Part shown: piece by piece, positions 1 through 64,000 of the stretch
Position numbering within the stretch: the first letter of the stretch is position 1
Layout of the letters: the number at the start of each line of letters is the position of its first letter
Source: Sphingomonas sp. QA11
GTDB lineage: Bacteria; Pseudomonadota; Alphaproteobacteria; Sphingomonadales; Sphingomonadaceae
DNA length: 64,000 nt
Reading direction: 5' to 3'
Assembly: GCF_028473665.1 (NCBI RefSeq)
Contig: NZ_CP098774.1
Coordinates: 4,893,501-4,957,500 of the forward strand
The notes under the pieces: generated by a model
What the model was told of the DNA's origin: nothing
Databases searched by the model: none
Seen by the model: the letters and a program-made list of their open reading frames with translations, nothing else
Translations under genes and position numbers: made by a program

Positions 1-26
1 CGGCCGAGGCCGAACCGGTCTGCTAA
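1..26 (+). CDS. 3' end of an unidentified gene (partial)
   Basis: The first bases read in frame as Ala-Glu-Ala-Glu-Pro-Val-Cys and end in TAA at 24-26, with the G/C-rich third positions typical of coding DNA here. This is probably the last seven codons of a plus-strand gene that begins outside the window. Too little is visible to name a product. Confidence 0.35.
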
Positions 27-92
27 GTGTTAGATTTCAGGAGAGAAAAGTCGAGACCAGTGGTCTTTTGCGGACCGCTGGGAACAGGTCAG

Positions 93-183
93 TGGCGGAG
101 CGGGAGGGATTCGAACCCTCGATACGCTTTTGACGTATACTCACTTTCCAGGCGAGCGCCTTCGACCACTCGGCCACCGCTCC
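93..183 (-). tRNA. tRNA-Ser (anticodon GGA)
   Basis: Read on the minus strand, a 7-bp acceptor stem (GGAGCGG with CCGCTCC) encloses a D-arm, an anticodon stem-loop with CTGGAAA in the loop (anticodon GGA, reading UCC/UCU), a long variable arm and a T-arm with TTCGAAT. The discriminator is G and the 3' CCA is encoded. The length of 91 nt and the long variable arm are those of a class II serine tRNA. No other tRNA was seen in the window. Confidence 0.96.
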
Positions 184-277
184 GCATTCCCCGGACGTTG
201 CCCCCTAGAGGGTGACGCGCGGGCGCGCAAGCCGCGAGCGATTGCGTGGTGACCGGGCTTCATGCCAGGATTGCCGC

Positions 278-1132
278 ATGCTGATCTCCCTCCTCGCGTT
301 GCTTGCCGGCGTCCAGGCCGCGCCCGCGCCGGTGCTGCCATCCGACGCGATCGCGGCCGACTGGCGCCCGATCCCGGATGACGAGGTGATGATCATCACG
401 CTCACCGGCAACCGCAGCGTCGTGATCCGGCTTGCCCCGCGTTTCGCGCCCGAGCATGTCGCGAATGTCCGCACCCTGGCGCTGGCGCATTGGTGGGACG
501 AAACGAGCGTCTACCGCGTGCAGGAAAATTGGGTGACTCAATGGGGCGACGCCACGGAGAAGAAGCCGCTCGCCCCCGGTATCGTGCCCTCACCGGCACC
601 GGAATTCGATATCGCGGCGTTCGATGCAGCGCAGCGGCTCACCCGGAGGGACGCCTATTCAACCGTATCGGGCGTCACCGCAGACGGCTGGCCGATCGTG
701 ACTGACGGCAAGGCGGCCTGGATGCCGCATTGCTACGCCACCGTCGGCGTGGCGCGCGATGCGCTGCCCGACACCGGCAGCGGTGCCGAGTTGTTCACCC
801 CGATCAGCGGGGCGGCGCGCCGGCTCGACCGCAACTATACGATCGTCGGACGAATCATCGAGGGCATGAAATACATGTCGGGGATGCCGCGCAGCGATGC
901 TGCGCTGGGCGTCTATGCGACCGAGGCAGAGCGCACCGGCATCGTGTCGGTGCGGCTGGCCAGCGACATGCCGGCGGCCGAGCGGCCCAGGTTCTATTAT
1001 CGTTCGACCGACAACCCGCGCTTTGCCGCATTGATCAGGCTGCGCGAGAATCCAGCGGCGCCGACCATCGGGCTTGGCGGCGTCGACATCTGCGATCTGC
1101 CGCTCGCCACCCGCCGGGCGGGCGTGAAATAG
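278..1132 (+). CDS. Secreted cyclophilin-type peptidyl-prolyl isomerase
   Basis: 284 aa. The ATG at 278 puts a short signal peptide (LISLLALLAGVQA) at the N-terminus; a longer in-frame reading from 212 would hide it. The body follows the cyclophilin order: a strand ending VVIRLAPRFAPEHVANV near residues 45-60, RVQENWVTQWGD in place of the usual RVIPxFMxQGGD, a GSGAELF segment in the position of NSGGSQFFI, and LDRNYTIVGRIIEGM near the end of the domain. It probably assists folding of envelope proteins in the periplasm. The catalytic-site residues differ from textbook cyclophilins, so isomerase activity is likely but not certain. It converges with the lipid transport operon 6 bases downstream. 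Confidence 0.85.
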   Translation: MLISLLALLAGVQAAPAPVLPSDAIAADWRPIPDDEVMIITLTGNRSVVIRLAPRFAPEHVANVRTLALAHWWDETSVYRVQENWVTQWGDATEKKPLAPGIVPSPAPEFDIAAFDAAQRLTRRDAYSTVSGVTADGWPIVTDGKAAWMPHCYATVGVARDALPDTGSGAELFTPISGAARRLDRNYTIVGRIIEGMKYMSGMPRSDAALGVYATEAERTGIVSVRLASDMPAAERPRFYYRSTDNPRFAALIRLRENPAAPTIGLGGVDICDLPLATRRAGVK

Positions 1133-1138
1133 CCTCGC

Positions 1139-1744
1139 TCAGCGACCGACCCAGTCGGCAACCTCAGCCGCGACCTGATTGGCGGCCTGGTTGATCGCGA
1201 TGCCGGCCGGGCCCGGCTCGATCGCTGAAACCGGGACTCGTGCCTCGAAGCGCCGCTTCTCAATGACATTGCCGTCCTTGCGTGTCAGCGCCGCGTCATA
1301 GCTTACCACTGCCTGGAGCGAGCCGGCATCGACCCCGAAGGCGCGGAGTTCGCCGGAGAGGCGCGCCGCCGGATCGACCGACGACTGGAGGCCGATCACG
1401 ACCCGGCCCGTCTTCGCGCTGATCGTATCCGACAGCAGACGCGCGAACAGGCGGGCAGGGGGTTCGACCCATTGCGCATTGGCGATATAGGCAAGGTCGG
1501 TGGCACTGGTCTGCACCGGCACGCGGGGCGTGGCGAGTGCCTGCGAGACCGCCGGGACCAGGATGACGATGGTCGGCGCCGTCGCCGAGGACTGGGTCTG
1601 GCCGGCCGGGATCGATGCGGCCGACGTGATGGTCAGCAGTGAGGGCGGCGGCTTCGCGCCGAAGCTGATGCAGCCGGCAAGCGGTGCCATCGCCAGCAGC
1701 GCCAGCGCGGGCCTGAGGGTACGGATGCGCATCATCGAGCTCAT
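1139..1744 (-). CDS. ABC-type transport auxiliary lipoprotein
   Basis: 201 aa outer-membrane-type lipoprotein with signal peptide and lipobox LAGC at about residues 21-24. The fold resembles the PqiC/DUF330 family: an early LLTITSA strand, VxVPAVSQALATPRVPVQ, then a domain ending VSAIEPGPAGIAINQAANQVAAEVADWVG. In MCE transport systems such lipoproteins sit at the outer membrane end of the lipid path. It is the last gene of the minus-strand operon. A GTG at 1762 overlaps the stop of the MCE gene, but the ATG at 1744 has an AGAGGG ribosome site about 10 bases upstream and a cleaner signal peptide, so I chose it. Confidence 0.85.
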   Translation of the reverse strand: MSSMMRIRTLRPALALLAMAPLAGCISFGAKPPPSLLTITSAASIPAGQTQSSATAPTIVILVPAVSQALATPRVPVQTSATDLAYIANAQWVEPPARLFARLLSDTISAKTGRVVIGLQSSVDPAARLSGELRAFGVDAGSLQAVVSYDAALTRKDGNVIEKRRFEARVPVSAIEPGPAGIAINQAANQVAAEVADWVGR

Positions 1745-1758
1745 TGCGTCTTGCCCTC

Positions 1759-2730
1759 TCACTTCTTCTTGCCCTTGTAATCCGGAAGTTTCGGCGCGCC
1801 GACGAGCGAACCGGCCCCACCCTGGTCGATCTTCTCCGCCACCGAGGTGAGCGCGGCCGACATCACGCGCAGATCCCGGACGAGCTGCCCGATCTCCGGC
1901 ATCGTCTGTTTCGAGAAGGACTGGATACCGGGCCGAGCGTCGCCGATCGCCGAATCGAGCGTTTCCATGCTGTGCTGCGCTGAAGCGACCGCCTTGTTGA
2001 GGTTCTGCATCGCCGGGCGGACATCGTTCGCCATCACGCCATTGGTCGTGTCGGCAAGCTGGCCGATCTGCTGCGCTGCGTCGCCGGCCTTCTGGATCGC
2101 GACGCGCGTCTCGGCGATGGTCGCCGCGATTTCCGGCCCGCGATCGGCGAGCGCGCCGGTCAGCCTATTGGTGTTGGCCAGGATGCCGCTGATCGATGCC
2201 TGGTTCTTGTCAGACAGCATTTCGGTCAGCCGCTCCGTCAGGGTCGACAGCCGCTCGAGCAGTTTCGGCGCCGAATTGAGCAGCGCGCCCAGCCCGCCCT
2301 GCTTGGGCGGGATGACCGGGACGCCGAACGGGCAATCGGCCTCTGGGTGAACCTCGGGGCAGCGAATCGGCGGCGCGCCCTTGACCGCGCCATCAAGCTG
2401 GATCTGGCTCACGCCGGTAAACCCGACGCCCTGGATCGTCGCTGTCGTGCCCTGCAGCACGGGCGTCTCGTCGTTCACGCTGATCCGGACCCGGACGAAC
2501 TGGGGGTCGGGCTTCCACAGCGCGATCTCCTTCACCTGGCCGGACGGCACGCCCGAAAAGGCGACGGCGGAGCCCTTGTTCAGGCCGTCGACCGACTGCT
2601 TGAAGAAGATGTCATATTCCTTCTCGGAGCTGCCGCTGAGCCGGGCGATCCACACCGTGAAGATCGCGAGCACGGCAAGCAGGATCAGCACGACGGCGCC
2701 CACCAGGACATGGTTCGATCGGGTTTCCAT
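1759..2730 (-). CDS. MCE (MlaD-type) substrate-binding protein of a lipid ABC transporter
   Basis: 323 aa with one N-terminal membrane anchor (residues about 8-30, HVLVGAVVLILLAVLAIFTVWIA) and a single MCE domain (about 38-115, with YDIFFKQSVDGLNKGSAVAFSGVPSGQVKEI). The C-terminal half is rich in heptads around LTERLTEMLSDKNQAS and VASAQHSMETLDSAI and probably forms a coiled coil or channel. It belongs to the hexameric MCE proteins that carry phospholipid across the periplasm. The ATPase stop overlaps its start region and the lipoprotein follows directly, so translation is probably coupled. Confidence 0.93.
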   Translation of the reverse strand: METRSNHVLVGAVVLILLAVLAIFTVWIARLSGSSEKEYDIFFKQSVDGLNKGSAVAFSGVPSGQVKEIALWKPDPQFVRVRISVNDETPVLQGTTATIQGVGFTGVSQIQLDGAVKGAPPIRCPEVHPEADCPFGVPVIPPKQGGLGALLNSAPKLLERLSTLTERLTEMLSDKNQASISGILANTNRLTGALADRGPEIAATIAETRVAIQKAGDAAQQIGQLADTTNGVMANDVRPAMQNLNKAVASAQHSMETLDSAIGDARPGIQSFSKQTMPEIGQLVRDLRVMSAALTSVAEKIDQGGAGSLVGAPKLPDYKGKKK

Positions 2731-3587
2731 CAGTCGTCAGCCCCTGCTTCTTCGGTCGCCTTTTCGGCCGCCTGTCGGGCGACCTGTTCCGTGCGCTGCT
2801 TGTGTTCGAGCGTCGCCGTGGCCGCCCGGCCGCGCGGCCCCCTGAAATATTCCTGGATCCACGGGTGATCCAACGCGAGAAGCTCGTCGATGGTACCGAC
2901 CGCGATCACCTTCTGGTCGGCGAGGACCGCGACACGGTCGCAGATTGCGTAGAGCGTATCCAGATCGTGCGTGATCAGGAAGACCGTCAGCCCCATCGTT
3001 TTCTGGAGCGACGCGATCAGTTCGTCGAATGCGGCGGCACCGATCGGATCGAGCCCGGCGGTCGGTTCGTCGAGGAACAGCAATTCGGGGTCGAGCGCCA
3101 GCGCGCGGGCGAGGCCGGCGCGCTTGCGCATGCCGCCCGAGAGCTCGGCAGGATATTTCGGGCCGGCATCGGCGGGCAGGCCGGTCATCACCACCTTGTA
3201 GGCGGCAATTTCGTCGAGCAGCGCCTGGTCGAGATCGGCATAGAATTCGCGCAAGGGGACCTGGGTGTTCTCGGCGACGGTCAACGTGGAGAACAGGGCG
3301 CCGCCCTGGAACAGCACGCCCCAGCGCTTGCGGATATTGACCGCCTCATTCTCGTCGAGGTTGACCGTGTTCTCGTCGAACACCGTGATCTCGCCCTCGT
3401 CAGGGACCTGGAGCCCAATGATCGATCGCATCAGCACCGACTTGCCGGTGCCCGATCCGCCGACAACGCCGAAGATCTCGCCGCGCTTCACCTCCAGGTC
3501 GAGGCCGTCATGCACGACCTGCTCGCCGAAGCTGTTCTTCAGCCCGCGAACGGAGATGACTGTCTCGCTGCTCTTGCCCGGGCTCAT
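2730..3587 (-). CDS. ABC transporter ATP-binding protein, MlaF-type
   Basis: 285 aa. Walker A is GGSGTGKS at 43-50, the ABC signature LSGGMRKRAG at about 149-158, and Walker B LLFLDEPTAGLD at about 169-180; the H-loop histidine is in LITHDLDT. MRKRAG after the signature is typical of the MCE-associated ATPases (MlaF, Mkl). It drives lipid movement together with the permease encoded just upstream. Its ATG overlaps the permease stop (3584-3587), and its own stop meets the start of the MCE gene. Confidence 0.94.
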   Translation of the reverse strand: MSPGKSSETVISVRGLKNSFGEQVVHDGLDLEVKRGEIFGVVGGSGTGKSVLMRSIIGLQVPDEGEITVFDENTVNLDENEAVNIRKRWGVLFQGGALFSTLTVAENTQVPLREFYADLDQALLDEIAAYKVVMTGLPADAGPKYPAELSGGMRKRAGLARALALDPELLFLDEPTAGLDPIGAAAFDELIASLQKTMGLTVFLITHDLDTLYAICDRVAVLADQKVIAVGTIDELLALDHPWIQEYFRGPRGRAATATLEHKQRTEQVARQAAEKATEEAGADD

Positions 3588-4702
3588 GTCCAGCCGATCC
3601 AGGTGAAGAACACAGCAAAGAAGGCGTCGAGCACGATCACGAGGAAAATCGCCTGGACCACCGCGGCGGTGGTGCGCATGCCGACCTGCTCCGCATCGGC
3701 CTCGACCTGCATGCCCTGGAAGCAGCCGGCGATGGCGATGATCGCGCCGAACACCGGCGCCTTGACGAGGCCGACCCAGAGATCGGTGATCGGCACGACC
3801 TCGCGGATTCGCTGAACGAAGGTGATGGGCGGAATGCCGAGCGATATCCAGCAGAACAGCCCGCCGCCGATGATCGAGATCAGCGAGGCATAGAAGCCGA
3901 GCAGCGGCATCATCACCACCGCCGCGATGACGCGAGGCAGCACCAGCGCTTCCATCGGCGACACGCCGATCGTGCGCATCGCGTCGATTTCCTCAGTCAG
4001 CTTCATCGTGCCGAGCTGCGCGGCGAAGGCAGAGCCTGACCTGCCGGCGACCATGATCGCGGTCATCAGCACGCCCAGCTCGCGCAGCGTGATTCGGCCG
4101 ATCAAGTTGATCGTGAACACCTCGGCGCCGAACTGGCGAAGCTGGACCGCGCCCTGCTGGCCGATGACGATGCCGATCAGGAAGCTCATCAGCCCGATGA
4201 TGCCGAGCGCCGTCACGCCGACGACCTCGAAGCGCTGGACCGTCGCGTTGAAGCGGAAGCGGCGATAGCGAATCACATTGCCGAACGCGATCACCGTCGC
4301 GCCGAAGAAACCAAGCAGGCCGTACAACGTCTTCAGAACTATGACGATGGCGTCGCCGACCTCGCCGACCACGCGGACCAGGCCTGAACTGACGGCGGGT
4401 CGCATCGCGACCGGCTGATCCGCCGCCTCGACCTGCTGGAGCAGGTGTTTGCTGTCGGGGTTAAGTCCTTCGATCCGGGCGCTGTGCCGGGCGGCGAAGC
4501 GATGGACCAGCCAGGCGCCGATCGTGTCGATTCGGTCGATCCCGCTCAGGTCGATCACGTCGACCGATCCGTCATATCCGCGCAACCGCTCGGGCAGATC
4601 GCCGATCCGCGCGAGCGAGAGGTTGCCGGTGAAACGCAGGACGTCGCCGTCATCGGCGCGTTCGTGCGAGAAGGCGGCCATCTCGTTCATATCCGGCACC
4701 AT
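3584..4702 (-). CDS. MlaE-type lipid ABC permease with N-terminal STAS domain
   Basis: 372 aa. The first 100 or so residues form a STAS domain (FTGNLSLARIGDLPERLRGYDGSVDVIDLSGIDRIDTIGAWLV) like MlaB; the rest is the MlaE/DUF140 permease with several hydrophobic segments and the family sequence ELGVLMTAIMVAGRSGSAFAAQLGTMKLTEEIDAM. Here MlaB and MlaE functions are fused in one chain, which is common in alphaproteobacteria. First gene of the four-gene operon. ATGs also occur at 4690 and 4681; none has a strong ribosome site, so the exact start is uncertain. It is divergent from the HAD gene. Confidence 0.92.
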   Translation of the reverse strand: MVPDMNEMAAFSHERADDGDVLRFTGNLSLARIGDLPERLRGYDGSVDVIDLSGIDRIDTIGAWLVHRFAARHSARIEGLNPDSKHLLQQVEAADQPVAMRPAVSSGLVRVVGEVGDAIVIVLKTLYGLLGFFGATVIAFGNVIRYRRFRFNATVQRFEVVGVTALGIIGLMSFLIGIVIGQQGAVQLRQFGAEVFTINLIGRITLRELGVLMTAIMVAGRSGSAFAAQLGTMKLTEEIDAMRTIGVSPMEALVLPRVIAAVVMMPLLGFYASLISIIGGGLFCWISLGIPPITFVQRIREVVPITDLWVGLVKAPVFGAIIAIAGCFQGMQVEADAEQVGMRTTAAVVQAIFLVIVLDAFFAVFFTWIGWT

Positions 4703-4752
4703 TGCTGCAATCGCACTGGATCGGCAAGCCGCACCGTGACTAGGGTGAGATG

Positions 4753-5439
4753 ATGCAGAAGCCCGCCCCGCACAAGCTCGCCATCTACGACATGGACAAG
4801 ACGATCACGCACGCGCCGACCTGGACGTCGTTCCTGATCAGCACCGCGCGGCGCCAGGCGCCGTGGCGGCTCGCCCTGCTGCCGCTCGCCGGGGTCGCGA
4901 CCGGCGCCTATGCGATCAAGGCGATCGATCGGGCACGGCTGAAACAGGTCACGCAGCGCCTGCTGCTGGGCGGCGCGATGCGCGATGCGCAGGCGAAGCG
5001 GGCCGCCGCGCGTTTCGCCGAATCGGTCGTCGCCTCCGGCGTCTTTGCCGGCGCGCGCGCGCAGATCGCGGCCGACAAGGCGGCGGGATACCGGCTGGTG
5101 ATGGCAACCGCCTCCTATCGCTTCTACGCCAGCGCGATCGCCGACCGGCTTGGCTTCGACGACGTGATCGGCACCGAAGTGGAGCGTGCCGGCGACCGGT
5201 TGCGCGCGCGAATCGCCGGGGAGAATTGCTACGGTCCCGCCAAGCTCCGCATGATCCAGGCCTGGATGGCGGCGAACGGCATCGATCGGGCGGACACGGC
5301 GATCCGTTTCTATTCCGATCACGTTTCGGATTCGCCCGTGCTCGACTGGGCTGACGAGGCATTCGCCGTCAATGCGCATGGCCCGCTCCGCGTGCTCGCC
5401 CGGGAAAAAGGCTGGCCGATCGTCGACTGGGAGCGATAG
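4753..5439 (+). CDS. HAD-IB family phosphatase
   Basis: 228 aa. Motif I DMDKT (nucleophile Asp13) lies at 13-17, motif II is in MATASYRF (about 119), and motif IV is YSDHVSDSP (about 194). It is a cytoplasmic or membrane-associated hydrolase related to the SerB/phosphoglycolipid phosphatase group (HAD subfamily IB); the natural substrate cannot be read from sequence. ATG codons stand at 4750 and 4753; AGGGTGAG spans both, and I prefer the second for its spacing. It is divergent from the lipid transport operon, with 47 to 50 bases between starts, so the promoters share that space. Confidence 0.85.
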   Translation: MQKPAPHKLAIYDMDKTITHAPTWTSFLISTARRQAPWRLALLPLAGVATGAYAIKAIDRARLKQVTQRLLLGGAMRDAQAKRAAARFAESVVASGVFAGARAQIAADKAAGYRLVMATASYRFYASAIADRLGFDDVIGTEVERAGDRLRARIAGENCYGPAKLRMIQAWMAANGIDRADTAIRFYSDHVSDSPVLDWADEAFAVNAHGPLRVLAREKGWPIVDWER

Positions 5440-5443
5440 CGGC

Positions 5444-6709
5444 TCATAGCGACACGTCCACGGCGTGGATGACCAGCCCGACCAGGCCGCCGACCAGCGT
5501 GCCGTTCACCCGAATATATTGGAGATCCTTTCCGACCGCATTCTCCAGCCGGCGGGTGATCGTGCGGGCATCCCAGCCGCGCACGGTTTCCGAGACAAGG
5601 CGGACGATGCCATCGCCATAGTCGGCCGCCATGCCCACGGCGGTGCGGCGCACGAAGCGGTTGATCGTCGCGCGCAGCATCTCGTCATGTTGCAGCGTGT
5701 CGCCGAGCTGGCGCAACGCCTCGCCAAGCTGACCGGTCAGCGCCGCGTCCGGATCGCGGGCGATCCGCAGCATGCCGGCGCGCGCGCTTTCCCACAATCC
5801 GTCGAGCCAGCGCTGCATCGCCGGGTTCTCGATGATCTCGGCTTTCAGCGCCTCGACCCGAAGGCGCATCTTCTCGTCATGCTGCAGATCATAAGCGAGC
5901 GCCGTGAGACCCTCCTCGGCCTTTGCCCGAAGCGGATGGTCCGAATCCTCGGCCATGTCGTGGAGGAGGTTGTCGAGGCCGTCGATGATCTTGTTGGCAA
6001 GCGTCTCGTCGAGCCCGGTCCAGCGCATCACTGATCCGGCGCGTTCATGCACCATCGCGCGAATCATATGCTCGTTCGCTGACAGCACCTTGGCGGCCCA
6101 GCGGATGATGCCGTCGAGCAGCGGGGCGTGCCGCCTTTCAGCAATGGCGGCGGTCAGGGCTTGGCCGAGCAACGGCGATATATCGAGGGCGCGAAGACGC
6201 TGGCCGATCGTCGTCTTGACCATGCCGCCGAGCCGCTGCGGGTCGAACGCCTCGAGCATGTTGGCGGCAAGACGCGAGGCGCCTTTGCGCAAGCGGCCCT
6301 GGGTTCCCGCCGGGCTTGCGAGCCAGCGCCCGGCGGCACCGGCGACATCGAGCTGGCGCATGCGCCGGGCGACGACGCCGGGCACGAGGAAATTGTCGCG
6401 GAGGAAGGCGGCCAGCGTCTCGCCGATACGATCCTTGTTGCGCGGGATGATGGCGGTGTGCGGGATCGGCAGGCCGAGCGGATGGCGGAACAGCGCGGTG
6501 ACCGCGAACCAGTCGGCCAGGCCGCCGACCATCGCCGCCTCGGCGAAGGCACGGACGAAGCCGATGGCAGGATGGACATGGTCGAACGCCCGGGCGGCGA
6601 GGAACGTCGCCGCCATCAGGACAAGCAACCCCGTCGCGATCCAGCGCATCCGGCGCAGGCCCGTTGGGATGGTTTCCCCGTTGCCGGTTGCGCGGGCGAG
6701 CAGCTTCAT
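5444..6709 (-). CDS. DUF445 family membrane protein
   Basis: 421 aa. Hydrophobic segments at about 24-43 and at the C-terminus (VNGTLVGGLVGLVIHAVDVSL) bracket a long helical middle. The family signature AMVGGLADWFAVTALFRHPLGLPIPHTAIIPRNKDRI occurs at about 60-95. DUF445 proteins (YjiN-like) are inner-membrane anchored with unknown function. The stop lies only a few bases from that of the convergent HAD gene. It follows the RND permease on the same strand, separated by a strong hairpin. Confidence 0.9.
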   Translation of the reverse strand: MKLLARATGNGETIPTGLRRMRWIATGLLVLMAATFLAARAFDHVHPAIGFVRAFAEAAMVGGLADWFAVTALFRHPLGLPIPHTAIIPRNKDRIGETLAAFLRDNFLVPGVVARRMRQLDVAGAAGRWLASPAGTQGRLRKGASRLAANMLEAFDPQRLGGMVKTTIGQRLRALDISPLLGQALTAAIAERRHAPLLDGIIRWAAKVLSANEHMIRAMVHERAGSVMRWTGLDETLANKIIDGLDNLLHDMAEDSDHPLRAKAEEGLTALAYDLQHDEKMRLRVEALKAEIIENPAMQRWLDGLWESARAGMLRIARDPDAALTGQLGEALRQLGDTLQHDEMLRATINRFVRRTAVGMAADYGDGIVRLVSETVRGWDARTITRRLENAVGKDLQYIRVNGTLVGGLVGLVIHAVDVSL

Positions 6710-6762
6710 AGGCGAAACAATCCCCGAAACCCGGGATTGTTCAAGTGCTGAGTCGATTTGAT

Positions 6763-6792
6763 GTCCGGCCCCGCTATCGCACGGGGCCGGAC
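6763..6792 (-). terminator. Hairpin behind the RND efflux operon
   Basis: Perfect 10-bp inverted repeat GTCCGGCCCC / GGGGCCGGAC with a 10-base loop, starting 8 bases after the efflux permease stop on the minus strand. No U-tract follows, so it may be a weak or Rho-assisted terminator, or a 3'-end protecting structure. Confidence 0.55.
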
Positions 6793-6799
6793 AAGGACT

Positions 6800-9700
6800 T
6801 TATTCAGCAGGCTGGGGCTCATCGTCACCCGACCGCTGGGTGATCGTCACCGGCTTCCGCCCGATCTGCGGGGTGGGGTCATGGTCGATCACCGGCCGGC
6901 CATCGTCGCCCGGACGATAGGTCAGGAGGCGACGGCCGAGCTTCGGTCCGATCCACTTCTCGATGCCGACGGCAAGGCTGAAGCTGGCCGGAACGATCAG
7001 CAGCGTCAGCACGGTCGACAGGGTCAGGCCGCCGATCACGACGATGCCCATCGGCGCGCGCCACGATCCGTCACCGCTCAGCGACAGGGCGGTCGGCACC
7101 ATGCCGGCGACCATGGCAACCGTCGTCATGACGATCGGCTGGGCGCGCTTGTGCCCGGCATCGATGATGGCGACCGCCGTATCGACGCCTTTCTGCATCT
7201 CCTCCAGCGCGAAATCGATCAGCAGGATCGAGTTCTTGGCGACGATGCCGAGCAGCATCAGGATGCCGATATAGACCGGCATCGACACCGGATTGCCGGT
7301 CACCAGCAGGCCGAGCAGCCCGCCGAGGGGCGCGACCAGCAGCGACAGCATGTTGACGAAGGGCGGCAGCAGGCGGCGGTAGAGCAGCACCAGCACGGCG
7401 AAGACGAGGAAGATGCCCGCCACCACCGCGACGATGAAGTTGTTGATCATCTCCCCCTGCCATTTGGCCTGGCCGAGCGTCAGCTCGCTGATGCCGACCG
7501 GCAGGTTCTTCATCGCGGGCAGGGCGTGAATCTGCTTCATCGCTTCGCTTGAGACGATCTGCTTGCCGTTCTTGTCGTTGCCGCGGTCCGCGCCGATCGT
7601 GATCTGGCGCTGCTGCGCGACCCGGTCGATCTTGGTCGGGCCGGCGCCGAAGCCGATCTCGGCGACGAGGCTGAGCGGGACCGAGCCGCCGGACGCGGTC
7701 TGCACCGGCAGGTTCTGGATCGTCGACAGCCGCTGGCGCGCATTCTGGTCGAGCGCGACACGGATCGGGATCTGGCGATCGGACAGCGAGAATTTCGCGC
7801 TGTTCTGGTCGATGTCGCCAAGCGTCGCGATTCGGATCGCCGAGGACAGGGCCTGGGTCGTCACGCCGAGATTGGCGGCAAGGTCCATCCGCGGCGAGAT
7901 GACGATCTCGGGCCGTTTCAGGTCGCCGGTGATGCGCGGCGCGACGAGCGAGGGCAGCTTGCCCATCTGCTCGACGATCTTGACCGCTGTCGCGGTCAGC
8001 AGCGCCGGATCGTCGCCGCCGAGCGTGACGGTCAGGTCACGGCCGCTGCCGCCCCAGCCATTGTTCGACCGGAACGAGACCCGGGCGTCAGGGATCTTCG
8101 CCAGTTCGGGGGCGAGCGAGCGTTCGAAATCGATGCTCTTCTTCGCCTTCTTCTCCTTGAAGATGGCGGTGACCCGGCCATTGCCGACAAAGGCGCGCGA
8201 ATAGACCGATTCGACATCGGGCTGCTTGCCCAGGAAATCAGCCACGCGGCGGACCACCAGCTTGGTATCGTCGAGCGTGGTGCCGGGCACCATCTCGATC
8301 GTGGCCGTGCTCGAATCCTGATCCTGGTCCGGCTGGAAGGTGGCGGGCAGCGTCGTGAACAGGACGATGGTAAGCGCGAACGAAATGATGCCGCCGACCA
8401 CCGCCGACCAGCGATGGCTCAGGGTCCATTTCAGCGTGGACATGTACATGTCCATCAGGCGTCCCTCGCCATGCTTGGCCTCGCCATGCGCCTTGAGGAA
8501 ATAGGCGGCGATCATCGGCGTCACGAGGCGCGCGACGGCAAGGCTCATCAGCACCGAGACCACGACGGTCAGGCCGAAATTCTTGAAGAACTGGCCCGAA
8601 ACGCCCGGCATCAGGCCGACTGGCAGGAACACCGCGACGATAGACATGGTCGTGGCGAGCACCGCGAGGCCGATCTCGTCGGCTGCGTCGATCGACGCCT
8701 GGTAGGCGGACTTGCCCATCCGCATGTGCCTGACGATATTCTCGATCTCGACGATGGCGTCGTCGACCAGCACGCCGGCCACCAGGCTGAGCGCGAGCAG
8801 CGTCATCTGGTTCAGGTTGAAGCCGAGCAGTTCCATGAACCAGAAGGTCGGGATCGCCGACAGCGGGATGGCGAGGGCCGAGATGATCGTCGAGCGCCAG
8901 TCGCGCAGGAACAGGAAAACGACGAGCACGGCGAGCACCGCGCCTTCCACCATCGCCTCCATCGCCGAGTGATATTGCTGCTCGGCATATTTCACCTGGT
9001 TGAAGATCAGCTGGAAATGGACCTTCGGATTGCGCTTCTCCAGCGCGGCCAGCTTCTCCTTGGCGCCGTGATAGACCGAGACGTCCGACGCGCCCTTGGA
9101 GCGCTGGAAGTCGAAGCTCAGCACCTGGCGGCCGTTCATTTCCGAGGCGGAGCGCTGCTCGGCATAGAGATCGCGGACCTGCGCGATATCCGACAGCTTG
9201 ACCGTGCGGCCGCCGCCGACGGCGATCTGGGTCTGGCCGAGCTCATAGGCGTTCTTGGCGTTGCCGAGCACGCGCACCGATTGTTCGGACCCGGCGATCT
9301 CGGCGCGGCCGCCCGCGGCGTTGAGGTTCACCTGGCGGAGCTGAAGGTTGACCTGGCTCGCGGTCAGGCCCTGCGACTGGAGCTTGGCCGGATCGAGGAT
9401 GATGCGGATCTCGCGGGTGACGCCGCCGTTGCGGCTGACCGTCGCCATGCCGGGAACCGACAGGAGTTCCTTCGACACATTGTTGTCGATGTACCAGCTC
9501 AGCTGCTCGATCGTCATGTCGGTGCTGACGGCGGCATAGCTGGCAAGATCGTTGCCCGACGTGTTGGCGCGGGAGACCTGTGGTTCGAGAATGCCGTCCG
9601 GCAGGTCGGACCTGATCTGCTGCACCGCGCTGCGCACGTCCTCAACCGCGCGGTCGATCGGCGTGCCGATGTTGAGCTGGACCACGGTGACCGAACTGCC

Positions 9701-9967
9701 TTCGGTAACCGTCGAGTTGATCTCGTCGATGCCCTGAAGGCTGCGGACCGCGGCCTCGACCTTCTGGGTGACCTGGTTCTCCAGCTCGGTCGGCGCCGCG
9801 CCGGGCTGGCTGATCTGAACGATCACGACCGGGAAATCGATGTCCGGGTCGTTGTTCACCTCCATCGTCCAGAAGCTGACGATGCCGGCGACCGTCAGCA
9901 TGAAGAACAGCACGATCGACGGAACGGGGTTCCGGATCGACCATGCCGAGATGTTGCGAAAGCTCAT
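6800..9967 (-). CDS. RND efflux transporter permease (AcrB/MdtB-like, HAE-1 type)
   Basis: 1055 aa, normal length for an inner-membrane RND pump. It starts [23 protein letters not shown] with the first membrane helix. The proton-relay acidic pair is in [14 protein letters not shown] near residue 400, and the relay lysine in [17 protein letters not shown] near residue 930. Two large periplasmic loops flank the helix bundles. It exports drugs or other amphipathic compounds with the adaptor encoded just upstream. The two genes are 5 bases apart and must be co-transcribed. No outer-membrane channel gene is present, so it probably shares a TolC encoded elsewhere. Confidence 0.95.
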
Positions 9968-9972
9968 GGCGC

Positions 9973-11178
9973 TCAGCCTTGCGTTTTCTGGAGGACGGGC
10001 TTGTTCTGGAGGACCGGCTTGATCTTTTGTCCGGCGTTCAGGAATGCCCCGGCCGAGAGCACGACCTGCTCGGTACCGGTCAGGCCTTCAGTGATCGCGA
10101 CGCCGGTGTCGGAGACTTCGCCGAGCTTGATCGGACGACGGACGACCTTGTTGTCGTTACCGACCACGTACACGAAATTGCCCTGCGTGTCGCTCTGGAT
10201 CGCCGAGTTGGGCAATTGCGGCATGTCGCTCGAGCCGCGACGGATCGTCGCCGAGGCGAAGCCGCCGGGACGAAGCGCCGGATTATAGCTCAGGGCGATG
10301 CGCGCGATGCCCTGGCGGGTCTGCGGGTCGATCACCGGAGAGACCTGCCAGACCGTGCCGGTGAAGGCCTGGTCGCCGCCTACCGGGGTGACCTGTGCCG
10401 TGACGCCGGTGGGCAGGCCGGTGAGGTCTGCTTCACTGAGTTGGGCGCGCATTTCCATCTCGCCGCCCTTTGCCATGCGGAAGAGCGTGCCGGATCCCGA
10501 GCTGATCACCATGCCGGGCTCGACGCTGCGGGTCAGCACAAGGCCGGCGGCGGGCGCGCGGATGTCGAGACGGCCGGTGCGGGCGTTCTGCTCGGCCAGC
10601 TGCGCCTGAGCGACGCGGACGCGTGCCACCGCGGCGTCGCGGGTTGCCGCCTTGCGCTCGAGATCGGCCTTGGAGATGAAGCCGCGATTGACCAGCGCCT
10701 GGGCGCGGTCGAGCTCTGACTGGGCGATCGCCGCGTCGGAGCGCGCGACGTTGACCTGGGCGGCCAGCGAGGCGCCGGTCTGGGTCTGCACCGCACGGTC
10801 CACGGTCGCGAGCACCTGGCCCGCGCTGACCCACTGGCCGGGTTCGACCAAGACTCGCGTGACCATGCCGCCTTCGCCGGCAACGCCGATCGGCATCTCG
10901 CGCTTGGCGGCGAGCGAGCCGGTCGCCGAGATGATGCGCGCGGAGGACTGCCGGCCTGGAATGGCGACCGACACGGTCGGGAGCTGTTCGTTCTTGCCCC
11001 CCGCGACGGCAGGCTGGGCGGCCCCCTTGTCGCCGGACATCGCGAAATAAACGCCGACGATGACGAGGACAGCGAGGATCGCCGCGCCGATGATCCACCA
11101 CCGGCGATTCGAACGGCCCTCCGCGCCCGGCAGGGCGAGATGGTCGTCAGTGCCGAAGGACGGCTGGCCGTAATTCAT
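9973..11178 (-). CDS. RND efflux periplasmic adaptor (membrane fusion protein)
   Basis: 401 aa from the ATG at 11178, which has GGGGAAA about 10 bases upstream; a GTG at 11187 is the alternative. An uncleaved membrane anchor (WWIIGAAILAVLVIVGVYFAM, about 27-47) is followed by the HlyD-like lipoyl half VTRVLVEPGQWVSAGQVLATVD, a helical hairpin (ARSDAAIAQSELDRAQALVNRGFISKADLERK), the second lipoyl half and a beta-barrel. It links the inner-membrane pump to an outer-membrane channel. First gene of the efflux operon. Confidence 0.94.
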   Translation of the reverse strand: MNYGQPSFGTDDHLALPGAEGRSNRRWWIIGAAILAVLVIVGVYFAMSGDKGAAQPAVAGGKNEQLPTVSVAIPGRQSSARIISATGSLAAKREMPIGVAGEGGMVTRVLVEPGQWVSAGQVLATVDRAVQTQTGASLAAQVNVARSDAAIAQSELDRAQALVNRGFISKADLERKAATRDAAVARVRVAQAQLAEQNARTGRLDIRAPAAGLVLTRSVEPGMVISSGSGTLFRMAKGGEMEMRAQLSEADLTGLPTGVTAQVTPVGGDQAFTGTVWQVSPVIDPQTRQGIARIALSYNPALRPGGFASATIRRGSSDMPQLPNSAIQSDTQGNFVYVVGNDNKVVRRPIKLGEVSDTGVAITEGLTGTEQVVLSAGAFLNAGQKIKPVLQNKPVLQKTQG

Positions 11179-11233
11179 GTGCGTCACTTTCCCCGTCCCG
11201 CCCGTGTCGGCGTCGTCGTTATCGTCCGACTGT

Positions 11234-11261
11234 ATTATAGAAATAAGTCACCGACCTCAAG
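11234..11261 (-). promoter_or_regulatory. Candidate promoter of the RND efflux operon
   Basis: On the minus strand a perfect TATAAT (11239-11234) lies 15 bases downstream of TTGAGG (11260-11255). The spacer is short but could fit a regulated promoter. An imperfect palindrome GACC-TCAAGG-GGTC overlaps the -35 side and may be an operator. No regulator gene is adjacent. The call is by eye only. Confidence 0.4.
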
Positions 11262-11415
11262 GGGTCGTTTTTACGGTTGCGCTCATGGCCGTTTCGGGCC
11301 GTTTTCGCAAGCGCAGCATATCGTTGTGGTAAAGAAACGGTTGCATATCGCCGGTATGAAGGCGACCTTCCCCGCGGCCACGCGCCAGCGGGCCGTAATC
11401 TAGGGGAGTGAAGCG

Positions 11416-11682
11416 ATGCTTTTGCACAACAGCTTCTTGGGCTGGATTCTGATCGGCCTTGTCGCCGGCGTTCTCGGCAAGATGATCATGCCCGGCAAGG
11501 ATCCGGGCGGATTCATCGTCACGATCCTGATCGGTATCGCGGGCGCCCTGCTCGCCGGCTATCTCTCGCCGATGATCGGGCTTCATATCGAGGCCGGCTG
11601 GCAAAGCTATGCCGCGGCGACCGTGGGCGCCGTCGTCCTGCTGGCGCTCTATCGCCTGGTGATGGCGCGCCGGGTGCGTTGA
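11416..11682 (+). CDS. GlsB/YeaQ/YmgE family small membrane protein
   Basis: 88 aa with three hydrophobic segments: GWILIGLVAGVLGKMIMPG, GGFIVTILIGIAGALLAGYL and a C-terminal AAATVGAVVLLALYRLVM. The GKMIMPGKDPGGFIVTILIGIAGALLAG run is the signature of this transglycosylase-associated family. Members are inner-membrane proteins often induced by envelope or acid stress; the molecular role is not established. A second, different member lies at 12547-12801, beyond the SIMPL gene. Confidence 0.88.
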   Translation: MLLHNSFLGWILIGLVAGVLGKMIMPGKDPGGFIVTILIGIAGALLAGYLSPMIGLHIEAGWQSYAAATVGAVVLLALYRLVMARRVR

Positions 11683-11772
11683 GCGGTCGAGCCGTTCAGC
11701 TTAGGTTGGCCTGCGCATCCGCATGAGGTGTGCGCGGGCCAGCCGGCCCGGTTCGATACAGGAGTAATATTG

Positions 11773-12489
11773 ATGCGTTTCCTTGCGACCGCCGTGGCGC
11801 TCGCCGCCCTGCCGCTCACCCTGTCGCCTGCCGCGGCGCAGGTGACCCCGACCATCGTGGCCGATGGCGCGCTCCTTGATGTGACCGCGCAGGGTCAGAC
11901 GAGCCGTGTGCCCGACATCGCGACGATTCGCGCCGGCGTGGTGACTCAGGGCGCGACGGCCGCCCTGGCGCTGGCGGAGAACGCCAAGCGCATGGCAGGC
12001 GTCCTTGACGCGCTGAAGCGCGCCGGCGTGGCCCCTCGCGACAACCGGACGGCGAACGTCTCGCTGAGCCCGCAATATCGCTATGCGGACGGCCAGCCGC
12101 CGGTCGTCACCGGCTATCAGGCGAGCAACAGCGTCGCGATTCGTTTCCGCGACATCGCCAAGGCAGGCGCGATCCTCGATGCCCTGGTGGCGCAGGGCGC
12201 GAATCAGATCGACGGGCCGACCCTGTCGATCGACCAGCCCGAAGCGGCGCTGGACGAAGCGCGCGCCGATGCGGTGAAGATCGCCCGCGCCCGCGCCGAG
12301 CTCTACGCCCGCGCCGCCGGCCTGTCGGTATCGCGGATCGTCTCGATCTCCGAAGCCGGCCAGAATGACGGCAGCACGCCGCAACCGGTGATGTTCGCCA
12401 GGGCGGCGGGCATGGATGCCTCGACCCGGGTCGTGCCCGGCGAGACTGACGTGACGGTGTCGGTCACCGTCCGTTTCCTGCTGAAGTAA
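11773..12489 (+). CDS. SIMPL domain (DUF541) periplasmic protein
   Basis: 238 aa from the ATG at 11773, which has AGGAG 10 bases upstream; a longer reading from 11728 lacks this site. Signal peptide RFLATAVALAALPLTLSPAAAQ. The SIMPL fold is seen in LLDVTAQGQTSRVPDIATIRAGVVTQGATAALALAENAKRM and VTGYQASNSVAIRFRDIAKAGAILDALVAQGANQIDGPTLSID. Family members are periplasmic or outer-membrane proteins linked to oxidative stress protection in a few bacteria; the biochemical role is unknown. Confidence 0.9.
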   Translation: MRFLATAVALAALPLTLSPAAAQVTPTIVADGALLDVTAQGQTSRVPDIATIRAGVVTQGATAALALAENAKRMAGVLDALKRAGVAPRDNRTANVSLSPQYRYADGQPPVVTGYQASNSVAIRFRDIAKAGAILDALVAQGANQIDGPTLSIDQPEAALDEARADAVKIARARAELYARAAGLSVSRIVSISEAGQNDGSTPQPVMFARAAGMDASTRVVPGETDVTVSVTVRFLLK

Positions 12490-12497
12490 ACGAAAAC

Positions 12498-12529
12498 GGG
12501 CCGCCCGGTTGCCCGGGCGGCCCGCGTTT
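12498..12529. terminator. Bidirectional terminator between convergent genes
   Basis: Perfect 11-bp stem GGGCCGCCCGG / CCGGGCGGCCC with a 4-base loop, an A-run on the left (GAAAAC) and GCGTTT on the right. It lies between the SIMPL gene (+) and the GlsB gene (-), as expected for a shared bidirectional terminator. Confidence 0.8.
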
Positions 12530-12546
12530 CCGCGCCTGTCCCGCGC

Positions 12547-12801
12547 TTAGCGGACTGAACCGCGGCGGATCAGGTTGACGATCGCCAACAGGATGATCGC
12601 GCCGATCAGCGAATAGACGAAGGTCGTGATGGTGATGACCTGATTGATCCCGCCTCCGAAGAGGAAGGATGCGATCACTGAACCGATGATGCCCACGACG
12701 ACGTTCAGGACGATGCCCTGCTGCCCGTCAGTGCGCATGACCATGCTGGCGAGCCAGCCGACGACGCCACCAACTACGAGCCAAACAATAAGACCGACCA
12801 T
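12547..12801 (-). CDS. GlsB/YeaQ/YmgE family small membrane protein (second copy)
   Basis: 84 aa with an N-terminal VGLIVWLVVGGVVGWLASMVMRTDGQQG and the family core GIVLNVVVGIIGSVIASFLFGG, then a third helix SLIGAIILLAIVNLIRRG. It is a typical YeaQ/YmgE-like three-helix protein of the inner membrane, with no enzymatic motif. It is clearly diverged from the member at 11416, so the two are not a recent duplication. It is transcribed towards the SIMPL gene. Confidence 0.88.
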   Translation of the reverse strand: MVGLIVWLVVGGVVGWLASMVMRTDGQQGIVLNVVVGIIGSVIASFLFGGGINQVITITTFVYSLIGAIILLAIVNLIRRGSVR

Positions 12802-12965
12802 GTTTCCCTCCGTTGCTCCCGGCTTGTCCGGGTTCGGACTTCAAAGACTCATGACCGGCCGGATTTGTTCCGCAGGCGTTTCGCTCGACTGAACGACAAC
12901 GCCCCCGCAACCATTCCCGGGAATGGCGCGAGGGCGCGCAACTTCAGCGATGCTGAGGAAAGGGT

Positions 12966-13265
12966 TCAGTATTTCTGCTGGCGTTCGTACAGCGAACGAT
13001 AATGCTGGATCCGGGTGACGCGGAGGCCGGGCATGCCCGAACGGTCGATCGCGCGCTGCCAGCCGGCGAATTCCTCGACCGTCAGGCCATAGCGGTCGCA
13101 CACCTCGTCGACCGACAGCAGCCCGCCATTGACGGCGGCCACCACCTCGGCCTTGCGGCGCACGACCCAGCGGGTCGTCTCGGGCGGGGGCAGCGTGTCA
13201 AGAGTCAGCGGTTCTCCCAACGGGCCGATGACTTTGGCGGGGCGAATCTTCTGGTTCTCGATCAT
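12966..13265 (-). CDS. sciP: SciP-like CtrA inhibitor (DUF1153)
   Basis: 99 aa from the ATG at 13265, which has GAGGTTGAG just upstream; an in-frame start at 13316 would add 17 unlikely residues. The sequence KVIGPLGEPLTLDTLPPPETTRWVVRRKAEVVAAVNGGLLSVDEVCDRYGLTVEEFAGWQRAIDRSGMPGLRVTRIQHYR is the whole DUF1153 family, with a helix-turn-helix around residues 45-70. In Caulobacter SciP binds CtrA and blocks its activation of flagellar and cell-cycle genes. The same role here is inferred from high similarity in length and motif. Confidence 0.9.
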   Translation of the reverse strand: MIENQKIRPAKVIGPLGEPLTLDTLPPPETTRWVVRRKAEVVAAVNGGLLSVDEVCDRYGLTVEEFAGWQRAIDRSGMPGLRVTRIQHYRSLYERQQKY

Positions 13266-13340
13266 TCTCAACCTCGATCGGGGCGGGGGGCCCCCTCTCT
13301 TCTTCAACAACGTCATTACGCGCGCGGACTTGAACGCCGG

Positions 13341-13595
13341 CTAAAGCGGCTCGGTAAACGGCGGGTTCATTCCTTCCTGGTCCCGCGCCAGCATTTCGGC
13401 GACCGACCGGTTGAACGCGCCATGTTCCGGCGCGAACCAGCTGCGATGGCTGAACGCCGGCACCAGATGGGCGTGGTGAAGCGCGGTCGGGCTCGCGGCC
13501 TGGCGCGCGGCGATCCCCACCATCAGCACCGCCAGGTCTGGCGGGAGGATGGTGACGCCGGCGTCAGCCTCGAACCGGGAAAAACTCAGATCCAT
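13341..13595 (-). CDS. Hypothetical protein, 84 aa
   Basis: Supported by a good GGAAAGGG ribosome site upstream of the ATG at 13595 and by coding-like composition. No signal peptide, no clear membrane helix and no motif I recognise; it has several histidines (LHHAHLVPAFSHRSW) and ends PPFTEPL. It lies just upstream of sciP on the same strand with 75 bases between, so the two may be co-transcribed. Function unknown. Confidence 0.6.
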   Translation of the reverse strand: MDLSFSRFEADAGVTILPPDLAVLMVGIAARQAASPTALHHAHLVPAFSHRSWFAPEHGAFNRSVAEMLARDQEGMNPPFTEPL

Positions 13596-13731
13596 AGCGC
13601 CCTTTCCGGCGACGGAGACTCGATCGGCACCTGTCTAGGGAAAGGGTCTGAAATTCCGGTAAAGCTCGTTTAAAGAGCTTGGAAAGGCGTGGCGCTTTGC
13701 ATCACGGGCCCCGCGCGCCTATCTGGCGCCC

Positions 13732-14841
13732 ATGATGACCGAGGGTGATTTCCAGCTTGGGCCGGACCTGAGCGGCAGGCGCATCGTCGTCGCGATGTCG
13801 GGTGGCGTCGACAGTTCGGTGGTCGCGGCGCTGGCCGCGCGCACTGGCGCCGAGACGATCGGCGTGACGCTCCAGCTCTACGATCACGGCGAGGCGGTGG
13901 GCCGGGCGGGGAGCTGCTGCGCCGGCCGCGACATCCGCGACGCGCGCGCCGTGTGCGACCGGCTTGGCATCGCGCACTATGTGTTCGACCATGAATCGAG
14001 CTTCCGCGACCAGGTGATCGACGGGTTCGCCGACGAATATCTGCGCGGGCGCACGCCGATCCCTTGCGTCCGCTGCAACATGGGCCCGAAATTCACCGAC
14101 CTGTTCCAGGTCGCGCGCGACCTCGGCGCAGACTGCCTGGCGACCGGCCATTATGTCCGCCGGGTCGAAGGGCCTGCTCGGGCCGAGCTGCACCGCGCGG
14201 TCGATCCCGCGCGCGACCAGAGCTATTTCCTGTTCGCGACGACTCAGGACCAGCTCGATTATCTGCGCTTTCCGCTTGGTGGGCTGCCCAAGACCCGGGT
14301 GCGCGAGCTCGCGGCCGAACTCGGGCTGGGCGTGGCGGCGAAGCCCGACAGCCAGGACATCTGCTTCGTGCCCGACGGCGACTATGCCTCGCTGGTCAAG
14401 AAGCTGCGGCCGGAGGCCGACACCAGCGGCGAGATCGTCGACGAGGGCGGGCGGACGCTCGGGCGGCATCGCGGGCTGATCCATTTCACTGTCGGCCAGC
14501 GGCGCGGACTTGAGATCGGCGGGACGCCTGAGCCACTCTATGTCGTTCGGCTCGAGCCGGAGAGCCGCCGGCTGGTGGTCGGGCCGAAGAGCGCGCTGGC
14601 GGTGGAAGCCGCGCGGCTGTCCGACATCAACTGGATCGGCGGCGATCATCACGGGCCGCTGACCGCCAAGGTGCGCTCGCTGGCCAAGCCGGTACCGGCG
14701 CGGCTGATCGGTGATCGGGTGGTGTTCGATTCCCCGGAATATGGCGTCGCGCCGGGGCAGGCGGCGGTGCTGTATGCGGGTGAGCGGGTGCTTGGCGGCG
14801 GCTGGATCGAGGAAACCGAACGGGCGCTGATCGCCGCCTGA
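13732..14841 (+). CDS. mnmA: tRNA-specific 2-thiouridylase
   Basis: 369 aa. It makes s2U34 in tRNA Glu, Gln and Lys using ATP and a persulfide donor. The PP-loop [18 protein letters not shown] is at about 19-36. The catalytic cysteine is in TPIPCVRCN (about residue 112) and its partner in [13 protein letters not shown] (about 210). The C-terminal beta-barrel with [10 protein letters not shown] and [17 protein letters not shown] is intact. The start is MMTEG; either ATG is possible. It converges with a small anchored protein gene. Confidence 0.96.
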
Positions 14842-14903
14842 AAGTCGTTCTCGTCGGCAATCCGTTGCCCTCACCCGCCCGCCCTCTACAGCTGGGAGAG
14901 GGG

Positions 14904-15242
14904 CTAGCGGAGCTTGAGCGGCGTGCCTTTGAACGGCTCGGGCTGGCAGCCGAGGACCGGGTCATAGGTCGCCGAACGGCTGGCGATCAGCGGGACATAG
15001 GCGGTCACCGTCTTGGTCGCCGGATCGTCCGAGAGGCGGATCGCCTCCATGCCCGGCTCGAAATCGGCGCGGCAGCTCTTCAGGTCGCGGTTGCCGATAT
15101 AGCGGCAGGCGCAGGCGACCCGGGCGGCATAGCCGGTACCGAGCTGGAGCTGCGGGGTGAGCGACCGGGCATAGAGCAAGGCGGCGGCGAGCAGCGCGAG
15201 CAGCAACACCCCCAGACCGATCGCGATGCGCCTTGCCTTCAT
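14904..15242 (-). CDS. Small membrane-anchored protein of unknown function
   Basis: 112 aa from the ATG at 15242. One N-terminal membrane segment (RIAIGLGVLLLALLAAALLYA) is followed by a periplasmic domain with three closely placed cysteines in RVACACRYIGNRDLKSCRADFEPGM and one more in VLGCQPEPF. I do not recognise a named domain. It is divergent from the serine hydrolase with only 25 bases between starts, and the two may work together. Longer in-frame readings overlap the hydrolase gene and are unlikely. Confidence 0.7.
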   Translation of the reverse strand: MKARRIAIGLGVLLLALLAAALLYARSLTPQLQLGTGYAARVACACRYIGNRDLKSCRADFEPGMEAIRLSDDPATKTVTAYVPLIASRSATYDPVLGCQPEPFKGTPLKLR

Positions 15243-15267
15243 GGGCGTGTACCCTATCGTGGCTGCG

Positions 15268-16383
15268 ATGCTACGCAAGGCCGCCTTTCTCGCGATGGTG
15301 CCCATCCTCCTGGCGAGCACCGATGCGACGCCGCTCGCGTCGACCTTCAGCATCACCGCGTGCCGGGGCACCGACCTCTCAAAGTCGATGGCACCGATCC
15401 GGTTGTTGTTCTCCGGCCATCCCGAAACCCGCGCCGTGCTGGTGACGGCGGACGGGTGCCCGGCATTCAAGGCCTATGCGCCGGGCTATTCGGACGGGAA
15501 TCGCTTCATCAGCTGGTCGATGGCGAAGACAGTGACGGCCATGCTCGTCGGTGCGCTGGTGACCGACGGCCGCCTGAAGCTCGATGCGCCGGCGCCGATC
15601 GCCGAATGGCACAAGCCGGGCGACCCTCGTGCCGCGATCACGCTGCGGCATCTGCTCCAGATGTCGTCCGGCCTCCAGCATGTCGAGGTGGGCGATCCGG
15701 TCGAGACGTCGGATACCAACCAGACGCTGTTCGTCAGCCATACCGGCGCGATGGCGGCGGCGGCGATCGACCATCCGCTCCAGACGAAGCCCGGCACCAC
15801 ATTCCGCTACAGCTCGCTGACCACGATCATCCTCGGCGAGATCGTTGCGCGCACGCTGACCGACAGCCGCGATCCGAAGACGCGCGCGACACGCTATACC
15901 GAGTTCGCGCAGGCCCGGCTGTTCAGGCCGGCCGGCATCACCAGCGCGGTGCTCGAATATGACGGCGCGGGGACTCAGATCGGCGGATCGATCCTGCATA
16001 TGAGCCTCGACGACTGGGGCCGGATCGGCGGTCTGCTGCTCGACGGCAAGGCGGGGGATGGTCGGCAGGTGGTCGACCCGGCCTGGCTTGCCTTCATGAA
16101 GGCGCCGTCGCCGACCAACGCCGAATATGGCGCGCAGACCTGGCTCAACCGGCCCGGCGGCGCCGAGGGCAAGGCGACATTGTTCCCCGGCAAGGGCCCG
16201 GCGAGCGCGGTCGCGGCTGACGGTCATCTCGGCCAACTGGTGATCGCCAGCCCGGATAGCGGGCCGGGCCGAGGGATCGTGGTGGTGCGGCTTGGCAACA
16301 CGCCGGACACGCGCAACGCGGCGCTGATGCAGACGCTCGGCGATGTCGTTGCGGGGTTCGACCGGCCGGCAACGAAGCAGTGA
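15268..16383 (+). CDS. Secreted serine hydrolase, beta-lactamase/class C family
   Basis: 371 aa with a signal peptide (LRKAAFLAMVPILLAS). The SxxK motif is S84-MAK, in RFISWSMAKTVTAMLVGAL. The YxS/N element is in TFRYSSLTT (about 186), and a DGHLGQLV segment takes the place of the KTG box. This is the pattern of class C-like esterases, D-aminopeptidases and 6-aminohexanoate-dimer hydrolases rather than a resistance enzyme. In-frame ATGs at 15241 and 15226 would overlap the divergent gene; 15268 gives the best signal peptide, though without a strong ribosome site. Confidence 0.86.
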   Translation: MLRKAAFLAMVPILLASTDATPLASTFSITACRGTDLSKSMAPIRLLFSGHPETRAVLVTADGCPAFKAYAPGYSDGNRFISWSMAKTVTAMLVGALVTDGRLKLDAPAPIAEWHKPGDPRAAITLRHLLQMSSGLQHVEVGDPVETSDTNQTLFVSHTGAMAAAAIDHPLQTKPGTTFRYSSLTTIILGEIVARTLTDSRDPKTRATRYTEFAQARLFRPAGITSAVLEYDGAGTQIGGSILHMSLDDWGRIGGLLLDGKAGDGRQVVDPAWLAFMKAPSPTNAEYGAQTWLNRPGGAEGKATLFPGKGPASAVAADGHLGQLVIASPDSGPGRGIVVVRLGNTPDTRNAALMQTLGDVVAGFDRPATKQ

Positions 16384-16700
16384 GCGAAGCCCGCCTCCCC
16401 GTCGTGTAGCCGCGATTCTGCGACATAAGGGCGAAAATCGCGGTTTCTTTTTTCTTCCGCTGTTATGTTGGATTTCGGGCCCGGATTCCTGTCTGTTTTA
16501 CAGGTGCTTGACCGCTGTTTTCCCTGTTATCGAATAACAGCGGAAAACGGGGGGCGAATGCGGGCGAACGCGCATTCTTCTTCCGCTGAGGACGTCGAAA
16601 AACCCTCCAACAGATTTCGACAATAAGAAAGAGCGGTCGGGCGCCGGCTGGCGCCCGGCTGCTCCTCGCTGCCACGGTCGCGTCGCGGTTTGAATCGGTG
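16384..16700. other. Intergenic region with a 95-bp palindromic element
   Basis: No gene is supported between the serine hydrolase and the GMC dehydrogenase stops, which converge here. The stretch is poorer in GC than its surroundings and holds the hairpin repeat described at 16454-16548. Short open frames across it are not supported by ribosome sites. Confidence 0.6.
16454..16548 (+). repeat. 95-bp dispersed palindromic repeat, copy A
   Basis: Begins CTTCCGCTGTTATGTTGGATT and ends in a hairpin formed by TTTTCCCTGTTAT and ATAACAGCGGAAAA around a 3-base loop. A second copy lies on the opposite strand at 21898-21992, also 95 bp. By eye they align without gaps at about 70 of 95 positions, with the first 21 bases identical. 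Confidence 0.75.
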
Positions 16701-18389
16701 TCAGGCCTTGCCGGCGCGCAGGAGTTCGACCGCATGATGCGCGCCGCGCGCCGACATCGCCATATAGGTGAGCGACGGATTCTGGCAGCCCGACGAGGCC
16801 ATGCACGACCCGTCGGTGATGAACAGGTTCGGCACGTCATGCGCCTGGTTGTGGCCGTTGAGCACCGAGGTCTTCGGGTCCTTGCCCATGCGCGCGGTGC
16901 CCATTTCGTGGATGCCGAGGCCGAGGCCGCCATAATGCTTGTACTGGACGATGTCGGTGCAGCCGGCCATTTCGAGCATCGTCCGGGCATCGGCACTGGC
17001 CTGGTCGATCATCTTCCTGTCCTGCGGTCCGAGTTCCACGTCGATATGCGGGATCGGGATGCCCCATTTGTCGGTGCGTGTCGGGTGGAGGGTCACGCGG
17101 TTCTCCGGACGCGGCATCATTTCGCCGAAGCCGTTCAGATTGAGCGTCCAGGGCCCCGGTTTACGCAGCCTTGCCTTCAGCGCCGCGCCGGTGCCGGGTT
17201 CTCCGATGCCGCGCTGCCAGCTGCTCCGCAGCCCCCGGCCCTGGAAGCCGAAGCCGCGCGTGTATCCGTCGCCGGGCTCCGTCACGTTGCGGTAGCGCGG
17301 CACGTAGAAGCCATTGGGGCGGCGGCCATGATGATAGATGTCGTCGAAGCCGGGATAGGTCCCGCTCGCGCCCATGCCGCTGATATGATCGGTCAGGTTG
17401 CGCCCGACCATGTCGGAGCGGTTGGCCAGGCCGGTCGGAAAGGTGTCGGAGGTCGAGGTCAGCAGGATCTGCGCGGTGCCGATGGTCGAGGCGCAGAGGA
17501 ATATCAGCTTTGCTTCATGGACGGTGCCGGCCTTCGTATTCTGGTCGATCACTCGCACGCCCGATGCCTTGCCGGTCTTCGGGTCATGGATGATGCTGTG
17601 GGCAATGGCATCGGTGACGATGGTGAGGTTGCCGGTGTTCTTCGCGGCGGGCAGCGTCGCGCTGAGGCTGGAGAAATAGGCGCCATAGGAGCAGCCGCGC
17701 TCGCACAGCGACCGGTACTGGCACGGGCCGCGGCCCAGCGCCTCATGCTCCGGGGTCGGCGCGGTCAGATGCGCGCAGCGGCCGGTGATCAGCCGGCGGG
17801 TCGGGAAGGCAGCCTGTATCTTGCGGCCGAATTCCGCCTCGACCGGAGTCAGCGCCATGGGGGGAAGATATTTGCCGTCGGGCAATTGCGGGAGACCCTC
17901 GGCCGAGCCCGAGATGCCTGCGAAGGTCTCCACATGATCGTACCACGGTGCCATGTCGGCATAACGGATCGGCCAGTCAGTGCCGTAGCCATCCTTCGCG
18001 TTGGATTCGAAATCCATCTCGCTCAGCCGATAGGATTGCCGCGCCCACATCAGCGAGCGGCCGCCGAGATGGTAGCCGCGAATCCAGTAGAAGGGCTTGT
18101 CCTCCGGCGTCGAATAGGGGTGGTCGCTGTCCTTGGCCCAGAAATGTTTGTTGGCGGCGGAGAAGGCGTAGCATTTGCTCTGCACTTCATAGTCCGCCTC
18201 GATCTCGGCCTCCGAGACCTGGCCGTAATTGTCGATCTCCCAGGGCGAGAGCGAGTCGGTATAGTCGCTGCCATGTTCGATATGCCGGCCGCGCTCGATG
18301 ACCAGCGTCTTGAGCCCGCGCTCGGTCAATTCCTTCGCGGCCCAGCCGCCGCTCATCCCCGATCCGATGACGATCGCGTCGAAGCTCAT
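16701..18389 (-). CDS. GMC family FAD-dependent oxidoreductase (sugar/glycoside dehydrogenase large subunit)
   Basis: 562 aa. The FAD-binding motif VIGSGMSGGWAAKELTERG lies at residues 7-25. The catalytic histidine is in GIHEMGTARMG and the paired Asn in GCQNPSLTYMAMSARGAHH near the C-terminus, as in GMC enzymes. It resembles the large subunits of gluconate 2-dehydrogenase and glucoside 3-dehydrogenase. The gene for the small Tat subunit lies just upstream, so the pair probably forms a periplasmic membrane-linked complex that oxidises a sugar or glycoside. ATGs stand at 18395 and 18389; GGGGA is well spaced only for 18389. Confidence 0.92.
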   Translation of the reverse strand: MSFDAIVIGSGMSGGWAAKELTERGLKTLVIERGRHIEHGSDYTDSLSPWEIDNYGQVSEAEIEADYEVQSKCYAFSAANKHFWAKDSDHPYSTPEDKPFYWIRGYHLGGRSLMWARQSYRLSEMDFESNAKDGYGTDWPIRYADMAPWYDHVETFAGISGSAEGLPQLPDGKYLPPMALTPVEAEFGRKIQAAFPTRRLITGRCAHLTAPTPEHEALGRGPCQYRSLCERGCSYGAYFSSLSATLPAAKNTGNLTIVTDAIAHSIIHDPKTGKASGVRVIDQNTKAGTVHEAKLIFLCASTIGTAQILLTSTSDTFPTGLANRSDMVGRNLTDHISGMGASGTYPGFDDIYHHGRRPNGFYVPRYRNVTEPGDGYTRGFGFQGRGLRSSWQRGIGEPGTGAALKARLRKPGPWTLNLNGFGEMMPRPENRVTLHPTRTDKWGIPIPHIDVELGPQDRKMIDQASADARTMLEMAGCTDIVQYKHYGGLGLGIHEMGTARMGKDPKTSVLNGHNQAHDVPNLFITDGSCMASSGCQNPSLTYMAMSARGAHHAVELLRAGKA

Positions 18390-18411
18390 GCTCATTCCCC
18401 GATGATGTTGG

Positions 18412-18969
18412 TCAGCCGGCCCAGGCGCGCGTGTCGGGCCCCATCTTCATGCCCGGTTCCCACACCCCCGGGGACAATTCGTACCGAAGCTCCCGCGTCG
18501 CGCCGGCCTCCGACAGATAATAGCCGGTCAGGGCGAGATTCCTGAAACGGCGCCAGGCCAGGTCCTTCGCCGCGAAGGCCGCGGCGTCGAAGGCGGCGAG
18601 CCTTGTGTCGCGCTGACCGGTACTCAGCGCAGCGAAGCCCTTGCCGGTCGTGGCGCGGGCCTCGGCATCGATCTTCGCCAGCACGGCGCGGAAGCCGGCG
18701 GCGGTGCCCGGCGCGGCCCAGTTGCTCATCATCGCGTCGATGAAGCCGGGCACGCCAGCCTCGATTGCCCCCGGCGTGTCGGTGCGCGGGATCAGCGCGC
18801 CACAGACGGCATCAAGCACGGCGCGTTCGGCCGGCGTGAAAAAGGCCCTGGTGGGAGCGGTCGCAAAAGCGAGGTCGGGCAGGCCGGCAAGGGTGCCGCC
18901 GACAAGCAGGATCGCGCTTCGCAGGAGCGCCCGGCGATCGAACGCACGGCTTTCGGCCATCTGCATCAT
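18412..18969 (-). CDS. Gluconate 2-dehydrogenase subunit 3 family protein
   Basis: 185 aa. A twin-arginine type leader, DRRALLRSAILLVGGTLAGLPDLAFA, precedes the subunit-3 domain FFTPAERAVLDAVCGALIPRTDTPGAIEAGVPGFIDAMM, which continues to the C-terminal RNLALTGYYLSEAGATRELRYELSPGVWEPG. In known complexes this subunit carries the folded flavoprotein across the membrane through Tat and supports maturation. ATGs occur at 18969, 18966 and 18960 with overlapping GAGAGG sites; the exact start is open. The GMC gene follows after 22 bases. Confidence 0.9.
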   Translation of the reverse strand: MMQMAESRAFDRRALLRSAILLVGGTLAGLPDLAFATAPTRAFFTPAERAVLDAVCGALIPRTDTPGAIEAGVPGFIDAMMSNWAAPGTAAGFRAVLAKIDAEARATTGKGFAALSTGQRDTRLAAFDAAAFAAKDLAWRRFRNLALTGYYLSEAGATRELRYELSPGVWEPGMKMGPDTRAWAG

Positions 18970-19107
18970 CCTCTCCCATCCTCTCATCGCATCAGAACGC
19001 TTGTGCGCTTCCCGCTTGCACGCCAGACTGCCGGGCGGGGCGGAGCTTGTCCAGCCCTTCGCGTTACCGGTATCACGCACAGGCGTGGACCGGGGGGAGG
19101 ATCGACG

Positions 19108-19857
19108 ATGAGATATCTGCTTCGCCTGCTGGCGATCCTGGCCGGTGCCATGACCCTGATGGGCGGCGCCGCCTGGGCGAAGGACGCGCCGCGCGTCCTG
19201 ATCTTTTCCTATTCGACCGGCTATCGCCACGCCTCGATCGAGCCGGGCGTCGTCGCGCTGCAGGCGCTGGGCAAGAAGATGGGCGTGACGATGGTCGCGA
19301 GCGCCGATCCGGCGGTGTTCAGCAATGAGGGGCTGAAGGACGTGGCGGCGATCATCCTGCTCAGCAACACGAGCAAGCATGACGATCCGACCTCGGAATG
19401 GCTGACCGGCACGCGGCGCGATGCGTTCCAGGCGTTCGTCCATCGCGGCGGCGGGGTCGTCGGCATTCATGCGGCGGCGGATTCGCACTATAGCTGGCCA
19501 TGGTACGGCAAGCTGTTCGGCGCCCGCTTCATCCGCCATCCCAGGGGAACGCCCGAAGGGGTGGTGACGCTGGCCGACCTGAAGCATCCGGCGAACAAGG
19601 GGCTGGCGCCGGTCAGCCGGCATGTCGACGAATGGTATTATTTCGACGATTACGATCCGCGGATGCATCTGCTTTCGACGGTCGATCCGGCGTCGATCGG
19701 CGAGCCTGACGCCAATCCCAATCCGGTGTCCTGGGTGCACGAGTTCGAGGGCGGCCGGGTATTCTACACCGCGATGGGACACACGGTGGAGGCGTATCAG
19801 GACCCATGGTTCCTGAGACAGGTGGAGAATGGGGTGAACTGGGTGCTGAAGCGGTAG
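19108..19857 (+). CDS. Secreted ThuA domain protein
   Basis: 249 aa from the ATG at 19108, preceded by GGGGGGAGGATCGACG. Signal peptide RYLLRLLAILAGAMTLMGGAAWA. The ThuA fold is seen in RVLIFSYSTGYRHASIEPGV, GGGVVGIHAAADSHYSWPWYGKLFGARF and PVSWVHEFEGGRVFYTAMGHT. ThuA proteins act in trehalose and 3-keto-sugar metabolism in rhizobia. It is divergent from the GMC/subunit-3 pair, with about 138 bases of shared upstream DNA, which fits a common role in oxidised glycoside use. Confidence 0.88.
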   Translation: MRYLLRLLAILAGAMTLMGGAAWAKDAPRVLIFSYSTGYRHASIEPGVVALQALGKKMGVTMVASADPAVFSNEGLKDVAAIILLSNTSKHDDPTSEWLTGTRRDAFQAFVHRGGGVVGIHAAADSHYSWPWYGKLFGARFIRHPRGTPEGVVTLADLKHPANKGLAPVSRHVDEWYYFDDYDPRMHLLSTVDPASIGEPDANPNPVSWVHEFEGGRVFYTAMGHTVEAYQDPWFLRQVENGVNWVLKR

Positions 19858-20259
19858 AGGACTGACGACGAGGCCCGGCGACAGCGCGGGCCGCTCTTTC
19901 TCCCCTCCCCGGAAGGGTGGGGCTGAGGGCGGCTGTCGCCGAGACACCTGGCGCTTTCCGACAGGATATGCCGGGCGGTGCCTTCCGGGCCGGCCAGGAC
20001 CATGTCGTCGCGTTTGCGGCTGACCCGCGATTTCTGCACTGCCAACCCGGATGCGATGTGATCTTGTTGATAAAAAACAAGAAAAATCAGCATCCGGGTT
20101 GGGCGAAAATCGCTTCCTTCCCAAAGCGCGGCGCGTTGATCCGGGCTTTTCGCGGAAATCCAGTCCGATCCGAATCGGACGCTATCCATCGCTGTCCTTG
20201 CCGTCGCGGAAGCGGGCAAGGACGTAGAATCGGCTCAGCTCAAAACCCCGATCGGGCGT
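19858..20259. other. Intergenic region with a 61-bp palindrome
   Basis: 402 bases between the ThuA gene and the transsulfuration enzyme, whose stops face each other. I see no gene with a ribosome site. It holds the inverted repeat at 20042-20102 in a local AT-richer patch. The rest is unremarkable. Confidence 0.55.
20042..20102. repeat. 61-bp element with 13-bp perfect inverted ends
   Basis: Ends CCAACCCGGATGC (20042-20054) and GCATCCGGGTTGG (20090-20102) are perfect inverted repeats. Inside, CTTGTT and AACAAG (20063-20068 and 20076-20081) form a second stem around an AT-rich loop. It may be a small dispersed palindrome or a transcription-end structure for one of the two convergent genes. 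Confidence 0.6.
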
Positions 20260-21588
20260 TCAGATCGCGTCCAGCGCCTGCTGGAAGTCAGCGATCAGAT
20301 CGTCGGCATCTTCAACACCGATCGAGATGCGCACCAGATTGTCGGTGATGCCCAGCGCCTTTTTGCGCGCATCGGGCACCGACAGATGAGTCATCGCCGC
20401 GGGATGACTGGCCAGCGTCTCGGTGCCGCCAAGACTGACCGCGAGCTTGGCGATCTTCAGCGCGTCGAGGAAGGCGAATGCTTCCTTCTCGCCGCCCTTC
20501 ACGATCAGCGAGAAGGTCGATCCGGCGCCGGTGCAGTGGCGGCGATAGATATCGGCCTGGCGCTCCATGCCCGGGGTGTCCTCAAGGAAGCCGAGATAGC
20601 CGACCCGCTCCACCTTGGGATGGCTGCGCAGGAATTCGCAGACCTTCACCGCATTCTCGCCCGCGCGGCTCATGCGCAGTTCGAGCGTCTCCAGGCTGCG
20701 CATCAGCATCCAGGCGGTGTGCGGGTCGCAGATCGTGCCGATCGTGTTGCGCATCAGCCGGATGGTGTTGATGTGCTCCTTCGATCCGAGCACGCCGCCC
20801 GCGACGAGATCGCTGTGCCCGCCGGCATATTTGGTCAGCGAATAGACGACGATATCGGCGCCATGCTCGAGCGGCTTGAGCCAGAGCGGGCCGAGGAAGG
20901 TGTTGTCGATCGCGATCGGCGGCTTCTCCGCCGCGTTCTTGAAGATCGCGTCGCGGCTGGCGGCGACCGCCTGGATGTCGACCAGCGCGTTGGTCGGGTT
21001 GGCCGGGCTTTCGAGATAGATCAGCGCGACCCGGCCGCTCGCCGCCTTGCCCAGCACCGCGTCGATCTCCTCGCGGGTCGCGCCCGCCGGGAAGTCGAGC
21101 CAGTGAACGCCGAACCGGCCGAGGATACGCGCGATCAGCGTCTCGGTCGCGGCATAGAGCGGGCCTGAATGGACGATCGTGTCGCCCGGCTTGACCATCG
21201 ACAGGAACAGGGTGGCGATCGCCGACATGCCCGAGGAGAAGGCGAGGGCATCCTCGGCATCTTCCCAGATGCCGAGCCGGTCCTCGAGGATCTCCTGGTT
21301 CGGCCCGTTGAAGCGCGAATAGACCAGGCCCTCGGCGCCGCCCGGGCGCTTGCCGGTCACGCCCTCGAAATGGCGCTTGCCCGCCGCGGCATTGGGGAAG
21401 ACGAAGGTCGAGGTCAGGAAGATCGGCGGCTTGAGCGACCCTTCCGACAGCATCGGATCATAGCCATGGCCCATCATCAGCGTCGAGGGCTTCAGCTTGC
21501 GGTCGCCGATCTTCTCGATCGGCGGCTTGGGCTTGGTGCGCGGCGCGACGCCCGTGAGATCGGCTTCGTCTTCGTTCTTGATCGCCAT
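20260..21588 (-). CDS. Cystathionine gamma-synthase family PLP enzyme
   Basis: 442 aa, slightly longer than the family norm because of a charged N-terminal extension of about 35 residues. The PLP lysine is in DIVVYSLTKYAGGHSDLVAGG (near 253). The cofactor-binding segments AFSSGMSAIATLFLSMVKPGDTIVHSGPLYAATETL and IYLESPANPTNALVDI are intact. It belongs to the Cys/Met metabolism group (cystathionine synthase or lyase, methionine gamma-lyase); the exact reaction cannot be fixed. The ATG at 21588 has AGGA upstream. No SAM riboswitch was recognised in its leader. Confidence 0.88.
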   Translation of the reverse strand: MAIKNEDEADLTGVAPRTKPKPPIEKIGDRKLKPSTLMMGHGYDPMLSEGSLKPPIFLTSTFVFPNAAAGKRHFEGVTGKRPGGAEGLVYSRFNGPNQEILEDRLGIWEDAEDALAFSSGMSAIATLFLSMVKPGDTIVHSGPLYAATETLIARILGRFGVHWLDFPAGATREEIDAVLGKAASGRVALIYLESPANPTNALVDIQAVAASRDAIFKNAAEKPPIAIDNTFLGPLWLKPLEHGADIVVYSLTKYAGGHSDLVAGGVLGSKEHINTIRLMRNTIGTICDPHTAWMLMRSLETLELRMSRAGENAVKVCEFLRSHPKVERVGYLGFLEDTPGMERQADIYRRHCTGAGSTFSLIVKGGEKEAFAFLDALKIAKLAVSLGGTETLASHPAAMTHLSVPDARKKALGITDNLVRISIGVEDADDLIADFQQALDAI

Positions 21589-22055
21589 GGATACGTCCTG
21601 GGAGAGAGAGAGGGTGCGCCGTCCTAGCGCGAGATAGTCACACTTGAAACCTTGTTGCGCGACGGCAAGGGCCGGGCGCCTGTAGTGCCGTCATTCCCGT
21701 AACGGATCGATACGGTGCGCGTTCCGCCACTGCCGGGAAGAATTCGCGCCGATTCAAGCGGCGGGGCCATCGCGGCATCATGGTGCCGGAGGAGGCGTTT
21801 TCGCACCCTCCCGCTGTTTCTCATCGTGATGAATATTGGCGGGCTTCTTGTGCGTTCACGCGGAAAGAAACCGGCGATTTTGCGTTTTCGGCGGGCATTT
21901 TTCCTCTGTTATGGCGTAACAGGGAAAATGGCGGCCAAGCCTTTGAAAGGCCAGCACGAATCCGGTGCGAGAATCCAACATAACAGCGGAAGAAAAACAA
22001 AGGTCGAAAAGCGATCGCTGCGTTGGACAAATGCCTCAGTCGGCCTGTGCCGCCG
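21589..22055. other. Intergenic region with the second 95-bp repeat
   Basis: 467 bases between the transsulfuration gene start and the pgeF stop. The right half holds repeat copy B and is relatively AT-rich; the left half should hold the promoter of the transsulfuration gene. A CT-rich tract (21599-21613 on the plus strand reads GA repeats) lies just upstream of that start. No gene is supported. Confidence 0.55.
21898..21992 (-). repeat. 95-bp dispersed palindromic repeat, copy B
   Basis: Read on the minus strand it begins with the same 21 bases as copy A (16454) and ends in a hairpin of TTTTCCCTGTTA and TAACAGAGGAAAA. Same length as copy A, opposite orientation, about 5.4 kb away. Confidence 0.75.
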
Positions 22056-22817
22056 TCAGCTGGCGATTCCGATGATCGAGATCTGCCGCCCGTATCCCGG
22101 CTCGCCGCGATGGGTGGCGCGCCGGAAGCTGAAGAAGCGATCCTCGTCGGCATAGGTGTCGAGGCCGAGCATCTCGATCCGCGCGAGCCCCGCTTTAGCA
22201 AGGCGGTGGGCGACATAGGCTTCCAGGTCGAACTGGTGATGGCCGGGCTTGCCGGGCGCGAAGAAGCGTTCGTTGGCGGGGTCGTCGGCGTCGAAGCGCC
22301 GGGCGAAGCCGTCGTCGACCTCATAGCTCGACCGGGCGATGCAGGGGCCGATCGCGGCGGCGATTCGATCGCGCCGGGCGCCCAGCTTCTCCATCGCGGC
22401 GATCGCCGAGTCGGTCACGCCGCCGATCGCGCCCTTCCATCCGGCATGCGCCGCGCCGACCACCCCGGCTTCGCGATCGGCGAACAGCACGGGGGCGCAG
22501 TCGGCGGTGAGGATGCCAAGGGCGAGGCCGGGCCGGTCAGTGACCAGCGCGTCGCCCGGCGGTCGGTCGTTGAACGCGGTGAGCGCCCTGACGACATCGG
22601 CCGAATGAGTCTGATAGAGGGTGAGGAGCCGTGTGCCAGGAAGCACTGCTTCGGTCGCGAGGCGGCGGTTCTCGGCGACAGCCCCGGCATCGTCGTCCGA
22701 TCCGATGCCGACATTGAGGCCGGCATAATTTCCGGTCGACACCCCGCCGCGCCGGCCGAGAAAGCCGTGCGGCACGCCATCGAGTGTCCTGGCCCGGATA
22801 ATGTCGACCTCGCTCAC
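22056..22817 (-). CDS. pgeF: Peptidoglycan editing factor / YfiH-type purine nucleoside phosphorylase
   Basis: 253 aa. The DUF152/YfiH family core is clear: HGFLGRRGGVSTGNYAGLNVG, TLYQTHSADVV with the metal-binding His, LGILTADCAPVLFAD with the conserved Cys, and GAAHAGWKGAIGGV. In E. coli the homologue removes misplaced serine from peptidoglycan precursors, and related enzymes act on purine nucleosides. Its ATG overlaps the stop of the upstream acetyltransferase (ATGA at 22817-22814), so it is the last gene of a coupled series. Confidence 0.93.
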   Translation of the reverse strand: MSEVDIIRARTLDGVPHGFLGRRGGVSTGNYAGLNVGIGSDDDAGAVAENRRLATEAVLPGTRLLTLYQTHSADVVRALTAFNDRPPGDALVTDRPGLALGILTADCAPVLFADREAGVVGAAHAGWKGAIGGVTDSAIAAMEKLGARRDRIAAAIGPCIARSSYEVDDGFARRFDADDPANERFFAPGKPGHHQFDLEAYVAHRLAKAGLARIEMLGLDTYADEDRFFSFRRATHRGEPGYGRQISIIGIAS

Positions 22818-23332
22818 AGCGTGCGCCGCCAGATACGGTCGTCATGGACCTGCGGACCGGTAACGAAATCGCAGCGCCCGACCTCGGTAAAGCCGTGCCG
22901 CGCATAGAATCGCTTGGCGCGCTGGTTGTGGTCGAACACCGCGAGGTAGAGTTCGGGCGCTCCACGCGACCGGGCCGTATCGATCAGCCATTCGGTCAGC
23001 GCATCGGCCACGCCCCGGCCCTTGCACGCCTCGACGACATAGAGCTGCCGCAGCTCCATCGCGTCCGGATGCGCCGTGTCGAAGGGGAGGGTCATCGCCG
23101 AGAGCTTGATAAAACCGGCCGGCGCTCCGTCGAGCCAGGCGGCGCGCCAGTCGATCGCGGGGTCGCCCAGATCGCGCTGCATCTGGCCGGCGGGGCCGTA
23201 AGCCTGATCCAGATAGATGGCGAGCGGTGCCGGGTCGATCACCCCGGTGAAGCTGTCGATAAAGGCCTGCCGCGCCATCGCCGACAGGGCGGGGGCGTCG
23301 GCTGGGCCGGGCGCGCGATAGGTAATGGTCAC
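22814..23332 (-). CDS. GNAT family N-acetyltransferase (second of tandem pair)
   Basis: 172 aa from a GTG start that overlaps the stop of the upstream paralogue (GTGA, 23332-23329). The acetyl-CoA site is in LRQLYVVEACKGRGVADALTEWLIDTARSRGAPELYLAVFDHNQRAKRFYARHGFTEVG, which carries the GNAT signature (V-x5-GRG-A) and the RAKRFYARHGF helix. The substrate is unknown. It aligns along its whole length with the gene at 23329-23838, so the two are a tandem duplication. Confidence 0.9.
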   Translation of the reverse strand: MTITYRAPGPADAPALSAMARQAFIDSFTGVIDPAPLAIYLDQAYGPAGQMQRDLGDPAIDWRAAWLDGAPAGFIKLSAMTLPFDTAHPDAMELRQLYVVEACKGRGVADALTEWLIDTARSRGAPELYLAVFDHNQRAKRFYARHGFTEVGRCDFVTGPQVHDDRIWRRTL

Positions 23333-23838
23333 AGCACCAGCCGCATGATTCGATCGTCGTCGATCGTCTCGCCCACCCGGAAGGCGTAGCGGCCGATCTC
23401 CTCGAACCCGTACCGCTCGTAGAAGCGCCGGGCGCGGTGGTTGTCGACATAGACGCTGAGGATCACCTCCTTCGCGCCATGCTCCCGCGAATGTTCGAGC
23501 GCCCAGTCCATCATCACCGGCGCGACGCCCTGGCCCTGCCAGGGGCCGAGGACATAGAATTGGTACAGCTCGATCGCGTCGGGCCGCCATTCGCCGGGGA
23601 AAGTGACGGGCCCCATCTTCACGAAGCCGATGACCTCGCCGTCGTCGAGCGCGAGGCGGACAGTGAAATCGGGGTCGGAAAGCTGCGAGGGCAGGCCGTT
23701 CGCGCCGAACGCCTCGTCGAGGAACGCGGCGAGATCCGACTGGCGATAGAGATTGCCGAACGTCTCGGTGAAGGACCGGCGGGCCATGGCGGCCAGCGCC
23801 GGGCCGTCGATCGTGCGGGCATCGCGATAGCTGATCAT
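23329..23838 (-). CDS. GNAT family N-acetyltransferase (first of tandem pair)
   Basis: 169 aa. GNAT core ELYQFYVLGPWQGQGVAPVMMDWALEHSREHGAKEVILSVYVDNHRARRFYERYGFEEIGRYAF, with the acetyl-CoA binding QGQGV loop. The ATG at 23838 overlaps the stop of the methyltransferase gene upstream. The two GNATs share the end DDDRIMRLVL / HDDRIWRRTL and the N-terminal ALAAMARRSFTETF / ALSAMARQAFIDSF. Confidence 0.9.
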   Translation of the reverse strand: MISYRDARTIDGPALAAMARRSFTETFGNLYRQSDLAAFLDEAFGANGLPSQLSDPDFTVRLALDDGEVIGFVKMGPVTFPGEWRPDAIELYQFYVLGPWQGQGVAPVMMDWALEHSREHGAKEVILSVYVDNHRARRFYERYGFEEIGRYAFRVGETIDDDRIMRLVL

Positions 23839-24920
23839 GAGAAGGCCGCCGGTACCGGCCAGCCGGGCGCGGTGAGCGCCAGCGCCTTGAACAGGCTCCC
23901 CATCGCGACCGTCAGCCGCTCGCGATCGGCGGCGATCGATTCGGCGCGGTCGGGTGCCGTCCGGGCGAGCGCGGCGGCGCGCGCGTCAATGCCGAGCGCG
24001 CTCAGCAGCGTGCCCTGGCCAATGGGGCCGAAGGCATGCACGCCCTCCGCCTGGGCGGCGGCGGCAAGCGTCGCGAAGTCTACATGGGCGGTCAGATCCT
24101 GCTCTCCCGGCAAGTCGAAGGGATTGGCGAAACGGTGGCCGCGCACCGCCTGGAGCGTGTCGCCGATCGCCGGCCCCTCATAGCCATAGTCGATCGCGAG
24201 TACAGCGCCGCCCTGCCGCGCGACGGCACCGGCCAGGGCGCGCATCACCGCGACGCTGGCCGGGGATGTCTCGATCACCGATCCCGGCGGCGCGCCGCGC
24301 AGCGCCTTGGGGATGATCTCGTCGGGCACCTGCCTGCCAGCGATCGGCAGGAACAGCAGGTCCTGGCAGGCGACGAAACGCTCATGCCAGACGTCGAGCG
24401 CGCGGACGAGCTGGCGGATCGGCAGCGCGTCGAAGAACTCGTTGGCGATCACGATGAGCGGCCGGTCGGCGGGCAGGGTGGAGACATCGTCATGCCAGGC
24501 GGCTCCCGGCACGCGCTCCGCCTGCGCGGCGCGGAGCGTCGGGCTGGTCTCGACGAAATGGACTGGCGGGGTCAGCCCCGTCCTGGCCATCGCGCGAAGG
24601 GCATCGCCGGCGAGCGTGCCGCGCCCGGGGCCGAGTTCGACCCAGGCGATGTCGGGACGTCCGGCGCGATCCCACAGGTCGGCGCACCACAGGCCGATCA
24701 GCTCGCCGAACATCTGGCTGATCTCGGGCGCGGTGGTGAAATCCCCCGCTGCCCCGAGCGGATCGCGCGTCGCGTAATAATGCGCGTTGGCGGCCGCCAT
24801 GAACTGGGCGATCGAAATCGGCCCCGCCAGCGTTATCGCGCGGGCGAGACGATCGGCGAGGCTGGGTTCAGATCCCCCCCCGCTTGCGGGAGGGGCCACA
24901 GGAGGGCTTGGAGGACTCAT
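23835..24920 (-). CDS. SAM-dependent methyltransferase, MidA/NDUFAF7 family
   Basis: 361 aa. The family pattern (COG1565) is clear: FMAAANAHYYATRDPLGAAGDFTTAPEISQMFGELIGLW, then the SAM motif WVELGPGRGTLAGDALRAM, VIANEFFDALPIRQLV, and GGAVLAIDYGYEGPAIGDTLQAVRGHRF. NDUFAF7 in mitochondria methylates an arginine of complex I; the bacterial substrate is not established. The annotated ATG at 24920 lacks a well-placed ribosome site, and the first 18 or so residues (PPSPPVAPPASGGGSEP) are encoded by a repeat, so the real start may be elsewhere. It lies 57 bases after lgt. Confidence 0.87.
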   Translation of the reverse strand: MSPPSPPVAPPASGGGSEPSLADRLARAITLAGPISIAQFMAAANAHYYATRDPLGAAGDFTTAPEISQMFGELIGLWCADLWDRAGRPDIAWVELGPGRGTLAGDALRAMARTGLTPPVHFVETSPTLRAAQAERVPGAAWHDDVSTLPADRPLIVIANEFFDALPIRQLVRALDVWHERFVACQDLLFLPIAGRQVPDEIIPKALRGAPPGSVIETSPASVAVMRALAGAVARQGGAVLAIDYGYEGPAIGDTLQAVRGHRFANPFDLPGEQDLTAHVDFATLAAAAQAEGVHAFGPIGQGTLLSALGIDARAAALARTAPDRAESIAADRERLTVAMGSLFKALALTAPGWPVPAAFS

Positions 24921-24970
24921 AATGCGTGGCGGGCATGCCCTCCCCCGCCCCCACCCGCAAGCGGGAGGGG
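24879..24970. repeat. Pair of 17-bp direct repeats, each a small hairpin, around the midA-like start
   Basis: CCCGC-TT-GCGGGAGGGG at 24879-24895 and CCCGC-AA-GCGGGAGGGG at 24954-24970. Each has a 5-bp stem; only the two central bases differ. The right copy overlaps the end of lgt (stop at 24978); the left one lies inside the called N-terminus of the methyltransferase. Confidence 0.6.
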
Positions 24971-24977
24971 AGGAAGA

Positions 24978-25856
24978 TCAGGCGACGCTCTCGCTCCCGG
25001 CGATCGGCTCGACGCGCTGGCGGCGCTTCTTCGATGTCGCGATCAGATAGAGGCCACCGGCGATCATCGGCAGGGTCAGCACCTGACCCATATGGATCGT
25101 CGTCGCGAAGAAGGTGCCGGCGAACTGCGAATCGGGCTCGCGGAAGAACTCCACCGTGAAGCGCGCGAGGCCGTAGAACAGCAGGAACAGGCCGACGAGC
25201 TTGCCCGGATCGTAGCGCGCCTTGGTGCGCCAGAAGGCGAACCACAGGATCGCGAACAGGACGATCCCCTCGAGCCCGGCCTCGTAGAGCTGGCTCGGAT
25301 GCCGTGCCGGATCCATGCCGCCGATCACGGTGCGCGGGAAGACGATCGCCCAGGCGACGTCGCTTGGCTTGCCCCACAGCTCGCCGTTCACGAAATTGGC
25401 GAGCCGGCCGAAGAACAGGCCGAAGGGCACGCAGCAGGCGAGATAATCGTGGATTCGCAGCCAGTCGAGCTTGTGGCGCCGGGCGAACAGGATGATGCCG
25501 AGCGAGGTGCCGATCATCCCGCCATGGAAGGACATCCCGCCGTCCCACAGCTTGAGGATCTGAAGCGGATTCAGGAACATGCCGGGCGCGTAGAAGAGCG
25601 CATAGCCGAGCCGCCCGCCCAGGATGATGCCGAGCGTCGCGTAGAAGACGAGATCGTCGGCATGCCGGCGCGCCATCGGGCTGCCGGGCTGCGCGATCAG
25701 CCTGAGCAGATACCACCAGCCGAGCAGGATGCCCGAGATATAGGCGAGCGAATACCATTTGATGTCGAAGAAGCCGAGCGACAGCGCCACCGGCTTGAGC
25801 CCGAGGCTGTCGAAATGGAGGTGGTTCTGCGCGCTGGCGAGCGTGGTCAGGATCAA
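24978..25856 (-). CDS. lgt: Prolipoprotein diacylglyceryl transferase
   Basis: 292 aa inner-membrane enzyme that transfers diacylglycerol to the lipobox cysteine of prolipoproteins. Several membrane helices are visible. The conserved [12 protein letters not shown] (about 109-120, with His111) and the Lgt signature [17 protein letters not shown] are both present. The first gene of a minus-strand run that continues with the midA-like gene, two GNATs and pgeF. It is divergent from the acyl-CoA synthetase. Confidence 0.97.
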
Positions 25857-25921
25857 GGCTTTTCCCCAAGGGTTCGCGTCTCCATAAAGGCGGGGAACGA
25901 CAAGACCAAGTGGAGAGAGCG

Positions 25922-27628
25922 ATGCGCACTGAGCTTGACCGGCGAATGGACGAAGGGCTGGCCGCTCTGACGGGGGAGGGCGCCCCGCTGGCGCTCGGCT
26001 CGATCGCCCTGAACGGGGTCGATTTGCCCCTGATCGCGACCGTGCCGCCGGCCCTGCCCTATTATTTCGCGCATTATTCGGCCGAGCATAAGGACAAGAT
26101 ATTCCTGGTCGCGGGCGAGGAGCGGCTGACCTTCGCCGAGGTGCATGCCGAGGCGGAGAAGGTCGCGCGAACGCTGGTCGGCGACGGGTTGCAGAAGGGC
26201 GACCGGGTCGGGATCGCGATGCGCAACTCGCCGTCGTGGATCACGCTCTATATGGGCATCACCATGGCGGGCGGGATCGCGACCCTGCTCAACGGCTGGT
26301 GGCAGACGGCGGAACTGGCCGAGGCGATCGCCGATGTCGGCTGCACGCTGGTGTTCGCCGATCCGCCGCGCGCGAAGCGTCTCGCGGCGATCGAGGGCGC
26401 GGCGGTGCCTGTGGTCGAGATCGACGACGGCCAGCCGCTCGCCCAGGCGATGTCGGTCGTCACGCATAGCTGGCCCAAGGTCGCGCTGCCCCCGCTGACG
26501 GGTGACGATCCTGCGACGATCCTGTTCACATCGGGATCGACCGGCCAGTCGAAGGGCGCGCTCAGCGATCACCGCGCGGTGCTGCAGGGCGTGTTCAACT
26601 ATCTGGCCCAGGCGCTGGTGATGCTCGGCATCGCGATGAAGGACGGCAATCCGCCCGAAGGCCAGCCGGCGACGCTGCTCAACGTGCCGCTGTTCCATGT
26701 GACGGCGGAGGTGCCGGTATTCCTTCAGAGCTTCGCCATGGGCCGCAAGCTGGTGCTGATGCCGAAATGGGATGCGGAGGAGGCGATGCGTCTGATCGAG
26801 GCGGAAGGGATCACCTATTTCGTCGGCGTGCCGCTGATGAGCTTCGAGATCCTGACTCATCCCAACCGGTCGAACTACAATCTCTCCACCGTCACCGATT
26901 TCGCCGCCGGGGGGGCGCCCCGCCCGGTCGAGCATGTCAGGCGGATCAAGGAGGAGATGGGCGGCGGCGCGCCGTTGCTCGGCTACGGCCTGACCGAGAC
27001 CAACGGCATCGGTTGCGGCAACTGGCGCGACAACTATCTCGCCAAGCCCAATTCGACCGGCCGCGCCTCTGCGCCGCTGGTCGACCTCGCCATCCTCGAT
27101 GCGATGGGGCGGCCGGTCGCCGCCGGCGCGCGGGGCGAAGTGGGGATCCGGTCGGTCGCGAACTTCAAGGAATATTGGAATCGGCCCGAGGCGACCGCCG
27201 CCGCCTTCACCGCCGACCGCTATTTCCTGACCGGCGATATCGGCTATCTCGACGAGGACGGCTATCTGTTCATCGTCGACCGCAAGAAGGACATCATCAT
27301 CCGCGGCGGCGAGAATATCTCGTGCCAGGAAGTCGAGGCGGCGATCTACCAGAATCCCGCCGTCGCCGAGGCAGCGGTGTTCGGCCTGCCGGACGAGCGC
27401 TTCGGCGAGGTGCCGGGGGCGGTTGTGAAGTATCGCGACGGCGAGGAACTGACGCCGGACCAGCTCTGCGCCTATCTCTATGCGCATATCGCCGCGTTCA
27501 AGGTGCCGCAGCGGATCTGGACGTCGGAGGAGCCGTTGCCCCGGCTCGGGACCGAGAAGATCGACAAGGTCGGGCTGCGCGCGAAATACCAGGCGATCGC
27601 CGCGGCCGAGGCGGTGGGGGCGGGCTGA
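25922..27628 (+). CDS. Class I adenylate-forming enzyme (acyl-CoA synthetase)
   Basis: 568 aa. The AMP-binding P-loop [19 protein letters not shown] lies near residue 200, GYGLTETNG near 355, and the hinge and C-terminal domain with [42 protein letters not shown] after 435. The catalytic lysine is expected in the last segment ([13 protein letters not shown]). It activates a carboxylic acid, probably fatty or aromatic, to its CoA thioester. The ATG at 25922 follows GGAGAGAG; the upstream GTG at 25910 is less likely. Confidence 0.92.
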
Positions 27629-27653
27629 GCCGACCCCGACCATTGGTCCAATA

Positions 27654-27786
27654 CCCGTTCGTGCTGAGTAGGGATCGAGTATCCGAAGGCGTATCGAGAG
27701 CCCGTATCGAAGCACCTTGAAGTACGGTGCGCCTGTCCTTCGATACGCCATTTCGACAAGCTCAATGGCTACTCAGGACGAACGGG
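27654..27786. repeat. 133-bp intergenic element with 18-bp inverted ends
   Basis: Left end CCCGTTCGTGCTGAGTAG (27654-27671) and right end CTACTCAGGACGAACGGG (27769-27786) are inverted repeats matching at 17 of 18 positions. The interior holds several TATCGA-type words and segments such as CCTTCGATACGCC and TTTCGACAAGCTCAATGG. The pattern is that of intergenic palindromic elements widespread in sphingomonad genomes. It fills most of the 215-base gap before the molybdenum hydroxylase gene. Confidence 0.75.
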
Positions 27787-27843
27787 CCTGGGGGCTGTGG
27801 TCGCCCCACCCTTCCACCACCCTCTCCACCACGATAGAGCAGC

Positions 27844-30087
27844 ATGATGGCGGTCAGTGACGCACTTCCGAACATCAACCGGCGGTCGCTGCTGATCGGC
27901 GGTGGCGTGGGGGTCGGCCTGTTCGTTGCCTGGGGCGTCTGGCCGCGCAGCTATGCACCCAACCTGACGGCCGCGAAGGGCGAGACGGTCTTCGGCGCGT
28001 GGCTCAAGATCGGCCTGGACGGGCATGTCACGGTGGCGGTCGCGCAGGCCGAGCATGGCCAGGGCGTCTACACCACCCTGCCGCAGATCCTCGCCGACGA
28101 GCTCGGCGCCGACTGGCGCACCGTCGCGGTTCAGCCGGCGCCGCTAAACCCGCTCTACGCCAATGCGATGGCGGCTGACGTGCTGTTCGAAGGCGTGTTC
28201 GATGCCTTGCCGGCGCCGCTGCGGTCGGGCCATGCGGCGCGCACCGCGCTGGTGCTGACCGGCGGATCGACCTCGGTGCGCGCGTTCGAGGACGATCTGC
28301 GCGACGCGGGCGCGGCCGCGCGAGTGCTGTTGTGCAAGGCGGCGGCGAAACGCTGGAAGGTCGACTGGCAGGCCTGCGGCACGGCCGGCGGTTTCGTCAT
28401 CCACGGTACCGACCGGATACGCTTCGGCGAGATCGCGGCCGAGGCGGCGGGCGGAACGCTGCCCAATCCGTTGCCGTTGCGCAGCGGCGAGGCCAACCGC
28501 CTGCTCGGCCAGTCGCTGCCCCGGCTCGACGTGCCGTCCAAGGTCGACGGTTCGGCCAATTTCGCGGGGGATGTCCGCCTGCCCGACATGGTCTTCGCCG
28601 CGATCCGCCAGGGGCCGGTGGGCGACACGAAGCTGATCAGCGTCGATCGCGCCGCCGCCGGGCGAATCCGCGGCGTGCTGTCGGTCGCGACCAACGACAA
28701 TTGGGTCGCCGCGATCGGCAGCAACTGGTGGGCGGCCAACCAGGCGCTCGCGGCGATGCGGCCGCGCTTTCAGACACGCGGCGCGATCATCAGCTCGAGC
28801 AGCATCGACGACGCGCTGACCGCCGCGCTCGACGGGCCGGGCGAACGCATGGCGGCCGAGGGCGACCTCTCGGCCGCGTTCAAGGGGGCCCGGCTGGTCA
28901 CCGCCGAATATAGCGCCGGCCTCGCGGTTCATGCGGCGGTCGAGACGATGACGGCAACCGCGCATTATGCCGATGGCAGGCTTCAGCTCTGGCTGCCGAC
29001 CCAGGCGCCGGGCCTCGCCCGTGCGGCGGCGGCGGCGGTGCTCGGCCTGTCGGAGGACAATGTCGTGGTCTATCCGATGCTGATCGGCGGATCGTTCGGC
29101 GCCAATCTCGAACATCTCGCCGCGGAGCAGGCAGCGATCCTCGCGGAGAAGCTCAAGCGCCCGGTGCAGCTCGTCTGGTCGCGCAGCGAGGACATGATGC
29201 ACGACCGCTACCGCCCGCCCGCCGCCGCGCGGATGTCGGCGCGGCTCGGGCCCAACGGGCAGATCCTCGGCTGGCTCGCCAAGATCGCCGCGCCGACCAC
29301 GGGGCGCGAGCTTGCCGGGCGGCTGATGGGGGGCGACAAGGCGGCGCGCGCGGCGCTTGCCCTCCCGGCGGTGGGCGATGCCTATGCGGTCGCTGGCGCC
29401 AAGCCCATCTACCGTATCCCGGCCTATGCGATCGACCATCATCCGGCGGAGATCGGCGTGCCGACCGGCCATTGGCGGTCGGGGGCACACAGCTACACCG
29501 CCTTCTTCACTGAATGCTTCCTCGACGAACTGGCGCATGTCGCCGGCACTGAACCGCTGTCGTTCCGCATCGGCATGCTGGGCGGCGATGCGCGGCTGGC
29601 GCGGTGCCTGTCGACCGCCGCATCGCTGGGCGGCTGGGAAGGCGGCATCCCGGGCAGCGGCCAGGGCATTGCCTGCCACAGCTTTCGCGGCAGTCACATT
29701 GCGGTGCTGGCCGAGGCGCATATCGACGAGGGTCAGGTGCCGGTGGTCGACCGGATCGTCGCCGCGGTCGATTGCGGGCGCCAGATCAATCCCGACGTGG
29801 TGCGCCAGCAGATCGAGGGCGGGCTGATCTTCGGCATGGCGGCGGCGCTGAGCGGTGCGACGACCTTCACCGAGAATGTCGCCGATGCGCGCACCTTCGG
29901 CGACATCGCCCTGCCGCGCCTGGCCGATACGCCCGACATCACGGTCGAGATGATCCGCAGCGAGGCCGATCCCGGCGGCGTCGGCGAACTTGGCGTGCCC
30001 CCGATCGCGCCGGCCATTGCCAATGCGCTCCAGGCCTCTACTGGCTTCCGCATGCGCACCCTTCCGCTGACCCCCGGCGAGGCATGA
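27844..30087 (+). CDS. Molybdopterin-binding hydroxylase large subunit (isoquinoline 1-oxidoreductase beta-like)
   Basis: 747 aa, full length for the IorB-type xanthine oxidase family. An N-terminal anchor or Tat-like segment (NRRSLLIGGGVGVGLFVAWGVWP) precedes repeated molybdopterin-binding halves, including AEHGQGVYTTLPQILADELGADW and GGSFGANLEHLAAEQAAILAEKLKRPVQLVWSR. The catalytic Glu is in GGVGELGVPPIAPAIANAL near 711. Such proteins oxidise aldehydes or N-heterocycles in the periplasm with an Fe-S partner. No [2Fe-2S] subunit gene is adjacent, so the partner must be elsewhere or absent. It is coupled to hemH. Confidence 0.9.
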   Translation: MMAVSDALPNINRRSLLIGGGVGVGLFVAWGVWPRSYAPNLTAAKGETVFGAWLKIGLDGHVTVAVAQAEHGQGVYTTLPQILADELGADWRTVAVQPAPLNPLYANAMAADVLFEGVFDALPAPLRSGHAARTALVLTGGSTSVRAFEDDLRDAGAAARVLLCKAAAKRWKVDWQACGTAGGFVIHGTDRIRFGEIAAEAAGGTLPNPLPLRSGEANRLLGQSLPRLDVPSKVDGSANFAGDVRLPDMVFAAIRQGPVGDTKLISVDRAAAGRIRGVLSVATNDNWVAAIGSNWWAANQALAAMRPRFQTRGAIISSSSIDDALTAALDGPGERMAAEGDLSAAFKGARLVTAEYSAGLAVHAAVETMTATAHYADGRLQLWLPTQAPGLARAAAAAVLGLSEDNVVVYPMLIGGSFGANLEHLAAEQAAILAEKLKRPVQLVWSRSEDMMHDRYRPPAAARMSARLGPNGQILGWLAKIAAPTTGRELAGRLMGGDKAARAALALPAVGDAYAVAGAKPIYRIPAYAIDHHPAEIGVPTGHWRSGAHSYTAFFTECFLDELAHVAGTEPLSFRIGMLGGDARLARCLSTAASLGGWEGGIPGSGQGIACHSFRGSHIAVLAEAHIDEGQVPVVDRIVAAVDCGRQINPDVVRQQIEGGLIFGMAAALSGATTFTENVADARTFGDIALPRLADTPDITVEMIRSEADPGGVGELGVPPIAPAIANALQASTGFRMRTLPLTPGEA

Positions 30088-31091
30088 CTTCGCCCGCCGG
30101 CCATCCGGCCATCCCGCCGCGCAGGATCGGCGTGCTGCTGGTCAACCTGGGCACGCCCGATTCGGCGGATGCCGGGGCGGTTAAGCGCTATCTCGCCGAA
30201 TTCCTGTCGGACCGGCGCGTGGTGGAGATACCACCGATCCTGTGGCAACCGATATTGCGCGGTATCATCCTGAACACGCGGCCGAAAAAATCGGCGCACG
30301 CTTATGCGCAGGTCTGGCGCGAGGACGGTTCACCGCTGGCGGCGATCACCCGGGCCCAGGCGACGGCGCTGCGGGGTGCGTTCGGGCCGGGCGTGATGGT
30401 CGACTGGGCGATGCGATACGGCAATCCGGCGATCGCCGGCCGGCTCGCGGCGCTGAAAGAGGCCGGGTGCGATCGAATCCTGATCGCGCCGCTCTATCCG
30501 CAATATTGCGCGGCGACGACGGCGACCGCCAATGACAAGGCCTTTGCCGCGCTGGCGGAGATGCGCTGGCAACCCGCCATCCGCACCCTGCCGCCCTATC
30601 ATGACGATCCGGCCTATATCGCCGCGCTGAAGGACTCGGTCGAGGCGTCGCTCGCCGCGCTCGATTTCGCGCCCGAGGCGATCGTCGCGAGCTTCCACGG
30701 CATGCCGCAGCGGACATTGGAGCTGGGCGATCCCTATCATTGCCAGTGCCGCAAGACGGCCAGGCTGTTGGGCGAGGCGCTGGGCCGGGAACTGATCGTC
30801 GCTTTCCAGTCGCGCTTCGGCCGGGCGAAATGGCTCGAGCCGGCGACCGACAGGACGCTGGAGGCATTGCCGGGCAAGGGCGTGAAGAAGGTGGCGATCG
30901 TCTCGCCGGGCTTCTCCGCCGATTGCCTGGAGACGCTCGAGGAGCTGGATATTCGCGGGCGCGAAAGCTTCATGGCGGCCGGCGGGACCGACTTCGCCTA
31001 TCTGCCCTGCCTCAACGACAGTGACGTCGGGGTGAAAATGTTGCGCATTCTGCTGCAACGGGAGCTTGAAGGCTGGAACCTGCCCGCCTAG
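30084..31091 (+). CDS. hemH: Ferrochelatase
   Basis: 335 aa. It inserts Fe(II) into protoporphyrin IX, the last step of heme synthesis. It begins RIGVLLVNLGTPDSADAGAVKRYLAEFLSD, the classic family start. The metal-site histidine is in VASFHGMPQRTLELGDPYHCQC (about 205), and the acidic partner in SPGFSADCLETLEELD. The ATG overlaps the stop of the molybdenum hydroxylase gene (ATGA, 30084-30087), giving an unusual coupled pair. Confidence 0.96.
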   Translation: MTSPAGHPAIPPRRIGVLLVNLGTPDSADAGAVKRYLAEFLSDRRVVEIPPILWQPILRGIILNTRPKKSAHAYAQVWREDGSPLAAITRAQATALRGAFGPGVMVDWAMRYGNPAIAGRLAALKEAGCDRILIAPLYPQYCAATTATANDKAFAALAEMRWQPAIRTLPPYHDDPAYIAALKDSVEASLAALDFAPEAIVASFHGMPQRTLELGDPYHCQCRKTARLLGEALGRELIVAFQSRFGRAKWLEPATDRTLEALPGKGVKKVAIVSPGFSADCLETLEELDIRGRESFMAAGGTDFAYLPCLNDSDVGVKMLRILLQRELEGWNLPA

Positions 31092-31122
31092 CCTTGGCCA
31101 ACGGCTAACGGGAGAGAAGTAT

Positions 31123-31845
31123 ATGGCACGCGTAGCGATCGTCACTGGCGGCACCCGCGGAATTGGTGAGGCGATCAGTCTTGCGCTCAAGGATCTGGGA
31201 ATGACCGTCGCCGCCAATTATGCCGGCAATGACGAGCGTGCCCGGGAGTTCACCGAGCGTACCGGTATCGCCGCGTACAAATGGGACGTGGGCGACTATG
31301 ATGCCTGCCAGGAGGGCTGCGCCAGGGTCGCCGCCGAACTCGGCCCGGTCGACGTGGTGGTCAATAACGCCGGCATCACCCGCGACGGCACGATCCTGAA
31401 GATGACCTACCAGATGTGGAAGGAGGTCATGGACACCAATCTCGGCGGTTGCTTCAACATGGCCAAGGCGGTGTTCCCCGGCATGCGGGAGCGCAAATGG
31501 GGGCGGATCGTCAATATCGGGTCGATCAATGGACAGGCGGGCCAATATGGCCAGGTCAATTATGCCGCCGCCAAATCGGGCATCCACGGCTTCACCAAGG
31601 CGCTGGCGCAGGAAGGCGCGCGAGCCGGGGTGACGGTCAACGCGATCGCGCCCGGCTATATCGACACCGACATGGTCGCGGCGGTGCCGGCCGACGTGCT
31701 GGAGAAGATCGTGGCGAAGATCCCGGTCGGTCGCCTCGGCCAGGCGCATGAGATCGCACGGGGCGTCGCGTTCCTGTGTTCGGAAGAGGGCGGGTTCGTG
31801 ACCGGATCGACGCTGTCGATCAATGGCGGGCAGCATATGTACTGA
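31123..31845 (+). CDS. phbB: Acetoacetyl-CoA reductase (SDR)
   Basis: 240 aa from MARVAIVTGG, preceded by GGGAGAG. NAD(P) motif TGGTRGIG at 7-14, NNAG near 88, catalytic Ser in NIGSINGQAGQYGQVNYAAAKSG with Y and K four apart. It is the NADPH-dependent reductase of polyhydroxybutyrate synthesis; FabG-type ketoacyl-ACP reductase is the alternative, but the MARVAIVTGGTRGIGEAIS and INGQAGQYGQVNY stretches match PhbB best. It follows hemH after 31 bases. Confidence 0.88.
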   Translation: MARVAIVTGGTRGIGEAISLALKDLGMTVAANYAGNDERAREFTERTGIAAYKWDVGDYDACQEGCARVAAELGPVDVVVNNAGITRDGTILKMTYQMWKEVMDTNLGGCFNMAKAVFPGMRERKWGRIVNIGSINGQAGQYGQVNYAAAKSGIHGFTKALAQEGARAGVTVNAIAPGYIDTDMVAAVPADVLEKIVAKIPVGRLGQAHEIARGVAFLCSEEGGFVTGSTLSINGGQHMY

Positions 31846-31853
31846 CGATTGCA

Positions 31854-31946
31854 GGCGGCACCACGTGCCGCCGATGCGCGAAGCGCAGCAATCGGCACGG
31901 CCGGCGGGTGGGCCTGCCCACCCGACCGACGGCGGCTTTGCCGCCG
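31854..31946. repeat. Cluster of three hairpins behind phbB
   Basis: Three perfect stems follow one another: GGCGGCAC/GTGCCGCC (31854-31872), GGGTGGGC/GCCCACCC (31906-31923) and CGGCGGC/GCCGCCG (31930-31946). They occupy the region after the phbB stop and have no U-tracts. They probably end or protect the phbB transcript, or form a REP-like unit. Confidence 0.55.
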
Positions 31947-31997
31947 ACACGCCGTTGGAATGCCCTGTCCCCGACCGGGGAGAACCCCATAAAAGAT

Positions 31998-32027
31998 GAG
32001 GGCCGGCGCCTTGCGGCACCGGCCCTC
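31998..32027. terminator. Hairpin between convergent genes
   Basis: GAGGGCCGG (31998-32006) and CCGGCCCTC (32019-32027) form a perfect 9-bp stem with a 12-base loop. It lies 30 bases from the stop of the glycine-zipper gene on the minus strand, with an AT-rich CATAAAAG on the far side that reads as CTTTTATG after the stem. Confidence 0.6.
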
Positions 32028-32056
32028 GCCCTCGTTACACCACGCGAGGGATTTCG

Positions 32057-32449
32057 TTAGCGGCGGCAATAACGCGGATCGTCAGAGCGGGCGATCGCGC
32101 GACCAGCCAGCGCGCCGGCACCGGCGCCGAGCACGGTGCCCAGCAGGCGGTCGCCGCGGCCGGCAACCGTGTTGCCGAGCAGGCCGCCCGCGATCGCGCC
32201 GATCACGGTGCCGCCGTCATTGTTGCAACGGTTGCGACGGTTGCGGTCATAGCCGCGATAGCCCCGGCGATCGTCATAGCCGCGATCATCATAACCACGG
32301 TCGTCGCGATAACCGCGGTCGTACCCGCGATCATAGCCGTCGCCGCGATACTCGCGCTCGTAGCGCTGCGCGGCGGCCGGCGTCGCGGGGATCAGCACGG
32401 TGGCGGTCATGGCGATCGCCGCACCGGCGAGAGAAAGCTTCTTGAGCAT
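32057..32449 (-). CDS. Glycine-zipper 2TM domain protein with RGYDD repeats
   Basis: 130 aa. Signal peptide KKLSLAGAAIAMTATVLIPATPAAAQ, then a low-complexity block of about 45 residues built from RGYDRGYRDDRGYDDRGYDDRRGYRGYD, then a glycine-zipper segment GGTVIGAIAGGLLGNTVAGRGDRLLGTVLGAGAGALAGRAIA. Two cysteines flank the zipper (RCNNDGG and RYCRR). Such proteins sit in the outer membrane or periplasm; no molecular role is known. Confidence 0.82.
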   Translation of the reverse strand: MLKKLSLAGAAIAMTATVLIPATPAAAQRYEREYRGDGYDRGYDRGYRDDRGYDDRGYDDRRGYRGYDRNRRNRCNNDGGTVIGAIAGGLLGNTVAGRGDRLLGTVLGAGAGALAGRAIARSDDPRYCRR

Positions 32450-32590
32450 GGCGTGTCTCCTCTGGATGCCGTGTCGTTGGGCCTCTTATGTCCGCCCCGG
32501 CTTGAGCCCGTCCTGAATGGAGTCGTTAGGCAATGTTCATGAAGCGGATGCCGGTTGCGCGAGCGGTGCATGTCGATCAGGGCGATGGGG

Positions 32591-33574
32591 ATGCGCATCC
32601 TCCAATCAGTCCTGCTGCTGCTTTTCCTGATACCGCCATGGATGGGGGAGAAGAGGCTGCCGCTGCTCGGGCCAGTCCCCCGGTTCGAGGCGAGGCGGGT
32701 CGGGCTGGACAACGCCAATCCCGGCCTGAAACGGGTCGGGCAACTGACCTGGCTCGGTGGCGTGGAGCTCACCAGCCCTGATCCGGCCTTTGGTGGATTC
32801 TCCGCGATGGCCGTCACGGGCGACCGTTTCACCCTGTTGAGCGACGGGGGCAGCATCGTGCGCTTCCGGATGGATTCGCGTGGGCGGCTGAGCGAGCGCA
32901 GCTTCGCCGAACTGCCGGCCGGGCCGGGCACTGGCTGGTCGAAGCAGGACCGCGACAGCGAATCGATGACGGTGGATCCGGAGACCGGCCAGGTCTGGGT
33001 CGGCTTCGAGCGGGCGAACGAAATCTGGCGCTTTTCGCGGGACCTTCGACGAAGCGAGGCGAATGCCGCGCCGCGGGTCATGGCCGGCTGGCCAGCGAAT
33101 ACCGGGGCGGAAGCGATGGCGCGCCTGCCCGATGGCGGCTTCATCGTGATCGGGGAACGGCAACCCTGGCCGGGGCACAAGGGCAGGGCGGCGATTCGTT
33201 TTTCGGGCGATCCCACCTTGCGACCCGATACGGGGTTCCGCTTCAGCTATGTGCCGCCGGATCATTATGATCCGAGCGACATGGCCGTGCTGGCCGATGG
33301 CAGGCTGCTGATCCTCAACCGGCGATTCGCGTTGCCGTTCACTTTTTCGACAAAGCTGACGGTGATCGATCAAGCGGCGATTCGGCCGGGCGCGGTGGTC
33401 CGCGGGCGGGAGATCGCGACGCTGGCGAGCCCGCTGATCCACGACAATTTCGAAGGATTGGTGGTGACGCGCGAGGGCAAGGCGACGATCGTCTGGATCG
33501 TGTCGGACGACAATCAGCTGTTCCTGCAGCGCAGCCTGCTGCTCAAGTTCAGGCTTGAACCCGAATCGCGCTGA
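32591..33574 (+). CDS. Esterase-like activity of phytase family protein
   Basis: 327 aa with a signal or anchor segment (RILQSVLLLLFLIPPWMG). The family pattern is visible in GGVELTSPDPAFGGFSAMAVTGDRFTLLSDGGSIVRFRMD, DRDSESMTVDPETGQVWVGFERANEIWRF, NTGAEAMARLPDGGFIVIGE and HDNFEGLVVTREGKATIVWIVSDDNQ, which is a beta-propeller with acidic metal ligands like 3-phytase. The substrate is unknown. ATGs at 32570 and 32585 are alternatives; AGGG suits 32591 best. Confidence 0.82.
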   Translation: MRILQSVLLLLFLIPPWMGEKRLPLLGPVPRFEARRVGLDNANPGLKRVGQLTWLGGVELTSPDPAFGGFSAMAVTGDRFTLLSDGGSIVRFRMDSRGRLSERSFAELPAGPGTGWSKQDRDSESMTVDPETGQVWVGFERANEIWRFSRDLRRSEANAAPRVMAGWPANTGAEAMARLPDGGFIVIGERQPWPGHKGRAAIRFSGDPTLRPDTGFRFSYVPPDHYDPSDMAVLADGRLLILNRRFALPFTFSTKLTVIDQAAIRPGAVVRGREIATLASPLIHDNFEGLVVTREGKATIVWIVSDDNQLFLQRSLLLKFRLEPESR

Positions 33575-33627
33575 GCGAAGGCGCAAGCGCGACGCGCCCG
33601 CTTCCCCGTAGGAAAGCAGGCCGGCAT

Positions 33628-33647
33628 TTTTCGATTGTAATCGAAAA
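33628..33647 (-). terminator. Hairpin just after rpmB
   Basis: Perfect 9-bp inverted repeat TTTTCGATT / AATCGAAAA with a 2-base loop, 2 bases after the rpmB stop on the minus strand. The stem itself starts with T and ends with A, so it may act as a simple terminator. Confidence 0.55.
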
Positions 33648-33649
33648 GG

Positions 33650-33949
33650 TTAGGCGGCCACCGCGACGGTGCCGAGCTTCTTGCGGACGTCGCGCTTCAG
33701 GCGGCGTGCGCGGAGCGACAGCTTGTCGTCCGAGGTCTTCACCAGCCAGTTGTCCAGGCCGCCGACATGCTCGACCGAACGCAGGCCGTGCGTGGAGACG
33801 CGCAGCTTGACGCTGGTGCCCAGGGCTTCCGACATCAGCGTGACGTTCTGCAGATTCGGCAGAAAGGTACGCTTGGTCTTGTTGTTGGCGTGGGAGACGT
33901 TGTTTCCCACCAGCCGGCCCTTGCCGGTCAGCTCGCAAATGCGCGACAT
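33650..33949 (-). CDS. rpmB: 50S ribosomal protein L28
   Basis: 99 aa from [36 protein letters not shown], the canonical L28 start, and ending in a basic [16 protein letters not shown]. It is a structural protein of the large ribosomal subunit. The longer open frame upstream of 33949 has no L28 similarity. It lies alone on the minus strand, as is usual in alphaproteobacteria. Confidence 0.97.
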
Positions 33950-34119
33950 GTGTCGTATCCTGAGTTTCGGCCAGACCGTGCTGGCTGGTCCCGTAAAGGC
34001 GGCGCGGATAGCCGTAACGGGACAGGGCGTCAACCGATTCAGCCTTTCCCCATGCAACCTAGTGCGGTGACGCGGCGTTATTACGCTAACGATTCGATTA
34101 CCTCGATTGGAGAATGCCC

Positions 34120-34401
34120 ATGCGCGCACTGCTAGCCCTGGTCGGAATCGCCGCCGTCGTGGTTGCCATCCTGCTCTCGCTCGGCCTGTTGACGCTCAAG
34201 ACAACCCCCGGCTCATTGCCGACCGTCAGCGTCAATGGCGGCGCCGCGCCGTCGGTCGACGCGAATCTCGCCACGGTGAGCGTCGGCACCACCAACAAGA
34301 CGATCGAAGTGCCTACCGTCACCACCACGGAGAAGACCATCACCGTGCCGACGGTAAAGATGAACAAGCCCGGCGACGTCGCGGCCAACAGCGCTCAATA
34401 A
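34120..34401 (+). CDS. Small anchored protein with VPTV repeats, unknown function
   Basis: 93 aa. ATG at 34120 lies 6 bases after GGAGA; the ATG at 34114 touches it. An N-terminal hydrophobic segment ([24 protein letters not shown]) is followed by a Thr/Val-rich tail with repeated units [15 protein letters not shown] and [18 protein letters not shown]. Probably anchored in the inner membrane with a periplasmic tail, or secreted. I do not recognise a family. Confidence 0.7.
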
Positions 34402-34468
34402 TCTCAGGGCATAGCCCTGCGCCGTCGCCCGGGCTGGTCCGGGCGGCGATGCTGGGGCAAGAGGGGGA

Positions 34469-34918
34469 ATGTTCCCTATTCCTGCCCCGATGCGCGCGGC
34501 GCTCGACGCCGCCGCCAAGGCAGCCGCCGCGGGCGAAGTGCCCGTCGGTGCCGCCGTGGTGCTCGACGGCAGGATCCTGGCGATAGCGGCGAACGCGCCG
34601 CGCGCCCTGCACGATCCGACCGCCCATGCCGAGATGCTGGCGATTCGCGCCGCCGCCGAAGCGATCGGCGGCGACCGGCTGTCCGACTGCGACCTGTGGG
34701 TGACGCTCGAGCCCTGCGCGATGTGCGCCGGCGCTATCGCCCATGCCCGGATCGCGCGGCTCTATTACGGCGCCAGCGACCCGAAGGGCGGGGCGGTCGA
34801 ACACGGTCCGCGGCTCTTCGCCCAGCCGACCGTGCATCACCGCCCCGACATATATCCGGGGATCGGCGAGGGCGAATCAGCCGCGCTGCTCAGGGATTTC
34901 TTCGCGGCGCGGCGCTGA
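34469..34918 (+). CDS. tadA: tRNA adenosine(34) deaminase
   Basis: 149 aa. The zinc site is complete: His53 and Glu55 in THA(H)AEM, Cys83 and Cys86 in LEPCAMCAGAI. It converts A34 to inosine in tRNA-Arg(ACG). The EPVGA-type motif appears as GEVPVGAAVVLDG. The ATG at 34469 follows AGAGGGGGA. A generic nucleoside deaminase is the only alternative. Confidence 0.94.
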   Translation: MFPIPAPMRAALDAAAKAAAAGEVPVGAAVVLDGRILAIAANAPRALHDPTAHAEMLAIRAAAEAIGGDRLSDCDLWVTLEPCAMCAGAIAHARIARLYYGASDPKGGAVEHGPRLFAQPTVHHRPDIYPGIGEGESAALLRDFFAARR

Positions 34919-34952
34919 ACCGGCCCCTCCCCGACGGGAGAGGGCTTTCCGG

Positions 34953-35630
34953 TCAGCGCAGGTCGCTTTCGGGGATCGGCACGACCTTGATCTCGACCCG
35001 GCGATTCGCGGCACGGCCCTGCTCGGTCTCGTTCGAGGCGATCGGCTGCATTTCGCCGAAGCCGCGAATGCCGATTCGCGCCGACCGCACCCCGCGTGTC
35101 GTGAGATAGTCGGCCACCGATTCAGCGCGGCGTTCGGACAGGTCCTGGTTATAGGATTCGCTGCCGGTCGAATCGGTATGGCCGTAGATATCGACATAGG
35201 TGCGGTCATACTGGCCGAGCACCTGGCCGACCTGGTCGAGCGTCCGCCGGAACTGGGGCGCCACCATCGCGCTGTTATGGGCGAAGTTGATTCCCGACGG
35301 GATGTTGAGGATCAGGTCGTCGCCCTGGCGGATGACCTGCACGTCGGTCCCCGCGGTGCGTGCGCGCAGGTCATGCTCCTGCTTGTCCATATACGCGCCG
35401 ATGCCAGCACCGGCGATTCCGCCGATCCCGGCGCCAAGGATCTTCGCGGTCCGGTCGTTGCGGCCGCCGACGATGTCGCCGATCAGATAGCCGCCCAGCG
35501 CGCCGCCGATGCCGCCGATCGCTGTCTTGGAAAGGCGGCGCTCGCCGGTGACCGGATCAGTGGTGCAGGCGCTCGTCGTCACCAGCGCTGCGAGAGCGGC
35601 AACGGCGAGGACCCGATTCGAAGCCTTCAT
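34953..35630 (-). CDS. OmpA-family lipoprotein (YiaD-like)
   Basis: 225 aa. Lipoprotein signal with cysteine in LVTTSACTTDPVTG, a glycine-zipper pair (AIGGIGGALGGYLIGDIVGG and ILGAGIGGIAGAGIGAYMDKQE), and a C-terminal OmpA domain (VDIYGHTDSTGSESYNQDLSERRAESVADYL, then RIGIRGFGE and NRRVEIKV). It probably sits in the outer membrane and binds peptidoglycan. It converges with tadA. Confidence 0.92.
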   Translation of the reverse strand: MKASNRVLAVAALAALVTTSACTTDPVTGERRLSKTAIGGIGGALGGYLIGDIVGGRNDRTAKILGAGIGGIAGAGIGAYMDKQEHDLRARTAGTDVQVIRQGDDLILNIPSGINFAHNSAMVAPQFRRTLDQVGQVLGQYDRTYVDIYGHTDSTGSESYNQDLSERRAESVADYLTTRGVRSARIGIRGFGEMQPIASNETEQGRAANRRVEIKVVPIPESDLR

Positions 35631-35778
35631 ATTCTTTTCTCCCCTTGGACGCGCAATGGCGACCTCCGACCGGGGTCAAACACATTTTGCCCTCGGCTTG
35701 TTCCGCCATCGATTCGAACTTCGCGTCTTCGGGCGGTTGTGCCGGCGCGAGAAACCGGCCAAAGACTGGAGGCGCGCC

Positions 35779-37092
35779 ATGGCACCGCTTCCCCCCTTCC
35801 CCTGGATCGACGTCGCGATCATCCTCGCGCTGATCGTGCTGAACGGTGTTTTCGCGATGGCGGAGCTCGCGATCGTCTCGTCGCGCAAGCCGCGGCTCGA
35901 GGCGATGGCCCGGGCGAAGAAGCGCGGCGCCCGTACCGCGCTGGCGCTGGCGTCAGACCCAGGCAAGTTCCTGTCGACCACCCAGATCGGCATCACGCTG
36001 ATCGGCATCCTGGCCGGTGCCTATTCGGGCGCGAGCCTGGGCGGCCCCGTCGCCGCGCGGCTTGGCTTTCTCGGTCTGTCGGGGGACGCCGCGCAGACGA
36101 TTGGCTTCGGCATCGTTATCGCGATCACCACCTATGCCTCGCTGGTCGTGGGCGAACTGGTGCCCAAGCAGATCGCGCTGCGTGCGCCGGAGCCGATCGC
36201 CGCGCTCATGGCGGGGCCGCTCAGCACCCTCGCCTGGGCGACGGCGCCGGTCGTCTGGCTGCTCGATTCGTCGAGCGGCGCGCTGTTCCGCCTGATGGGG
36301 CTGACCCGTGAGACCGAGGATCATGTGACGGCGGAGGAGCTCCACCTGATCGTCGCCGAAGCCTCCAAGTCAGGCGTGATCGAGGAGCATGAGCGCTCGA
36401 TCATCTCGGGCGTGGTCCGCCTGGCCGACCGGCCGGTGCGGGAGGTGATGACGCCGCGCACCGATGTCGAATGGATCGACGCGACGCTTGACGACGCCGG
36501 GATTCGCGCCGCCCTGATGGCCGCGTCGCACAGCCGCATGCCGGTCGCCGACGGATCGGTCGACGCGGTGATCGGCGTCGTCCAGGCGCGCGACATCGCG
36601 GTGGCCCTGTTCAAGGGTGAGCCGCTCGACCTGCGCGTGCTGATGCGCCAGGCGCCGGTCGTGCTCGACCAGATCGATGCGATGGACGCGCTCGACGCGC
36701 TGCGCCAGGCCGAGGTGCCGATGGCGCTGATCCATGACGAATATGGGCATTTCGAAGGCATCGTGACGCCCGCCGACCTGCTCGCGGCGATCGCCGGCGA
36801 ATTCGCGTCGGATACCGATCCGGACGACGCGCCCTCGGTGGTCGAGCGCGACGACGGATCGCTGCTGGTCGCCGGCCAGATGGCGGCCGACGCGCTGGCC
36901 GAACGGCTCGGTATCGATCTGCCCGAAGACCGCGACTATGCGACCGTCGCCGGCCTTGCGCTGGCCGTATTCCGCCATCTGCCCGGCGAAGGCGAGAGCT
37001 TCATCGAACAGGGCTGGAAGTTCGAGGTGGTCGATCTCGACGGGCGGAGGATCGACAAGCTGCTGGTGAGCGAGGCGCGGAAGAAGCGCTAG
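35779..37092 (+). CDS. CNNM/CorC (HlyC) family membrane transporter
   Basis: 437 aa from MAPLPPFPWID, with GGAGG upstream. The DUF21 membrane domain holds NGVFAMAELAIVSSRKPRLEAMA and STTQIGITLIGILAGAYSG, followed by two CBS domains (from VREVMTPRTDVEWID through MALIHDEYGHFEGIVTPADLLAAIAGEF) and a C-terminal CorC/HlyC domain (LPGEGESFIEQGWKFEVVDLDGRRIDKL). Homologues move Mg2+/Co2+ ions; the older hemolysin label is not supported. A longer frame upstream overlaps the OmpA gene. Confidence 0.92.
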   Translation: MAPLPPFPWIDVAIILALIVLNGVFAMAELAIVSSRKPRLEAMARAKKRGARTALALASDPGKFLSTTQIGITLIGILAGAYSGASLGGPVAARLGFLGLSGDAAQTIGFGIVIAITTYASLVVGELVPKQIALRAPEPIAALMAGPLSTLAWATAPVVWLLDSSSGALFRLMGLTRETEDHVTAEELHLIVAEASKSGVIEEHERSIISGVVRLADRPVREVMTPRTDVEWIDATLDDAGIRAALMAASHSRMPVADGSVDAVIGVVQARDIAVALFKGEPLDLRVLMRQAPVVLDQIDAMDALDALRQAEVPMALIHDEYGHFEGIVTPADLLAAIAGEFASDTDPDDAPSVVERDDGSLLVAGQMAADALAERLGIDLPEDRDYATVAGLALAVFRHLPGEGESFIEQGWKFEVVDLDGRRIDKLLVSEARKKR

Positions 37093-37134
37093 GAAGAAGG
37101 CCGGGACGGAAGAGACGGTCGTCGCGACCCGGAC

Positions 37135-37695
37135 TTAACCGAGCTTGCCGAATTCAGCCTCATAGGCGGCACGATCGCCGGCGGCGAGCAGGCGGGCCTG
37201 CTCGATCCAGCGGTCCCGGGCGAGCCGCCCGCGGAAATTGCCCAGCCGCGCATCGAGATCGGCGGCCTGGTCGGGGCTCAGCGCCGCGATCTGGTCGATC
37301 CGGGTGATGCCCAGTTCCGCCAGCGCGGCGACCAGCTTGGGGCCGAGGCCCTTGAGCTGAGTCAGGTCGGTCCGTGCGGCAGCGGCTGGCTCCGGCGCGG
37401 ATGGAGCATCAGACACGTCGGCGGCGATCGAGGCCGGGCTTGCGTCGAGCGGTGCCGCCGCCACGATCGGTTCGTCGGCGAGCGGCGGGGGGCTCGGCGC
37501 GACAGGGGGGGCAAGAGGCGCGATGATCGATTCGGGAGCTGATTCAGGCAAGGCTGGTTCAGCGGCGGCACGATTCGAGGAGACGGTTCGCTCCGTCGTG
37601 TCGCGCTGGCGCTTGAGCCTCATCCCCCAGAGGATGCCGACGACCACGACGATGGCGACCAGCGCGATCAGGATCAGGGGGGCGGTCGTTTCCAT
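37135..37695 (-). CDS. Membrane-anchored helix-hairpin-helix protein
   Basis: 186 aa. One N-terminal membrane helix (PLILIALVAIVVVVGILWGM), a Pro/Ala-rich linker of about 75 residues, and a C-terminal HhH domain (DLTQLKGLGPKLVAALAELGITRIDQIAALSPDQAADLDARLGNFRGRLARDRWIEQARLLAAG). That domain is the one found at the C-terminus of alphaproteobacterial NuoE and in COG3743. A DNA-binding role is inferred from the fold but unusual for a membrane protein. Function unknown. Confidence 0.8.
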   Translation of the reverse strand: METTAPLILIALVAIVVVVGILWGMRLKRQRDTTERTVSSNRAAAEPALPESAPESIIAPLAPPVAPSPPPLADEPIVAAAPLDASPASIAADVSDAPSAPEPAAAARTDLTQLKGLGPKLVAALAELGITRIDQIAALSPDQAADLDARLGNFRGRLARDRWIEQARLLAAGDRAAYEAEFGKLG

Positions 37696-37870
37696 GGTCA
37701 GCTCCGAGTGGTGTCGGCCCCTTCTATCGCAGGAGAGGCCCGCAACGCCACCGGATCATCGGCCGCGCCGTCAGTCGCTGCCCGCCAGGCTGGCGGATAC
37801 CAGTGCAAGTGCGTTGCGATTCGGCCTTGCCGACAGTCCACCCGGCGGGCTGTCGTGTAAAATCAGGGAA

Positions 37871-39133
37871 TCAGCGGGTTCGGGCGATCTCGCGCCACCC
37901 AATGTCCTTTCGGCAAAAGCCGGTGGGGAAGTCGATCAAATCGATCGCCTGATAGGCGTCGGCCTGGGCTGTTGCGATATCGGAACCGATCGCGGTGACC
38001 GCCAGGACGCGGCCGCCCGACGCAACCAGCCGGCCGTGATCGAAGCGTGTGCCAGCCTGGAAGACGCGGGCGCCGAGTGCCTCTGCAGCGTCGATCCCTG
38101 CAATGGCGCCGCCGGTCTCGGGCGTGCCGGGATAGCCCTTCGCCGCCATCACCACGGTCAGCGCGGTATCGGGCGAGAAGCGGAGCGGCGCGCGCCCGGC
38201 CAGCCGTCCCTCGGCGGTGTCGAGCATCAGGTCGAGCAGGTCGTCCTCCAGCCGGGTCATCAGCACCTGGCATTCGGGATCGCCGAACCGGGCATTATAT
38301 TCGATCAGCTTGGGACCGTCGGCGGTGAGCATCAGTCCGGCGAAGAGCACGCCCGAAAAGGGCATGCCGGCCGCTTTCATCGCCGCGACCGTGGGCAGCA
38401 CGATCTCGTCGATCGCCTGTCGCTCCAGTTCGGGCGTCAGCACCGGGGCCGGGCTATAGGCACCCATGCCGCCGGTATTGGGGCCGGTATCGCCCTCGCC
38501 GACGCGCTTGTGGTCCTGGGCGGAGCCGAAGGTGAGGATCGCCTCGCCGTCAGTCAGCACGAACAGGCTTGCTTCCTCGCCGTCGAGGAATTCCTCGATC
38601 ACCGCCTCGGCGCCCGCGACGGCGAACAGATCGGTGACGGCAGCCTCAGCTTCCTCCTGTGTCGTGGCGACCGTCACGCCCTTGCCGGCGGCGAGGCCGT
38701 CGGCCTTCACCACCACGGGCAGGCCGAAATCGGCGAGCGCGGCGAGGCCGCCGTCGCGCGACGTGACGCGCGCATAGCCAGCGGTCGGGATGCTGGCGCG
38801 CCGGCACAGATCCTTGGTGAAACCCTTCGAGCCTTCGAGCTGCGCCGCCGCCTTGTTCGGCCCGAAGACCGGAATGCCCATCGCACGGATATTGTCGCCG
38901 AGGCCGTCGACCAGCGGTGCTTCGGGTCCGATCACCACCAGTCCGATCGAATGGCGATGGCAGAAATAGATCACCGCGCGGTGGTCGGCCGGGTCGAGCT
39001 CGGCCAGTTCGGCATGCTGCGCGATCCCCGGATTCCCGGGAGCCGCATAGAGCTTGCCGAGGCGCTGCGATTGCGCCAGTCGCCACGCGAGCGCATGTTC
39101 ACGGCCACCCGAGCCGATCAGCAGGACATTCAT
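37871..39133 (-). CDS. purD: Phosphoribosylamine-glycine ligase
   Basis: 420 aa ATP-grasp enzyme of purine synthesis (PRA + glycine + ATP to GAR). The N-terminus [22 protein letters not shown] is canonical. The ATP-grasp core [10 protein letters not shown], the RFGDPECQ metal site and [18 protein letters not shown] near the C-terminus are present. Its start codon at 39133 overlaps that of the divergent xseA. The ribosome site (AGGGGT) lies inside the first codons of xseA. Confidence 0.97.
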
Positions 39134-40523
39134 GACCGACCCCTTTTACGACGCTATTCAAGACGACAAGACCGGGCGGCTCGTAGCCGAGCAGATGCCG
39201 GGCGACAACGCCGCGCCGCTCGGCGTGGGCGAACTGGCACTCAAGCTGAAGCGTGTCGTCGAGGGTGAGTTCGGCCATGTCCGGCTGCGCGGCGAGATTT
39301 CGGGCTACAAGCGCGTCGCCTCGGGCCATGCCTATCTCAGCCTGAAGGACGATAGCGCGGTGATCGACGGGGTGATCTGGAAGGGGCAGGTCGCGTTGAT
39401 CCCCTTCCAGCCGCAGGACGGGATCGAGGTGATCGCGACCGGCAAGGTCACCACCTATCCCGGCCGGTCGAAATACCAGATCGTGATCGAGCGGATGGAA
39501 CTGGCGGGCGAAGGCGCGCTGATGGCGCTGCTCGAGAAGCTCAAGGCCGGGCTCGCCGCCGAGGGGCTGTTCGACAATGCCCGCAAGAAGGTGCTGCCCT
39601 ATCTGCCGGGGGTGATCGGGGTGGTCACCTCGCCGACCGGCGCGGTGATCCGCGACATCCTCCACCGGCTCGAGGACCGCTGCCCGACGCGTGTCCTGGT
39701 CTGGCCGGTGAAGGTGCAGGGCGACGGTGCCGCGGCCGAGGTCGCCGCGGCGCTGCGCGGGTTCGACTCGATCCAGCCCGGCGGGCCGGTGCCGAGGCCC
39801 GACCTCGTCATCGTCGCGCGGGGCGGCGGCTCGATCGAGGATCTCTGGGCATTCAACGAGGAGGTCGTGGTGCGCGCCATCGCTGCCTGCTCGATCCCGA
39901 TCATCTCGGCGGTCGGGCATGAGACCGATACGACGCTCGCCGATTTCGCCGCCGACCTCCGCGCGCCGACCCCGACCGCCGCGGCCGAGATGGCGGTGCC
40001 GGTGCTCGCCGACCTCCGCCTGACCCTGGCCGCGATGGGGCAGCGGACCGAACGGTGCGTGCGGCGCTATCACGAGCGCGGCCGTGAGCGGCTGGATGCG
40101 CTGGTCCGGGTGATCCCGAAGCGCGATGCGCTGCTCGGGCCGCAACGCCAGCGCGCCGACGATCTCGGCGCGCGGCTGGATCGCGGGCTGGAACGGCGCG
40201 TGACCCTGGCGCGGGGCGTACTCGACCGCTCGGCCGGGGCACTCCGGCTGTCAGTGCTTGAGCGGCGACTGGACGATGCGCGGATCAGGCTCGACCGGAC
40301 CTGGCGGCTGGCTGAATCGCTCAACCCGGACCGGCTGCTCGAACGGGGTTATGTCCGGGTGTCGGCGCGCCCTTCGGGCGCGGTGGTCACGACCAGCGCG
40401 GCGGCGCGCACCGCCGGCGCCGTCACGCTCCACTTCCGGGACGGGCCTGTCGACGCGCGGGTTGAGCGCACGGGCGGCAAGGCATATGACAAGCCCGGTC
40501 CGGAACAGCCGAGCCTCTTGTGA
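39132..40523 (+). CDS. xseA: Exodeoxyribonuclease VII large subunit
   Basis: 463 aa. N-terminal OB-fold ([39 protein letters not shown]), then the nuclease domain with [41 protein letters not shown] and [28 protein letters not shown]. It degrades single-stranded DNA together with XseB. The ATG at 39132 has AGGA upstream inside purD; MPGD at 39195 is a possible later start. It continues into DUF2093 and an M23 peptidase gene. Confidence 0.95.
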
Positions 40524-40534
40524 GCAGAAATACG

Positions 40535-40735
40535 ATGTTGATGTCGAACAGCGATCGCCCCGCACGCCTCCATTTCATGGCGAACGGATTCCGTGTGCTC
40601 GCGACGGGCGACCATGTCGTCTGCGCCCTGTCGGGCGAGCGGATCGCGCTGGAGGATCTCCGCTACTGGAGCGTCGCGCGGCAGGAGCCCTACGCATCCC
40701 CGCAACTCGCGATGCAGGCCATGGCGCCGCAATGA
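40535..40735 (+). CDS. DUF2093 domain protein
   Basis: 66 aa: MLMSNSDRPARLHFMANGFRVLATGDHVVCALSGERIALEDLRYWSVARQEPYASPQLAMQAM. This matches the whole DUF2093 family of small alphaproteobacterial proteins, commonly next to xseA. A GTG at 40520 overlaps the xseA stop and an ATG at 40541 follows; I chose 40535 by family length. No function is known. Confidence 0.85.
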   Translation: MLMSNSDRPARLHFMANGFRVLATGDHVVCALSGERIALEDLRYWSVARQEPYASPQLAMQAMAPQ

Positions 40736-41652
40736 CGCGATTTCGGCGCTGGATGGTGGGGGGCACCGCGCTGATCATCGCCGGAAGTTGCACTACCCCG
40801 TCGGTATCGCGGCCGACGATCCGGCCAGTCCAGGCCACTCCTCGCGTGGCGCCGACCGTCCCGTCGCAGCGTGTCCCCGTGCGGGCGAGCTTCAGCTACT
40901 CGGGCAGCATGATCCAGGGCGGCCTGGTGATCGGCATCGCGCCCGCCGGCACGAGCATGCTCTCCTTCGACGGCACCGCGATCCCCGTCGCGCCAGACGG
41001 CCGTTTCCTGATTGCGTTCGATCGCGATGCCAGGCCGACCGCGACGCTGGTCGCGACGCTTGGCGACGGGCGCGAGGTGCGCGACACGCTGACGGTCGCG
41101 CCGCGCGCCTGGGATATCTCGACGCTCGACACGGTGCCAAAATATCCGGTGCCCCAGCCTGAATTCGAGAAGCTGCGCCCGGCCGAACTCGCCCAGATCA
41201 ACGCCGCGCGCCGGATCGTGACTGACGCGGACGGCTGGCGCGGGCCGTTCATGTGGCCGGTGCTCGGGCGGATCTCAACCCTGTTCGGGTCGCAGCGAAT
41301 CTATCGGAACGGCGAGGCCGGCAGCTATCATTCGGGGCTCGACATCGCCCGCCCGACCGGCACCGTCGTGCTGGCGCCGGCTGACGGCGTGGTCATCCTC
41401 GCCGCCGATCATCCCTTCACGCTTGAGGGGAATCTGCTGATGATCGATCACGGCATGGGGCTGAACACCGCATTCCTCCATCTGTCGAAGATCACTGTCC
41501 GCCTCGGCGAACGGGTGAAACGGGGGCAGCCGGTCGGGCTGATCGGGATGACCGGCCGGGCCTCCGGGCCGCATCTCCACTGGGGGATGAAGTGGCGCGA
41601 ATCCCGCATCGATCCGCTGCTCGTCGCGGGGCCGATGCCGGTCGCGCAATAG
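40732..41652 (+). CDS. M23 family metallopeptidase (LytM-type)
   Basis: 306 aa. Signal or lipoprotein-type leader (TALIIAGSC), a beta-rich domain (SFSYSGSMIQGGLVIGIAPAGTSMLSFDGTAIPVAPDGRFLIAFDRD), then the peptidase with zinc ligands in YHSGLDIA (HxxxD) and GPHLHWGM (HxH). Members cut peptidoglycan cross-links or regulate such enzymes. Its ATG overlaps the DUF2093 stop (ATGA at 40732-40735). A weak hairpin (CGGTATC/GATACCG, 41679-41696) follows. Confidence 0.93.
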   Translation: MTRFRRWMVGGTALIIAGSCTTPSVSRPTIRPVQATPRVAPTVPSQRVPVRASFSYSGSMIQGGLVIGIAPAGTSMLSFDGTAIPVAPDGRFLIAFDRDARPTATLVATLGDGREVRDTLTVAPRAWDISTLDTVPKYPVPQPEFEKLRPAELAQINAARRIVTDADGWRGPFMWPVLGRISTLFGSQRIYRNGEAGSYHSGLDIARPTGTVVLAPADGVVILAADHPFTLEGNLLMIDHGMGLNTAFLHLSKITVRLGERVKRGQPVGLIGMTGRASGPHLHWGMKWRESRIDPLLVAGPMPVAQ

Positions 41653-41916
41653 CGCTCCAGACCTTCGCAGTTGCAGCACGGTATCACGGGATACCGGCCA
41701 TTTGCTGCCGAAACGCGTCGATTATGTGTCTTTTCGGATACAGATCGAGCGAAAGCAGCGCAGCGAATATGAATGGCACCTTTACAGTCGCCAACCCCGT
41801 GTCCCATCACGACGGCATGTCTCTTGGGGCCGTATTGCGTGCGGTCGATGGGGGCTTGGCAACCGCCCTACCGGATCGCGAAACGCGAACGGAGGGGCCA
41901 AGCGAGGGAAAATTAC

Positions 41917-44900
41917 GTGATTCACAACACTTTAATCGCGCAGAAACTGCGCCTTCTCGCCACGGTCGCGCCGATGTCGCTCGCGCTCGTGGCGTCGCCC
42001 GCCTTCGCGCAGGCGACCGCGCCGCATACCGACACGACCACGACTACGGCTGAGGAAGAGCCCGAAACCATCGTCGTCACCGGGTCGCGCATCCGCCAGC
42101 CCAACGCCGATTCTCCGGTTCCGATCACGACCGTCACCGGGGAGCAGATCTTCCAGACCGGCCGCATCTCCGTCGGCGACGTGCTGAACCAGATGCCGCA
42201 GCTCCGCACCTCGCTCGGGTCGCAGAACTCGACCTCCGGCCTGGGCACGCGCGGTCTCAACTTCCGTGATCTGCGCGGCCTTGGCCGCTCGCGCACGCTG
42301 GTGCTGATCAACGGCCGTCGTCAGGTGACTGCCGACATCATCAACAATGGCAACGCGGTTGATATCAACACGCTGCCGACCGACCTGATCGACCGGATCG
42401 ACATCGTGACCGGCGGCAACTCGTCAATCTACGGCTCCGACGCGATCGCCGGCGTGGTGAACTTCATCATCAAGGACAATTACGACGGGTTGCAGCTCCA
42501 CGCCCAAACTGGCGTCAGCAAATATGGCGATGCCGGCAACCAGTATATCTCGCTGGTCGCGGGCAAGAATTTCGCTGAAGGTCGCGGGAACATCGCGATC
42601 AACGCCGAATTCGCGCATCAGCAGGATTACTACGCCTCGGGTCGCCCGAACCTGCGCCAGAACGACAATTTCGTGGTCGTCGACACTGACATTGGTGCGT
42701 CGTCAGACGACGTCATCGACCGGGCCTTCTATCGCGATATCCGCAGCTCGACGATCTCGCTCGGCGGCCAGCTCGGTTTCCGTTATGGCAACGCTGGCGC
42801 ACCATGCGGTAATGACGCGCTCGGCAATTCGTTCACCTGCAGTTTCCTTTTCCAGCCCAATGGTAGCCTCGTCAATCAGACCGGGTTGCGCGTTGGCCTT
42901 GGCCCGAACGGCAACTTCGTGAACGGCAACGGCATGACCGGTCGTGAAGACAAGCTCGTGGTGCTCTCGCCGGATCTGAAGCGCTATGTCTTCAACGCCG
43001 TGGGGCATTTCGAGATTTCTCCGGCGTTCGTGCCCTTCTTCGAAGCGAAATATGTGCGGACGGAAGCGTTCGGCTCGCAGAGCGGCCCGTTCTTCTCGCA
43101 GGGGCAGACGCTGGGAGATTTCCTTGGAGGAACGGGTCTCGTCGATCGTTCCTATGCGAATAGCGGGGGCAACACCCAGTTCGTGAACCGCGAGGGCATT
43201 CGCCTCGACAACCCGTATCTGTCGGACGCGGCGCGGGCCACCATCACGCAGCAGCTGACTGCGGCGATCAATTCGGGCGTGAACCCCAACACCGGCGCGC
43301 TGTACCTGCCGGCCAATGCAACGCCGGCGCAGATTGCTGCGGCTCCCGTCAATAAGGCCGCGGCCCTGGCGCAGGTCCAGGCCGGCACCTTCCGGTTCTC
43401 GCTCCGTCGCAACTGGGTGGACCTCGGCACGCGTGACGAGCAGATCAAGCGTGATACCTTCCGCGTGGTTGCCGGTATCCGGGGTGATTTCAACACCGAC
43501 TGGAACTACGAAATCTCGGCGAACTACGGCGAGCACAAAGAGAACAACATCATCACCGGCAACGTCAACACGCAGCGGTTCCTGCTGGCGATTGACACGA
43601 CCAAGAATGCCGCCGGCCAGATCGTCTGCCGTTCGCAGGTCAACCCTGTCTATGCTGGTGAGGATGTCGCTGGTAATGCTGCGCAACTTGCCAAGGATGT
43701 CGCGGCTTGCGTTCCGCTGAATCCGTTCGGCCAGGGCAGCGTGAGCGATGCGGCCAAGGCCTATCTGCTCATGCCGACCACCGCGAGCGGCAAGGCGACC
43801 CAGTTCGTCGCAAGCGGCTTCGTGTCGGGTAATCTGGGGCAGTTGTTCCAGCTGCCTGGCGGCCCGGTCGGCTTCTCGGTTGGTGGTGAATATCGCCGGG
43901 AGACGCTGCGCTACGATCTGGATCCGATGACCCAGGCTGGCTACGCCTTCTACAACGCGATCCCGTCCTTCAGGGCCCCTGCCTTCGAAGTGAAGGAAGC
44001 TTTCGGCGAGGTCTCGATCCCGCTGGTCAAGGACGTTTTCCTGCTGAAGGAACTGACGGTCAACGGTTCGGCTCGTGTGGCTGACTATAAGGGGAGCGTG
44101 GGCACTGTGTTCGCCTATAGCGGCGACGTGACGTGGCGGCCGATCAGCGACCTTCTGCTGCGTGGCTCCTATTCCAAGTCGGTACGCTCGCCGTACCTGG
44201 GCGATCTCTATTCGGTTCCCGGGCAGAACTTCACGCCCGCGCCGAACGATCCCTGCTCCGCACGCAACATCGGCACGGGCTCTTCGACCCGCGCCGCCAA
44301 CTGCGCGGCTGCAGGCATTCCAACGAGCTATGACTATGTCTTCAGCCAGTCGCTGGAAATTCGCAGCGGCGGCAACCCGAACCTGAAAGCTGAAAAGTCC
44401 ACGTCCTGGACTCTCGGCGGCGTCTATCAGCCGAGCTTCGCGCGCGGCCTGATGGTGTCGGTCGATTATTACGACATCACCGTCAGCGACGTGATCACCT
44501 CGCCGACGGTGCAGAATGCGCTGAACGCGTGCTACGATGCGCCGTCGCTGTCCAATCAGTTCTGCGCGCTGTTCAAGCGTGACGACGCGGCCGGCACCGT
44601 TTCGGGTACGCCGTACCGCATCCTCGACGGCACCTTCATCGACAGCCCGCAGAACTACGCCAAGCTGAAGGCACGTGGTATCGACACCCAGGTCGCTTTC
44701 AACCGCGACTTCGGTTTCGTGAAGGCGAACGTGAAGGGCGTGTGGACTCATGTCATCCAGCGTGACGAGTTCACCGATCCGTCGCGGCCGACCTTCAAGA
44801 ACGTTCTGACTGACGAGCTGAACTATCCTTCGGATGCCTTCAACATCAGCACTGATCTGAAGTTCGGCAAGTTCACCATCGGGCACACGCTGCGCTGGCT

Positions 44901-45177
44901 GGACGGAATGTACCTCAACACGTGGGAAGACTATAACGCGGTCAATGGCCAGCCGCCGCAGAACCCGGATTATGCACCGATCAAGAAGTATCCGGCTGTC
45001 ACCTACAACGACATCCGCGCGAGCTATGACGTGACCGAGAAGTTCAACTTCTACGGCGGCGTCACCAATATCGGTGACGTCAACCCACCGTACGGCCTCA
45101 CCGGTGTCGGTGCCGGCTCGGGTATCTACGACAACCGTGGTCGCTTCTTCTACATGGGCGCAACCGCCAAGTTCTGA
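41917..45177 (+). CDS. TonB-dependent receptor 1
   Basis: 1086 aa from the GTG at 41917, with GAGGGAAAA upstream and a signal peptide ending LVASPAFAQ. The TonB box region is ETIVVTGSRI, the plug follows (PVPITTVTGEQIFQTGRISVGDVLNQMPQLR ... RTLVLINGRRQV ... IDIVTGGNSSIYGSDAIAGVVNFIIK), and the 22-strand barrel ends with a C-terminal aromatic, RFFYMGATAKF. It takes up an unknown substrate. An in-frame ATG at 41773 would add 48 residues before the leader and is unlikely. The Sel1/2OG hydroxylase gene follows after a terminator. Confidence 0.93.
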   Translation: MIHNTLIAQKLRLLATVAPMSLALVASPAFAQATAPHTDTTTTTAEEEPETIVVTGSRIRQPNADSPVPITTVTGEQIFQTGRISVGDVLNQMPQLRTSLGSQNSTSGLGTRGLNFRDLRGLGRSRTLVLINGRRQVTADIINNGNAVDINTLPTDLIDRIDIVTGGNSSIYGSDAIAGVVNFIIKDNYDGLQLHAQTGVSKYGDAGNQYISLVAGKNFAEGRGNIAINAEFAHQQDYYASGRPNLRQNDNFVVVDTDIGASSDDVIDRAFYRDIRSSTISLGGQLGFRYGNAGAPCGNDALGNSFTCSFLFQPNGSLVNQTGLRVGLGPNGNFVNGNGMTGREDKLVVLSPDLKRYVFNAVGHFEISPAFVPFFEAKYVRTEAFGSQSGPFFSQGQTLGDFLGGTGLVDRSYANSGGNTQFVNREGIRLDNPYLSDAARATITQQLTAAINSGVNPNTGALYLPANATPAQIAAAPVNKAAALAQVQAGTFRFSLRRNWVDLGTRDEQIKRDTFRVVAGIRGDFNTDWNYEISANYGEHKENNIITGNVNTQRFLLAIDTTKNAAGQIVCRSQVNPVYAGEDVAGNAAQLAKDVAACVPLNPFGQGSVSDAAKAYLLMPTTASGKATQFVASGFVSGNLGQLFQLPGGPVGFSVGGEYRRETLRYDLDPMTQAGYAFYNAIPSFRAPAFEVKEAFGEVSIPLVKDVFLLKELTVNGSARVADYKGSVGTVFAYSGDVTWRPISDLLLRGSYSKSVRSPYLGDLYSVPGQNFTPAPNDPCSARNIGTGSSTRAANCAAAGIPTSYDYVFSQSLEIRSGGNPNLKAEKSTSWTLGGVYQPSFARGLMVSVDYYDITVSDVITSPTVQNALNACYDAPSLSNQFCALFKRDDAAGTVSGTPYRILDGTFIDSPQNYAKLKARGIDTQVAFNRDFGFVKANVKGVWTHVIQRDEFTDPSRPTFKNVLTDELNYPSDAFNISTDLKFGKFTIGHTLRWLDGMYLNTWEDYNAVNGQPPQNPDYAPIKKYPAVTYNDIRASYDVTEKFNFYGGVTNIGDVNPPYGLTGVGAGSGIYDNRGRFFYMGATAKF

Positions 45178-45195
45178 TCGATCGCAGGACATTGA

Positions 45196-45231
45196 AGGGC
45201 CGGAGGAATTATCCTCCGGCCCTTTTTTTTT
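45196..45231 (+). terminator. Rho-independent terminator after receptor 1
   Basis: Perfect 12-bp stem AGGGCCGGAGGA / TCCTCCGGCCCT with a 4-base loop followed by a run of eight or more T. It ends the receptor transcript and lies 28 bases before the start of the hydroxylase gene. Confidence 0.92.
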
Positions 45232-45258
45232 GGTGTTCAATTCCGGTAGGAAGGAACG

Positions 45259-46236
45259 ATGTCGGAAACCCCCGTGGCCCTCGCCAACAAACTGGTCGCA
45301 TCAGGGGCGATCACTGACGGTATCGCATTGCTGACCCGGGCCGCCGATGCGGGCGACGTCGATGCCCTGATGCAGCTCGCCGTGTGGCATCTGGTGGGGA
45401 ACCCGGTCCCGCGGGACCTCGTCAAGGCGCGTGCGTTGCTGCGCCGGGCCGTTTCGATCGGCCATGTCGATGCGGCGCTGATGGAGGTCGCGCTGACCGC
45501 CAATGGTAGTGGGTGCGTGCCAGACTGGGCTGCCGCGCTGGAGCTTCTGCGCGCCGCTGCCCTGGCCGATCCGGTAGCGGGGGGGCAGTTGAGGCTGCTC
45601 GACGCGATGAAAATCGATGCGAAAGGCCATCCCCTGGTCTTGCCCGAACCTGAAATGCTCGGTGCCGGTTCCGGCATCATGCGTTTTCCGAGGCTGTTCA
45701 CGCCGGAGGAATGTGCCCATGTCGCGACTGTCGCGGCCGATCTGCTTGAACCAGCCCGCGTGATCGATTCACGCACCGGCCGCTGGATCGCTCACCCCGT
45801 CAGGACAGCGGAGGATGCAGTGATCGGCCCGACGCGCGAGGATCTGGTGGTGCAGGCGCTGAACAGGCGCATCGCCGCGGCGAGCGGTACCGAGGCCGGC
45901 CAGGGCGAATCCCTGGCGGTCCTGCGCTATCGCCCCGGGCAGCAGTTCAGGCTGCACTCGGATATCCTGCCCAACACCCGGAACCAGCGCGTCGCGACGG
46001 TCCTCGTCTATCTCAACGAGGGGTTCGAAGGCGGGCGGACGACGTTTCCGGCGTACCGGCTGGACATCAGGCCCCGGGCCGGGGACGCGATCGTGTTCAG
46101 GAACGTCGACTCGAACGGGTCGCCCGATCCCTCGAAGCGCCACAGCGGCGAACCGGTGGTTCGCGGCACCAAATGGCTGGCAACCCGCTGGATACGGGCC
46201 CGCGCTTTCTCACCCTGGGATGGCCCGGAAGCCTGA
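45259..46236 (+). CDS. 2OG-Fe(II) oxygenase, prolyl-4-hydroxylase type with Sel1/TPR-like N-terminus
   Basis: 325 aa. The N-terminal third has Sel1-like helical repeats (GDVDALMQLAVWHLVGNPVPRDLVKARALLRRAVSIGHVDAALMEVAL). The C-terminal 180 residues are a P4H domain: iron ligands His and Asp in FRLHSD (about 231), the distal His in SKRHSG (about 294) and the 2OG-binding Lys in RGTKW (about 302). It probably hydroxylates a proline or other residue in a peptide or protein. RBS GTAGGAAGG. It lies between the two receptors. Confidence 0.92.
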   Translation: MSETPVALANKLVASGAITDGIALLTRAADAGDVDALMQLAVWHLVGNPVPRDLVKARALLRRAVSIGHVDAALMEVALTANGSGCVPDWAAALELLRAAALADPVAGGQLRLLDAMKIDAKGHPLVLPEPEMLGAGSGIMRFPRLFTPEECAHVATVAADLLEPARVIDSRTGRWIAHPVRTAEDAVIGPTREDLVVQALNRRIAAASGTEAGQGESLAVLRYRPGQQFRLHSDILPNTRNQRVATVLVYLNEGFEGGRTTFPAYRLDIRPRAGDAIVFRNVDSNGSPDPSKRHSGEPVVRGTKWLATRWIRARAFSPWDGPEA

Positions 46237-46315
46237 CGCAAGTCAGATTGGCGCGATACGTCGATCCGGGGCGGAGCCTTTACGGGCGGGCGGGGTGTTC
46301 CTCCGCTGCCCATCT

Positions 46316-46840
46316 TCACATGACGCGCTTCACCCGAACGCCTGGGGCTCCTCCCACGCGCATCATGAAGCTGCCCAGGCTCGCACGCCGCACGACAACG
46401 TCCAGCCCAGGCTTCGGTTCGCGAATGAACGGTTTGGTGTCGATCTGTCGCCACATCGATCCGTCAGCCAACCCGACGATCCATCCGTCGGTTCCGTCGC
46501 GTGCGGAAGTGATTCTGGATTCGATCTGCCCAACATCTTCATTGTCGTTGCCGGCAAATAGCTTGAAGCTCGGTAATGTCAGGCCGAACAAGGAGCGTTT
46601 CGCGCCACGTATCTGTTCCTTGTCGATGATTACGACGTTCTTCGCAGCTTCCGCGTCGGCGAGAGCTGCCACTTCGCGATCGTAACATGCGAGACGGGCG
46701 GCGGTATCGGTTATCGCACGACAATCGATCAGATGCTGAAATACCGGTGCGCGCGCAGGCGCTGGCTCATCCCGCGCGATGGCAGGATACGCCGCCAATA
46801 AAGCGGCCAGGAAAGCGGTTGCGAACTTGATGCTTTTCAT
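46316..46840 (-). CDS. Small periplasmic protein of unknown function
   Basis: 174 aa from MKSIKFATAFLAALLAAYPAIARDEP, a good signal peptide; a longer frame upstream of 46840 is not credible. The mature part has FQHLIDCRAITDTAARLACYDREVAALADAEAAKNVVIIDKEQIRGAKRSLFGLTLP and GQIESRITSARDGTDGWIVGLADGSMWRQIDTKPF. Two cysteines lie ten residues apart (DCRAI ... LACYD). The pattern recurs in sphingomonads but has no named function. It is divergent from receptor 2. Confidence 0.75.
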   Translation of the reverse strand: MKSIKFATAFLAALLAAYPAIARDEPAPARAPVFQHLIDCRAITDTAARLACYDREVAALADAEAAKNVVIIDKEQIRGAKRSLFGLTLPSFKLFAGNDNEDVGQIESRITSARDGTDGWIVGLADGSMWRQIDTKPFIREPKPGLDVVVRRASLGSFMMRVGGAPGVRVKRVM

Positions 46841-46861
46841 AATGGTTACAATTTCATCATT

Positions 46862-46879
46862 GTTGCAACGGCGCAACAG
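46862..46879. promoter_or_regulatory. Candidate operator between the periplasmic protein and receptor 2
   Basis: TGTTGC and GCAACA form an inverted repeat separated by 6 bases, in the shared upstream region. A perfect 8-bp palindrome GTTGCAAC lies inside it. Similar words precede receptor 3. Whether a regulator binds is unknown. Confidence 0.25.
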
Positions 46880-47027
46880 TAAAAGGCAATTTTCACAACT
46901 GCCGCACAAGCCGTTTACAGCGCAAGTCCCCACAGGCACTGACGAATACATCGTCGGGAGTGGGCTCCGGGCCTCTCCACGACATCAATCCGCGCGGTCA
47001 CCGCGCGGCAAGAAAGGAAACGGGGAA

Positions 47028-50000
47028 GTGAGCAAACTAGCAAAGATATCGATGCTCAAGGCTGGCACAGCGCCAATCGTTCTTGGGCTCGCGCTGCTGT
47101 CGGCCCAGGCCAACGCTCAGACCGCCGATGCGGCGCAAGCGAGCACGCTGCCTGCCGATCAGCCCGCCGCGGCTCCAGGCGGCGACATCGTCGTCACCGG
47201 ATCTCGCATCCCGCAGATCAATCTTGAATCGGTTAGCCCGATCACTGTCGTGACAGCGCAGGACATCAAGCTTCAGGGGACGACGCGAGTCGAGGACCTG
47301 ATGAACTCGCTCCCGTCGGTGTTCGCCAGCCAGAACTCGACCAGGGCCAATGGTGCCGACGGCACCGCGACGGTCGATCTTCGCGGTCTCGGCACCACGC
47401 GTACGCTCTCTCTTGTCAACGGCCGTCGTCTGCTGCCGGGCGATCCGAGCCCGACCAGCGGTTCGGCCGCCGACATCAACATCATTCCTGCCTCCGTCCT
47501 GAAGCGCGTCGAAGTGCTGACCGGCGGTGCGTCGTCGACCTATGGCGCTGACGCCGTCGCCGGCGTTGTGAACTTCATCATCGACACCGACTTCACCGGC
47601 ATCAAGCTGGACGGCCAGTACAGCCTTTTCCAGCACGACAATCGCGACAAGTTCCTGACGCCGCTGCTCGATGCACGCGCGGGCGCGGGACTTCCGGGAT
47701 ACGGCTATCCCAAGGGCAGCGTTGCTGATGGCGGCGCCGTTGACGCGACGCTGACGATCGGTTCTGGCTTCGATGACAATCGCGGCCATGCCGTCGCCTA
47801 TTTCGGCTATCGCAAGGTCAACGCGATTTTGCAGGCCAATCGCGACTACAGCGCCTGCGTGCTTCAGAACACACGTGCCGGCGGTGTGCAGTGCGGCGGT
47901 TCCGCGACCTCGGACAACGGCAACGTCTTCCTGTTCAACAACGCGGTCACCGTCGGTACCTCGACGGCCTTTACCTTCCGGCCGGGCGGCGGCTTCGTCA
48001 ACGGCACGTCGCTCTACAACTTCGCGCCGACCAACTATTATCAGCGCCCTGACGAGCGTTACACTGCCGGCCTGTTCGCGAACTACGAGATCAACGATTC
48101 GATCAAGCCGTATCTCGAGTTCATGTTCATGGACGATCGCACCGTGGCGCAGATCGCGCCGTCGGGCGATTTCGGCAACACGCTGACCCTGAACTGCGAC
48201 AACCCGCTGATGTCCGCGACGCAGCGCGCCGTGGTCTGCTCCCCGGAGAACCTCATCAACGGCTATCTCGGCAACTTCCCGACCGCCCAGGGAGCGCCGT
48301 ATAATCCCAATCCGAACGCGCCCCCGATCAACTTCGTCGACTCGCAGGGCCGGGTCTACAATCAGGGCTTCTTCCAGTTGCTGCGCCGCAACGTCGAGGG
48401 TGGCCCGCGCCAGTCCGACCTGCAGCACACCAACTTCCGCGCGGTGATCGGCACCAAGGGCTCGCTGGGCAGCGCCTGGTCCTATGACACCTATTATCAA
48501 TATGGCCGCTCGAACTATTCGCAGGTCTATTCGAACGAGTTCTCCGTCGCGCGGCTCAACCGGGCGCTGAACGTCGTCACCGACAACCGCGCGGGCAGCT
48601 CGACCTTCGGCCAGCCGGTCTGCCGCTCGGTCATCGACGGCAGCGATCCGAACTGCGTGCCCTACAACGTCTTCGGCGGCGCCGGCGCGGCGAGCCCGGC
48701 ATCGGTTGCCTATCTCTCGGCAACGGGCTTCCAGAAGGGGCAGACCTCGGAGCAGATCGCCAGCGCTTCGCTGACCGGCGCACTGGGCCAGTATGGCGTC
48801 AAGAGCCCCTGGGCCGATGATGGCGTAGCGATCAACCTCGGCGTCGAATGGCGCAAGGAATCGCTCGAGCTGCAGACCGACAACGCCTTCCAGACGGGCG
48901 ACCTGACCGGCCAGGGTGGCAAGACGCTGCCGCTGTCGGGCAATTTCAGGGTGCTGGAGTTCTTCGGTGAGACCCAGGTTCCGATCGTCCATGACGGTTT
49001 CATCAAGGATCTGTCGCTGAACGCCGGCTATCGCCGTTCGTCCTACAAGACGAGCGCAAACAAGAGCTACGATACCGACACCTGGAAGGTCGGGCTCGAA
49101 TTCGCGCCGATCCGCGATATCCGCTTCCGCGGCACCTATAACCGCGCGGCGCGCGCGCCCAACATCCAGGAACTGTTCGCGACGCCGACCGTCGGTCTCG
49201 TCGGCAGCAGCGATCCCTGCGCCAAGTCGATCACGGCCACCGACTATGGCTGTATCGCACAGGGCTTCACCGTCGGCACGGGCACGGCGAGCAACCCGGC
49301 AGGCCAGTATAACGGCCTGATCGGCGGCAATCCCAACCTGAGGCCGGAAATCGCGACCACCAAGACGATCGGTGTCGTGATCCAGCCGAGCTTCCTGAAG
49401 CGCTTCTCGCTGACGGTCGACTACTTCGACATCAAGATCAAGGACACGATCAGCGCGACCAGCCAGGACGCGGTCCTCAAGGATTGCGTCGCCAATGCGA
49501 CGGCGACCTTCACGCCGATTTCGTGCGGACTCGTCCATCGTGACGCGGCGCGGTCGCTGTGGTTGACGCCCAATGGTTACGTCAACGACATCCCGAGCAA
49601 TATCGGGAGCACCCAGACCAAGGGTATCGAGGTCAGCTCTGCCTTCGCGCAGAGTCTCGGCAGCATCGGTAACCTCAACCTGAGCATGACGGGCACCTAT
49701 CTCGACAGCTATCGGACCGACAATGGCATCACGCAGCCCTATGACTGCGCCGGCTATTATGGTCCGACCTGCAGCGCGGGCGGCACCACGAACAGCGGCG
49801 CCCCGCTTCCGAAATGGCGTCACAAGGCGCGTGCAACCTTGCAGACTCCGATGGGAATCGGCTTCTCGCTGCAGTGGCGCTACATCGGCCCGGTCCAGGC
49901 CGAGACGCTCCAGAAGAACAACCAGTCGCTCAACGGCGCGTTCAACTATGATCCGGGGCTTCACATCAAGGCGTACAATTATTTCGACCTGGCGGCGTCG

Positions 50001-50201
50001 TTCAGCGTTGGTGACAATTACAACTTCCGCCTGGGCATGAACAACGTCTTCGACAAGCAGCCGCCGTATGTCACGTCGGGCAATGGTGGTCGTGACGGGT
50101 CGAACCTGTGTCCGTCGGGGCCCTGCAGCGGCAATACCTATCCCGGCACCTATGATGCGCTGGGCCGCTACCTCTATGCAGCGGTATCTCTGACCTTCTG
50201 A
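47028..50201 (+). CDS. TonB-dependent receptor 2
   Basis: 1057 aa from the GTG at 47028, preceded by AAGGAAACGGGGAA. Signal peptide LKAGTAPIVLGLALLSAQANAQ. TonB-box/plug: GDIVVTGSRIPQINLESVSPITVVTAQDIKLQGTTRVEDLMNSLP and VEVLTGGASSTYGADAVAGVVNFIID. The barrel ends DALGRYLYAAVSLTF. The plug resembles that of receptor 1, which points to related ligands. The sulfotransferase series follows after a terminator. Confidence 0.94.
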   Translation: MSKLAKISMLKAGTAPIVLGLALLSAQANAQTADAAQASTLPADQPAAAPGGDIVVTGSRIPQINLESVSPITVVTAQDIKLQGTTRVEDLMNSLPSVFASQNSTRANGADGTATVDLRGLGTTRTLSLVNGRRLLPGDPSPTSGSAADINIIPASVLKRVEVLTGGASSTYGADAVAGVVNFIIDTDFTGIKLDGQYSLFQHDNRDKFLTPLLDARAGAGLPGYGYPKGSVADGGAVDATLTIGSGFDDNRGHAVAYFGYRKVNAILQANRDYSACVLQNTRAGGVQCGGSATSDNGNVFLFNNAVTVGTSTAFTFRPGGGFVNGTSLYNFAPTNYYQRPDERYTAGLFANYEINDSIKPYLEFMFMDDRTVAQIAPSGDFGNTLTLNCDNPLMSATQRAVVCSPENLINGYLGNFPTAQGAPYNPNPNAPPINFVDSQGRVYNQGFFQLLRRNVEGGPRQSDLQHTNFRAVIGTKGSLGSAWSYDTYYQYGRSNYSQVYSNEFSVARLNRALNVVTDNRAGSSTFGQPVCRSVIDGSDPNCVPYNVFGGAGAASPASVAYLSATGFQKGQTSEQIASASLTGALGQYGVKSPWADDGVAINLGVEWRKESLELQTDNAFQTGDLTGQGGKTLPLSGNFRVLEFFGETQVPIVHDGFIKDLSLNAGYRRSSYKTSANKSYDTDTWKVGLEFAPIRDIRFRGTYNRAARAPNIQELFATPTVGLVGSSDPCAKSITATDYGCIAQGFTVGTGTASNPAGQYNGLIGGNPNLRPEIATTKTIGVVIQPSFLKRFSLTVDYFDIKIKDTISATSQDAVLKDCVANATATFTPISCGLVHRDAARSLWLTPNGYVNDIPSNIGSTQTKGIEVSSAFAQSLGSIGNLNLSMTGTYLDSYRTDNGITQPYDCAGYYGPTCSAGGTTNSGAPLPKWRHKARATLQTPMGIGFSLQWRYIGPVQAETLQKNNQSLNGAFNYDPGLHIKAYNYFDLAASFSVGDNYNFRLGMNNVFDKQPPYVTSGNGGRDGSNLCPSGPCSGNTYPGTYDALGRYLYAAVSLTF

Positions 50202-50229
50202 TCCTTCGATTTAAGGATCGTTCTTTCTG

Positions 50230-50263
50230 GGGCGGCGATCTTCGGATTGGCCGCCCTTTTTTT
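50230..50263 (+). terminator. Rho-independent terminator after receptor 2
   Basis: GGGCGGC (50230-50236) and GCCGCCC (50250-50256) form a stem with a 13-base loop, followed by seven T residues. It separates receptor 2 from the sulfotransferase gene, which starts about 55 bases later. Confidence 0.85.
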
Positions 50264-50316
50264 ATCCCGGCGTTGCTTCGGGATTGCATTGGCGGGGCGG
50301 GGCGGTCCAGACTGAT

Positions 50317-52332
50317 ATGGTGGCAAGCGTTCCAATGCTAGATTCCGACACGGCCGAGACCCTCCGGCAGGCAATCGACGCCGCCCGGGCGGGCGATGTC
50401 CCGCGCGCGCGGTCGCTTGCCGAGGCGGCCTTGTTGCGTGGGGGCGATCTTGTTGCCCTCAATGCCTTTCTCGGCATGTTGCGGAGCCGCGCGGGGGATG
50501 CGGGGGGGGCGATCACGCATCTGCGGGCGGCGCATCGCCATCGACCGGGCGACGCCACCATCGCGTGCAATCTCATCGCGGCATTGATCGAAACGGGTGA
50601 CCAGGCAGGTGCCCTCGACATTGCCGGCCGCGATCTTGCTTTCGCCGATCCGTCGCTGCGCGTGGCTCGCTACCGGGGTTTCCTCGCCCAGTCGCTCGAG
50701 CAATTCGAGGCGTCGGTCGAGGCCTATGATCATGTCGTGGCGCGTGCGCCGAATGATTTCGAGAGCTGGAATAATCTCGGCAATGCCCGTTCGGGTCTGG
50801 AGGACTATCCCAGCGCCGTCGCGGCGTTGAAACGCGCCGTCGAGCTTGATCCGCGTGCGGCACCGACCCGGCTCAACCTTGCCCTTGCACTCCGCTCGGC
50901 CGGAGAGGCGGCGGAGGCGGAAGCCGTCCTGCGCAGGGCTGCCGAGGATTTCCCGCAGGACGATCGCGCGCTGAACGAACTCTACCTCCAGCTGCGGCTG
51001 GACGGACGATATGACGACGCGCTCCCGGTCATCGAAGAGGCGGTCGCGCGCAATCCGGAGAATGGCGACCTGCAACTGAAGCTCGGCGTCGAATGCGGGC
51101 TGGCGCGCCGGACCGAGGATGCACTGCGCGCCTTCAGCAAGGCCATCGCGCTCGATCCGACGCTGGTGGACGCCTATCTGGGGCTCGCGATCCAGTATGA
51201 ACATACCAACCGCGAGGAGGGGTTTGCGCCGCTGATCGCGCTGGCGACGGAGAATGGGATCGGCGAGGGGCCGCTGGCGTTCCTGCGCGCGCTTGAGCAT
51301 CGCCGGGCCCAACGGTTCGAGGAGGCACTTGCCTGTCTCGCGCTGGTTCCGCCGGATATCGAGCCCGAGCGTACGGTGCATCTTCGCGCGATGCTTCTCG
51401 ATCGCCTCGGCCGGATCGACGAGGCCTTCGATGCCTTCCGGCAATTCGCCCAGTTGCTCCAGGAGGGGCCGACCGATCCCCTACGCCGCGGGGCCGAGCT
51501 GCGCGACGAATTGCGCGGGGAGCTTGACCTGCTCACGCCCGGCTGGCCCGCTACCTGGTCAACGGCGCGGGCGATTGCCGATGGCCCCGATCCGGTGTTC
51601 CTGGTGGGGTTCCCCCGATCGGGGACGACGTTGCTCGATACGATCCTGATGGGCCACCCCGGAACGGTGGTGACCGAGGAACAGCCGCCCTTGAATCTGG
51701 TCGACAAGGCGATCGGCGGTCTTGCTGCGATCCCCACGCTCGACGAGGCGGCGATCGCCCGCGCGCGGGCGCATTATTATGAGGAGATGGCGAAGGTCGG
51801 CACGGTCCCGAATGGCCGGCTGCTCATCGATAAATCGCCGCTGTTCCTCTACAAGGTGCCATTGATCCAGCGCCTGTTCCCCAACGCGCGTTTCATCCTG
51901 GCCCTGCGCCATCCCTGCGATGTGCTGCTCAGCTGCTTCATGAGCAGTTTCCAGCTCAATAACGCGATGGCCAATTTCCTGCGCCTGGAGGACGCGGCCG
52001 ATTTCTACGACCTGGTCTTCAGGCATTGGGAACGGTCGCGGGAACTGTTCCCGGTACAGATGCATACGATCGTCTACGAACGGCTGGTCGACAATGTCGA
52101 AGCGGAAGTTCGTCCCCTGTTCGATTTCCTGGGGCTCGACTGGCATGAGGATGCGCTGGACCACCGCCGCACGGCACTGTCCCGGGGCCTGATCACCACC
52201 GCGAGCTACTCGCAGGTCATCGAGCCGATCTACAAGCGCGCGTCGGGTCGCTGGGAGCGGTACCGGCAACATTTGGAGCCGATCCTGCCGACGCTCGAAC
52301 CCTGGGTCGCGAAATTCGGCTATTCGCTTTGA
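50317..52332 (+). CDS. TPR-repeat sulfotransferase
   Basis: 671 aa. The first 400 residues are TPR repeats (for example FESWNNLGNARSGLEDYPSAVAALKRAVELDPRAAPTRLNLALALRSAGEAAEAEAVLRRA). The C-terminal domain is a PAPS-dependent sulfotransferase: 5'-phosphosulfate loop FLVGFPRSGTTLLDTIL near 428, ILALRHPCDVLLSCFMSSFQ for the 3'-phosphate site, and KRASGRWERYRQHLEPI near the end. It resembles tyrosylprotein sulfotransferases. The start is uncertain (ATG 50317 or 50335, TTG 50284). It is followed by an overlapping hydroxylase gene. Confidence 0.92.
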   Translation: MVASVPMLDSDTAETLRQAIDAARAGDVPRARSLAEAALLRGGDLVALNAFLGMLRSRAGDAGGAITHLRAAHRHRPGDATIACNLIAALIETGDQAGALDIAGRDLAFADPSLRVARYRGFLAQSLEQFEASVEAYDHVVARAPNDFESWNNLGNARSGLEDYPSAVAALKRAVELDPRAAPTRLNLALALRSAGEAAEAEAVLRRAAEDFPQDDRALNELYLQLRLDGRYDDALPVIEEAVARNPENGDLQLKLGVECGLARRTEDALRAFSKAIALDPTLVDAYLGLAIQYEHTNREEGFAPLIALATENGIGEGPLAFLRALEHRRAQRFEEALACLALVPPDIEPERTVHLRAMLLDRLGRIDEAFDAFRQFAQLLQEGPTDPLRRGAELRDELRGELDLLTPGWPATWSTARAIADGPDPVFLVGFPRSGTTLLDTILMGHPGTVVTEEQPPLNLVDKAIGGLAAIPTLDEAAIARARAHYYEEMAKVGTVPNGRLLIDKSPLFLYKVPLIQRLFPNARFILALRHPCDVLLSCFMSSFQLNNAMANFLRLEDAADFYDLVFRHWERSRELFPVQMHTIVYERLVDNVEAEVRPLFDFLGLDWHEDALDHRRTALSRGLITTASYSQVIEPIYKRASGRWERYRQHLEPILPTLEPWVAKFGYSL

Positions 52333-53486
52333 CGGCGGATGTGGGATCACTGCTCGCCGAAGCGGATCGCGCTTCGGCGTCGCAGGATTTCACGCGGGCG
52401 CAGGCGCTGCTCCGGGATGCGGCGGGGATTGAACCGCAGGATCTTTCCATCCTCCTGAAACTCGCAGGGGTGAGCCGGGCTGCGGGCCAGCCGCGCGTGG
52501 CGCTCGACGCCGTGCACCGCGCGCTCGCCGTCTCCCCGCTGGACTTCACCGCGCTGCTAATGCGGGCAACGCTGCTGGATCGCCTGGGTGACGAGACAGC
52601 GGGAGAGGCGTGGGGCCACGCGCTTGCCCAGAGACCGCAGGCCGCGCCGCCGCCGCAGATCGCGGTGGTGCTCGAACAGGGCGAGCGCCGATATGCCGAA
52701 TGGCTCGATCGGCGGGAAGCCAGGCTGAAGGCTGGCATGGCCGAAGTGGAGCAGCGCGCCGACGAAGAGGAGCGCACGCGTATTGCGCGCTTCCGGAACA
52801 ATGTATTGCGCAGGACGCGTCCTTATCACAGCGAGCCGACCCATTTTCACTTTCCCGGTCTGGTGGAGCGCGAGTTCCATCCGCGGCGCCATTTCGACTG
52901 GCTCGATACGCTGGAAGCGGCGACCGACATGATCCAGGAGGAATTCGAGACGGTGATGGGGGCCGAACGGGCCGAGCTCGTCCCCTATATCCAATATGCT
53001 GACCATCTCCCGCTTCGCCAGTGGCAGCCGCTCAACCACAATGCCGACTGGACGGCGATTCATCTGTGGCAGAACGGGCGGCAAATCGAGGCCAATGCCC
53101 GCCATTGCCCCCGCACGATCGATCTCCTCTCCCGGCTCCCGCAACCGGCGATCCCCGGGGCTTCTCCCAACGCAATGTTTTCCTTGCTCGCGCCCGGCAC
53201 CGTCATTCCCCCGCATGTCGGCGTCAGCAACGGCCGGCTCGTATGCCATCTCCCGCTGGTGGTTCCGGAGGGCTGCTGGTTCCGGGTCGGCGCTGAAACG
53301 CGTTTCTGGCGCCGGGGAGAAGCCTTTGTGTTCGACGATACGATCGAGCATGAGGCAGCGAATCCGAGCGACCAGCTCCGCGTCGTCCTTATCTTCGATA
53401 TCTGGCATCCGGATCTAACCGCGATCGAGCGCGAGGCGGTCGCGGCGCTCATCGCAGCAGACGGTGCCGCGGCAAGCGGACTGTGA
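52329..53486 (+). CDS. Aspartyl/asparaginyl beta-hydroxylase with TPR N-terminus
   Basis: 385 aa. Helical TPR-like repeats (ASQDFTRAQALLRDAAGIEPQDLSILLKLAGVSRAAGQPRVALDAVHRALAVSP) precede an AspH domain with the first iron ligand in PPHVGVSNGRLVCHLPLVVP (about 297) and the second in FDDTIEHEAANPSDQLRVVLIFDIWHP (about 342). AspH enzymes hydroxylate Asp or Asn in target peptides. A TTG start overlaps the sulfotransferase stop (TTGA, 52329-52332); a GTG at 52341 is an alternative. Confidence 0.9.
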   Translation: MTADVGSLLAEADRASASQDFTRAQALLRDAAGIEPQDLSILLKLAGVSRAAGQPRVALDAVHRALAVSPLDFTALLMRATLLDRLGDETAGEAWGHALAQRPQAAPPPQIAVVLEQGERRYAEWLDRREARLKAGMAEVEQRADEEERTRIARFRNNVLRRTRPYHSEPTHFHFPGLVEREFHPRRHFDWLDTLEAATDMIQEEFETVMGAERAELVPYIQYADHLPLRQWQPLNHNADWTAIHLWQNGRQIEANARHCPRTIDLLSRLPQPAIPGASPNAMFSLLAPGTVIPPHVGVSNGRLVCHLPLVVPEGCWFRVGAETRFWRRGEAFVFDDTIEHEAANPSDQLRVVLIFDIWHPDLTAIEREAVAALIAADGAAASGL

Positions 53487-54994
53487 CCTTTTCGTCCCGG
53501 CTCGCTGCGGCTCGGCTGGGACAGGCGGATGCGAGCAGCCTCGCCGAACTGGCGGAACTCGCGCTCGATGAGGGTGAGGAAGAACAGGTCCTTCCCCTGC
53601 TGACTCGCGCGGCGGCGCAAGGGGCCAACGCTCAATTATGGCAATGGACCGGATTGCTCCAGCGGGCGCTGGACGAGCATGCGGCCGCATCACAGTCCTT
53701 CGCGCAGGCCGCACGCCTGGCGCCGGCCGTGGCAAGCATCGCCCATGGCCGTGCCCATGTGGCCCTTGAAGCTGGTCTGGACTCAGTCGCGCTGTTCGAA
53801 CAGGCGCGCCGTCTCGCGCCGGCGAACGGGGCGATTCTGCTCGGACTGGCCGCCGCGCGCCTGGCGGCGGGTCGTGGGGAACAGGCGGCGGCCGAGCTCC
53901 AGGCGATTCTGGATCGAGAGCCGAGATGGATTCACGGCCATCTGCAATTGGGCCAGATTCAATCGATGCTCGGGCGGCCCGAAAGGGCGACTCATTCTCT
54001 CGATCAGGCACTCGAACGCCTCCCGGGCGAAAGAGCGTTGTGGCAGGGCCTGTTCGATCTTCATGTGCGCAGCGAGAATTATGCCGGCCTGCAGGAGGCG
54101 CTGCAGCGAGCCGGGAAAGCGGGGCATGGACAGGACGTCCGCGCCGAATATGAGGCGATCGCGGCCGCGGAACTGGGGGAAGACGATACCGCCACCGTCC
54201 TGTTCGACAGCGCTCCCGCCTCCGCCCGGCCGCGCCTTGCGCTCTGGCGGGTCCGTCATCTGCTGAGAAGCGGCAGGGCAGCGGATGCCGTCACGCTCAT
54301 CGATCGCGAACTGGCGACGGATCGTGCCGTGGCCATGTGGCCCTATGCCGCCGCCGCCTGGCGGTTGACGGGCGATCCCCGCAGTGCGTGGCTGGAGGAT
54401 TCGCCGGATCTCGTCGCGGTGGTGGATCTCGGCCCGGCGTTGCCGGCGTTGGAGAGGCTGGCCGATCGTCTGCGCTCGCTCCACGTGGCGAAAGGACAAT
54501 ATCTGGATCAGTCGGTTCGTGGCGGGACTCAAACCGACGGCCCGCTTCTCAGTCGTATCGATCCGGAGATCCGGGCCATGCGCACGGCGATCGAGCAAGC
54601 TGTCGCGCGCTATGTCGCCCAGCTCCCGCCGCCGGATGCCAGGCATCCGCTCCTTGGTGCACGGCGCGACCGTCGAATCCGCTTCACCGGCAGCTGGTCC
54701 GTTCGGCTTCGCGGCGGCGGATTCCATGCCAACCACGTTCATCCACAGGGCTGGATCAGTTCAGCGCTGTATATCGCGCTTCCCTCGCGCCAGTCGGACG
54801 AACTGGTACAGGCTGGCTGGCTGGCATTGGGCGAACCTCAGGCCGCGTTGAAGCTTGATCTGGCGCCCAGTCGGCTGATCGAGCCGAAGGCAGGCAGGCT
54901 GGTGCTGTTCCCCTCATGGATGTGGCACGGGACGCGCCCCTTTGCTGAGGGGGAGAGGCTGACGGTCGCGTTCGATGTCGCGCCGCCGCGCTGA
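53483..54994 (+). CDS. TPR protein with putative 2OG-Fe(II) oxygenase domain
   Basis: 503 aa from a GTG that overlaps the AspH stop (GTGA, 53483-53486). The N-terminal 320 residues are TPR repeats. The C-terminal part fits the putative 2OG-Fe(II) oxygenase family (Pfam Tpr/2OG): GSWSVRLRGGGFHANHVHPQGWISSALYIALP (about 410-440) with a His cluster for iron, and GRLVLFPSWMWHGTRPFAEGERLTVAFDVAPPR with distal His and Arg. The second oxygenase of the coupled series; its substrate is unknown. Confidence 0.88.
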   Translation: MTFSSRLAAARLGQADASSLAELAELALDEGEEEQVLPLLTRAAAQGANAQLWQWTGLLQRALDEHAAASQSFAQAARLAPAVASIAHGRAHVALEAGLDSVALFEQARRLAPANGAILLGLAAARLAAGRGEQAAAELQAILDREPRWIHGHLQLGQIQSMLGRPERATHSLDQALERLPGERALWQGLFDLHVRSENYAGLQEALQRAGKAGHGQDVRAEYEAIAAAELGEDDTATVLFDSAPASARPRLALWRVRHLLRSGRAADAVTLIDRELATDRAVAMWPYAAAAWRLTGDPRSAWLEDSPDLVAVVDLGPALPALERLADRLRSLHVAKGQYLDQSVRGGTQTDGPLLSRIDPEIRAMRTAIEQAVARYVAQLPPPDARHPLLGARRDRRIRFTGSWSVRLRGGGFHANHVHPQGWISSALYIALPSRQSDELVQAGWLALGEPQAALKLDLAPSRLIEPKAGRLVLFPSWMWHGTRPFAEGERLTVAFDVAPPR

Positions 54995-55084
54995 AACCTT
55001 TCGATTGTCGCGCAGAAATATATGGCCATTCCGGACGGTCTGCGGCAGATTTCCTGTCCTATCAACATCCCGAAAGGATCGCTT

Positions 55085-55357
55085 ATGAGTCCCGTCTTCC
55101 GAGTTGCCTTGTTGGCGGCGATCGCCAGCCTCATGCCGGCGCCGCTGGCTGCAGAACAGAAGAACGATGCAGGAACGGCGTCGAAGAAGCGCGATCCGAA
55201 CCAGATGGTTTGCGAGAACCAGGAGGTTCTGGGCAGCCGATTGGCGGTCAAGAAGATCTGCATGACGCGAAGCCAATGGGCGGAGCAGCGCCGCGTCGAC
55301 CGGGAGACGGTCCAACAGTCGCAGGTCAGTGGTTGCGGGAGGAAGGTGGGTTGCTGA
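55085..55357 (+). CDS. Small secreted protein with four cysteines, unknown function
   Basis: 90 aa from the ATG at 55085, which has AAAGGA upstream. Signal peptide PVFRVALLAAIASLMPAPLAAEQ, then a charged mature part with DPNQMVCENQEVLGSRLAVKKICMTRSQWAEQRRVDRETVQQSQVSGCGRKVGC. The VC..(x13)..C spacing and CMTRSQW motif recur in small sphingomonad proteins of no known function. It lies 90 bases after the oxygenase and before a terminator, so it probably belongs to the same transcript. Confidence 0.8.
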   Translation: MSPVFRVALLAAIASLMPAPLAAEQKNDAGTASKKRDPNQMVCENQEVLGSRLAVKKICMTRSQWAEQRRVDRETVQQSQVSGCGRKVGC

Positions 55358-55413
55358 TCCGATCGTCGGCTTCCGGGGGCGAAGCGCGATAAAGGAGACC
55401 TGATAGGCGTGCA

Positions 55414-55457
55414 GGGGCATGATTCGACTGGAACGGATCATGCCCCCGATTTTCTTC
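55414..55457. terminator. Terminator between the modification operon and clpB
   Basis: GGGGCATGAT (55414-55423) and ATCATGCCCC (55437-55446) form a perfect 10-bp stem with a 13-base loop, followed by a T-rich stretch (ATTTTCTT). It lies between two convergent transcripts. Confidence 0.7.
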
Positions 55458-55485
55458 CGATGGTCGCGAGGGGCCAAGAATGCTC

Positions 55486-58065
55486 CTAGCCGACCTGCAA
55501 CTCCAGCTTCCCGTCGCCTTCATCGACTCTCACGCTCGCCCCATCCTTCACTTCCCCCCCCAGGATCAGGTCGGCGAGTGGATCCTGCAGGTAGCGCTGC
55601 ACCGCGCGCTTCAGCGGACGGGCGCCATAGACCGGGTCATAGCCGACCCGGCCGAGCCAGGCCCGGGCGCCGCCGGTAAGGTCGAGCGTCACCTTGCGGT
55701 CAGCCAGCAGCTTCTGGACGCGCGCCACCTGGATATCGACGATCGGCGCCATCTCGCTCTGGCCGAGCCGGTGGAACAGGATGACCTCGTCGAGCCGGTT
55801 GAGGAATTCGGGGCGGAAATGTCCGCGCACGATCTCCATCACCTGGGGCTCGACCGAGGATACGTCCTCACCGTCCGGCAGGCTCGACAGATACTGGCTG
55901 CCCAGGTTCGAGGTCAGGATGATCAGCGTGTTGGAGAAATCGACCGTGCGGCCCTGGCCGTCGGTCAGCCGGCCGTCGTCCAGCACCTGGAGTAGCACGT
56001 TGAACACGTCACCATGCGCCTTCTCGACCTCGTCGAACAGGACGACCTGATAGGGCCGGCGCCGAACGGCTTCCGTCAGCACGCCGCCTTCCTCATAGCC
56101 GACATAGCCTGGAGGGGCGCCGATCAGCCGGGCGACCGCATGCTTCTCCATGAACTCGCTCATGTCGATGCGGACCATCGCCGATGGATCGTCGAACAGG
56201 AATTCGGCGAGCGCCTTGGTCAGCTCGGTCTTGCCGACGCCCGTCGGCCCGAGGAACAGGAAGGAGCCGAGCGGGCGGTTGGGTTCCTGCAGGCCGGCAC
56301 GCGCGCGGCGCACCGCGGTCGAGACGGCGCGGACCGCCTGGCTCTGTCCGATCACCCTCTTGCCCAGCGCTTCTTCCATGCCGAGCAGCTTGGCGCGCTC
56401 GCCTTCAAGCATCCGGTCGACGGGAATGCCGGTCCAGCGGCTGACCACCGCTGCAATGTCGTCGGCGGTCACTTCCTCGCGCAGCATCGCGCCCTTGGTG
56501 GTCGCCTGCGCGTCATCGAGCTGGCGCGTAAGCTGCGGGATCGTACCGTAGGACAGCTCGCCCGCCCTGGCGAGATCGCCAGCGCGTTGTGCCTGGTCGA
56601 GTTCAAGCCGCGCTGCATCGAGTTGCTCCTTCAGCTTCGCCTCGGCGTTGATCTTGTCCTTCTCGCCCTGCCAGCGCGTGGTCAGCTCGGCCGATTGCTG
56701 TTCGAGATTGGCGAGTTCGCCCTCCAGGGTCGTCAGCCGGTCGCGTGAGGCGGCGTCGCTCTCCTTCTTCAGCGCCTCGCGCTCGATCTTCATCTGGATG
56801 ATCCGCCGGTCGAGCGTCTCGATCTCCTCCGGCTTGGACTCCACCTCCATGCGGATCCGGCTGGCTGCCTCGTCCATCAGGTCGATCGCCTTGTCGGGCA
56901 GGAAACGGTCGGTGATGTAGCGGTTCGACAGCGTCGAGGCGGCAACGATCGCCGCATCGGTGATGCGCACGCCGTGATGCAGCTCGTACTTCTCCTTCAG
57001 CCCGCGCAGGATCGAGATGGTGTCCTCGACCGTCGGCTCGCCGACGAAGACGGGCTGGAAGCGCCGCTGGAGCGCCGCGTCCTTCTCGACATATTTGCGA
57101 TATTCGTCGAGCGTGGTCGCGCCGACGCAGTGGAGTTCGCCGCGCGCCAGCGCCGGCTTGATCATGTTGGACGCGTCCATCGCGCCGTCGGTCTTGCCTG
57201 CGCCGATCAGCGTATGCATCTCGTCGATGAACAGGATGATGTCGCCTTCGCCGGCGCGCACCTCGTCGAGCACGCCCTTGAGCCGTTCCTCGAACTCGCC
57301 GCGATATTTGGCGCCGGCGATCATGCTGCCGATGTCGAGCGACATCAGCTTCCGGTCCTTCAGCGTATCGGGCACGTCGCCATTGGCGATGCGCAGCGCG
57401 AGCCCCTCGGCGATGGCGGTTTTGCCCACGCCGGGCTCGCCGATCAGCACCGGGTTGTTCTTGGTGCGCCGGGCGAGGATCTGGATGGTGCGGCGGATCT
57501 CCTCGTCGCGGCCGATCACCGGATCGAGCTTGCCGTCGCGCGCCGCCTGGGTCAGGTCGCGGGCGAATTTCTTGAGCGCGTCGAACCGGCTCTCGGCCCC
57601 GGCACTGTCGGCGGTGCGGCCAGCGCGGATCTGGTTGATCGCCGTGTTGAGCGCATCGGCCTTCACCCCCGCAGCAGCCAGCGCCTTGCCGGCGGCGGTG
57701 GTCGTGGAAAGCGCCAGCGCGAGCAGCAGTCGTTCGACCGTAACGAAGCTGTCGCCGCCCTTGGCCGCGACCTGCTCGGCCTGGTCGAGCACGCGTACCG
57801 CGTCATTGTCCAGCCCGGGCGTCTGTTGGGCGCCGCCACCCGAGACGGCGGGAATCCTCGCCAGCGCCGCGTCGGTTTCGGCCACCGCGCGCTTCGCGTC
57901 GCCGCCCGCGGCCGTGATCAGTCCCGCGGCCATGCCCTGCTCGTCCTCGAGCAGCGCCTTCAGGATATGGTCGGGCGAGATGCGCTGATGGCTCATCCTG
58001 ATCGCGATCGTCTGCGCTGATTGTAGGAAGCCCTTTGCGCGATCGGTGAATTTTTCCAGGTTCAT
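55486..58065 (-). CDS. clpB: ATP-dependent disaggregase ClpB
   Basis: 859 aa, full length. N-domain repeats ([43 protein letters not shown]), first AAA+ with Walker [19 protein letters not shown], a long coiled-coil middle domain ([47 protein letters not shown]), second AAA+ with [19 protein letters not shown]. It dissolves protein aggregates with DnaK. The ATG at 58065 follows GGAGGG. A heat-shock type promoter lies upstream. Confidence 0.98.
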
Positions 58066-58090
58066 TGTCGTCCCTCCAGGTCTCGCCCGA

Positions 58091-58118
58091 ATATGGTGTT
58101 GTATATATGCAACACAAG
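58091..58118 (-). promoter_or_regulatory. Heat-shock (RpoH-type) promoter of clpB
   Basis: On the minus strand CTTGTG (58118-58113) is followed after 14 bases by CACCATAT (58098-58091), matching the sigma-32 pattern CTTG-N-CCCCATNT. A TGTTG...CAACA inverted repeat lies between the boxes. It is 26 bases from the start codon. Confidence 0.65.
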
Positions 58119-58217
58119 CCTTTCCGGCCTGACTTTTTTGCCCTCGTTTCAGCGGGGCTGGACCGTGTCACATTCCTGTCTCGCCAGTCACGCACGAACG
58201 ACATGTTCCTCCCATAA

Positions 58218-58232
58218 TTGTGCAACGCACAA
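58218..58232. promoter_or_regulatory. Inverted repeat upstream of receptor 3
   Basis: TTGTGC and GCACAA separated by 3 bases, just after a CATAAT that could be a -10 box. Similar to the TGTTGC/GCAACA repeat before receptor 2, so a shared regulator is possible but unproven. Confidence 0.25.
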
Positions 58233-58300
58233 CGCCTAGGCGCGACGAGGGCGTCAGGGAGTGGGGCGCCCCGGACTTCATGCCCAAAGGGGAAATCGAC

Positions 58301-60604
58301 ATGCGTCACCTTCACGCCTGGCTGCTGGCTGGCACTGCCCTGTGCTCGCCATTCGCTGCGAACGCTGCCGTCACCACCGACACGCCAGCCGCCACAGGCG
58401 ATGCGGCGGTCGCCGATACCACGCCGGATTCAGCCGTGCCGGACGAAGCGCCCTCCGCCGATATCATCGTGATCGGCCGTGGCGAGACGCGCCAGGTCCA
58501 GCGCATCAGCCAGGTCGATATCGAGCGGCTGGCCGCAGGCACCAGCCCGCTCAAGGCGATCGAGAAGCTGCCCAGCGTGAATTTCCAGTCGGCCGATGCC
58601 TTCGGCGCCTATGAATGGTCGGAGCGCGTTTCGATCCGCAGCTTCAACCAGAACCAGATAGGCTTCACGCTCGACGGCATCCCGCTCGGCGACGGCAGCT
58701 ACGGCAACACCAACGGCCTGCACGTCAGCCGCGCGATCTCGTCGGAGAATATCGGCCAGACGATCGTGTCGCAGGGCGCCGGATCGATCGGCACCCAGGC
58801 GACCAACAATCTCGGCGGCACCATCGAGTTCTTCTCGAGCGATCCCAAACCCACCTTCGGCATGACGCTCAACGGCACCTATGGCAGCCAGAACACGGTG
58901 CGCGCCTTCGGCCGTCTGGACACCGGCGTGCTCGGTGAGAACGGGCCGAGTGCCTATGTCTCCTACGGCTATCTCGATACCGAGAAGTGGAAGGGCTTCG
59001 GCTCGCAGCGCCAGCATCAGGTCAACGCGAAGTTCGTCGCGCCGATCGCTGATGTCCGCCTCGTCGGCACGTTCGATTTCTCGGATCGCCGCGAGAACGA
59101 CTATCAGGATCTGTCGCTCGACATGATCCGCCGTCTCGGGCTGAACAACGACAATATCTCGAACAATTATCCGCTCGCGGTCGCGATCGCCGATGTGCTT
59201 GCCTATAACGGCGCCCACCCGACGGCGCCGCTGCCCTATCCAGCGCCCTACGCCACTGCTGACGACGTCTATTACAATGCGGCGGGCCTGCGGGTCGACT
59301 ATCTCGCCTCGCTCGGCATCGAGACGGCGAAGGACGCGCCGATCCACGGCGAGCTCAAGGCCTATTATCATTCGAACCACGGCCAGGGCATCTGGTTCAC
59401 GCCGTACACCGCGACGCCGGGCGGCGCGCCGCTGTCGGTGCGCACGACTGAGTACGACATCCGCCGCAAGGGCGTGTTCGGCTCGATCGGCGGCAAGCTC
59501 GGCTTCAACGACATCACCGTCGGCGGCTGGTACGAGAAGAATGATTTCCGCCAGGCCCGGCGTTTCTACGGCCTCACCAGCCGCATGGCCCCGACGCGGG
59601 ATTCGCTCGAATTCCAGTCCAATCCCTTCTTCACCCAGTGGGATTTCAAATACGGCACAGAGACCATCCAATATTATGTCCAGGACAAGATCGCTCTGGG
59701 CAATCTGACGATCGATTTTGGCTGGAAGGGCTTCGACGTCCGCAATTCCGCCACCCCGATCGTGTCGGGCGGCCTCGCGGCGGGCAAGATCAAGGTGACC
59801 GACTGGTTCCAGCCGCATGGTGGCTTCAACTACAAGCTCAGCGAGAGCGCCGAGCTGTTCGGCGATTTCACCCAGGTGAAGCGCGCCTTCGTCTCGTCGG
59901 CGACGACCGGCCCGTTCGCGACCACCCAGCCCGGTTTCAACGCGCTGCTCACCACCAGCAAGCTGAAGCCCGAGGAATCGAACACCTATGAACTCGGCGG
60001 CCGCTTCAAGAACCGCTGGTTCAACGGCCTGATCGCGGCTTATTATGTCGACTTCCGCAATCGTCTGCTCGGCGTGACGACCGGCGCGGGGATCGTCGGC
60101 AACCCGGTGATCCTGCAGAATGTCGGCGCAGTCCGCTCCTATGGCTTCGAGGCGGCGGGCGAGGCGAAGCTCGGCCATGGCTTCGGCGTGTTCGCGTCGT
60201 ACAGCTACAATGACTCGACCTATCGCGACAATGTCAGTGCCACCGTCCTGACCAAGGGCAAGACGACCGTCGACAGCCCGAAGCATCTGGCCAAGGGCGA
60301 GATCACCTATGACAAGGGCATGTTCTTCGGCCGCATCGGCGCGAATTACATGAGCAAGCGCTACTTCACCTACACCAACGACCAGTCGGTGCCTGAACAG
60401 GTGATCTTCGATGCGACCCTTGGCGCCCGCGTCACCCTGCCGGGCGAGCGCAAGGTCGAGGTGCAGCTGAACGCGACCAACCTGTTCGACAGGAAGTATA
60501 TCTCGACCATCGGGTCGAACGGCTTCGGCAACAGCGGCGACAACCAGACGCTGCTCGCGGGCGCGCCGCAGCAGTTCTTCGTCACGGTGAAGACCGGCTT
60601 CTGA
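58301..60604 (+). CDS. TonB-dependent receptor 3
   Basis: 767 aa from MRHLHAWLL, which has AAAGGGGAA upstream and a signal peptide ending AANA; an ATG at 58280 is an alternative. Plug: DIIVIGRGETRQVQRISQVDIERLAAGTSPLKAIEKLPSVNFQSADAFGAYEWSERVSIRSFNQNQIGFTLDGIPLGDGSYGNTNG. Barrel ends APQQFFVTVKTGF. Shorter than receptors 1 and 2 and of a different subgroup. Imports an unknown compound; the acylase gene follows. Confidence 0.93.
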   Translation: MRHLHAWLLAGTALCSPFAANAAVTTDTPAATGDAAVADTTPDSAVPDEAPSADIIVIGRGETRQVQRISQVDIERLAAGTSPLKAIEKLPSVNFQSADAFGAYEWSERVSIRSFNQNQIGFTLDGIPLGDGSYGNTNGLHVSRAISSENIGQTIVSQGAGSIGTQATNNLGGTIEFFSSDPKPTFGMTLNGTYGSQNTVRAFGRLDTGVLGENGPSAYVSYGYLDTEKWKGFGSQRQHQVNAKFVAPIADVRLVGTFDFSDRRENDYQDLSLDMIRRLGLNNDNISNNYPLAVAIADVLAYNGAHPTAPLPYPAPYATADDVYYNAAGLRVDYLASLGIETAKDAPIHGELKAYYHSNHGQGIWFTPYTATPGGAPLSVRTTEYDIRRKGVFGSIGGKLGFNDITVGGWYEKNDFRQARRFYGLTSRMAPTRDSLEFQSNPFFTQWDFKYGTETIQYYVQDKIALGNLTIDFGWKGFDVRNSATPIVSGGLAAGKIKVTDWFQPHGGFNYKLSESAELFGDFTQVKRAFVSSATTGPFATTQPGFNALLTTSKLKPEESNTYELGGRFKNRWFNGLIAAYYVDFRNRLLGVTTGAGIVGNPVILQNVGAVRSYGFEAAGEAKLGHGFGVFASYSYNDSTYRDNVSATVLTKGKTTVDSPKHLAKGEITYDKGMFFGRIGANYMSKRYFTYTNDQSVPEQVIFDATLGARVTLPGERKVEVQLNATNLFDRKYISTIGSNGFGNSGDNQTLLAGAPQQFFVTVKTGF

Positions 60605-60613
60605 TCGACGCAC

Positions 60614-60649
60614 CGCCGCCGCTTCCGCGCTTTGCGCGGGGGCGGCGGC
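60614..60649 (+). terminator. GC-rich hairpin after receptor 3
   Basis: A strong, GC-only hairpin (CGCCGCC with GGCGGCG, extended by CCGCGC/GCGCGG) starts about 10 bases after the receptor stop. No T-run follows, so it is an attenuating or stabilising structure more than a clear terminator, and may allow read-through into the acylase gene. Confidence 0.5.
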
Positions 60650-60713
60650 AATCGCGCTCGCTCCGGTCGCCGCGTACCGCTACACCATCCGCATAAAAAG
60701 CGGGTGAGGGTGG

Positions 60714-62855
60714 ATGCGGCGGATTTTCGTAAGAGGCGCGACCGGACTGGTCGCCTTGTTGATCCTGGCCGCGATCGGCCTCGCCATCTGGGAGCCGCTC
60801 ACCGCGAGCGCGCCCGTGGCCCCGCCCGCTCATGCTTATGATGTGAAGATCGCGCGCGACACTTTCGGTGTGCCGCATATCTTCGGCAAGACCGATCCCG
60901 ACGTCGCCTATGGCATCGCCTATGCGCATGCCGAGGATGATTTCTCGACCTTGCAGGAAGTGCTCGCCATGACACGCGGGCGGCTCGGCGCGATGACCGG
61001 CGGCGACGGGGCGAAGACCGACTATGTGCTTCACCTGCTCGGCGCGCGCGAGACGGTCGATCGCGATTACCTGAAGCAGCCGGCCGATGTGCGGGCATTG
61101 CTCGATGGCTATGCATCGGGGCTCAACCATTATGCCGAGAAGCATCCGGGCGAGGTGCGGCTGGCGAAGCTCTTCCCGGTCGATGGCCGCGATGTCGCGG
61201 TGGGTTTCGTGCTGCGGTCGCCTTTCTTCTTTGGTCTGGATTCGGTGCTCGGCGCACTGGCCGGTGACACGCCGTTGCCCAGGGAAAATGCGGGGCCTGT
61301 GCCCGACGCGCCTGACATCACGCCGATCGGCCCCAACGGCAACGAGAACGGCTCAAACGCCTTCGTCGTGGCGCCGAAGCGCTCGGCCGACGGATTCACC
61401 CGGCTCGTCTCCAATTCGCACCAGCCCTGGCGCGGCGGCGTCGCCTGGTATGAACTGGTGGTGCATTCGCAGGCCGGCTGGAACTTCGCCGGTGCCACCT
61501 TCCCCGGCGCTCCTTATCCGCTGCTCGGGCACAACCAGACACTCGGCTGGACCAACACGGTTAACCGGCCCGACCTGATCGATATCTATAAGCTCACGCT
61601 CAATCCGGCGGGCGATGCCTATCGCTTCGACGGTGCATGGCGCCCGCTCGAAAAGACGCGGGTCTGGCTGCATGTGAAGCTGTGGGGCCCATTCGTGCTG
61701 CCGGTGCCGAAGATGGTGCTGCGCGCGGTGCAGGGGCCGGTGGTGGAGAACGCCAGGGGCGCCTTCGCGCTGCGTTATGGCGGGGCCGACCAGTTGAAGA
61801 TGGTCGAGGAATATTACCGGCTCAACCGGGCGCGCGATTTCGCGGAATGGCAGAAAGCGCTGGCCATCCAGGGGGTGCCGGCGACCAACTTCCTCTATGG
61901 CGATGCGGCGGGCAACATTGCCTATTTCTACAATGCGAGCTTCCCCAACCGGAAGCCGGGCTATGATTATGCCAAGGTGCTGCCGGGCGACACGTCGCGC
62001 GACCTCGCGGCTGGAACGGTGCCCTGGGCGCAGGTGCCGCGCAATGTGAACCCCGCCTCGGGCTTCCTGATCAACGCCAACAACACCCCCTTCCAGGCGG
62101 CGGGGACCGGTTCGGAAATGAAGCCTGGGGACTATTCCCCGCTGCTCGGGATCGAGACCGACACCACCAACCGGGCGACCCGCGCGCTGGAACTGATGGG
62201 GGCGACCCCCTCGATCAGCGACGCTGATCTCCACCGGATCAAGTTCGACACCGGCGTCAGCCGGGTTAGCTGGGCGGCGAAATGGTTCGCCGATCTGGCA
62301 GCGGTCGACCCCAAGGGTGACCGGATGCTGATCGAGGCCCAGGCGCTGCTGGCGAAATGGGACTGGAATTACGACGGCAAGGGTCCGGCCGATGCGATCG
62401 CTGAGCTGCTGCTGCGCGCCGGCAACAAATGGCATTATCAGCGGCGGCCCGAAGCCGATCCGCGCGAGGAACTCGGCAAGGCGGCCGCTTATCTGAAGAA
62501 ATATTTCGGCCGGCTCGATCCGCCGCTCGGGACGATCCTGCGCGTCCGCCAGGGCAAGGTCGACCTGCCGATGGACGGCGGCCCCGACGTGCTCCGCGCC
62601 GCCGCCCTGTGGGACGAGGCGCCTGACGGCCGGCTTGTGGTGAAGCATGGCGACAGCTTCATCATGTTCGTCGCGTGGGACAAGGCGGGCAAGGTCAGTT
62701 CGCAATCGATCCAGCCCTTCGGCGCCGCGACGACACGGCCCGAATCGCCGCATTATGCCGATCAGGCACCCTTGTTCGTCCGGCATGAGCTGAAGCCGGT
62801 GTGGTTCGATCCGGCGCAGCTCAAGGACCATGTCGAGCGGGTTTATCGTCCCTGA
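60714..62855 (+). CDS. Penicillin acylase family Ntn-hydrolase
   Basis: 713 aa, typical precursor length. An N-terminal membrane or signal segment (GLVALLILAAIGLAIWEPL) is followed by the alpha chain (YDVKIARDTFGVPHIFGKTDPDVAYGIAYAHAEDDFSTLQEVLAMTRGRLG). The autocatalytic cleavage and catalytic Ser is in NENG-S214-NAFVVAP. The beta chain has GHNQTLGWTNTVNRPDLIDIYKL. Members cleave amide bonds in beta-lactams, acyl-homoserine lactones or lipopeptides; the substrate here is unknown. RBS GGTGAGGGTGG. Confidence 0.92.
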   Translation: MRRIFVRGATGLVALLILAAIGLAIWEPLTASAPVAPPAHAYDVKIARDTFGVPHIFGKTDPDVAYGIAYAHAEDDFSTLQEVLAMTRGRLGAMTGGDGAKTDYVLHLLGARETVDRDYLKQPADVRALLDGYASGLNHYAEKHPGEVRLAKLFPVDGRDVAVGFVLRSPFFFGLDSVLGALAGDTPLPRENAGPVPDAPDITPIGPNGNENGSNAFVVAPKRSADGFTRLVSNSHQPWRGGVAWYELVVHSQAGWNFAGATFPGAPYPLLGHNQTLGWTNTVNRPDLIDIYKLTLNPAGDAYRFDGAWRPLEKTRVWLHVKLWGPFVLPVPKMVLRAVQGPVVENARGAFALRYGGADQLKMVEEYYRLNRARDFAEWQKALAIQGVPATNFLYGDAAGNIAYFYNASFPNRKPGYDYAKVLPGDTSRDLAAGTVPWAQVPRNVNPASGFLINANNTPFQAAGTGSEMKPGDYSPLLGIETDTTNRATRALELMGATPSISDADLHRIKFDTGVSRVSWAAKWFADLAAVDPKGDRMLIEAQALLAKWDWNYDGKGPADAIAELLLRAGNKWHYQRRPEADPREELGKAAAYLKKYFGRLDPPLGTILRVRQGKVDLPMDGGPDVLRAAALWDEAPDGRLVVKHGDSFIMFVAWDKAGKVSSQSIQPFGAATTRPESPHYADQAPLFVRHELKPVWFDPAQLKDHVERVYRP

Positions 62856-62930
62856 GCGGCCCCGATTGCGCGGCGCATCGGCCGCGTTATACCTGCGTAA
62901 TATACGTGCTTATTCGAGGACATATCTTCC

Positions 62931-64000
62931 ATGAACATCAAGCTGTTCGCGCTTGCGGGCGTGGCGCTGTGCGCGCTCGCGACGCCGGTCGTCGCGGCGC
63001 CGTCCCCGGCCGCTACCGCTAAGGCCGCTCCGATCAAGCCGGCCCCGGTTTCAGTCCTCGTGAAGAGCGTCGATATTCCGTACCAGGAATTCACCCTCGC
63101 CAACGGGCTGCGCGTGATCGTCCATACCGACCGCAAGGCGCCGATCGTCGCGCTGTCGGTCTGGTACAATGTCGGCTCGAAGTTCGAGCCCGCCGGCAAG
63201 ACCGGCTTCGCCCATCTGTTCGAGCATCTGATGTTCAACGGCAGCGAGAACGCGCCGGGCGATTATTTCGCGCCGATGAAGGAAGTCGGCGCGACCGACC
63301 TGAACGGCACGACCTGGTTCGATCGCACCAATTATTACGAGACGGTGCCGACGCCAGCGCTGGCGCGCGCGCTGTTCCTGGAAAGCGACCGGATGGGCTA
63401 TCTCACCGGCGCGGTGACTCAGGGCGTGCTCGACGAGCAGCGCGGTGTCGTCCAGAACGAGAAGCGCCAGGGCGACAACCAGCCCTTCGGCCTGGTCGAA
63501 TACAGCCAGCTTGCCGCGCTGTTCCCGGACGGTCACCCCTATCGCCACTCGACGATCGGTTCGATGGCCGATCTCGACGCCGCCAGCCTCGTCACGGTGA
63601 AGGACTGGTTCCACGATCATTATGCGCCGAACAATGCGATCCTGTCGCTTGCCGGCGATGTCGACCTGGCCACGGCGAAGCTGCTGGTCGAGAAATATTT
63701 CGGCGCGATCCCGCGTGGCCCGGTCAGTGTGGTGCCAAAGGTCGACGTCCCGACCCTCGCCGCTGCCAAGGCCGAAGTGATGAAGGACCGGGTTTCGACC
63801 ACGCGCATTTACCGCATGTGGACGGTGCCGGGCGTCAACGACAAGGATTCGACCCTTCTCGACGTAACCGCCGGCGTGCTCGGCGGCCTTTCCAGCTCGC
63901 GGCTGGACAATGCGCTGGTGCGCAAGGAAAAGATCGCGGTGCGCGTCTCCGCGAGCAACCAGACCTTCGCGCAGGTCGGCCTGTTCGAGGTCTATGCCGA
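62931..64000 (+). CDS. M16 family metallopeptidase (partial, 3' end outside window)
   Basis: About 356 residues visible, running off the end of the window. Signal peptide KLFALAGVALCALATPVVAA. Inverted zinc motif HLFEH (His95, Glu98, His99), with the downstream glutamate in DEQRGVVQNEKRQG. The start of a typical M16 domain (FTLANGLRVIVHTDRKAPIVALSVWYNVGSKFEPAGKTGFAHLFEHLMFNGSEN) is clear. GAGGA precedes the ATG. It follows the acylase by 75 bases and probably degrades peptides in the periplasm. Confidence 0.93.
   Translation, partial: MNIKLFALAGVALCALATPVVAAPSPAATAKAAPIKPAPVSVLVKSVDIPYQEFTLANGLRVIVHTDRKAPIVALSVWYNVGSKFEPAGKTGFAHLFEHLMFNGSENAPGDYFAPMKEVGATDLNGTTWFDRTNYYETVPTPALARALFLESDRMGYLTGAVTQGVLDEQRGVVQNEKRQGDNQPFGLVEYSQLAALFPDGHPYRHSTIGSMADLDAASLVTVKDWFHDHYAPNNAILSLAGDVDLATAKLLVEKYFGAIPRGPVSVVPKVDVPTLAAAKAEVMKDRVSTTRIYRMWTVPGVNDKDSTLLDVTAGVLGGLSSSRLDNALVRKEKIAVRVSASNQTFAQVGLFEVYA

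Follow-up and report, generated by a model that had tools for sequence, protein, structure and literature searches.

Two TonB-dependent receptor units with candidate sulfotransferase and hydroxylase genes in a sphingomonad, and their conservation in related bacteria

The window analysed in this work is a stretch of 64,000 nucleotides from Sphingomonas sp. QA11, in which two genes coding for TonB-dependent receptors are found together with genes of four putative protein-modifying enzymes and two small secreted proteins, mk and sm (Table 1). Judged from sequence, these genes form two units: receptor 1 with a P4H-type hydroxylase, and receptor 2 with three TPR enzymes and sm. All the genes named in the first-pass annotation were recovered from open reading frames and Pfam matches; the two small secreted proteins that it counted are taken to be sm and the protein encoded on the other strand between the units. 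Helical repeats, which it attributed to all four enzymes, were also found, marginally in the P4H-type protein (Sel1 30.1 bits, Pfam cut-off 30.7). The sulfotransferase, AspH and PF13759 oxygenase genes overlap by 4 bases each (52329/52332 and 53483/53486), so translational coupling looks likely. The analysis established by computation which genes are present, that the catalytic residues are intact and which folds are predicted, together with the conserved pairing and the covariation of enzymes with receptor subtype.

Table 1. Features of the two receptor units (positions in the window).
Feature	Position	Strand	Match or remark
TonB-dependent receptor 1 (unit 1)	41917..45177	+	Pfam Plug 5e-21, barrel 9e-30
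P4H-type 2OG-Fe(II) hydroxylase, Sel1-like N-terminus	45259..46236	+	PF13640, 8e-15
mk, small secreted 174-aa protein, divergent from receptor 2	46316..46840	-	enzyme-independent anchor
TonB-dependent receptor 2 (unit 2)	47052..50201	+	Pfam Plug 7e-22, barrel 2e-35
Receptor-2 hairpin NKSYDTDTWK, residues 670-679	49059..49088	+	long form accompanies AspH; probably extracellular
TPR sulfotransferase (OGT-like TPR superhelix and TPST-type catalytic domain)	50335..52332, alternative start 50284	+	PF13469, 3e-33
TPR aspartyl/asparaginyl beta-hydroxylase, AspH type	52329..53486	+	PF05118, 2e-44
TPR 2OG-Fe(II) oxygenase	53483..54994	+	PF13759, 2e-21
sm, small secreted protein	55085..55357, longest frame from 55022	+	signal-peptide-like start, C-x6-GS-x7-C...W core

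The 5.58-Mb genome contains 113 TonB-receptor barrel matches (two of them below the cut-off and one gene counted twice) as well as five genes of TPR sulfotransferases that match PF13469 strongly. Three of these five directly adjoin a receptor, the fourth is two genes away, and the fifth comes after a surface protein of the filamentous-haemagglutinin family (FHA). The proximity of receptors and enzymes in this genome exceeds chance expectation.

Related to unit 1, receptor 1 gave 31 matches, its own included, in 101 genomes of the genus at E<=1e-250, and the P4H-type gene stands next downstream in 29 of them (again counting its own) after a gap of 75-126 bp. Eleven P4H genes stand in genomes searched in this way but lack a receptor-1 match at this threshold. 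The encoded protein matches P4H structures at 3e-23 to 6e-20 and combines the PF13640 domain with an HxD...H...K motif read from the sequence. Six-frame searches of 77 loci orthologous to that of receptor 2 detected the P4H gene in a single one, the window itself; because it is absent from all the others, the P4H gene is considered to belong with receptor 1 alone. A single system with one common partner for the TPR enzymes, as originally envisaged, is not borne out, since the pair of receptor 1 and P4H travels separately and the enzyme sets of the 77 loci differ from species to species.

In unit 2, the TPST-like nature claimed for the sulfotransferase stood: the protein matches human TPST1/2 at 3e-12, and its predicted fold agrees (pLDDT 93.7; Z 21.6 and rmsd 2.7 over 244 aligned residues with TPST1; Z 25.8 and rmsd 6.1 over 345 with the TPR domain of OGT). 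In the alignments PRSGTTL and E449 are invariant in 30 rows and E54 in 21 rows; we take PRSGTTL to be the PAPS-binding loop and the invariant Glu to be the catalytic residue of TPST-type sulfotransferases. Besides, Asn occupies helix position 6 in three of its TPRs (residues 79, 147 and 181 of 665), a position that in OGT, according to PMC5967971, forms the substrate-binding ladder of Asn residues. The hydroxylase likewise proved AspH-like both in sequence (AspH structures at 7e-30; PF05118 at 151.7 bits, gathering cut-off 22.6) and in predicted fold, where a model with pLDDT 91.7 superposes on the AspH oxygenase domain with Z 21.9 and rmsd 2.3 over 191 residues. Compared with 6yyu (AspH) over residues 1-375, the same model gives Z 22.0 and rmsd 12.4 over 305, with the TPR plus oxygenase architecture present, and this loose whole-chain superposition means that the packing of the domains may differ from that of the human enzyme. 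Its H296, H307, H341 and R351 are invariant in 20 rows and aligned with human AspH, whose corresponding residues presumably include two Fe-binding His and one 2OG-binding Arg. From sequence and model, the protein looks like a candidate polypeptide Asp/Asn hydroxylase. The PF13759 oxygenase gave weak matches to the uncharacterised structures 2rg4 and 3bvc.

The loci of unit 2 were anchored on mk, which was found at 85 places in 73 of 121 genomes of the genus (E<=1e-12) and stands divergent from the receptor-2 orthologue in 77 loci. These 77 are the 85 places minus L137, where mk was uncalled, and minus seven not taken in (G018 C4, both places of G095 and the second places of G082, G100, G116 and G123). 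Eight of the 77 are truncated by the locus end; L072, L078, L086 and L091 were skipped in the first tabulation, and L020-L022 were omitted from the row listing. Enzyme and sm labels come from six-frame searches, which superseded those of a first gene caller and added AspH in L099 and L143, OG5 in L099 and L126, TauD in L058 and L069, and sm in L148. At least one enzyme of the unit-2 type is encoded in 54 of the 77 loci, while none of the five enzyme families is present in the other 23, so receptor 2 does not need the enzymes. Cassettes of AspH, STx and sm are also found in L081 and L257, receptor-free across the 19.9 kb read, and the genome of L081 does carry the matching receptor subtype. Related to this, four genomes whose receptor-2 locus shows the matching subtype and is enzyme-free (G009, G061, G066 and G110) carry adjacent genes for AspH and STx at another place; these four look closely related, so a single event is possible. 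The first-pass annotation had suggested a receptor-linked function in protein modification and a search for the same neighbourhood in related genomes. That search found the neighbourhood conserved far beyond this genome, which supports such a putative function.

Enzyme content tracks the receptor subtype better than it tracks the flanking genes, with one exception. On a receptor tree built with the hairpin columns excluded, fewer changes are needed than on the ClpB tree (43 loci) for STx (2 vs 9), for sulfotransferase class A/B (3 vs 8) and for AspH (7 vs 10), and fewer than on the tree of the adjacent mk (68 loci), with 4 vs 7, 5 vs 9 and 8 vs 10, respectively. In the comparison with XseA the receptor tree requires 7 changes of the pooled sulfotransferase label vs 6, and STx does no better than shuffled labels. 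The hairpin, one among several subtype-marking sites of receptor 2, is long in 36 of the 43 AspH loci vs 5 of the 34 AspH-less loci; four of these five belong to the genomes with AspH and STx elsewhere. Of 8 independent pairs on the ClpB tree, 5.8 are concordant and none opposed (median p 0.03), and on the receptor tree itself the association is not significant (median p 0.5).

A residue signature of sulfation or of Asp/Asn hydroxylation was not found in receptor 2 over six labels and 22 residue classes, Tyr ranking from 6th to 20th and Asp/Asn from 5th to 15th. Pro comes 2nd for PF13759 but also 1st for AspH, an enzyme with which it is not expected. Candidate modification-site columns (Tyr with the sulfotransferases, Asp/Asn with AspH, Pro with OG5) reached small p values in tests that, like the ranking, used the first gene-caller labels, yet other residue types are associated equally or better, so these columns mark receptor subtype and not a site. 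Acidic-Tyr motifs, 0.81 vs 1.77 per receptor beside long sulfotransferases and 2.81 vs 1.25 beside STx, may merely reflect subtype. The Cys count is higher in AspH receptors (11.2 vs 9.7), and independent pairs run in the same direction, not significantly.

Among 80 loci with a TPR sulfotransferase, a receptor lies within 4 kb in 36, including 18 of 18 in Sphingomonadales and 8 of 9 in Lysobacterales, and within 600 bp in 25. The small protein sm was detected in 7 of the 18 loci from Sphingomonadales but nowhere among the remaining 62, which leaves the receptor as the common factor outside that order. No substitute for sm was recognised there among unlabelled neighbours within two genes of an enzyme in 25 of the 80 loci. 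Relatives of mk (6 genes in 5 loci, one gammaproteobacterial) are not an sm, and a 168-204 aa protein recurring in 3 loci proved to be a PF13640 oxygenase. One divergent sm-like gene was seen in L162, among the 25 loci grouped.

We propose, giving this reading as a whole a little less than an even chance, that a receptor forms the centre of each unit and that the unit also encodes enzymes of side-chain modification, probably cytosolic. The TPR or Sel1 superhelix would hold an exported protein in the cytoplasm while it is still unfolded, the fused catalytic domain would add sulfate (TPST type) or hydroxyl (AspH, P4H and PF13759 types), and the product would leave through Sec. The neighbouring TonB receptor would be the most likely substrate, and the modified sites would probably lie in surface loops, for example in the subtype-specific hairpin. 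In Sphingomonadales sm could be modified as well or act together with the modified receptor, and the modification could influence the choice of ligand or help the cell to evade phage and bacteriocins. Extended to sphingomonads and lysobacters in general, with TonB receptors sulfated and hydroxylated in the cytoplasm by dedicated, co-encoded TPR enzymes before secretion and surface loops co-evolving with the enzyme set, the proposal is more tentative.

It is less probable, though still a serious alternative, that sm is the true substrate, modified in the cytoplasm, exported by Sec and then bound or re-imported by the receptor in the manner of methanobactin, whose operons carry TonB transporters and in two cases a sulfotransferase, according to PMC3621798. 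The small protein sm occurs in 26 of the 29 anchored loci that carry STx or a sulfotransferase of class A/B vs 6 of the 48 without (odds ratio 61; 26/28 vs 5/49 under the first gene-caller labels), it accompanies two very different sulfotransferase families, and it is retained in L081 and L257 with no receptor nearby. With phylogeny taken into account this link weakens (median p between 0.06 and 0.25 on three trees), sm is missing from 15 of 43 AspH loci and from the 62 sulfotransferase loci outside Sphingomonadales, and the window's sm, like receptor 2, offers no tyrosine-acceptor signature, having no Tyr at all. Besides, of 20 further sm places (score-selected, plus one paralogue from the same genome) five have neither enzyme nor receptor in the vicinity, and near a sixth there is just a gene of TauD type. 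The sm sequence gave no match in Pfam or NCBIfam (E<=0.1) nor in the PDB (E<=1).

An action on envelope lipids or glycans, with an LpxO- or OlsC-like hydroxylase and an indirect link to the receptor, is improbable: the hydroxylase scores 82 and 62 bits with the OlsC and LpxO profile models, whose cut-offs are 450 and 500, but all 11 PDB sequences that it matches at E<=0.01 are AspH, the TPST match spans the sulfotransferase domain, and lipids could be served by other, shorter PF05118 proteins of the genome (one of 269 aa). There is similarly little chance that the product is a RiPP-like peptide with its precursor gene elsewhere and the finished compound imported by the receptor. A receptor beside tailoring enzymes does follow the layout of metallophore gene sets such as that of methanobactin, but the Pfam scan of cluster genes recognised no exporter, protease or RiPP core enzyme, and TPR superhelices, to judge from OGT, would fit long unfolded substrates. 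Of the three substrates first considered (receptors, a small secreted protein, an imported peptide), the imported peptide is the least supported, because the enzymes are biosynthetic in type and the scanned cluster genes include no recognisable peptide importer. Finally, the variable content between fixed flanks and the 23 enzyme-free loci could indicate that the stretch from receptor to clpB is an insertion hot spot collecting unrelated genes. This is very improbable, as the same few families recur, associate non-randomly, follow receptor subtype and adjoin receptors at other sites and in another bacterial class, and it is hard to square with the pair of receptor 1 and P4H (29 of 31).

Protein sulfation and Asp/Asn hydroxylation are mainly regarded as chemistry of the animal and plant secretory pathway, and to our knowledge bacterial cases are few (RaxST). 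No paper on a pairing of TonB receptors with AspH or TPR sulfotransferases was found in the literature searched, whose coverage excluded bioRxiv preprints and most subscription journals; the recurrence of the pairing suggests that a receptor, or the secreted protein that goes with it, is chemically decorated in a manner so far undescribed. If the proposal on the receptors is right, they would possess a writer system, of which the two genes of unit 1 would be a minimal form, and this system would tune their choice of ligand or conceal them from phages and bacteriocins. If receptors or their secreted partners do bear these groups, the many TonB receptors that sphingomonads possess (113 barrel matches in this genome, as qualified above) would gain a chemical diversity invisible in sequence, with consequences for nutrient uptake, for phage and bacteriocin entry and for envelope proteomics, in which searches seldom allow for +80 and +16 Da.

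Several known systems share features with these units. The heptosyltransferases TibC and Aah are encoded in operons with the autotransporters TibA and AIDA-I that they glycosylate (PMC3835316). There, as in the window, an enzyme gene is encoded with a surface protein, the modification being a proposal in the window; a sugar is placed on autotransporters, whereas the window has sulfate and hydroxyl types and TonB receptors, and a Pfam scan of nine window proteins gave no heptosyltransferase domain. We know of no TPR superhelix in TibC or Aah. In methanobactin operons (MbnA/B/C/S/T) the TonB transporter also stands beside tailoring enzymes, and two operons from Methylocystis include a sulfotransferase presumed to sulfonate threonine (PMC3621798). 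Unlike them, the window has an sm with a signal-peptide-like start and a receptor that is also found enzyme-free, and none of the nine proteins matched an MbnB-kind enzyme or a MATE exporter in Pfam. Human AspH has in common with the window hydroxylase the TPR and oxygenase domains and the active-site His and Arg; the latter is bacterial, with no anchor seen and no EGF-type protein recognised in its neighbourhood. TPSTs are Golgi-resident enzymes. The TPST-type catalytic domain of TPST1/2, with its invariant Glu, and the TPR superhelix of OGT are both present in the window sulfotransferase, where, unlike in those proteins, they are fused in one chain. Sulfation of an exported polypeptide, as proposed for the window, is represented in bacteria by RaxST-RaxX of Xanthomonas, in which RaxX is a 60-residue precursor encoded in the raxX-raxSTAB cluster. 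Compared by the published description, the window differs from it in having receptors, TPR fusions and a small protein with a signal-peptide-like start.

The genes named by a first-pass annotation are present in the window where it placed them, as judged by sequence reading and domain matches. The sulfotransferase, Asp/Asn hydroxylase (AspH) and PF13759 genes are joined, each with the next, by 4-base overlaps. None of the four enzymes has a signal-peptide-like start in the window protein sequences, and PAPS and 2-oxoglutarate are cytoplasmic; consequently, the four enzymes should act in the cytoplasm. The small secreted protein mk (174 aa) shows a sub-threshold VasI match. Throughout the genus its gene keeps a divergent orientation to receptor 2, and relatives of it lie close to receptors in further named loci.

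Gene layout of the cluster in the window
Feature	Position	Strand	Place in the cluster
TonB-dependent receptor 1	41917-45177	+	unit 1
P4H-type hydroxylase, Sel1-like N-terminus	45259-46236	+	unit 1
mk, small secreted protein	46316-46840	-	between receptor 1-P4H and receptor 2
TonB-dependent receptor 2	47052-50201	+	unit 2
TPR sulfotransferase	50335-52332	+	unit 2
TPR Asp/Asn hydroxylase (AspH)	52329-53486	+	unit 2
TPR oxygenase of PF13759	53483-54994	+	unit 2
sm, small secreted protein	55085-55357	+	unit 2
clpB (identified by eye)	downstream of sm	-	

In 101 genus genomes, own included, P4H gave 40 matches in 36 genomes (E<=1e-30) and receptor 1 gave 31 matches in 30 genomes (E<=1e-250). The receptors of G030 and G102 have no P4H match directly downstream, and 11 P4H matches are without a receptor-1 hit at E<=1e-250. 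In G071 and G033 the pair is located far from the receptor-2 locus. P4H lies directly downstream of receptor 1, on the same strand and with a gap of 75-126 bp, in 29 of the 31 cases, and a six-frame search found it in 1 of 77 receptor-2 loci, namely the window; receptor 1 and P4H are therefore an independent pair, which here happens to stand next to unit 2, and the single system spanning all four enzymes that had been proposed is replaced by two units. A further case of a hydroxylase beside a receptor is provided by small PF13640 oxygenases of gammaproteobacterial-type loci (L212:10836-11342, L214:11345-11932 and L222:10762-11376, from Nevskia, [Pseudomonas] boreopolis and Luteimonas), which adjoin a TPR sulfotransferase and a TonB receptor.

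For unit 2, mk was chosen as anchor, being the divergent neighbour of receptor 2, because the loci are then not selected by their enzymes. It was found at 85 places in 73 of 121 genus genomes. Of these places 78 were read, 17 of them first reached via a hydroxylase search (all 17 being mk places); L137, where mk was not called, was dropped, leaving 77 loci. By six-frame search, AspH is present in 43 of them, a sulfotransferase in 25 (in 19 of these it is of class A/B, the class being that of the best-matching exemplar), the separate diverged sulfotransferase-like family STx in 16, PF13759 in 21, a TauD type in 6 and sm in 32, whereas 23 have none of the five enzyme families; these counts are lower bounds, since 8 of the 77 stretches are cut by the locus end. 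In tables that ignore kinship, a sulfotransferase of either kind occurs in 31/43 loci with AspH versus 3/34 without, PF13759 in 13/14 class A loci versus 8/63 others, and sm in 26/29 loci with class A/B or STx versus 6/48 without. Independent pairs on trees, few in number, go in the same direction and nearly never in the opposite one.

Two of these families also occur apart from receptors. A second, stand-alone TPR-AspH group (L074, L076, L077, L079, L080, L083, L084, L087, L088) has housekeeping-type neighbours and no labelled receptor; here the enzyme serves another purpose. The sm family, too, is employed independently, as seen in six loci with no receptor nearby (L246, L248, L249, L253, L255, L258), in two of which its genes form tandem pairs; the enzymes are absent near these six, save a TauD-type gene in L258.

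The enzyme cassette sits mostly between receptor 2 and clpB, so that it is linked alike to both. On trees, the receptor one being built with the columns of the hairpin (NKSYDTDTWK in the window) left out, the enzymes follow receptor subtype, with the exception of the pooled sulfotransferase label on the XseA tree (7 changes on the receptor tree versus 6, 36 loci). STx on the 36 XseA loci is no better than shuffled labels, and the fewer changes on receptor trees may come partly from the receptor being a longer and more variable protein.

Label changes on the receptor tree versus the tree of a neighbouring protein
Label	ClpB (43 loci)	mk (68 loci)	XseA (36 loci)
AspH	7 vs 10	8 vs 10	7 vs 9
STx	2 vs 9	4 vs 7	4 vs 6
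Class A/B	3 vs 8	5 vs 9	4 vs 6
PF13759	5 vs 8	7 vs 9	5 vs 8
sm	6 vs 12	7 vs 11	7 vs 10

One difference that can be seen between the receptors lies in the hairpin. A long form (at least 17 residues of the aligned stretch, a cut-off set after viewing the alignment) is found in 36/43 receptor-2 loci with AspH versus 5/34 without; seven loci have a short one despite AspH (L112, L119-L122, L143, L156). Four of the five long-hairpin loci without AspH (L140, L141, L142 and L147) belong to G110, G066, G009 and G061. The cassette of G009 is located elsewhere (L081), from which the enzymes were predicted to be elsewhere in G061, G066 and G110 too, and AspH and STx were indeed found side by side at another site in these three genomes. 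Among the other genomes in the same test, 6/27 have an AspH match. That of G071 is inside the receptor-2 locus, that of G027 is of the stand-alone type (L084), and that of G135 lies elsewhere in the genome. G082, G116 and G123 have AspH with STx, each near a second mk match; G024 and G018 show the same arrangement, and there an additional long-type receptor is present (L063, L067); G022 has STx near a second mk match, AspH being absent. The fifth locus, L128, belongs to G129, which has no AspH at E<=1e-30; its hairpin carries Ser at a place usually occupied by Asp/Asn, which is suggestive only, other residues being found there also in loci with AspH.

Regarding enzyme identity, the window AspH matches 11 PDB sequences, every one of them an AspH (best 7e-30). 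Its model (pLDDT 91.7) superposes on human AspH in the oxygenase domain (Z 21.9, rmsd 2.3 over 191 residues) and loosely when TPR and oxygenase are taken together (rmsd 12.4 over 305), and the active-site residues are invariant in 20 aligned relatives. The window sulfotransferase domain matches TPST1/2 (3e-12), and the model (pLDDT 93.7) resembles both TPST1 (Z 21.6, rmsd 2.7 over 244) and the TPR domain of OGT (Z 25.8, rmsd 6.1 over 345); its nearest named relatives are from Sphingomonas. PRSGTTL and a glutamate aligned with the catalytic one of TPST are invariant in 30 relatives. Asn occupies the sixth place of three TPR helices, at residues 79 (conserved in 15/21 rows), 147 (26/30) and 181 (23/30), a position that in OGT belongs to the substrate-binding ladder (PMC5967971). 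The window P4H matches P4H structures (3e-23), and the structural relatives of the PF13759 protein are all uncharacterised. Four STx members scanned gave no Pfam match at E<=0.01, and profile comparison identifies the family as a diverged sulfotransferase (probability 93, E 4e-7). In one alignment of L068:10627-11649 and relatives, STx has a FHSAFCCST-type loop instead of PRSGTT; at G110:C1:43185-44195 one TGA breaks the frame, either by decay or by sequencing error.

Beyond the genus, a six-frame scan covered the best 80 sulfotransferase-domain relatives, of a longer list, in named genomes, with a search pattern from alignment with other members of the own genome and genus. A receptor lies within 4 kb of the sulfotransferase in 36 of these best 80, a count that short contigs can only have lowered; by hand estimate, a random gene has one that close about 1 in 5 times, the own genome having one receptor match per 49 kb. 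Among the matches listed, a receptor that close is present at 18/18 Sphingomonadales loci, and also in Lysobacterales (8/9), Gammaproteobacteria without order (5/6), Caulobacterales (2/3) and Nevskiales (1/1). It is found in 1/10 Alphaproteobacteria without order and 1/6 loci without class, and, among the matches listed, in 0/7 Pelagibacterales, 0/4 Rhodobacterales, 0/4 Hyphomicrobiales, 0/3 Synechococcales and no remaining group of the 80. Since several orders have no receptor nearby, the sulfotransferase family has other uses. In the same sample (best 80 of a longer list), sm was detected in 7/18 Sphingomonadales loci and in none of the other loci.

The own genome encodes five TPR sulfotransferases that match PF13469 strongly, all with some surface or secreted protein as neighbour. 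Those of the window, 1.35 Mb and 2.44 Mb have immediate receptor neighbours; that of 4.77 Mb, accompanied by another sulfotransferase and two PF05118 proteins, has a receptor two genes away. At 0.775 Mb the sulfotransferase follows a filamentous-haemagglutinin-family protein of at least 1971 aa and a Hint_2 protein (L019:56-9465, C1 about 0.766-0.775 Mb), a possible adhesin sulfation unit. A lasso-peptide-like set (L020:7143-16736, C1 about 3.423-3.433 Mb) contains PqqD, Transglut_core3, asparagine synthase, a weak HPr-kinase match, a Sulfotransfer_1 protein, a second weakly sulfotransferase-like protein and a PF05118 hydroxylase, and its product may be a sulfated or hydroxylated peptide; at least one of the short neighbouring genes has a phage tail-collar domain.

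The favoured reading is that an exported protein would be modified in the cytoplasm, prior to Sec export, while the TPR superhelix would hold it. The receptor accompanies the enzymes constantly, in two bacterial classes as well as in the receptor 1-P4H pair, and inside the genus the sulfotransferases usually have sm as companion. Receptor and sm may each be a substrate. No residue signature of modification was found in receptor 2. The 26 aligned sm sequences share five invariant residues (C, G, S, C, W) and no invariant Tyr. The nearest rival is the methanobactin layout, in which a TonB transporter neighbours a sulfotransferase whose substrate is an exported peptide (PMC3621798).

In the literature searched, no paper was found on the receptor-enzyme pairing, the receptor-P4H pair or the subtype tracking, nor on the OGT-TPR/TPST fusion beside receptors. 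The enzyme families and the receptors are already known, and precedents exist for operon-encoded modification of surface proteins. TibC and Aah reportedly modify autotransporters in the cytoplasm. They share an operon with the autotransporter they modify (PMC3835316), and the modification proposed for the cluster would be of this operon-encoded kind.
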